This document shows positions 1 to 32,627 of a stretch of 32,627 nt of DNA, piece after piece. Below the pieces are notes generated by a model. That model saw nothing but the letters and a program-made list of their open reading frames with translations. It was not told the DNA's origin and ran no database searches. The stretch is from Thermoanaerobaculia bacterium (GTDB lineage Bacteria > Acidobacteriota > Thermoanaerobaculia > Gp7-AA8). Every line of letters starts with the position of its first letter. Position 1 is the stretch's first letter. The position numbers were made by a program, and so were the translations under genes. The DNA lies in NCBI GenBank assembly GCA_016650215.1, contig JAENWF010000132.1, positions 1-32,627 on the forward strand, read 5' to 3'.

Positions 1-53
1 AGTTAGGCGCGATTTCGCCACGGCACCTGCGTTGAATGCTAGCGTCAGCCTCA

Positions 54-2810
54 ATGACACGATCGCTTCTCACGAAGGTGCTGATCGGACTGCTCACGGT
101 GGGCGTGGTGCTGGGAGCGTTTGTCTCCTTCCAGCGCAAACGCAACTCGTTTGAGCGGATCGATTTCAAATCCGAGCGGAGCAATGGCGTCATCGTCGTG
201 AAGTCGGTCGATCCCGGCAGCCAGGCGGAAGCCGCGGGGCTGAAACCGGGGGACCGGATCTGGCTCATTGGTGAGACGCCGAGCAGCGAGATCGGCGGAC
301 TTCGCAAGACGCTCCGACAGATCGGGCAGCCGATTCCAATCGTCGTCGCGCGAGGAAACGAGACGCTAACGCTCACGTATCGCGCGCCCGATCTGAAGAT
401 CGATTACTCGTACCTGATCCTCAGCTTCATCGGCTTTCTTTATCTTGCGATCGGCCTCTTCACGCTGTTCCGCGGCGACACACGCGAGAGCTCGCTCTTC
501 TACTTCGTCACGCTGTTCTCGTTCATCGTCTACGTCTACACGCCGGCGGGCGACATCGACTGGAGCTACAAGGCACTGCAACTGGTCGAGGAGCTTGCGC
601 GCGTCTTCCTGCCGCCGCTGACGCTGCACTTCTTCCTCCTCTTCCCGCGCCCGGTGCTGCGTCATCGCGGCGCGATCGCGGCGCTCTACATCCCGCCTCT
701 GCTGCTCGCGCTCTGGAACATCGACCTTCTCATCTTCGGCAACGCGATCTTCGTGGCATCTCCGCAGCGTTCGCTCGAGCTGATCCAGCGGTGGGAGTAC
801 GTCGACTTCTTCGTTTACTTCACGCTCGCGATTCTTGCGCTGGCGTTCACTTACCGGAGGGCCGCGGCGATCGGGAAGAAACAGATCAAGTGGATCTACC
901 TCGGGACGGCACTCGGCTTCGTACCGTTTCTCGCGATCTACGTCGTCCCCTATCTGATCAATGGCTCCGTCGGGCCGATTTACGCGACGATCTCGATTCT
1001 GCCGCTCGCGTTCATTCCGCTCGCATTCGCGGTCTCCATCCTTCGCTACAAGCTGTGGGACGTCGAAGTCATCATCAAAGAGGTTCTCGCGTACTCGGTG
1101 ACCTTCGTCTTCGGCATGATCGCGTTCTCGACGGTCAATCTGATTCTGTCTCGCGTGATCGAAGAGCGCTCCGCGATGGAGCGAAATTTTCTCGCATTCA
1201 CATCGGGCCTGCTGATCGCAGGCGTTCTCATTCCGGTCAAGGGCCGCATCGAGTCGGTGCTCGAGATGTTTCTCTACCGCGACAGCTATCGCCACCGCCG
1301 GACGATGGCCGATTTCGCGCAGGAGCTTGCGAGCTTTCACGATGTGCACGAGCTGATCTCGATGATGCGCGAGCGACTCCGCTCGACGCTCGAGATCGGG
1401 AAGATGAATCTCTTCACTCGTGAGGGACCGCTTCTGCTGATCTATCAGCCGGAGGAGGATGTCCCGCGCCGCGCGCGTCCTGAGGACTTCGGAGCGATCC
1501 CGACCGAGGGACCACTGATCCTGACCGATCCGCGTCTGCCGGAAGCGACCGAGCTCCCGTGGCAGCTTCTGAAAGCCGGGTATCGATATCTTTTCCCGCT
1601 GCGGAACCGCGGCGAGCTGCAGGGGCTGCTGCTCCTTGGTACGAAGCGGGGCGACGAACCGCTCTCACGCGATGATCTGCATCTGCTCGGATCGCTGACC
1701 GCTCCGGTGGCGCTGGCGATCGAGAACTCGCGCCTGTATGGAAAGCTGCGCAGGCAGCTTGACGAGATTCGCGCTCTGAAGGAGTACAACGAGAACATCA
1801 TCGAGTCGTCGTCTTCCGCGATCGCAGTCGTCGCGAACGACGGGACTGTGCTGACCGCGAATCGCGCGTTCTGGGAACTCGTCGGCGCCGAGCACGAGGA
1901 CGAGCCGATCTCGGCTCTCTTCCCGCCGTACGACGAGCTGCGGCGCTCTCAGGGCCGCACGATGACTACCCACTTCGTTGACCGCCACGGCGTCGAGAAG
2001 GAAGTGACTGTCACCGTAAGCCCGCTGCATTCCGGTGATGTCGCCGATGGCGCCTGTGTGCTCGTCATCGGGGACATTTCCGATCGTGTCCGCCTCGAGC
2101 GCCAACTCCAGGACAAGGAGCGTCTCGCATCACTTGGACTGCTTGCCGCCGGCGTCGCGCACGAGGTCAACACGCCGCTGACCGGCATCTCGTCGTACGC
2201 GCAGCTGCTGCTTGCGGAGACCGCGGAAGACGATCCGAAGTTCAAGCTCCTGAAAAAGATGGAGCAGCAGACGTTCCGCGCGTCGAGCCTCGTCAACAAC
2301 CTTCTCGATCTGATCGCGAACCGGCCGCGTTCGCGCGAGATCGTGAGCATTCGCGAACTGATCGCGGCGACCATCACGCTGCATGAGGACCTGCTCAAGC
2401 CGAAGAACATCTCCGTCCATCTCGGCGAGATACCCGACTCGCAGGTCCGCGGGAACTTTCACGACCTCCAGCAGGTGCTGACCAACGTCCTCCTCAACGC
2501 ACGCGACGCGGTTTCGCAGAACGGAAACGTCTGGATCAACGGCGCGGATGAGGGAGAACGGATCGTGATCCGTATCCGCGATGATGGAAAAGGCATTGCG
2601 AGCGAACTGCTCGACCGCATTTTCGAGCCGCTCGTGACTACGAAGCGGGGACAGGGCGGAACCGGCCTCGGCCTGGCCATCAGCCGCCGCATCGTCAACG
2701 CTTCGGATGGCGAGATCACCGTTCAAAGCCCGCCCGGCGCTGGAGCCGAGTTTTCGATTAGTTTCCCCCGCCTCGGCACCCGCGAAGCGGCTTCGGTCAT
2801 ACTGGAGTAA
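54..2810 (+). CDS. Membrane sensor histidine kinase with N-terminal PDZ domain, multi-TM region, GAF/PAS-like region, HisKA and HATPase
   Basis: ORF 36..2810; in-frame ATG at 54 gives MTRSLLTKVLIGLL (TM). PDZ-like GVIVVKSVDPGSQAEAAGLKPGDRIWLI; several hydrophobic helices; H-box LAAGVAHEVNTPLTGISSYAQLL; N box NVLLNARDAV; G boxes DDGKGI and GQGGTGLGLAISRRIV. Confidence 0.9.
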   Translation: MTRSLLTKVLIGLLTVGVVLGAFVSFQRKRNSFERIDFKSERSNGVIVVKSVDPGSQAEAAGLKPGDRIWLIGETPSSEIGGLRKTLRQIGQPIPIVVARGNETLTLTYRAPDLKIDYSYLILSFIGFLYLAIGLFTLFRGDTRESSLFYFVTLFSFIVYVYTPAGDIDWSYKALQLVEELARVFLPPLTLHFFLLFPRPVLRHRGAIAALYIPPLLLALWNIDLLIFGNAIFVASPQRSLELIQRWEYVDFFVYFTLAILALAFTYRRAAAIGKKQIKWIYLGTALGFVPFLAIYVVPYLINGSVGPIYATISILPLAFIPLAFAVSILRYKLWDVEVIIKEVLAYSVTFVFGMIAFSTVNLILSRVIEERSAMERNFLAFTSGLLIAGVLIPVKGRIESVLEMFLYRDSYRHRRTMADFAQELASFHDVHELISMMRERLRSTLEIGKMNLFTREGPLLLIYQPEEDVPRRARPEDFGAIPTEGPLILTDPRLPEATELPWQLLKAGYRYLFPLRNRGELQGLLLLGTKRGDEPLSRDDLHLLGSLTAPVALAIENSRLYGKLRRQLDEIRALKEYNENIIESSSSAIAVVANDGTVLTANRAFWELVGAEHEDEPISALFPPYDELRRSQGRTMTTHFVDRHGVEKEVTVTVSPLHSGDVADGACVLVIGDISDRVRLERQLQDKERLASLGLLAAGVAHEVNTPLTGISSYAQLLLAETAEDDPKFKLLKKMEQQTFRASSLVNNLLDLIANRPRSREIVSIRELIAATITLHEDLLKPKNISVHLGEIPDSQVRGNFHDLQQVLTNVLLNARDAVSQNGNVWINGADEGERIVIRIRDDGKGIASELLDRIFEPLVTTKRGQGGTGLGLAISRRIVNASDGEITVQSPPGAGAEFSISFPRLGTREAASVILE

Positions 2811-2819
2811 CTACCCTTA

Positions 2820-4235
2820 ATGCGAATCCTGATCGTCGATGACGAAGAAGTCCTGCGTGATGTGCTCGAAGTCGTGCTCCGGCGCGAGGGCTTCGACATC
2901 GTTCTCGCCTCGAGCGGCGAGGAAGCGCTCAGCCTTCTCGACGGCGACGAAATCGATCTGATGATCCTCGACATCATGCTGCCGGGGATCAGCGGCATCG
3001 ACACGCTTCGCGCGGTCCGTATCTCGAATCCCAGTCTCCCGGTCATCATCATCACCGCGTTCTCGTCGATCGATGGCGCGATCGAGGCGATGAAACACGG
3101 CGCCTTCCACTACATCCCGAAGCCTTTCAAGAACGAAGAAGTCGTGATGACGGTGAACAAGGCGCTCGAGCAGCGCCGGCTCACCCACGAAAACGAGCGT
3201 CTCAAAGCCGAGCTGTCCGAGAAGTTCTCGTACTCGAACATCATCGGCAAGAGCGAGACGATGCGGAAGGTGTTCGACCTGATCCGCCTTGCGGCTCCCT
3301 CGCGCTCGAACATCCTGATTCAGGGCGAATCAGGCACAGGCAAGGAGCTGGTCGCGAAGGCGATTCATCACGCCAGTCCACGCGCGCGCAATGCGTTCGT
3401 CACCGTCAACTCCGGTTCGCTGCCTCCCGAGCTCCTCGAGTCGAGCCTCTTCGGCCACATGAAAGGGGCCTTCACCGGCGCGATTGCCACCAAGCGCGGT
3501 CTGTTCGAAGTCGCCGACGGCGGATCGATCTTCCTCGACGAGATCGGCAACATCAACCTCGAGACGCAGGCGAAACTGCTGCGCGTCATCCAGGAGAAGG
3601 AGTTCATGCGCCTCGGCTCGGTCGAGACGGTGAAAGTCGATGTCCGCATCATCGCGGCGACGAACGCCGACCTCTCCAAGCTGATGCGCGACAACCTCTT
3701 CCGCGAGGATCTCTTCTACCGTCTCAACGTCATTACCCTGCAACTTCCGCCGCTCCGCCGCCGCCGCGAAGACATCCCTCTCCTCGTGTCGCACTTCCTC
3801 GACGAGTACGCGGAGGAGAACAAGCGGAAGGTGCGTGAGGTCACGCCGGAAGCGATGCGCCTGCTGATGGATTCCGGGTGGCCCGGTAACGTGCGCGAGC
3901 TCGAGAACACGATCGAGCGCGCCGTCGTCCTCTGTACCACCGACCGCATCGGAACCGAGCTGATGCCGGACTACCTCCGCTTCCCGGTGAACACCGATCA
4001 GCCGGCGATGATCGTCCCGGCCGAGGGGTTGTCCCTCAAGGATGCAGTCTCACGCTACGAGCGCGCGATGATCCTGCAGTCGCTCGAACTCTCGAACGGC
4101 GTGCAAAAGAAAGCCGCAGAGCTGCTTCAGCTCAAGCCTTCGACGCTGAACGAAATGATGAAGCGGCTCGGGATTCACACCAGGTCGAACGCGGTTGACG
4201 ATTCGTCGTCAGAAGCGCCCCCTCCAACGTCCTGA
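2820..4235 (+). CDS. NtrC-family sigma54-dependent response regulator (receiver-AAA+-Fis HTH)
   Basis: Receiver MRILIVDDEE...LMILDIMLPG; Walker A GESGTGKE; GAFTGA loop; C-terminal Fis-like helices KKAAELLQLKPSTLNEMMKRLGI. 9 nt after the kinase stop. Confidence 0.95.
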   Translation: MRILIVDDEEVLRDVLEVVLRREGFDIVLASSGEEALSLLDGDEIDLMILDIMLPGISGIDTLRAVRISNPSLPVIIITAFSSIDGAIEAMKHGAFHYIPKPFKNEEVVMTVNKALEQRRLTHENERLKAELSEKFSYSNIIGKSETMRKVFDLIRLAAPSRSNILIQGESGTGKELVAKAIHHASPRARNAFVTVNSGSLPPELLESSLFGHMKGAFTGAIATKRGLFEVADGGSIFLDEIGNINLETQAKLLRVIQEKEFMRLGSVETVKVDVRIIAATNADLSKLMRDNLFREDLFYRLNVITLQLPPLRRRREDIPLLVSHFLDEYAEENKRKVREVTPEAMRLLMDSGWPGNVRELENTIERAVVLCTTDRIGTELMPDYLRFPVNTDQPAMIVPAEGLSLKDAVSRYERAMILQSLELSNGVQKKAAELLQLKPSTLNEMMKRLGIHTRSNAVDDSSSEAPPPTS

Positions 4236-4308
4236 GCCACCGACCATGGCGAAGGATGGTTTCCGCTGACCCTTCGCTTCGCTCACAGACCGCGAAGAAA
4301 TTCGGCCT

Positions 4309-4411
4309 CTGTGTGGCGCCGCCGACCCGCGGCGGCGCTTTGCGGCCGTTGCAACAGGATCGCCCAATGAACATTGAAAGGGCGCCGCCGCGGGGCGGCG
4401 GCGCCACACAG
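4309..4411. repeat. Intergenic palindromic repeat, copy A: 30-nt GC-rich arms (4309-4338, 4382-4411) around a 43-nt spacer
   Basis: Left ctgtgtggcgccgccgacccgcggcggcgc; right gcgccgccgcggggcggcggcgccacacag; reverse complements except one position. A related copy is at 22763-22864. Confidence 0.9.
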
Positions 4412-4533
4412 AACCGGCGAGTTTCGCTTGCTCAGAGGTGTGAAGAAATCGCAAGTCATTCCTCGCTTGCGCTCGGAATGACTCGTACGTGGCGTGATCT
4501 GCTGCGGTGCCCACCGTTGACCCTTCGCTCCGC

Positions 4534-4782
4534 TCAGGGTTGGAGACGAGGTTGCCGGCGAACCCTCACCAGCCCAAACCCCGCAATCACCGCCCATACC
4601 CCCTCCATGAGAATGAATCCGTACTGCCGCTCAACGAACGCGGTGACGAACAGCAGCACACCTCCCACGAGGTTGAGCAACTGATACGTCACCGTTTCGG
4701 ACTTGATCCTCTTCATCTGATGACCCGCGTATGCGGTGAGAATCACGATGGCTCCAAGGATTGATATTGCCTGATACACCAT
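4534..4782 (-). CDS. Small membrane protein, 82 aa, CBU_0592-like
   Basis: From the 4534..4929 ORF, internal start [70 protein letters not shown]; hydrophobic helices. Confidence 0.7.
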
Positions 4783-4807
4783 AGAATTCACGCTCCGAGG
4801 TGAATGA

Positions 4808-7378
4808 ATGACGCGACGTAGTCTCGCCGTGATGTTACTGATCGCCCTTGCGGTCCCTGCGCTTTTTGCACAGCAGACCGTTCCAACCCCCGAGGAGTTT
4901 CTCGGGTACCGGCTGGGTGAGAACTTCACTCCATACGACCGGATCCTCGACTACTTCGGCGAGCTGACGAAACGGTCGAATCTGATCACGGTGCACACCT
5001 TTGGCCAGACTTATGAGCGCCGCCCGCTGGTGATGGCGGTGGTGACGTCGGCGAAGAATCAGGCGGCAATCGACACGATCCGCGCAAATGTGGCGGCGCT
5101 CGCGGAGGCTGGCACGATCGACTCCGTGCGCGGGTCGGAAATCGCGAAGACCTCACCGGTCATCGTCTGGCTCGCGTTTGGAATCCATGGAAACGAGTCA
5201 TCATCGGCCGAGGCGGCGATGCGTGTCGCGGCGACGCTGCTGCGCGACCCGCAATACGCGAAAGTCCTCGAGGACTCGGTCGTCGTAATCGAGCCGCTCC
5301 AGAATCCCGACGGACGCGAACGCTACATTCAGTGGTTCCATCGCACTCGCGGGATCGACGCGAACACGAATCCCGACTCCGCCGAGCACTACGAGCCGTG
5401 GCCGGGAGGGCGCTACAACCACTACATGATCGACATGAACCGCGACATGACGTGGATGTCGCAAAGAGAGACGCAGGCTCGCGTCGCGCTGCATCGCGAC
5501 TGGTGGCCGCAGGTCTTCGTCGACCTGCACGAGATGAGCTGGACCTCGAGCTACTTCTTTCCTCCCGACGCCGCGCCACTCAACCTGAACATGCCGTCCG
5601 ACATCACGAAGTGGCTCGAGGTCTTCGGACGCGCGAATGCCGCCGAGTTCACCAAACGCGGCTGGCCGTTCTTCGTCGGCGAGCGATTCGATCGCTTCTA
5701 CCCCGGCTATCGCGACTCGTGGCCTTCGCTCCGTGGCGGCATCGGAATGACATATGAAGTCGCCGGCGGCGGTCGCGGCGGGTCCGCGATCGAGCGGGAA
5801 GACAGCACGACGCTGACGCTCGCTGACCGGATCGACCAGCACTCCACGACCGCACTCGCGACGGTGCGCACCGCCGCCGCGAACCGTGAGGCGCTACTTC
5901 GCTACTCGTGGGACTCGGCGCGGAAGGCGCTCGAGGAAGGGCGCAACACGTATCTGATTCTTCCAGGTTCGCCCAACTTTACGCGCTTGGCCGACACGCT
6001 GCAGAAGCAGGGAGTGCGCGTCCAGATGCTCGGAGCGCCGATCACGATGCGCGCGATACGGGTCGACCGGGAGGCCGCCGAGAGTCACACATTTCCAGCG
6101 GGCACCGCGGTGGTTTCGACGCGGCAGGCCCTCGGCGGCCTCGCGCAGACTCTCCTCGAGCGAAACGCCGCGATGCCGCAGACGTTCGTCGACGAGCAGC
6201 GCGCGAAAGCCGCGGCAGACGAGCCGGACGATTTCTACGACCTCACGGTCTGGTCGATGCCTGTCGCGATGAACGTCGAGACCTGGGTGACCAGCTCCGC
6301 CATCAACGCCCAGCTCGTGCCCTGGACAGAGCCTCCTGTCGGCGCGGTCTCTCCCGCGCAGTACGCCTATCTCGTCTCCGGAAACGATCCGAACGTCTAT
6401 CGCTTCGCGGGACAACTCATCCGGCGCAGCGTCCGGTTCAACGTCTCGGACGCCGAGCTGAATCTCGGTGACCGGACGTATCCGCGTGGCAGCATCGTGA
6501 TCCTCAAGGGAAACAACAACGCCGAACTGGTGAACACGCTTTCGGCCGCAGCGAAGGAAACGAACACGACGGTCGTGGCGCTAGCCGAGGGCTGGATGGG
6601 GGCGACGACGTTCGGCAGCGAGAAGCTGCACTACGTACGCGAGCCAAAGATCGCTCTCGTCGGAGGGCCGGGAACGGGAGCGACCTCGTTCGGCATGCTC
6701 TGGCACACCCTCGATGTCGACACGCCTGTGCCGCACACCGTGATCTGGGCCGACTCGATCCGTAATCTGGACCTCGCCAGGTACAACGTCATCATTCTCC
6801 CGGACGGCGACTACGTCGATCGGATCGGCAAGCGCGGAACCGAGAAACTGCAGGCGTGGGTGCGCGGTGGCGGCACACTCGTCGCCATCAAAGGCGCGAC
6901 TGCTTACCTGCACGACAAGGATGTCGCGCTCTCGAAGCTCAAGCCGTGGGAGGCGGAAAAGAAGGAAGGGGAGAAGAAGGACAGCGACAAGAAGGACGAA
7001 GAGCCAGTGACCGATCGGTACAATGAGTACCGCGTTCCCGGTTCCGCATTCCGCACGACGATGAACGAGCGCTCGTATCTGACCTTCGGCGTGCCCCGCT
7101 CGCCCGCGGTGCTTGTCGAAGGGTCAGCGGCGTTCCAGCAGCTCCCCCGCAAGGTCGACAACGTCATCACGATCGAGAAGGAGGACCCGCTGCTCGCGGG
7201 CATCGCCTGGACGGAATCGCTTGATCGGCTCAAAGGATCACCGTACGTGGTGAACGAGAGCGTCGGCCGCGGCACGATCGTGACGTTCGCCGACGAGCCG
7301 CATTTCAGGCTCTTCTGGCGCGGAACGCTACCGGTATTCATGAATGCGGTGATCTATTCACCGAGCTTTCTGAGATGA
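4808..7378 (+). CDS. M14-family zinc carboxypeptidase, secreted, 856 aa
   Basis: Signal peptide [22 protein letters not shown]; zinc-binding [16 protein letters not shown]-rich substrate region NPDGRERY; C-terminal GATase-like portion. Confidence 0.85.
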
Positions 7379-7384
7379 GCCGAG

Positions 7385-8200
7385 ATGCCGATCCGTCAAC
7401 CTGCCGTTGCCGGCGCGTTTTATGAGGCGAATCCTGCGCGGTTGCGCGCGCAGGTCGACGCCTGCTTTGCGGAGAATCCGGCGGCGCCGGCAAAGGCGCG
7501 GCTGATCGCCGCGGTCGTTCCGCACGCGGGACTCATGTACAGCGGGCATGTTGCGGCCGCGCTTTACGCGCTCGCCGATCTCCCGCGCCGCCTGATCATC
7601 CTCTGTCCGAATCACACCGGTACCGGCCATTTTGCGGCAATCAATCGCGAGGGAGCGTGGCGGACCCCCCTGGGTGAGATGCCGATCGACACGGAGCTCG
7701 CGGACGCGCTGATGAGAAAGAGCGCCCTGCTGCTCGACGACGCGAAGGCGCACGCGCGCGAGCATTCGCTCGAGGTTCAGCTTCCATTCCTCCAGCGTCT
7801 CCGCGACGACTTCCGCTTCGTGCCGATCTGCCTCGGCGCGCCCCGCTATGCGATGTGTCTGGAGATTGGAAACGCGATCGCCGATGTGGTCGCGGAGAGC
7901 GGCGAGCCAGTCGCGATTTTTGCCAGCTCCGATCTCAATCACTACGAGGATCAGGAGACGACGCTTCGCAAGGACCAGCTCGCGATCGATCGCGTGGTCG
8001 CGCTCGACCCTGAAGGACTCTGGCGCGTTGTCGAGGAACACGACATCTCGATGTGCGGATACATCCCCACGACGACCATGCTGATCGCGGCGCGGAGGCT
8101 CGGCGCAACGAAAGCCCGGCTCATCAAGCACGCAACTTCCGGCGACATCAACCGCGACTACGGTCATGTAGTCGGATACGCGGCGATCGCTGTGGGATAG
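7385..8200 (+). CDS. MEMO1 family protein (AmmeMemoRadiSam system protein B)
   Basis: RQPAVAGAFYEANP, VPHAGLMYSGHVAA, CPNHTG, SSDLNHYE, SMCGYIPTTTML; family signature and candidate metal ligands. Confidence 0.93.
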   Translation: MPIRQPAVAGAFYEANPARLRAQVDACFAENPAAPAKARLIAAVVPHAGLMYSGHVAAALYALADLPRRLIILCPNHTGTGHFAAINREGAWRTPLGEMPIDTELADALMRKSALLLDDAKAHAREHSLEVQLPFLQRLRDDFRFVPICLGAPRYAMCLEIGNAIADVVAESGEPVAIFASSDLNHYEDQETTLRKDQLAIDRVVALDPEGLWRVVEEHDISMCGYIPTTTMLIAARRLGATKARLIKHATSGDINRDYGHVVGYAAIAVG

Positions 8201-8210
8201 AGTCCGCCCG

Positions 8211-9674
8211 ATGCGCATCGTCTTCGCAACATCTGAGGTCTCGCCGATCGCCAAGACAGGAGGTCTGGGCGATGTGTGCGGATCCCTTCCGAAAGAGCTG
8301 CGGAAGCTCGGGCACGACGTCGTAGTCTTCATGCCGTTTTATCGCCAGGCGCGTCAATACTTCGAACGTGAGGGGGTCGCGGTCGAGAGCGCCCATCCTC
8401 CGGTGCCGATCGTCTGGGCCAACTGGGCCGCACAGGCTGGATTTCATCGAACTCTCCTTCCGGGGAGCGATGTGCCGCTGATCCTCGTTGAGAACGATTA
8501 CTTCTTCGACCGCGAACACATCTACTCGACGCACGCAGGAGCCGACGACTTTCTCCTCCGCTATGCATTCTTCTGCCGGGCGGTAGTGCTCGGGTGCCAG
8601 CTCCTCGGAATAGAGCCCGACATTCTTCACGCGCACGACTGGCACGCCGCGCTGCTGCCTGTCTACCTCCATTCAGGACTGCGCGGCAGCGAGACGTTCC
8701 GCGCGACGCGCTCGGTCTTTACGATTCACAACCTGAACTATCAGGGAGCCGCGGGCCCGGACGCGTTTGCGCTCACCGGTCTGCACAGCCGCTACTGGGC
8801 CGGCGATGCGGTCGAGCACTTCGGCACGGTCAATCCGATGAAAGGGGGAATCATCTTCGCCGATCAGGTTACGACCGTCTCGCCGAACTATGCGCGCGAG
8901 ATCCAGACGCCCGTGCACGGCGCGGGTCTCGATGGCGTCCTGCGCGCCGTCTCGTACAAGTTCAGCGGAGTGCTCAACGGGATCGATTCGGACGAGTGGG
9001 ATCCGTCGAGCGACCCGCACCTCGAGGCGAATTTCGAGGCCGGGAAACTTCACGGCAAGACCGTTTCCAAGCGGATGCTGGCGAAGGAAGCGAGGCTCAA
9101 GTACAAAGCGAAGACGCCGCTCATAGGCGTCGTCTCGCGCCTCGTCGATCAGAAGGGTTTCCAACTCCTCCTTCCGATTCTGAGCAAGCTGCTGAAAGCG
9201 GGCGCGCAGGCAGTTGTTCTCGGTAGCGGCGAGAACTATTACGAGGAGGGATTCGCGCAGATCGCCGCGCAGAACCCCGAGTCGTGCAGCGTCTGGCTCG
9301 GATTCGACAACGAACTAGCGCATCGCATCTACGCGGGATGCGACCTGCTGCTCATGCCGTCGATGTACGAGCCGTGCGGGCTGAATCAGATGTACGCGCT
9401 TCGATACGGAACCTTGCCGGTTGTCCGGATGACAGGGGGCCTTGCAGACACGGTCGTCCCGTACGACGGGACGAATCGGGAGATCGCGAACGGGTTCGGT
9501 TTCGTCGATCCCGCTTCCGAGGATCTCTACTTCGCGACGTGGGCAGGGATGCTGAACTACAAGGACTCCCGTCTCTGGAAGACGCTGCAAACGAACGGCA
9601 TGCAGCACGATTTCTCGTGGTCGCGGTCCGCGAGGCAGTATGAGGCCACGTATGAAAGGGCGCTGAAGGGGTAG
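8211..9674 (+). CDS. glgA: Glycogen/starch synthase (ADP-glucose type, GT5)
   Basis: MRIVFATSEVSPIAKTGGLGDVCGSLPKEL (KTGGL), HAHDWHAALLP, VVSRLVDQKGFQLL, MPSMYEPCGLNQMYALRYGTLPVVRMTGGLADTV. Confidence 0.95.
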   Translation: MRIVFATSEVSPIAKTGGLGDVCGSLPKELRKLGHDVVVFMPFYRQARQYFEREGVAVESAHPPVPIVWANWAAQAGFHRTLLPGSDVPLILVENDYFFDREHIYSTHAGADDFLLRYAFFCRAVVLGCQLLGIEPDILHAHDWHAALLPVYLHSGLRGSETFRATRSVFTIHNLNYQGAAGPDAFALTGLHSRYWAGDAVEHFGTVNPMKGGIIFADQVTTVSPNYAREIQTPVHGAGLDGVLRAVSYKFSGVLNGIDSDEWDPSSDPHLEANFEAGKLHGKTVSKRMLAKEARLKYKAKTPLIGVVSRLVDQKGFQLLLPILSKLLKAGAQAVVLGSGENYYEEGFAQIAAQNPESCSVWLGFDNELAHRIYAGCDLLLMPSMYEPCGLNQMYALRYGTLPVVRMTGGLADTVVPYDGTNREIANGFGFVDPASEDLYFATWAGMLNYKDSRLWKTLQTNGMQHDFSWSRSARQYEATYERALKG

Positions 9675-9676
9675 GG

Positions 9677-10057
9677 TTACTTCTCGAGGATTTTCAGAAT
9701 CGCGGCCAGCTCTTTCCGGACGTTAGCGATGGTCTTCGAGGTTTCACCTTTCGCCTGCTCTGGCTTTGTCGCACGTGCGGCAGCCGCAGCCGCCGGCTTG
9801 ACGGCGCCGTCTTCCAGTTCGATGTCGAGCCTCTTCTTCGCTCCCGCGATCGTAAACCCCTCGGAATAGAGGAGCTGCTTGATGCGGAGAATGATGTCGA
9901 TCTCGCGCTGGCTGTACATCCGCTGTCCGCCATCACTTTTGTTCGGCGCGAGCGCAGGGAACTCGGTCTCCCAATAGCGGAGAACGTACGGCTGGACGTC
10001 GGCAACCTTGCAAACCTCGCCGATCTTGTAGGTGCGCTTCTCGTCCCCCGCAGGCAT
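9677..10057 (-). CDS. MerR-family transcriptional regulator, 126 aa
   Basis: MPAGDEKRTYKIGEVCKVADVQPYVLRYWETEFPALAPNKSDGGQRMYSQREIDIILRIKQLLYSEGFTIAGAKKRL; start chosen at the cat complement 10055-10057 because the longer ORF begins with low-complexity sequence. Confidence 0.88.
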   Translation of the reverse strand: MPAGDEKRTYKIGEVCKVADVQPYVLRYWETEFPALAPNKSDGGQRMYSQREIDIILRIKQLLYSEGFTIAGAKKRLDIELEDGAVKPAAAAAARATKPEQAKGETSKTIANVRKELAAILKILEK

Positions 10058-10226
10058 CTGGTGAGGATTATATGAGGGTGGTGCCCGTCCGCCGCCGCCC
10101 CGTTCAAGACCACCACCCGCCCTCCTACCCACCCCCACCCAGGTGACACCCATCACCTCCTCATGTGTGACGGGTCATCCCCTCATGTTCCCGGGCCGCC
10201 TACCTTGATGCACGAGGAAGCAGGAC

Positions 10227-12539
10227 ATGCCCTTTGCGGGACGACACATCGAGATTCGTGGCGTAGTCCAGGGTGTCGGATTTCGTCCGTTCGTCCATCA
10301 GGCGGCACACCGCGACGGGATCACTGGCCGCGTGCGCAACGACTCGACTGGTGTTGTTATCGACGCATTTGGCGAAACGATGGCGCTGGAGAAATTCACC
10401 GGAAGGCTCGCGACCGACGCGCCTCCGGCGGCGCGAATCGCCGATCTCGCATGGCAGCCGATTCCGTTCGAGATCGTCACTGGGTTCGAGATCACGGCAA
10501 GCGCGCAGACTTCCGAACGAAACATTTCGATTCCTCCCGACCTCGCGATTTGTGACGACTGTCTGCGCGAAGTTCTCGATCCGGCCGACCGCCGTTATCT
10601 CTACCCCTTCACGAACTGCACGAACTGCGGACCGCGTTACTCGATCGTCCGCGACATCCCTTACGACCGCGCGCAGACGACGATGGCGAGGTTCGAAATG
10701 TGCGGGCGATGCCAGGCGGAGTACGACGATCCGCTCAATCGCCGCTTTCACGCACAACCGAATGCGTGTCCCGATTGCGGGCCGCGTCTGACCGCGCTCG
10801 ATCCCAGCGGGATTGAGGTTCGCACCAGTTTTGCGATCGGGTTTGCCGCGCGCGCGCTGAAGGCGCAACTGATCGTCGCGTTGAAAGGCATCGGCGGATT
10901 TCACCTCGCGTGCGATGCGACTTCCGCGATTGCGGTCCGGCGCCTGCGCGAACGGAAACGTCGCGATGCGAAGCCGCTCGCCGTGATGGTGCGCGATCTC
11001 GCCGCAGCTGAGGCGATTGCGGCGCTGACGAATGACGAGAAAAAACTCCTCGCTTCGGTGGAGCGGCCCATCGTCCTTGCCGCGCGCAGGGGAGAGCTGA
11101 TCGCTCCCGCGGTCTCCGGAGACAACCCCCTGATCGGAATCATGCTCGCGTACACGCCGCTGCATCACATTCTCCTCGCCGAGGCAGGAACGCCGCTCGT
11201 GATGACCTCGGGAAACCTTTCCGAAGAGCCGATGGCGTACGAGAACGCGCAGGCGATCGCTCAGCTCGGTGAAGTCGCCGATCTCTTCCTGGTGCACGAC
11301 CGCGAGATCGAAACGCGGGTCGATGATTCTGTTGCGCGGGTGATCGCGGGCACACCGACGCTGCTGCGCCGCGGACGCGGATACGTTCCGGGTGGCGTGC
11401 GCGTCACGACTCCGTTCGACGTTCCGGTACTCGCATGCGGTGCTCATCTGAAGAACGCCGTCTGCATCGGCACTGGACGCAACGCATTCCTCGGCCCGCA
11501 CGTCGGCGATCTCGAGACAGTCGCGTCGCTTCGCGCGTTCGAGGCGTCGATCGAGCAGATGAAACGCTTCATCGGTGTCGAGCCAACGATCATCGCGCAC
11601 GATCTTCACCCCGACTATCTCTCGACGCGATACGCGGAGGCGCAGTCAGGCGTCACGACGATCGCCGTGCAGCACCATCATGCGCACATCGTCAGTGCGA
11701 TGGCGGAGCATCACCTGAGCGGGCCGGTCATCGGCTTCGCGTATGACGGCGCCGGCTTCGGCACTGACGGGACGTCGTGGGGCGGCGAGGTGCTGATCGT
11801 GGACGAGCGCAGATTTACGCGCGCGGCGACGTTTCGGCCGATCGCGCTCGCCGGCGGCGACCAGGCGATCCGGCAGGTGTGGCGGATCGCGCTCGCGCTT
11901 CTCGATGATGCGTTCGAGGGCGAGGCGCCAGTGGACGCGCTTCCCCTTTTCGGCGAGGTGCCGCGTCGCGACATCGAGTCGGTTCGCCGCATGATCCAGC
12001 GGGGCGTGAACACGCATCGCGCGCGCGGAGTTGGGCGCTACTTCGATGCGCTCGGCTCGATCGGACTCGGACGCCCCGACTCCCGTTACGAGGGGGAAGT
12101 CGCGTTCCTCTGGAACATGATTGCGGATCCCGGCGAGAAGGGACTCTACCCGGTCGTGATCCGCGAAGGGGCCGGGCCGTGGGAGATCGATCCGCGTACG
12201 CTCGTGAGAGCCGCGGTGCTCGAGTTCATCGCGGGACGCGGCGCAGCAACCGTCTCTGCGCGTTTCCACAACACGATCGCGCGCGCGACGGTCGAGATCG
12301 CGCAGTCGCTCCTGACCATTCACGGAGAGATGCCGGTCATTCTGAGCGGGGGCTGCTTCCAGAACGCGCGCCTCACCGAGTCGGTCATCGCCGGACTCGC
12401 GCCGTTCACACGCGTCTACACCAACCATCAGATCCCGCCGGGTGACGGCGGAATCGCACTCGGCCAGGCTGTGATCGCGAACGCAATCGCGCGCGCCGGA
12501 GCCGTCGAAGATCGAAAAGAGGTCGCGCTATGTGTCTAG
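10227..12539 (+). CDS. hypF: Carbamoyltransferase HypF, [NiFe]-hydrogenase cyanide ligand synthesis
   Basis: Acylphosphatase domain VQGVGFRPFVHQAA; two CX2C zinc-finger pairs (CDDCLREV..CTNCGPRYS; CGRCQAEY..CPDCGPRL); YrdC-like domain; VQHHHAHIVSAMAEHHL; LSGGCFQNARLTE. Confidence 0.97.
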   Translation: MPFAGRHIEIRGVVQGVGFRPFVHQAAHRDGITGRVRNDSTGVVIDAFGETMALEKFTGRLATDAPPAARIADLAWQPIPFEIVTGFEITASAQTSERNISIPPDLAICDDCLREVLDPADRRYLYPFTNCTNCGPRYSIVRDIPYDRAQTTMARFEMCGRCQAEYDDPLNRRFHAQPNACPDCGPRLTALDPSGIEVRTSFAIGFAARALKAQLIVALKGIGGFHLACDATSAIAVRRLRERKRRDAKPLAVMVRDLAAAEAIAALTNDEKKLLASVERPIVLAARRGELIAPAVSGDNPLIGIMLAYTPLHHILLAEAGTPLVMTSGNLSEEPMAYENAQAIAQLGEVADLFLVHDREIETRVDDSVARVIAGTPTLLRRGRGYVPGGVRVTTPFDVPVLACGAHLKNAVCIGTGRNAFLGPHVGDLETVASLRAFEASIEQMKRFIGVEPTIIAHDLHPDYLSTRYAEAQSGVTTIAVQHHHAHIVSAMAEHHLSGPVIGFAYDGAGFGTDGTSWGGEVLIVDERRFTRAATFRPIALAGGDQAIRQVWRIALALLDDAFEGEAPVDALPLFGEVPRRDIESVRRMIQRGVNTHRARGVGRYFDALGSIGLGRPDSRYEGEVAFLWNMIADPGEKGLYPVVIREGAGPWEIDPRTLVRAAVLEFIAGRGAATVSARFHNTIARATVEIAQSLLTIHGEMPVILSGGCFQNARLTESVIAGLAPFTRVYTNHQIPPGDGGIALGQAVIANAIARAGAVEDRKEVALCV

Positions 12540-12811
12540 GAGTTCCGGGACGTGTCATCGAGATCAACGGAAGCATGGCAACGGTCGATTTCTGGGGCGT
12601 GAGGCGTCAGGTCAACCTCGACATCGTCGATGAGCCGGTCAAGCCGGGCGACTACATCCTCAACCACGTCGGCTTCGCGATTCGCAGAATCCCCGAGGAG
12701 TCGATTGCGGAGACGCTGTCGCTCTACGAGACGCTGATGAAGGAAGCGGAAGACGACGCGATGGCCGCCGACGTGCGCGCCGAGATCGCGGGAGCGGGAA
12801 GAGTGTCATGA
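12530..12811 (+). CDS. hypC: Hydrogenase maturation chaperone HypC/HybG/HupF
   Basis: N-terminal MCLGVPGRVIEI with essential Cys2; overlaps the hypF 3' end by 10 nt. Confidence 0.95.
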   Translation: MCLGVPGRVIEINGSMATVDFWGVRRQVNLDIVDEPVKPGDYILNHVGFAIRRIPEESIAETLSLYETLMKEAEDDAMAADVRAEIAGAGRVS

Positions 12812-13938
12812 ACGGGGCACGGCTGAAGTTTCGCGATCCAGAGCTTGCAAAGTCACTCGCCGCGACGCTCGCGAAGCTTGTCGACGACATCGGGCGGCCT
12901 GTTGCGGTCATGCACGTCTGCGGAAGCCACGAGCAGGCGATTGCGAAGTTCGGTCTCCGCTCGATGTTTCCGAAGAATCTCAACGTGATCATGGGACCCG
13001 GCTGCCCGGTCTGCGTGACCGACGTGCCGGAGGTCGACGAAGGCGTGGTGCTCGCCGGAAACGGCGTCCGCATCGCGACGTACGGCGACATGCTGAGAGT
13101 TCCCGGGACAGTGCGCTCGCTTTCCGATGCGCAGGCGCTCGGTGCGAAGATCGACGTCGTCTACAGTCCCGCTCAGGCGGTCGACATCGCGCGGAAGACC
13201 GACGAAGACATCGTCTTCTTCGCGACCGGCTTCGAAACGACGGCGGTCGCGACGGCGGCGGTCATCGTGAGCGATCCGCCGAAGAACTTCTCCGTGCTCT
13301 CGGCACACAAGTACATTCCGCCGGCCATGGAGATCGTTGCGGAGATGCCCGAGTCGCGCGTTGAGGGATTTCTCGCGGCAGGTCATGCGGCGACGATCAC
13401 CGGCACGGCCATATTCGAACCGTTCGTCGAGCGGCACAAGTTGCCTGTCGTCGTCGCCGGCTTCGAGCCGCTCGACATCCTCGCAGGACTCGTCGAGTTG
13501 GTGACGCTGATCCGCAACGGCACACCGCGTGTGGTGAATGCGTTCCCGCGCTGCGTGTCGCGCGAAGGGAACCTGAACGCGCAGGAGCTTCTGTGGCGCG
13601 TCTTCCGTCCGATCGGCGGACGCTGGCGCGGCATTGCGCACGTCCCGAACGGCAATCTACGGCTACGCGACGAGTACGCGCACGTCGATGCGCGCCGCAA
13701 GTACGAGATCAATGTCACGGCGCTGTGGGACTTCTCGCCGCCTCAACTCGCGAATCAGTGCATCTGCGGCGACATCATGGCGGGAATCCGTAACCCGATC
13801 GACTGCCGTCTCTTCAACAAGGAATGCGTGCCGGAGACGCCGGTCGGCGCGTGCATGGTGTCGAACGAAGGAACGTGCAAGATCTGGCACCTGTACGGCG
13901 GCGTTCCCGATCTTTCGGCACTGGAGGTTGCGTCATGA
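12808..13938 (+). CDS. hypD: Hydrogenase maturation factor HypD
   Basis: HVCGSHEQAIAKFGLRSMFP, GPGCPVCVTDVPEVDEG, FFATGFETTAVATAA, CVPETPVGACMVSNEGTC; overlaps the hypC stop. Confidence 0.97.
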   Translation: MNGARLKFRDPELAKSLAATLAKLVDDIGRPVAVMHVCGSHEQAIAKFGLRSMFPKNLNVIMGPGCPVCVTDVPEVDEGVVLAGNGVRIATYGDMLRVPGTVRSLSDAQALGAKIDVVYSPAQAVDIARKTDEDIVFFATGFETTAVATAAVIVSDPPKNFSVLSAHKYIPPAMEIVAEMPESRVEGFLAAGHAATITGTAIFEPFVERHKLPVVVAGFEPLDILAGLVELVTLIRNGTPRVVNAFPRCVSREGNLNAQELLWRVFRPIGGRWRGIAHVPNGNLRLRDEYAHVDARRKYEINVTALWDFSPPQLANQCICGDIMAGIRNPIDCRLFNKECVPETPVGACMVSNEGTCKIWHLYGGVPDLSALEVAS

Positions 13939-14909
13939 CGGTTGCCGCAATGCCGCTGAGCAACAGCGGACGTGTCTCGCTCAAGCAGGGTGGTGGTGGC
14001 CGCGCGATGCGCGCGCTCATCGAGCGTCTCTTCATCCGCGATTTTGCAGCGATGCCGTTCGACGGCGTCGGCCTCGCCGCGATGGACGACGGCGCGGCGA
14101 TTCCAATGGGGGACGAATGGCTCGTCATCACCACAGACTCGCATGTCATCCACCCGATCTTCTTTCCCGGCGGCGACATCGGCCGCATCTCCATCTGCGG
14201 CACCGTGAACGATCTGGCAATGATGGGTGCGACGCGGATCCTCGGCCTCACCTGTGGCGTCATTCTCGAAGAGGGATTTCCGCTCGAACAGCTCGAGGCG
14301 ATTCAGCGCTCGATCGTCGCGACATGCCTCGAGGCAGGAACGGTCATCGTCACCGGCGACACGAAGGTGATGGGAAGCGGCGAGATCGACGGCATCGCGA
14401 TCAACACGACCGGCATCGCGATGACGAAGCGCGTCATTCGCGACAATGCGCTCCGCGTGGGCGACCGGATCATCGTTACCGGGACGATCGGCGATCATGG
14501 CCTCGCGGTCATGGCCGCGCGGCATGGGCTGGAGCTGGAAGGCGATCTGAAGTCGGACGTCGCGCCGCTGAACTCGCTCATCGCTCTCGCAACGGCCGCA
14601 ATGCCCGAGGCGATCACCGCGATGAAGGATCCGACGCGAGGAGGTCTCGCGAGCGCGCTCCATGAGATGGCTTCGAAGAGCAACGTCGGCGTCATGTTGC
14701 GCGAGGCGAGCGTGCCTGTGACCGAAGCGGTACGCGCGGCCGGCGAAATTCTCGGCATTGACCCGCTGCATGTCGCGAACGAAGGGAAGGCCGTGATGGG
14801 CGTTCGTCCCGAAGACGCCGACCGCATGCTCGCGATTCTACGCAGCCATCCGCTCGGCCGCGACGCCGCCATCATTGGGACTGCATCACGGAGAGGCCGG
14901 GCTCATTGA
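13935..14909 (+). CDS. hypE: Hydrogenase maturation factor HypE; ORF ends early because of an apparent -1 frameshift, full gene probably to 14980
   Basis: ATG at 13935 overlaps the hypD stop; GGGGRAMRALIERLFIRDF; DDGAAI; GGDIGRISICGTVNDLAMMGA; KDPTRGGLASALHEMA. The expected C-terminal tail lies in another frame (next feature). Confidence 0.93.
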   Translation: MTVAAMPLSNSGRVSLKQGGGGRAMRALIERLFIRDFAAMPFDGVGLAAMDDGAAIPMGDEWLVITTDSHVIHPIFFPGGDIGRISICGTVNDLAMMGATRILGLTCGVILEEGFPLEQLEAIQRSIVATCLEAGTVIVTGDTKVMGSGEIDGIAINTTGIAMTKRVIRDNALRVGDRIIVTGTIGDHGLAVMAARHGLELEGDLKSDVAPLNSLIALATAAMPEAITAMKDPTRGGLASALHEMASKSNVGVMLREASVPVTEAVRAAGEILGIDPLHVANEGKAVMGVRPEDADRMLAILRSHPLGRDAAIIGTASRRGRAH

Positions 14910-14980
14910 TTCTCGACACAGGATTCGGAAAGAGGTTGCTGGCGGAGCCGGAAGGCGAGCCGCTGCCGCGCATATGCTGA
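14885..14980 (+). other. hypE: Out-of-frame HypE C-terminal tail ITERPGSLILDTGFGKRLLAEPEGEPLPRIC*
   Basis: Frame shifted relative to the upstream ORF (14885 mod 3 = 2, hypE frame = 0). It ends in PRIC, the conserved HypE C-terminus carrying the thiocarboxamide/thiocyanate Cys. Confidence 0.9.
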
Positions 14981-15705
14981 AAGAGTCCGCCACAGCCCGC
15001 GTCGCCGTCCTCTGCTCGAAGCGGGCTCCAGGGCTCGATGAGCTTTTGAGCCATCCGCAGCGCGGCAAGCTGTTCGAGATCAGCTGCGTCATCACGACCG
15101 AGAGCCATCTCATCGGTCAGGAGCGGATCGAAGCAGCGGGCGTTCCCGTGATGACCCACTCCATCCGACACTTCTTCGAGGAGCGCGGTGCACGGCTCAG
15201 CGATCGGAAGGTGCGCGCCGACTACGATGCGGTGACGGCTGCGGCGCTGCGGGTGATCGGCGTCGATACCGTGCTGCTTCTCGGCTACCTCTATGTGCTG
15301 ACTTCTCCGATGCTGGACATGTTTCCGGATCGGATTCTCAACATCCACGACAGCGATCTGACTCTCATTCGGCCGGATGGCAGTCGGCGCTACACAGGCC
15401 TTCATTCGACGCGCGACGCCATTCTCGCCGGCGAGACCGAGACGCGCAGTGCAGTCCATTTCGTGACATCGACGCTCGACGGCGGTCCGGTTCTGATGCT
15501 CAGCGATGCGTATCCGATCGCTCCCTTTGCGACCGAGGCTGCGCTGAGTGCTTCGATCGACATCGTGCGCGCGTACTCGTATGCGCATCGCGAGTGGATG
15601 ATGCGCAATGAGTGGGGATCTCTTGCAGCGCGATCTCTCGAGTACCTCGCGGCTGGAATCGTCAGCGTCGAGCGGAAAGACGACCGGGAGTTGGTGAGCG
15701 TATGA
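14974..15705 (+). CDS. PurN-like formyltransferase; candidate N-terminal half of a split HypX
   Basis: ATG at 14974 overlaps the restored hypE stop (atATGCTGA). NIHDSDLTLI (Asn-x-His), YTGLHSTRDAI, VHFVTSTLDGGPVL (Asp) match the formyl-THF-dependent formyltransferase active-site pattern. Confidence 0.8.
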   Translation: MLKESATARVAVLCSKRAPGLDELLSHPQRGKLFEISCVITTESHLIGQERIEAAGVPVMTHSIRHFFEERGARLSDRKVRADYDAVTAAALRVIGVDTVLLLGYLYVLTSPMLDMFPDRILNIHDSDLTLIRPDGSRRYTGLHSTRDAILAGETETRSAVHFVTSTLDGGPVLMLSDAYPIAPFATEAALSASIDIVRAYSYAHREWMMRNEWGSLAARSLEYLAAGIVSVERKDDRELVSV

Positions 15706-16547
15706 GCAACATTCAGATGGAAAGGGACGGCGGAGTCGGTCTCATCACGATCGATCGTAAGGAGCGTTTCAACTCTCTCGACGTTGAAACGGCACGCGAT
15801 CTCCGCAAGGCGGGACTGCAGTTCGCGCGCGATGCATCGGTTCGCGCGGTCGTCCTGCGCGGCGCCGGCGGCATCTTCTGCAGCGGCGCCGACCTGAAGT
15901 ACATACGGGCTGGCGGCGATGCACGAGATCTCGGCTACCTGCAGCCCGAGCGCGGCGCCGTTGCTCAGGGCGCTGATCCCGCTTTCGGTTCGATTTTCAA
16001 ACAGATCCTCGAGTACATTCACAGCACCATCTCCGAGATCCGCCGCGCAGCGAAGCCGTTCATCGCCGCCGTCGACGGGGTCGCCGCAGCCGGGGGATTC
16101 GGCCTTGCAATGTCGTGCGATCTCGTCTTCGCGTCGGAGCGCGCATCGTTCGAGTGGGCGTATTCGAAGACGGGACTCACCGGCGCGGAAAGCTCCACGT
16201 TCTTCCTTCCGCGTCTTCTGGGGTTTCGCCGCGCGATGGACCTGCTGCTGCTGAATCCGCGGCTCGATGCCCGGCGCGCGTACGAGATGGGGCTCGTCAG
16301 CGGTGTCTTTCCGACTGATGTCTTCGATGCTGAAGTGATGGCCGTCGCGCGAAAGCTCGCGGCGGGACCGACCGAAGCCCTCGGAATTGCGAAGCAACTG
16401 ATGAACCAGGCGGCCGGCATGGATCGGCTCGACTATCACCTCGATCGCGAACTCGAGAACCTGGCGCGTATCGCCGATGGCAGCAACTTCGCCGAAGGCC
16501 TTGCAGCGTTCTTCGAGAAGCGCCCACCTGAGTTCGCGGAAAGGTAG
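15702..16547 (+). CDS. Crotonase/enoyl-CoA hydratase-isomerase superfamily protein; candidate C-terminal half of a split HypX
   Basis: MSNIQMERDGGVGLITIDRKERFNSLD; FCSGADLKYIR; IAAVDGVAAAGGFGLAMSCDLVFA; GLTGAESSTFFLPRLLG. ATGA overlap with the upstream gene. Confidence 0.88.
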   Translation: MSNIQMERDGGVGLITIDRKERFNSLDVETARDLRKAGLQFARDASVRAVVLRGAGGIFCSGADLKYIRAGGDARDLGYLQPERGAVAQGADPAFGSIFKQILEYIHSTISEIRRAAKPFIAAVDGVAAAGGFGLAMSCDLVFASERASFEWAYSKTGLTGAESSTFFLPRLLGFRRAMDLLLLNPRLDARRAYEMGLVSGVFPTDVFDAEVMAVARKLAAGPTEALGIAKQLMNQAAGMDRLDYHLDRELENLARIADGSNFAEGLAAFFEKRPPEFAER

Positions 16548-16558
16548 ACTCAAAAATC

Positions 16559-17188
16559 ATGGATGGATGGTTCTTCGCACTCGTGGTCGCGGCGGCGACG
16601 GTCGGCTCCCTTCATGCGCTCGCCCCCGATCATTGGGTTCCTTTCGCCGCGCTCGGGCGTGCGCGAGGATGGAGCGCCGGGCGGACTGCGCGGCTGACCT
16701 TCGTCTGCGGCCTGGGACACGTGAGTGTTTCAGCGGCGTTCGGGATCGCGGCGCTGATGATCGGGCTTCAGAGCGTCAAGGCGCTCGGCGCGACACTGCA
16801 AGGCAATGCCGCCCTCCTGCTGATTGGGTTCGGCCTCGCATACATGACGTGGGGTCTGTGGCGGCGGTTCTCGCAGCGGCTCGCGCACGAGCACCATCCG
16901 CCCGGAGCTGGTCTCACGGAATGGTCGCTCTTTCTCTTCTTCTGCGCTGATCCTTGTGTCGCGGTGATCCCGATGATCATCGCCGCGTCGTCGCATGGCT
17001 GGGGCGCAGTCGCCGCGGTCATCGCCGTCTACGAGATCTCGATGTTCGTGACGATGCTGACTCTTGTGACGACGTCCCTCGCAGGAGTGCAGAAGCTGAA
17101 GTTTCATTGGCTCGATCACTACGGCGATGTCGTCGCCGGTGCGACGATCGTGATCCTCGGTGTGGTCGTGACGCTCCTCGGCGTGTAA
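16559..17188 (+). CDS. Nickel/cobalt permease-like membrane protein (NicO/UreH/TauE-type), 209 aa
   Basis: GSLHALAPDHWVPFAALGR contains HX4DH (HALAPDH); GLGHVSVS; His patch AHEHH; multiple TM helices; 11 nt downstream of the crotonase in a hyp operon. Confidence 0.8.
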   Translation: MDGWFFALVVAAATVGSLHALAPDHWVPFAALGRARGWSAGRTARLTFVCGLGHVSVSAAFGIAALMIGLQSVKALGATLQGNAALLLIGFGLAYMTWGLWRRFSQRLAHEHHPPGAGLTEWSLFLFFCADPCVAVIPMIIAASSHGWGAVAAVIAVYEISMFVTMLTLVTTSLAGVQKLKFHWLDHYGDVVAGATIVILGVVVTLLGV

Positions 17189-17288
17189 CAAAGCATTCCA
17201 CCCGCCGCGACGACCTCACAGCCGGCCGTCGCTCCTGTCACCGTTTGATCGCTCTCTACGAACCTAGGGTGTACGTGGAGGCTCGATA

Positions 17289-17906
17289 ATGGAGGTCAGG
17301 ACCGGCAAGGTCAAACTGGAGGGCGAGCTGTTCATGCCCGAAGCGCCAGTGGGGGTCATCCTCCGCTGCGTGGCTCCCGGCTCGCTCGGGAACGCGAGCG
17401 ATGCAGTGCTCGCGGAAGCATTCGGCAGGTACAGCATGGCGATGCTTCGCGTATCGTTGTTGACGGGAGAAGAGCTTGCGGTTGAACCGCAGACGCATCG
17501 CTATCAGCGCGACGCGGAGTTTCTGGCGGGAAGGGTCATCGACGTCGCGCAGTGGGTTCACGCGAATGCTGCGACTGCCGGGCTGCCGATCGGTTACTGC
17601 GGCTACTACGCGACGGCCGCTGCGGTACTCGTCGCCGCGACGCAGCGGCCCGACATCGTGAGCGCGGTCGTGGCAATCAACGGCCGGACCGATCTCGCCA
17701 ATGACTACCTGCGCGATCTCCGGACGCCGACGCTTCTCACGATCAACGAAATGCCTGTGCTGCGAATGAACCGCGAGGCCTTGTCGCTCCTGAAGGGCGA
17801 GCGGCGGATCGAGATCGTGCACGGTGATAGAGAAGCGGCTGTCTCAATCATGGTGGAGAAGAGCGTCCGCTGGTTCGCCGACAGAATGACGCTTGTCGCC
17901 GCGTAG
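17289..17906 (+). CDS. Alpha/beta-hydrolase (dienelactone-hydrolase-like) fold protein with apparently lost catalytic triad
   Basis: GYCGYYATAAAVLVAATQRPDIVSAVVAINGRTDLANDYLRDLRTPTLLTINEMPVLRMNREAL resembles DLH-like hydrolases, but the nucleophile elbow lacks Ser. Confidence 0.65.
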   Translation: MEVRTGKVKLEGELFMPEAPVGVILRCVAPGSLGNASDAVLAEAFGRYSMAMLRVSLLTGEELAVEPQTHRYQRDAEFLAGRVIDVAQWVHANAATAGLPIGYCGYYATAAAVLVAATQRPDIVSAVVAINGRTDLANDYLRDLRTPTLLTINEMPVLRMNREALSLLKGERRIEIVHGDREAAVSIMVEKSVRWFADRMTLVAA

Positions 17907-17911
17907 CTTCC

Positions 17912-18499
17912 TCAGTAGACAGAAAGCGACGGCGGAATCACAGGATGCCGCTCGATGTGCGGCGGCCGTTCGAGCATCAGCTCCGGATGATTGTGACGGA
18001 ACGACTCGCGGATGTGGCACGGCCAGCAGACGGCTTCGTGGGTCGCGAACACACTCGGGAGCAGTTCCGTCTGGATCTCCTTCCACTCGTGCGTCGAGCC
18101 GTCAGGCGCGCGCAGCGCGGGCGGGCGCTCATGCCACACGATTTCTTCGATCGCGTGCCCGCAGAATGCGCATGACTTTCCCTCGTACCATCGGGTGACG
18201 ATCGTCTTTACCGCACATGACCCGGGCGAAGACTCCACCTGGGCGAGACATTCCTGCCCGCATCCCGCCATCTCCGGCCACCGCGAGCACGTGCTGAGAC
18301 TGAGGGGTGTCTCGCCGGCGATCGCAGTCCACTTCGCCGCACGTGACGCATCGACGCGCACCGCGGCAGGTTTGTGGTTTTCAGGGCAGATGATGAGCCG
18401 CTGACCGCGAAACGTGCGCCACACGCGGAAGTATCCGCTCAGGAAGAAATAGGCGATCGTGAGGAGAATAGCGGCGACTAGGAACGTGAAAGCGGTCAT
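17912..18499 (-). CDS. Uncharacterised membrane-anchored Cys-rich protein, 195 aa
   Basis: N-terminal TM MTAFTFLVAAILLTIAYFFLSGYF; Cys motifs CPENH, CSRWPEMAGCGQECL, CAFCGH, CWPCH; GC-rich coding pattern; ends 5 nt from the convergent gene. Confidence 0.75.
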   Translation of the reverse strand: MTAFTFLVAAILLTIAYFFLSGYFRVWRTFRGQRLIICPENHKPAAVRVDASRAAKWTAIAGETPLSLSTCSRWPEMAGCGQECLAQVESSPGSCAVKTIVTRWYEGKSCAFCGHAIEEIVWHERPPALRAPDGSTHEWKEIQTELLPSVFATHEAVCWPCHIRESFRHNHPELMLERPPHIERHPVIPPSLSVY

Positions 18500-18596
18500 G
18501 ACGCACTCCTTCGGTCAATCGAAGGTACTCCGGCCATTCTCACTGTGCGGTGGCGAACGTCACGCAAGCCCTGTGACGAAGCGCGTCGCACCGCTC

Positions 18597-19640
18597 CTAC
18601 AGCAGCGATCGGCGCTCTTCGACTTCGACCCTCGCGTCGAGTTCGCTGTAGAGACCGACGGCGGCGTGGAAAACCTCGTCGACGGTGATCTCCGACATAC
18701 AGCGGTGGTGACCGAGGGGGCACTCGCGGCGATAGCAGGGCTGGCAGGCGAATGGGCGGCGGAGAACGCGCGTAATGCCGGGGATCACGGTGCGGCCGGG
18801 ATCGGTCGGTCCGAAGATCGACACCGTGGGAACCGCGAGGGCCGCCGCGAGGTGGAGCGGGCCGCTGTCATTCGTGATCACGACCGCGCAATGAGAGATC
18901 GCGGCGGCGAGGTGCAGCACATCGCCATCCTGTCCGATGACCGGCAAACCATCGCATGACGCCGAAATCGCCGCGGCTTGCGCGTACTCGGAAGGGCTGG
19001 TGAGGAGAACGACTTCGAAGCCTGCATCGCGAAGGCGGGACGCAGCCTCGCGATAGCGATCGTCGCCCCAATGCTTCGCGCGTCCGTAGAGCCCTCCGGC
19101 GTGGATTCCGAAAAGCGGGCGGTCGAAACGGACTCCCGCGGCGCGCAACTGTTTGTGCGCTTTCTCGCGCATCCGGGCGGGAAGCGAGATCGTCGGCAAC
19201 TCGTCGACGACGCGCGGTGCGCTCAGCGCGGTGAGGAGTGGCGTGTAATCGTCGAGCTGATGTCCGCGGTCACGCAGGTGCGCGACTTTGTGCGTCAGCA
19301 GAATGCCGCGATAGTCCGTTGTGTAGCCCCAGCGCTCACCGATGCCTGCCGCGAACGTCACGACCGCGGACTTGAACGAGTTCGGGAGGATGACCGCGCG
19401 GCGGAAACGACCTTCGCGGAGCGTCGAGATCCGCTGCCGCAATGACCCGTTCCACGGGATCACGGACTTGAAGACTCCGGACGAGGCGAGGAGCGGCGCC
19501 ACGTTCTTCGGCGCCGCAACCGCTATCCCTCCCTCCGAGTGGAAGCGATGCTGCAGCGCGCGGTACGTTGGCAGAGCGAGGATGTTGTCCCCCACCCAGT
19601 TCAGTCCAATCACTACTGTCTGCGCCACCTGGCTACCCAT
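18597..19640 (-). CDS. waaF: Lipopolysaccharide heptosyltransferase II-like glycosyltransferase (GT9)
   Basis: VVIGLNWVGDNILALPTYRALQ; FGIHAGGLYGRAKHW; NDSGPLHLAAALAVPTVSIFGPTDPGRT. Confidence 0.9.
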   Translation of the reverse strand: MGSQVAQTVVIGLNWVGDNILALPTYRALQHRFHSEGGIAVAAPKNVAPLLASSGVFKSVIPWNGSLRQRISTLREGRFRRAVILPNSFKSAVVTFAAGIGERWGYTTDYRGILLTHKVAHLRDRGHQLDDYTPLLTALSAPRVVDELPTISLPARMREKAHKQLRAAGVRFDRPLFGIHAGGLYGRAKHWGDDRYREAASRLRDAGFEVVLLTSPSEYAQAAAISASCDGLPVIGQDGDVLHLAAAISHCAVVITNDSGPLHLAAALAVPTVSIFGPTDPGRTVIPGITRVLRRPFACQPCYRRECPLGHHRCMSEITVDEVFHAAVGLYSELDARVEVEERRSLL

Positions 19641-20550
19641 TCATCTCTTCGCTTTCCCCCGTCCACTTCCAGCGATCATGCATCCACAGCCAGAGCTCAG
19701 GACGGGCGGCGATGCGGCGCGAGATCACGTCGTTGATACGCGCGGTCAGCGCCGCCGGCTCTCGTTGCTCCGGCGGAAGTTGATCGACACGTATCGCCTC
19801 CTCGAACTCGAGACGATGCCTCGTTTCGTGCGGTATGCAAAAAGCGAACACAATGGTTGAGCCGTGGTGCAGGGCCATCTTCGCAGGTGCCGGGGTGGTC
19901 CACCCGGGCCTCCCGAGAAAAGGGACCAGCACCCCTTCCCGCGGCTGAACTGCCTGATCGGGGAGGAGGACGACAACCCCATTCCCGGCGAGCGTTTTCA
20001 TGAGAGGCCGAGCTGCCTTCCGCCTGTCGACGACTTCGGCGCCTGTCTTTGCTCTGATGCGCGCCAGATCACGCTCGAGAAACTCGTTGTCGAGAACGCG
20101 CGCCACGGTCCGCACGTTGCGGACGAGGGCCGTGATCGCAAGTCCTGCGATCTCCCAACCGCCGTAATGGGCGCTGATGAGAACGACGCCGTGGCCGCGC
20201 GCGATCCCTTCGTCGATGAGGTGCGCGTTGACGAACGGGCAGCGCTCGACAATCTCCTCGAGCGGCATCTCCTGCATTCGAACATACTCGAGCATCTCTC
20301 GCCCGAAGTGGCGCCAGCAGCCGTCGATGATCGCGCGGGCTTCGCGCGGGCTCTTATCGGGGAAGACGGCGCGCAGATTCGCGATCGCCAATCGGTCGCG
20401 GCCGCGCAGAACGTTTCGCGACAACGCTCCGAATCGGGTGCCCCACTTGCGGATTGCGTCGTCCGAGGCGCCGCGCACCAGGCGGGCGACGAGGCGGTAC
20501 GCGGCATACTCGACACGCTGGAGGATCGGGTTCTTGCGCTTGCGCTTCAT
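19633..20550 (-). CDS. Lysophospholipid acyltransferase, LpxL/HtrB family
   Basis: ISAHYGGWEIAGLAI (H-x4-E/D type), LPDQAVQPREGVLVPFLGRPGWTTPAPAKMALHHGSTIVFAF; within an LPS operon. Confidence 0.88.
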   Translation of the reverse strand: MKRKRKNPILQRVEYAAYRLVARLVRGASDDAIRKWGTRFGALSRNVLRGRDRLAIANLRAVFPDKSPREARAIIDGCWRHFGREMLEYVRMQEMPLEEIVERCPFVNAHLIDEGIARGHGVVLISAHYGGWEIAGLAITALVRNVRTVARVLDNEFLERDLARIRAKTGAEVVDRRKAARPLMKTLAGNGVVVLLPDQAVQPREGVLVPFLGRPGWTTPAPAKMALHHGSTIVFAFCIPHETRHRLEFEEAIRVDQLPPEQREPAALTARINDVISRRIAARPELWLWMHDRWKWTGESEEMNG

Positions 20551-21392
20551 CGGCGAACGGCGTCGAGAATGCGCTCGAGGACCGTCGTCTCGAACACGAA
20601 CACGGCGCGGATCGGCATAATGTCACGCCGCGAGAACTTGACCGCGTCCTTTTCCGTCGTGACGATCTGTTCCGCGCCCGCCGCAGCGGCGAGCCGGGCG
20701 ACCGTGTCGAGATCGGCCGCGCTGTATCGATGATGATCGCCGAAGCCGCGCGTTCCAACGACCTCCAGACCGGCGGCCAGCAGCGACCCGAAGAACTGCT
20801 CGTTGTCAGCCAGCGCGGAGAAAGCAAAGACTCGCTTCTGCAGCAGTTCCGGTGGCACTTCCATGTGAAGCCGCCGGGGAACGACGAACGTGGCCTCGCT
20901 GAGTGCTGAGCGTCCTTCGCGAGAGAAGCGGTCGCCGGGCGCATCGATGACGACGTCGATGTCGCGATGAAGCTGCAGATGCTGAAAGCCGTCGTCGAGC
21001 ACGAATACATCGCAATCATTACCAGCTAGATATGAGAGAGCATTGTTGTGACGATTAGAACCTACAATTACATCGACATTGTCGGTTCTGTTTTTGATCA
21101 ACACTGGCTCGTCGCCGAAGCGTGCGGGATCGGCTGTGCTCACGACGCCGCCATCCCCGCTCCTCCCGTGCCCCCGCGTGAGAACTGCGACCCGAAGTCC
21201 CTGCGAGTCGAGGAACCGGCAGAGCGCAATCACGGCTGGTGTCTTCCCCGCCCCTCCCGCCACGATGTTGCCGATCGAGATTACCGGCCGCGGCAGTCTC
21301 TTCGCGTGGAGAGCACCTGCGCGGTAGAGCGCTCGCCGTGCGCGGTTGATCCCGCGATAGACGATCTCGGCGGCGCGGACGATCGGATTCAC
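20547..21392 (-). CDS. lpxK: Tetraacyldisaccharide 4'-kinase
   Basis: PRPVISIGNIVAGGAGKTPAVIALCRFL (P-loop), FVLDDGFQHLQLHRDIDVVIDAP; ATGA overlap with neighbours. Confidence 0.93.
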   Translation of the reverse strand: MNPIVRAAEIVYRGINRARRALYRAGALHAKRLPRPVISIGNIVAGGAGKTPAVIALCRFLDSQGLRVAVLTRGHGRSGDGGVVSTADPARFGDEPVLIKNRTDNVDVIVGSNRHNNALSYLAGNDCDVFVLDDGFQHLQLHRDIDVVIDAPGDRFSREGRSALSEATFVVPRRLHMEVPPELLQKRVFAFSALADNEQFFGSLLAAGLEVVGTRGFGDHHRYSAADLDTVARLAAAAGAEQIVTTEKDAVKFSRRDIMPIRAVFVFETTVLERILDAVRR

Positions 21393-22642
21393 AGGAGTCC
21401 GGCGATCCTCGCGGCGGTGCGCGCAGAAGCCCCGCGGTTCGCGATCACGGTGCGCCGAGCGCGCTCGCCGATCTCTGTGCGCGCTTGCTCGTCCTCGACC
21501 ATTCTCTCGGCGAACTCGATCGCGGCAGCGGCACTCCCGACCTCTTCCGCTCCGCCGCTCGTGAGGAACGCCTGCGCGATCTCGCGAAAGTTCGACATCG
21601 ACGGGCCGAAGCAGACCGGCACGCCCGCCGCCGCCGGCTCGATCGGGTTGTGTCCGCCGAACGGGGCGATGCTGCCACCGACGAAGGCTACCGTCGCGTA
21701 GCGGTAGATGCGGGAGAGCTCGCCGAGGGTGTCGAGAAGAAGAACGTCAGGCGATCCGCCGGATGGAGCTCTCATCTCACTCCGCCGCACGTATCGCAGT
21801 GAAGTGGTGCTCAACAATCCGGCGACCTGCTCGAAGCGTTCGGGTTTACGCGGCGCGATGATCACGAACGCGCTGTGCTCCCGGGCGAACCGCTCGATCT
21901 CCGGCAGAAACGCCTCGTCCTCTCCCTCCATCGTCGAGCCGAGAACGACCACTTTGCGGCCGGCGATCAGCGACTCGATGAAGGGGGCGGCTTCGAGGGG
22001 CGAGTGGTCGGGCTCGAAGTCGAACTTCACGTTGCCGGTCGTCTCGATCGTTTCCTCGTTCGCGCCGATCGCGAGGAATCGCTCGCGGTCAGTCTCCTCG
22101 CGCGCGAGGATCGCGTCGTAATTGGCCAGCACGCGCCGCACCGCGAAACGTCCCATGCGGTAGCGGGGGAAGGAGCGATCCGAGATGCGTCCATTCGCCA
22201 GCACCAGACGCATCCCGCGCTGGCGAGCGAGACGGGTCACGTTTGGCCAGATCTCGGTCTCCATCGTCGCAAAAAGCCGCGGGCGATGATGGTCGAGGAA
22301 GCGCCGCACCGAAGCTGAGAAGTCGAACGGAAAATAGGTGACCGTCGCCTCGGGGAAGAGCCGCCTCGCCTGCGCCTGTCCCGTCACCGTAGTCGTCGTA
22401 AAGACGAAGGAGGTGGAGGGACGCAGCTTCACGATCTCGCGCACTACTTCGCGCGCAGCCAGTACCTCCCCGACCGAAACCGCGTGCACCCAGATGTCGT
22501 GTTCGTTCGCCGGATGTTTGTAGAACCCCATCCGCGAAGAAAAGTTCGTCAGGTACTTGCCCCGCAGGAACCCCGCAAGGAGGAAGAATGGGAGGGTGAT
22601 GGCAAAGACGAGGTACAGAAGGACCTCGTAGACGACGAACAT
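21389..22642 (-). CDS. waaA: 3-deoxy-D-manno-octulosonic acid transferase (KdtA)
   Basis: WVHAVSVGEVLAAREVVREI; TATTVTGQAQARR-like FTTTTVTGQAQARRLFP; ETEIWPN; FVGGSIAPFGGHNPIEPAA. Confidence 0.95.
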   Translation of the reverse strand: MFVVYEVLLYLVFAITLPFFLLAGFLRGKYLTNFSSRMGFYKHPANEHDIWVHAVSVGEVLAAREVVREIVKLRPSTSFVFTTTTVTGQAQARRLFPEATVTYFPFDFSASVRRFLDHHRPRLFATMETEIWPNVTRLARQRGMRLVLANGRISDRSFPRYRMGRFAVRRVLANYDAILAREETDRERFLAIGANEETIETTGNVKFDFEPDHSPLEAAPFIESLIAGRKVVVLGSTMEGEDEAFLPEIERFAREHSAFVIIAPRKPERFEQVAGLLSTTSLRYVRRSEMRAPSGGSPDVLLLDTLGELSRIYRYATVAFVGGSIAPFGGHNPIEPAAAGVPVCFGPSMSNFREIAQAFLTSGGAEEVGSAAAAIEFAERMVEDEQARTEIGERARRTVIANRGASARTAARIAGLL

Positions 22643-22678
22643 AGGCGCGGATGATATCCCTGAGGACTGCGTTAACAG

Positions 22679-22718
22679 TGCTGAGTGCTGAGTGCTGAGT
22701 GACGAGTGCTGAGGACTG
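22679..22718. repeat. 7-bp tandem repeat, consensus GTGCTGA (about five units plus a degenerate one)
   Basis: gtgctga gtgctga gtgctga gtgacga gtgctga ggactg read directly. Confidence 0.9.
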
Positions 22719-22762
22719 GGCCGAGCATCGTGAAGCCCCGCTTGTCATCCTGAGCGAAGGTT

Positions 22763-22864
22763 CTGTGTCGCGCCGTCGCCCCGCGGCGGCGCCCCTCTGA
22801 GTCATTGGCGATGCATGTTCCCAACGGGCAGAGAGCGCCGCCGCGGGGCGACGGCGCCACACAG
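22763..22864. repeat. Intergenic palindromic repeat, copy B: 30-nt arms (22763-22792, 22835-22864), 42-nt spacer
   Basis: Left ctgtgtcgcgccgtcgccccgcggcggcgc; right gcgccgccgcggggcgacggcgccacacag; one mismatch between arms; same family as 4309-4411. Confidence 0.9.
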
Positions 22865-22921
22865 AGGCGGATCTCCTTCGCTCGAGATGACATTGAATCA
22901 GATCCCTCGGCCCTCGGCACC

Positions 22922-22942
22922 CAATCCCTAATCCCTAATCCT
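22922..22942. repeat. Short 7-bp tandem repeat, CCCTAAT type
   Basis: aatccctaatccctaatcctt just upstream of hflX. Confidence 0.7.
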
Positions 22943-22965
22943 TGGTACCATTCCCCGACCCATTG

Positions 22966-24219
22966 ATGGAAAAAGTCATTGCCGTGGGGCTGGTGCTCCC
23001 TGACCTGACGTACAACGTCGCGGAAGAACATCTCGAAGAACTGACGAAACTGATCGAGACGGCGGGCGGCACGGTCGTTGAGCGGGTTCTCGCAAAGAGA
23101 CCGCGGCCCGATCCGGCGCATTTTGTCGGCAGTGGCAAGGCGGAGGAGATCAACCAACTCGCGATGGCGTTCGACGCGACGCTCGTCGTGTTCGACGACG
23201 ATCTCTCACCGGCCCAGGCGCGCAATCTCGAGAAAATCATCGGCGTGAAGGTCATCGACCGCAGTGGGTTGATCCTCGCCATCTTCGCCGGCCGCGCGCG
23301 CAGCCGGGAAGCGCGCACGCAGGTGGAGCTCGCGCAGCTCGAGTACATGTTGCCGCGCCTCACGAAACAGTGGACACATCTGTCTCGTCAGGCGGGCGGC
23401 ATCGGCACGCGCGGTGTTGGTGAGACGCAGCTCGAGACCGACCGCCGGATCGTCCGAACTCGGATCAGCCGCCTGAAAGAGGACCTCGGGAAGATCGAGC
23501 AGACCCGCGAGACGCAACGGAAGGCTCGTCAAGCGGCATTCACCGTGGCGATCGTCGGCTATACGAACGCCGGCAAGTCGACGCTTTTCAACCGGCTCAC
23601 GCACGGCACGGCGGACGCGGTCGATAGGCTGTTTGCGACGCTCGACGCGAAATCACAGAAGGCGGCGTTCGAGATGCCGCGCGACACCGTCATCATCGAC
23701 ACGGTCGGCTTCATCCGCAAACTGCCGCACGATCTCGTCGCCTCGTTCCGCTCAACGATGGAGGAGGCGGTTGCCGCCGATCTCGTTCTTCACGTCATGG
23801 ATGGAAGCCACCCGCAGGTCTCCGAGCAGCGCGAGATCGGCGACGAAGTGCTCGCGGATCTCGGCATCGACCCCGAGCGCGTCATCGAAGTCTTCAACAA
23901 GGTCGATCTCGTCGAGCAGGACGTGTCGCACGAGCGGCGAAGTGAGCGGGTCCGTGTCTCGGCGCTGACCGGCAAAGGGATCGAAGCGCTCGTCGATGTC
24001 ATTCGCGGCCGCGAGCGCGAAGGAGGCTCGGTCATGCAGATCGAGATTCCGCACGAAGACTCGCGCACCGCCGCGCGCCTTCACGAGCTCGCCGATGTCC
24101 TCGACCAGACCGTGACCGACCACGTCACGATTTTCAAGGCCTGGGTTCCGCAACATGCCGTACACTTATTCGCGTCGTACTCGGCGGAGAAATCCCTCGG
24201 GCGTGCAAAGGTAAGTTGA
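22966..24219 (+). CDS. hflX: Ribosome-associated GTPase HflX
   Basis: MEKVIAVGLVLPDL start; VFDDDLSPAQARNLEK; DRSGLILAIFAGRARSREARTQVELAQLEYMLPRLT; G1 GYTNAGKSTLFNRLT; G3 DTVGFIRKLPHDLVASFRSTMEE. Confidence 0.95.
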   Translation: MEKVIAVGLVLPDLTYNVAEEHLEELTKLIETAGGTVVERVLAKRPRPDPAHFVGSGKAEEINQLAMAFDATLVVFDDDLSPAQARNLEKIIGVKVIDRSGLILAIFAGRARSREARTQVELAQLEYMLPRLTKQWTHLSRQAGGIGTRGVGETQLETDRRIVRTRISRLKEDLGKIEQTRETQRKARQAAFTVAIVGYTNAGKSTLFNRLTHGTADAVDRLFATLDAKSQKAAFEMPRDTVIIDTVGFIRKLPHDLVASFRSTMEEAVAADLVLHVMDGSHPQVSEQREIGDEVLADLGIDPERVIEVFNKVDLVEQDVSHERRSERVRVSALTGKGIEALVDVIRGREREGGSVMQIEIPHEDSRTAARLHELADVLDQTVTDHVTIFKAWVPQHAVHLFASYSAEKSLGRAKVS

Positions 24220-24307
24220 CGTCAATGAACTTTCTAACATTCAGACCAGGACCGTCGTTAATCCGACTGCGGAAGATCCCCAGTCCTGGCAGAAAAGGGT
24301 GTGCCTA

Positions 24308-25663
24308 ATGAGCTCAGCTCAGCTCTCAGACGAGCCTCCATCCAGTACCTCACGGCAAACGAATCCCGCCCCAGCCCTCCCGAAATCTCCGCTCGAGATC
24401 TACCGCGCGAACCGCGCGCGGCTCTATCCAGACGTCTCCGATGAACAGTGGAACGACTGGAAGTGGCAGCAGAAAAATCGCGTCACGACGCTCGAGCAGA
24501 TCACCACGCTTTTCTCGATTGATGAGTTCAGCTCTGCACGTCTGAACGACATCTTCGAGCTCTATCGCACCGCGATCACCCCGTACTATCTCTGTCTGAT
24601 CGACTTCGACAACCCGGCAGATCCGCTGCGGTTGCAGTCGGTCCCCGCGGCCGAGGAAGCGCTGAATCCGGGAGAGCTGACGTGGGATCCGCTGAACGAA
24701 GAGGGTGACTCACCCGTCACCGGCATCGTTCACCGCTATCCCGACCGTTGCCTCTTTCTGGTCACATCGTACTGCCCGCTCTACTGCCGCTACTGCACGC
24801 GCAAGCGGAAGTGGGTCGACGAGGACGGAACGACTGGCCAGCGCCGCGTCGAGAAGATGATCGAGTACGTCGCCGCGCATCCCGAGATCCGCGACGTGAT
24901 CGTCTCAGGCGGCGATCCGCTTTCACTCTCGCTCAACTACCTCGAGAAGATTCTCGCGGGACTCCGCGCGATTCCGCACGTCGAGATCATCCGCTTCGGA
25001 TCGCGCGTTCCGGTGTTCCTGCCGCAGCGCATCGACCAAGAGATGACTTCGATGCTCGAGAAGTACCACCCGATCTGGATCAACACTCACTTCAATCATC
25101 CGAACGAGATCACACCGGAAGCTGCAGCAGCGTGTGACCGTCTCCTGCGCGCCGGGATCCCGGTCAACAACCAGGCGGTGCTGCTGCGTGGTGTGAACGA
25201 CTGCCCATACATCATGCGCGATCTCGTGCAGGGTCTGATGAAGATCCGTGTGCGGCCGTACTACCTCTATCTATGCGACCAGGTCATGGGTGCAGAACAC
25301 TTCCGGACGTCGGTCGGCGAGGGGATCGAGATCATCGAGTTCCTGCGCGGACACACCTCGGGTCTCGCGGTGCCGCAATTCGTCATGGATGCTCCGGGCG
25401 GCGGCGGGAAGATCCCGCTGATGCCCAACTACATCCTTGGCAACTACAGCGACTCGGTCGTCTACCGGAACTTCGAAGGCGTCATCGGCCGCTACGACGA
25501 CGTCCCGAGCCAGCATCACGAATGCGACCGATGCGAACATCGTGAGAGTGCGAACGAGCGCGGCATCGCAAAGCTGCTGAATCGAACGGCTGACCGTTTC
25601 GAGCCGCAGGCAATCCGCGATACTCCGCATGCGATCAAAGTGAAGGGCCGCGCCGCAGACTGA
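24308..25663 (+). CDS. kamA: Lysine 2,3-aminomutase family radical SAM/PLP enzyme
   Basis: CPLYCRYCTRKRKW (CX3CX2C); PGGGGKIPLMPNYI (PLP Lys); LYLCDQVMGAEHFRT and VMDAPGGGGK retain the two Asp residues associated with lysine rather than glutamate recognition. Track start is 24299; 24308 is also an ATG. Confidence 0.93.
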   Translation: MSSAQLSDEPPSSTSRQTNPAPALPKSPLEIYRANRARLYPDVSDEQWNDWKWQQKNRVTTLEQITTLFSIDEFSSARLNDIFELYRTAITPYYLCLIDFDNPADPLRLQSVPAAEEALNPGELTWDPLNEEGDSPVTGIVHRYPDRCLFLVTSYCPLYCRYCTRKRKWVDEDGTTGQRRVEKMIEYVAAHPEIRDVIVSGGDPLSLSLNYLEKILAGLRAIPHVEIIRFGSRVPVFLPQRIDQEMTSMLEKYHPIWINTHFNHPNEITPEAAAACDRLLRAGIPVNNQAVLLRGVNDCPYIMRDLVQGLMKIRVRPYYLYLCDQVMGAEHFRTSVGEGIEIIEFLRGHTSGLAVPQFVMDAPGGGGKIPLMPNYILGNYSDSVVYRNFEGVIGRYDDVPSQHHECDRCEHRESANERGIAKLLNRTADRFEPQAIRDTPHAIKVKGRAAD

Positions 25664-26607
25664 TGCGGATCGGCCTTACCTTCAATTTGAAACCGCCCGG
25701 TGCGACGGGCGACGCATTCGAAGAGTTCGACTCCGAAGAGACCATCGCCGCACTGGAAGCCGCAGTGCGGCGCAACGGCCACGAGCCAATCCGCCTCGGA
25801 TGGGGCGGGGAGATGCTCGACCGTCTCGCGACTACGCGCGTCGATGGCGTCTTCAACATTGCGGAAGGCGTCGGAGGGCGCGGCCGCGAGTCCCAGGTGC
25901 CGGCCACCCTCGAGATGCTCGGCATTGCGTGCACCGGCGCGAGCGCGCTCTCGATCGGTCTGACGCTGGACAAAGCGCTCGCCAAACGCGTGGCTCTCGC
26001 CGCCAACATCGCAACCGCGAGATTCTGCGTGGCACCGCCGCCTCCGGCGGCGATTCCCGCCGCGGCGCAGGACCTTCGCTTCCCGCTCTTCGCGAAACCG
26101 GCTGCAGAAGGCTCTTCAATGGGCGTCACGCCGGCTTCGCTCTGCGAGACCCGGGAACAACTCGACAAAGCAGTCGAACGTCTCTCGCCTTATGGTCCTG
26201 TCCTGATCGAAGAGTTTCTCCCGGGCGACGAGTACACGGTCGGAATGATCGGCGGCGAAGTGATCGGCGCGATGCAGATCGTGCCGCGCGCCAGGGACGA
26301 GACATTCATCTATTCGCTGGACGTCAAGCGCGATTACCTGCAACGCGTCGACTACACGCTGGTTGATGACGAAGACGTGAAGGATGTTGCCCGCGCGGTC
26401 TGGAGCGCGTTCGAGCTGCGCGATGTCGCGCGCATCGACGTTCGCCGCGATCGCAATGGGGTTCCCAACTTCGTCGAAGTCAACCCGCTTCCCGGCGTCC
26501 ATCCCGTCAACAGCGATCTCATCATCCTCGCGCGGCTCCTCGGCGTCTCGCACGACGAAGTCATCGGTCGCGTGATTCGCAATGCCATCGCGAGGTGGAG
26601 CGCGTGA
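25663..26607 (+). CDS. ATP-grasp ligase, D-alanine-D-alanine ligase-like (1)
   Basis: VDGVFNIAEGVGGRGRESQVPATLEMLGI; FPLFAKPAAEGSSMGV; IEEFLPGDEYTVGMI; FVEVNPLPGVHPVNSDLIILARLLG. TGATG overlap with kamA. Confidence 0.9.
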   Translation: MRIGLTFNLKPPGATGDAFEEFDSEETIAALEAAVRRNGHEPIRLGWGGEMLDRLATTRVDGVFNIAEGVGGRGRESQVPATLEMLGIACTGASALSIGLTLDKALAKRVALAANIATARFCVAPPPPAAIPAAAQDLRFPLFAKPAAEGSSMGVTPASLCETREQLDKAVERLSPYGPVLIEEFLPGDEYTVGMIGGEVIGAMQIVPRARDETFIYSLDVKRDYLQRVDYTLVDDEDVKDVARAVWSAFELRDVARIDVRRDRNGVPNFVEVNPLPGVHPVNSDLIILARLLGVSHDEVIGRVIRNAIARWSA

Positions 26608-27590
26608 AGATCGTCGTCGCCTTCAACGACGACGTCGCCCTCAAGCCGCACCTCAACGAGTTCGAGCGTGCTGGTGATGCGGAGGTCGCCGATACCGCGC
26701 AGGAGATTGCACAGATTACGGGAGGGACGCTGATGCCGGTTCGCGAGGTCGCTCCCGCGCTCGAGCAACTCCGTCGCGATCGTCCCGAGGTCGTCTTCAA
26801 TCTTTGTGAAGGCGTCGCCGGACGTCCCGCCTGGGAGATGAATTTCGCGCTCGCGCTCGAGATGCTCGCGATTCCATTCACCGGATGCGATCCGATCGCG
26901 ACCGGAATCTGCGGCGACAAGGCGCTGACCAAGAAACTCCTCACTTCCGCCGGCGTCCGGACACCGCGCGGCATCGCCGTCACCTCCACGCGTGACGTGC
27001 CTGCGCTCGAAGGCAGGTGGATCGTCAAGCCGTCGCGTGAGGATGCCGGCATCGGGATCGAGCCGGCCGCCGTCTGCAACGGCCGTGAGCAGATCGCAAA
27101 ACGGGTCGCGCACGTCGTCGCAACCTACAACCAGCCCGCGCTCATCGAAGAGTTCATCGACGGCCGCGAGATCAATCAGGCTCTCTACGAAGGGCGCGAC
27201 GGCCTTGTCGTCCTTCCTCCGGGGGAAATCGTGTTCGCCCCAGGGTTGTCACCCCAGGAGCGCGTCGTCGGATGGAAGGCGAAATGGGCGCCCGGGTCGT
27301 CCGAGGATCGGGCGACCGTGAATCGGACCCCCGGTGTGATGGATGACACAACGCGGGGTGACGTGGCGGATATCTGTGCGCAGGCGGCCTCGGTACTCTC
27401 ACTCCGCGGTTACTGCCGGTTCGACTTACGACAGGGACCCGCTGGTGAGCTTTGGATCATCGACATCAACCCAAACCCAGATATCGGCCACGATACCGGC
27501 TTCCGGAAGGCACTGACTGCCGCCGGGGTCGAGTTCGCCGATTTTCTGAACGAGCTTATGATTTCGGCGCTGTCACGCCGGAACCGATGA
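26595..27590 (+). CDS. ATP-grasp ligase, D-alanine-D-alanine ligase-like (2); alternative GTG start at 26604
   Basis: EVVFNLCEGVAGRPAWEMNFALALEMLAIPFTGCDP; RWIVKPSREDAGIGIE; IEEFIDGREINQALY; LWIIDINPNPDIGHDTGF. Confidence 0.88.
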   Translation: MERVKIVVAFNDDVALKPHLNEFERAGDAEVADTAQEIAQITGGTLMPVREVAPALEQLRRDRPEVVFNLCEGVAGRPAWEMNFALALEMLAIPFTGCDPIATGICGDKALTKKLLTSAGVRTPRGIAVTSTRDVPALEGRWIVKPSREDAGIGIEPAAVCNGREQIAKRVAHVVATYNQPALIEEFIDGREINQALYEGRDGLVVLPPGEIVFAPGLSPQERVVGWKAKWAPGSSEDRATVNRTPGVMDDTTRGDVADICAQAASVLSLRGYCRFDLRQGPAGELWIIDINPNPDIGHDTGFRKALTAAGVEFADFLNELMISALSRRNR

Positions 27591-28066
27591 ACATCCGCCC
27601 CGTCGAGCCCAGGGATCGCGAAAGAATCAACGACATCCTCGTTGCAACCGCCCGTTTCACGGACGAGGAAGTGACGTGCGCGATGGAGCTCGTCGACTCA
27701 GCGCTGCAGCATCCCGAGAAGGGCGACTATCTGGTGCATGTGGTCGAGAGTCCCGACACAACCGTTCAGGGCTATGTCTGCTTTGGAGCGACGCCGCTCA
27801 CTGACGGCGTATTCGACCTCTACTGGATCGCAGTCGATCCGCGGCAGCAGGGACAGGGGTTCGGGCAGGTGCTTCTCCGCTTCGTCGAGACCGAGGTGCG
27901 GAACTCGAGCGGACGGATGCTGCTGATCGAGACTTCGTCGAAGGAAAGCTACGGGCCGACGCTCCGTTTCTACGAGCGGAGCGGCTACGCGGAGATCTCG
28001 CGAATCAAAGACTTCTACCGGATCGAGGACGACAAGGTCGTCTTCTGCAAGAGCTTGAGCGCATGA
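27587..28066 (+). CDS. GNAT-family N-acetyltransferase, 159 aa
   Basis: MNIRPVEPRDRERINDIL; FDLYWIAVDPRQQGQGFGQVLLRFVE (acetyl-CoA motif); GPTLRFYERSGYAEISRIKDFY; ATGA overlap with the preceding gene. Confidence 0.9.
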   Translation: MNIRPVEPRDRERINDILVATARFTDEEVTCAMELVDSALQHPEKGDYLVHVVESPDTTVQGYVCFGATPLTDGVFDLYWIAVDPRQQGQGFGQVLLRFVETEVRNSSGRMLLIETSSKESYGPTLRFYERSGYAEISRIKDFYRIEDDKVVFCKSLSA

Positions 28067-28863
28067 GCTTCCATGCGACCGACACGCTGTATGTCGCGCT
28101 GGCCGCTTACGCGCTCGGCACGCTCATCGCGCTCGCCTCGCTGGTGACGCGCAGCAAGCGTCCGCAGCACGCCGCGCTTCTCGTGATGATCGGCGGCTTC
28201 GCGGCGCACACGATGTGGATCGGTACGATCTGCGCGCGCACGGGACACCCGCCGCTGACGAATCTCCCCGAGTCCGCGGCATTTCTGGCGTGGACGATCT
28301 TCGCAGTCGAGATCGTGCTCTACATCCGCTACCGCGTTTACGCCGCCGCGTTCTTCGTCTATCCGCTCGTGCTGATTCTGTTGACTCTCGCGGCGGTGAT
28401 TGGCGAGTCGCCGATGCAGCTCGACCCGGCGCTGCGATCGAATATGTTCACGGCACACATCCTTCTGAGCACGGTCGGCGTCGCGGGACTGCTGATCGGT
28501 CTCGCATTCGCACTCCTCGCGTATCTGCAGGATCGCTCTCTGAAGTCGAAGAGGCGCGGCGCGCTGTGGGAGATGATTCCCAGCCTCAGCATCTGCCGGA
28601 TGGTGAGCTATCGCGCGCTCGCGATCGGTTTCAGCATCTACACGATTGGCCTCCTCGCCGGCGTGCTCTGGTCGTACCGTACGAACGCGGGATTCATGGA
28701 CTTTCGCGTCAAGCAGATCGGCGCGGTGGTCGCGTGGATGTTGTTCGCCGCGCTTCTCCAGATGTTCATCAGCGGCACGTTTCGCGGGAAGCGGATGCTC
28801 GTGGTCTCCGCCTGCGCGTTCGTCGCGATCATGGTCTCGATTCTGGGGATCGCGCATGTCTAA
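28063..28863 (+). CDS. CcsA/HemX-like membrane protein (cytochrome c assembly family)
   Basis: Eight or so hydrophobic helices; HTMWIGTICARTGHPPLTNLPESAAFLAW; FTAHILLSTVGVAGLLIG; RVKQIGAVVAWMLF; immediately upstream of hemA. Confidence 0.85.
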   Translation: MSFHATDTLYVALAAYALGTLIALASLVTRSKRPQHAALLVMIGGFAAHTMWIGTICARTGHPPLTNLPESAAFLAWTIFAVEIVLYIRYRVYAAAFFVYPLVLILLTLAAVIGESPMQLDPALRSNMFTAHILLSTVGVAGLLIGLAFALLAYLQDRSLKSKRRGALWEMIPSLSICRMVSYRALAIGFSIYTIGLLAGVLWSYRTNAGFMDFRVKQIGAVVAWMLFAALLQMFISGTFRGKRMLVVSACAFVAIMVSILGIAHV

Positions 28864-28872
28864 GGAGAGCTC

Positions 28873-30135
28873 ATGCCGCTGATTCTCACCGGACTGAATC
28901 ACCGCACTGCGCCTCTGGAAGTGCGCGAGCGGCTGAGCGTGGCCGAGGGGATGATCCCGACGGTCGTCAACGCCCTTCGGAACCTCGAGGGAGTGGAGGG
29001 TGCCGCGCTGCTATCGACGTGCAACCGCGTCGAGGCGATCGTATCGGCAAACAGCGAAGACGTCATATCGACGATCGTCGACTTTCTGTCGACGCAGGCG
29101 GGGGCCGACCGGGCGACGCTCGAAAAGCATCTCTACATCATTCGCCATGCCGATGTCGTGAAACACTTGTTCCGTGTCGCGTCGGGCCTCGACTCGATGA
29201 TCATCGGCGAGCCCCAGATCGGCGGACAGGTTCGGAAAGCGTTTCAGTCCGCCCAGGAGCTGGGAACACTCGACCCGCTGCTCCAGCAGGTCTTCGAGCA
29301 GACGATGCGTGTCGCGAAGAAAGTGCGCACCGACACCGCGATCGGCGAGCATGCGGTCTCCGTCCCGTACGCTGCGGTTGAGCTCGCAAAGAAGATCTTC
29401 GGTGATCTCCGCGGCCTTCAGGTCCTTCTCCTCGGCGCGGGCGACATGGGCGAGCTGACCGCCGAACATCTCCACAATCAGGAAGTGAAGCAGGTTTTTG
29501 TGGCGAACCGCTCATTCCAGCGGGCGCAGGAGCTCGCGGCACGATTCGACGGAGAAGCAGTGCAGTTCGACGCGATCGAGGCGAATCTCGCAGCGTGCGA
29601 CATCGTGATCGCTTCGACCGCGGCTCCGCACTTCGTCATCGAGACCGATCAGGTCACGCGCGCGCTCGAAGCGCGGCGGATGCGCAACCTCTTCCTCATT
29701 GATCTATCGGTCCCGCGAAACATCAATCCGGCGATCACCAACATTGAGGGCGCCTACCTCTACAACGTCGACGACCTGCAGAGCGTCGCCGACGCGAATC
29801 TCGAGATCCGGCAGCAGAAGGCGAAGGAAGCGGAAACGATTGTCGCGAAGGAAGTCGAGAGCTTCCGGCGCAAGCTGATCGCGCAGGACGCGGTGCCGAC
29901 GATCCTCGAGCTCCAGCAGCGTCTCGAGGAGATCCGCACCTGCGAGCTCGAGAAGTGTCTCCGGAAGGTCGGACCGATCACCCCGGAACAGCGCGCTGCG
30001 ATCGAGATGCTTACATCGCAGATGACGAACAAGATCCTCCACTACCCGATCCTGCAACTCAAAGACGCTCCGGAAGAGCCGGAGGAGCGCGAGACGCTCC
30101 GCCGCACGATCCGGAAGATTTTTGGACTCGGATGA
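28873..30135 (+). CDS. hemA: Glutamyl-tRNA reductase
   Basis: GLNHRTAPLEVRERLSV; LLSTCNRVEAIV (catalytic Cys); FRVASGLDSMIIGEPQIGGQVRKAF; LLGAGDMGELTAEHL. Confidence 0.97.
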   Translation: MPLILTGLNHRTAPLEVRERLSVAEGMIPTVVNALRNLEGVEGAALLSTCNRVEAIVSANSEDVISTIVDFLSTQAGADRATLEKHLYIIRHADVVKHLFRVASGLDSMIIGEPQIGGQVRKAFQSAQELGTLDPLLQQVFEQTMRVAKKVRTDTAIGEHAVSVPYAAVELAKKIFGDLRGLQVLLLGAGDMGELTAEHLHNQEVKQVFVANRSFQRAQELAARFDGEAVQFDAIEANLAACDIVIASTAAPHFVIETDQVTRALEARRMRNLFLIDLSVPRNINPAITNIEGAYLYNVDDLQSVADANLEIRQQKAKEAETIVAKEVESFRRKLIAQDAVPTILELQQRLEEIRTCELEKCLRKVGPITPEQRAAIEMLTSQMTNKILHYPILQLKDAPEEPEERETLRRTIRKIFGLG

Positions 30136-31049
30136 GCAAACGAATCCGCATCGGCACGCGGGGTAGCGAGCTCGCGCTCTGGCAGGCGAATGAGACCGCG
30201 CGCAAGCTCACCGCCGCCGGCTATGCGCCGGAGATTCACGTTCGCACGACGACCGGCGACAAGCGGCAGGACGTTCCGCTTGCATCGGTCGGCGGCAAGG
30301 GTCTCTTCATCAAGGAGCTCGAGGAGTCGCTCGAGCGCGGAGAGATCGACATCGCGGTGCACAGTCTCAAGGACGTGCCGTCGATCATCCCGTCGCAGTT
30401 CGCGCTCGCCGGATTTCTCGAGCGTGCCGATCCGCGCGACGCGTGGATTCAACCTGGCGGGAAGTCGATCCATGAGATGCCGTACGGATCGATCATCGGG
30501 ACGAGCGCGCCGCGGCGCCGCGCGCAGCTGATCGAGAGCTTCCCGTCGCTCCACATCGAGCCGATCCGCGGCAACGTCGACACGCGCATCAACAAGGCGC
30601 GCGCCGGACAGTTCGCCGGAATCATTCTCGCGAGCGCCGGCCTCACGCGCCTCGGACGAGCGTCGGAGATCACGAGCTACTTCTCCGTGGACGAGATGAT
30701 TCCTGCCGCGGGCCAGGGCATCGTCGGCATCGAGGTCATCGCGAACGACCGCTATGCGACTGACGCAGTGCGCGCGATCAATCACGATCCGAGCGAGGTT
30801 GCTGCGCTCTGCGAGCGCGGCGTCCTTCAGCGCTTCGGCGAACAACTCGACTGCTACTCGGCCGTCGCCGCACACGCGACGAACGAAAACGGCCGCTTCA
30901 CAATTCGTGCGTTCTTCGCCGACTACGACGGCACGCGCGCGATCCGCGTCAGCCACAGCGGGACCAACCCGCAGGACATCATCACCGCCGTCTACGACGA
31001 TCTGATCGCCAAAGGCGCCATGGAGCTTCTCTTTGCGCATAGAAAATGA
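30132..31049 (+). CDS. hemC: Hydroxymethylbilane synthase (porphobilinogen deaminase)
   Basis: KRIRIGTRGSELALWQAN; TTGDKRQDVPL; GKGLFIKELEESLERGEIDIAVHSLKDVP; GTSAPRRRAQL; AAGQGIVGIE. ATG 30132 overlaps the hemA stop. Confidence 0.97.
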   Translation: MSKRIRIGTRGSELALWQANETARKLTAAGYAPEIHVRTTTGDKRQDVPLASVGGKGLFIKELEESLERGEIDIAVHSLKDVPSIIPSQFALAGFLERADPRDAWIQPGGKSIHEMPYGSIIGTSAPRRRAQLIESFPSLHIEPIRGNVDTRINKARAGQFAGIILASAGLTRLGRASEITSYFSVDEMIPAAGQGIVGIEVIANDRYATDAVRAINHDPSEVAALCERGVLQRFGEQLDCYSAVAAHATNENGRFTIRAFFADYDGTRAIRVSHSGTNPQDIITAVYDDLIAKGAMELLFAHRK

Positions 31050-32568
31050 ATCACCTGGAACCGTCTATCTCGTCGGCGCAGGTCCGGGCGACGCCGGACT
31101 GCTCACGCTTCGCGCCGCCGATCTGATCGCGAACGCGGATCTCGTAGCCCTCGACGCGCTGGTGTCGAAAGAAATCGCGGTGCGAATTCCGAAGTCGGTC
31201 GAGATCATCTACGTCGGCAAACGCGCGAGCGCTCACGCGCTTCCGCAGGACAAGATCAATCAGCTTCTCATCGACGAGGCGAAGAAGGGGAAGCGCGTCG
31301 TTCGCCTCAAAGGCGGCGATCCGTTCGTCTTCGGACGCGGCGGCGAAGAGGCCGAAGAGATTGTGGCGGCTGGTGTCCGCGTCGAGATTGTCCCCGGCAT
31401 CTCGTCGGCGATCGCCGGCCCGGCGTACGCCGGCATTCCAGTCACGCATCGCTCATACGCAACTTCGCTCACGCTCGTTACAGGACATGAAGCGGATGAG
31501 TCGACAGGCATCAAGTGGGGGGCGCTTGCGCAGCTCGACGGCACGATCGTCTTCATGATGGGTTTCGCGAATCTTCCAGTGATCGTGCAGAAGCTGATCG
31601 AGCATGGCGCGCCGGCGGATCGTCCCGTGGCGGTGATCTCGAACGGCACGCGCCCCGATCAGCGGACCGTGACGGGCACGCTGCGGACGATCGAAGCGCG
31701 GGCGAAGGCGGCGAACCTGCCGACTCCGGCGCTGATCGTCGTCGGTGAAGTCGTGAAAATGCACGACGTCATCAATTGGTTCGAGTCGAAGCCGCTGTTC
31801 GGCAAGCGCGTCGTCGTGACGCGCGCGCGCGAGCAGGCATCGCAGCTTCTCGAGCTTCTCGCCGACTCCGGAGCGAACGTCCTGCAGTTTCCGACCATCG
31901 AACTCGCCGCGCCTGAATCGTGGGAGTCGCTCGACCGCGTCGTCAACGCGAAGTACGACCTCATCGTCTTCACATCGATCAACGGAGTGAAATCGTACTT
32001 TGACCGGCTGCTCTCTCAGGGGAAAGACGCTCGGTCTCTCGCCGGATCGAAGATCGCGGCGGTCGGCGACACGACCGCGGCCGAGCTTCGAGCACGCGGC
32101 ATCGTTTCCGATCTCGTTCCCGACAAGTTTCAGTCGATCGCGCTTCTCCCGCTGCTCGCGGCCGATCAGAAGGGCGTGCGTACAGCGGTCATCCGCGCCG
32201 CCGAAGGCAGCGATGACCTGATCACCGAGTTGCGGAAGCGCGGCGGCCAGGTAGACCTCGGCGTCGCCTATCGCACGATTGCCGTTGATGCAGACATCGA
32301 CGAGCTTCGCGCCCTTATCGCCGCCGAGGCGATCGACGTCGTGACGTTCACCAGCGGCTCGACCGTCGATCAGTTCTTCGCGAAGCTCACCCCGGAAGAG
32401 CGCACGAAAGTCCTCGGCCGCGCGATGATCGCCTCGATCGGCCCGGTCACGAGCGACGCCATCCGCCGCTACGGCCGCAGCCCCGACATCGAGGCGAAGA
32501 ACGCGAGCGTCCAGGCACTGCACGACGCTGTCGTGACGGCGTGCGGCAAAGTCGAAGTCGTCGCGTAA
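31033..32568 (+). CDS. Fused uroporphyrinogen-III C-methyltransferase / uroporphyrinogen-III synthase; TTG start overlapping hemC
   Basis: VYLVGAGPGDAGLLTLRAADLI; VRLKGGDPFVFGRGGEEAEE; GISSAIAGPAYAGIPVTHR; C-terminal HemD domain LFGKRVVVTRAREQASQLLELLADSGANVLQFPTIE. 31033 is ttg, with no in-frame ATG nearby. Confidence 0.94.
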   Translation: MRIENESPGTVYLVGAGPGDAGLLTLRAADLIANADLVALDALVSKEIAVRIPKSVEIIYVGKRASAHALPQDKINQLLIDEAKKGKRVVRLKGGDPFVFGRGGEEAEEIVAAGVRVEIVPGISSAIAGPAYAGIPVTHRSYATSLTLVTGHEADESTGIKWGALAQLDGTIVFMMGFANLPVIVQKLIEHGAPADRPVAVISNGTRPDQRTVTGTLRTIEARAKAANLPTPALIVVGEVVKMHDVINWFESKPLFGKRVVVTRAREQASQLLELLADSGANVLQFPTIELAAPESWESLDRVVNAKYDLIVFTSINGVKSYFDRLLSQGKDARSLAGSKIAAVGDTTAAELRARGIVSDLVPDKFQSIALLPLLAADQKGVRTAVIRAAEGSDDLITELRKRGGQVDLGVAYRTIAVDADIDELRALIAAEAIDVVTFTSGSTVDQFFAKLTPEERTKVLGRAMIASIGPVTSDAIRRYGRSPDIEAKNASVQALHDAVVTACGKVEVVA

Positions 32569-32579
32569 CAACGCGATGT

Positions 32580-32612
32580 CTCCCACACATGCACGATAAG
32601 TTTGTGTGAGAG
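32580..32612 (+). terminator. Candidate hairpin after the cobA-hemD fusion (no U-tract seen)
   Basis: ctcccacaca ... tgtgtgagag pair at 9 of 10 positions around a 13-nt loop; lacks a T-run, so may be only a 3'-end hairpin. Confidence 0.3.
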
Positions 32613-32627
32613 CGGGCGCCCTCGCCC

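Follow-up and report, generated by a model that had tools for sequence, protein, structure and literature searches.

The hyp operon of the window (the whole stretch of DNA analysed, 32,627 nucleotides) encodes a formyltransferase, FT, and a crotonase-fold protein, CRO, which together likely form a counterpart of HypX split over two proteins, in which CRO is the invariable member and FT the optional one. HypX, or HoxX (structure 6J0P from A. aeolicus; HoxX in C. necator), is a single-chain formyl-THF decarbonylase. The linkage of the genes, the conservation of their catalytic residues and the lack of a fused HypX in the genomes searched are shown by the sequences. The two reactions, the delivery of CO to HypCD and the existence of another source of formyl-CoA where FT is missing are inferred, and the activity of the proteins is untested.

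In the window, hypF, hypC, hypD and hypE are followed by FT and CRO (Table 1), an arrangement that resembles C. necator, where HypX also follows hypE. The stop codon of FT (TGA, 15703-15705) and the start codon of CRO (ATG, 15702) share an ATGA overlap. The start codon of FT (ATG, 14974) in turn overlaps the last Cys codon and the stop codon of the conserved HypE C-terminus (CITERPG...PLPRIC, then stop), which lies at 14882-14980 in a different frame from the called hypE ORF; the latter ends at 14909 (...GTASRRGRAH, then stop). The earlier note, made without database searches, had described two ATGA-overlapping genes for a formyltransferase and a crotonase after hypE, and both the ORFs and the Pfam matches bear this out. 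It had also placed a nickel permease downstream. The gene at that position has no Pfam or NCBIfam match, and its homologues, which share 44-54% identity where they align, are present in many other hyp clusters, so the label suits the context and is possible, while remaining unproven.

Table 1. Features of the hyp operon, in coordinates of the window
Feature	Coordinates	Strand	Basis or remark
hypF	10227..12539	+	Pfam
hypC	12530..12811	+	Pfam PF01455, 1e-26
hypD	12808..13938	+	Pfam PF01924, 7e-126
hypE	13935..14980	+	One-base frameshift near 14880; called ORF stops at 14909
FT, PurN-type formyltransferase, 243 aa	14974..15705	+	Pfam PF00551, AlphaFold model, residue conservation
FT codons Asn123/His125 (15340-15348) to Asp169 (15478-15480)	15340..15480	+	Alignment with E. 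coli PurN and relatives
CRO, crotonase-fold protein, 281 aa	15702..16547	+	Pfam PF00378, active site like that of the HypX C-domain; stop codon ends at 16547
CRO codons Tyr154 (16161-16163) to Glu163 (16188-16190), counterpart of HypX Tyr416/Glu426	16161..16190	+	Alignment with HypX sequences
Putative NicoT-like nickel permease	16559..17188	+	Homologues downstream of CRO/hypB in other hyp clusters

CRO matches the Pfam family ECH_1 (PF00378) with an E-value of 8.8e-49, and its top NCBIfam models score far below their cut-offs (167 bits for the PaaG-type isomerase family, with a cut-off of 345). Taken as a whole, its sequence is PaaG/ECH-like, with PaaG-type crotonases the closest: it shares about 30% identity over its length with PaaG-type isomerases and enoyl-CoA hydratases, as well as the oxyanion-hole loop FCSGADLK. 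In contrast to these enzymes, CRO has neither the hydratase glutamates nor the PDxG Asp, and carries Tyr154, Glu163 and an AAAGG stretch. The two catalytic glutamates of enoyl-CoA hydratase are Glu144 and Glu164 in the rat enzyme, and the corresponding columns of CRO hold Gly134 and Tyr154. TGAES stands in place of PDxGG, and the catalytic Asp of the PaaG type is absent.

We aligned the active sites of 37 CRO orthologues, 10 HypX proteins and 62 other crotonases. Tyr154 and Glu163 of CRO align with Tyr416 and Glu426 of A. aeolicus HypX, and the pair is present in every CRO (37/37) and every HypX (10/10). None of the 62 other crotonases has Glu at the position of Glu163; Tyr at the position of Tyr154 is not distinctive, as 13 of the 62 carry it. 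Three further rows with Glu, initially taken for other crotonases, proved to be the CRO of Thermoflexus itself. The CRO stretch EWAYSKTG-LTGAESSTFFLPR aligns with NPHYKNMGNLYGSEYWTYLLPQR of HypX, and without gaps with the actinobacterial HypX form NPHYRTMGLFGSEYWTYVLPRR. An A-G-G turn is common to CRO and HypX, whereas the others mostly have G-A-G or G-G-G. In the HypX structure paper, Tyr416 and Glu426 were proposed to act in decarbonylation, and mutation of either equivalent residue in C. necator, Tyr439 or Glu449, was reported to give a HypX-minus phenotype (PMC6802093). A predicted fold of CRO (pLDDT 60.9) was too poor to be used and was set aside.

FT matches the Pfam family Formyl_trans_N (PF00551, 2e-20), and its best NCBIfam model is that of PurN, the GAR transformylase (TIGR00639), with 75 bits against an equivalog cut-off of 150. 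An AlphaFold model (pLDDT 88.6) gave GAR transformylases and formyl-THF deformylases as its 32 top fold matches. By sequence, HMM and predicted fold, FT is of the PurN type and not of the Fmt type. It shares with PurN the fold, the Asn-x-His motif (within NIHDSDL) and the Asp of LDGGP (within TLDGGP), and Asn123, His125 and Asp169 are its candidate catalytic residues; His and Asp are also found in the formyltransferase part of HypX. Unlike PurN, FT has SKRAPG or a similar loop in place of the phosphate loop GNGSN, an insert after the His motif and a C-terminal helix with YAYAHREWM. Arg17, within the substituted loop, lies near the place of Arg9 in A. aeolicus HypX, a residue that touches CoA. 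A role of Arg17 as a CoA contact, proposed by analogy, is possible and no more than a hint, since C. necator HypX has no equivalent Arg. The N-domain of HypX is of the Fmt/FDH type and includes an OB subdomain, for which the 243 residues of FT leave no room. Because FT is of the PurN type, the formyltransferase half was recruited independently of HypX.

The Asn-x-His motif and the Asp are kept in all 19 hyp-linked FT sequences (about 16 of them distinct), whereas Asn and/or Asp is lost in all six copies found without an adjoining CRO. The latter include FT of genome G010, which has lost both residues and in which hypCDE, CRO and the hydrogenase are gone, and FT of G011, which sits in a similar scar and has lost the Asn. 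They also include a paralogue, FT2, present in G000, G008, G016 and G011, in which the catalytic Asn and Asp are lost; it overlaps a second hypC beside a radical SAM gene, and adjoins no crotonase. That the full set of Asn, His and Asp is kept solely in FT beside CRO is the best evidence that FT and CRO work together. The surroundings of FT2 (for example L012:1728-4108 on contig C71 of G000; also L194, L195 and L196) further contain a nitroreductase-like gene, as well as a very long one resembling pyruvate:ferredoxin oxidoreductase.

The CRO orthologues stand at 61-77% identity, and the next crotonases at no more than 43%. They were found in 10 of 60 related genomes (71-77% identity, next crotonases 43%), each time within a hyp cluster. 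A species-level scan (one genome each), which sought two short conserved CRO peptides and could have missed very distant CRO-like proteins, returned 28 loci above 60% identity, two of them on the contigs of G003 and G016; the next hits fell to 37% identity or below. Each of the 28 belongs to a hyp operon. So do eight further loci from a phylum survey; the three sets of loci overlap partly. CRO thus resembles HypX in its location in hyp operons at every locus found. The hosts are Acidobacteriota, Myxococcota, Chloroflexota (including Thermoflexus) and single bins labelled otherwise. The usual order is hypE-CRO-hypA/B; in Chloroflexota it is hypD-CRO-hypE. Among 61 relatives, CRO was associated with a strong match to a [NiFe] large subunit (9/25 versus 2/36, p = 0.005), the two exceptions being bins of 87-88% completeness. 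In most CRO clusters the large subunit shares 40-50% identity with HoxG of C. necator, and the Chloroflexota type is more distant (<30%). The small subunits beside CRO at five loci (L061, L064, L070, L073 and L085) have DCAGN or DCCGN in place of the ECTCC of C. necator HoxK, with Asn replacing the expected proximal-cluster cysteine; those of L048 and L050 read ECTGC.

FT is closely tied to CRO in Acidobacteriota. Across 396 genomes of this phylum, CRO is present in 14, FT (excluding FT2) in 11, and the two are adjacent in 10 (Fisher p about 5e-16). Of the 14 CRO-bearing genomes, 10 thus have FT immediately before CRO, and FT is otherwise nearly absent. About 16 distinct hyp loci show this arrangement, which is therefore not due to chance. 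In one family (G095, G121 and G133) the order is hypD-FT-CRO-hypE, so that the pair has been kept together in two operon positions. FT is, however, optional, which sets the pair apart from HypX: more than half of the CRO operons lack it, including all those of Myxococcota and Chloroflexota and several of Acidobacteriota; CRO is without FT in G007, G008, G016, G033 and G215. No FT was found anywhere in the genomes of G007 and G033 at E≤1e-12, and a search of FT-less CRO loci for a conserved substitute found none. The gap of 0.8-1.2 kb before CRO in Thermoflexus was considered as the site of a formyltransferase and rejected, as it holds only small unrelated ORFs. By eye, ORFs in this hypD/CRO gap (L078:8900-9900, L079, L080 and L081) resemble a DUF4258/DUF2283 toxin-antitoxin pair.

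Whereas HypX is one polypeptide, FT and CRO are two, and no fusion was seen in any relative examined. No fused HypX was found in the 35 CRO genomes, that of the window included, nor in 61 relatives at E≤1e-14, a set that contained no positive control. The N-domain of HypX, used as a query, matches a gene other than FT in CRO genomes. Frames of 581 and 585 aa around CRO in G030 and G045 were examined as possible FT-CRO fusions and discarded, their upstream part being an out-of-frame GC-rich ORF. An apparent split pair on a Mesorhizobium huakuii plasmid (L206) was likewise rejected: the annotation there divides in two a HypX relative with 43% identity to the C. necator protein, which is likely a broken HypX. 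No split form of HypX was described in the open-access literature searched; subscription papers were outside the search.

CRO and the C-domain of HypX may share ancestry or have converged. An HMM of this domain, run over 99 crotonases, ranked CRO first, with CRO making up all of the 27 top matches, and this advantage nearly vanished once the motif columns were removed. CRO is only about 30% identical to the HypX C-domain; outside the active site it is hardly nearer to HypX than other crotonases are, and it is itself much nearer to ordinary crotonases than to HypX. A joint clade of CRO and HypX has the better likelihood and is not rejected (p-AU 0.85, or 0.72 without the motif columns), and the HypX branch is very long. 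A first quick tree, in which HypX stood apart from CRO, was not relied on because the constrained test gave a better joint tree. Homology and convergence are both compatible with these results and we favour neither; the active sites agree in either case.

The proposal of the earlier note, a split HypX with its two activities on two proteins, is thus supported in amended form, with CRO constant, FT optional and the reactions still inferred. Its sequence observations held: the quoted motifs are all present (AAGGFGLAMSCD, FEWAYSKTGL and GLTGAESSTFFLPR in CRO), the formyltransferase is nearer to PurN than to the Fmt-like half of HypX, CRO lacks the canonical hydratase glutamates, and its Glu lines up with the HypX motif. 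Of its suggestion that HypX chemistry was assembled independently, the FT half held, and the CRO half may be homologous or convergent. The note had named three findings that would refute it. A fused hypX elsewhere in the genome was not found; a missing co-occurrence with hyp genes is ruled out by the hyp location of every CRO locus and the tie of FT to CRO; and as to a crotonase that groups firmly with beta-oxidation or phenylacetate enzymes and has their catalytic residues, CRO is of the PaaG/ECH type in overall sequence but lacks the residues.

In the mechanism we propose, FT would transfer the formyl group from N10-formyl-THF to coenzyme A, with Asn123, His125 and Asp169 as catalytic residues. 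The formyl-CoA so formed would be bound by CRO in the pocket typical of crotonases, where Tyr154 and Glu163 may serve as the base system that releases CO, and HypCD would take up this CO as a ligand for the [NiFe] cofactor. FT would then be a facultative, PurN-derived partner that supplies formyl-CoA to CRO, and where it is absent formyl-CoA may come from other metabolism. The route from N10-formyl-THF through formyl-CoA to CO, the binding of CoA and a role in oxic hydrogenase maturation are inferred for FT and CRO without biochemistry or genetics. Against the two-protein reading stand the FT-less operons without a substitute, the scant similarity of CRO and HypX outside the active site, the lack of a hydrogenase in the bin of the window and the absence of activity data. 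For the FT-less operons it is possible either that formyl-CoA is provided from elsewhere or that HypX does not fully describe the role of CRO.

Under the two-protein reading, a hyp-linked crotonase with the decarbonylation residues of HypX, in genomes without HypX, is a concrete candidate consisting of one or two small proteins, and the separation of the half-reactions opens formyl-CoA to study as a free intermediate. A bolder reading is that across several phyla the stand-alone crotonase is a constant factor of [NiFe]-cofactor maturation and acts as a free formyl-CoA decarbonylase; some lineages would pair it with a PurN-derived formyltransferase, and others would have no dedicated one. We would not yet back this version, which we judge a little more apt to be wrong than right. 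If true, it would mean that HypX chemistry was assembled more than once and that formyl-CoA from other sources can provide the CO of the cofactor.

A further alternative, which we hold as less likely than not, concerns the organism and not the role of the family. The operon in the window may be a decaying remnant, with FT and CRO surviving the loss of the hydrogenase and the breakage of hypE. No [NiFe] large subunit was found in the bin (3.19 Mb), hypE is frameshifted, and G010 and G011, which have no hydrogenase, retain only scars of the same locus. On the other hand, the bin is only 87.9% complete and in 247 contigs, hypA and hypB are present on another contig, FT and CRO are intact, and one missing base in hypE could be an assembly error. 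The window may represent an early stage of the loss seen in G010 and G011, or an incomplete bin combined with a sequence error; both are possible.

It is unlikely that CRO alone forms CO, from formyl-CoA of general metabolism, and that FT, added in particular lineages only, serves a different acceptor or purpose (e.g. on HypC or HypE). The CRO loci without FT listed above favour this view, as does FT2, beside a second hypC and away from any crotonase. It is opposed by the adjacency of the two genes, seen at about 16 distinct loci and in two places of the operon, and by the loss of Asn and/or Asp from FT where CRO is not adjacent. Very unlikely is that CRO is an ordinary acyl-CoA isomerase or hydratase, present in hyp operons for another reason, with FT unrelated. 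This view draws on the closeness of the whole CRO sequence to PaaG-type crotonases. It is opposed by the absence of the hydratase glutamates and of the PaaG-type Asp from CRO, by the invariant Tyr/Glu pair of HypX and by a linkage to hyp genes without exception.

The reduced loci come from sister genera and are scars of the locus of the window, lying beside glgA. That of G010 (L192:5324-9017) is reduced to hypF-FT-hypB, and that of G011 (L193:6847-8325) consists of a hypC scar, FT and a permease scar; neither genome has a hydrogenase. A Memo-like gene (AmmeMemoRadiSam protein B family; 7385-8197 of the window) and glgA lie directly upstream of the hyp genes in the window, and the same two genes flank both reduced loci.
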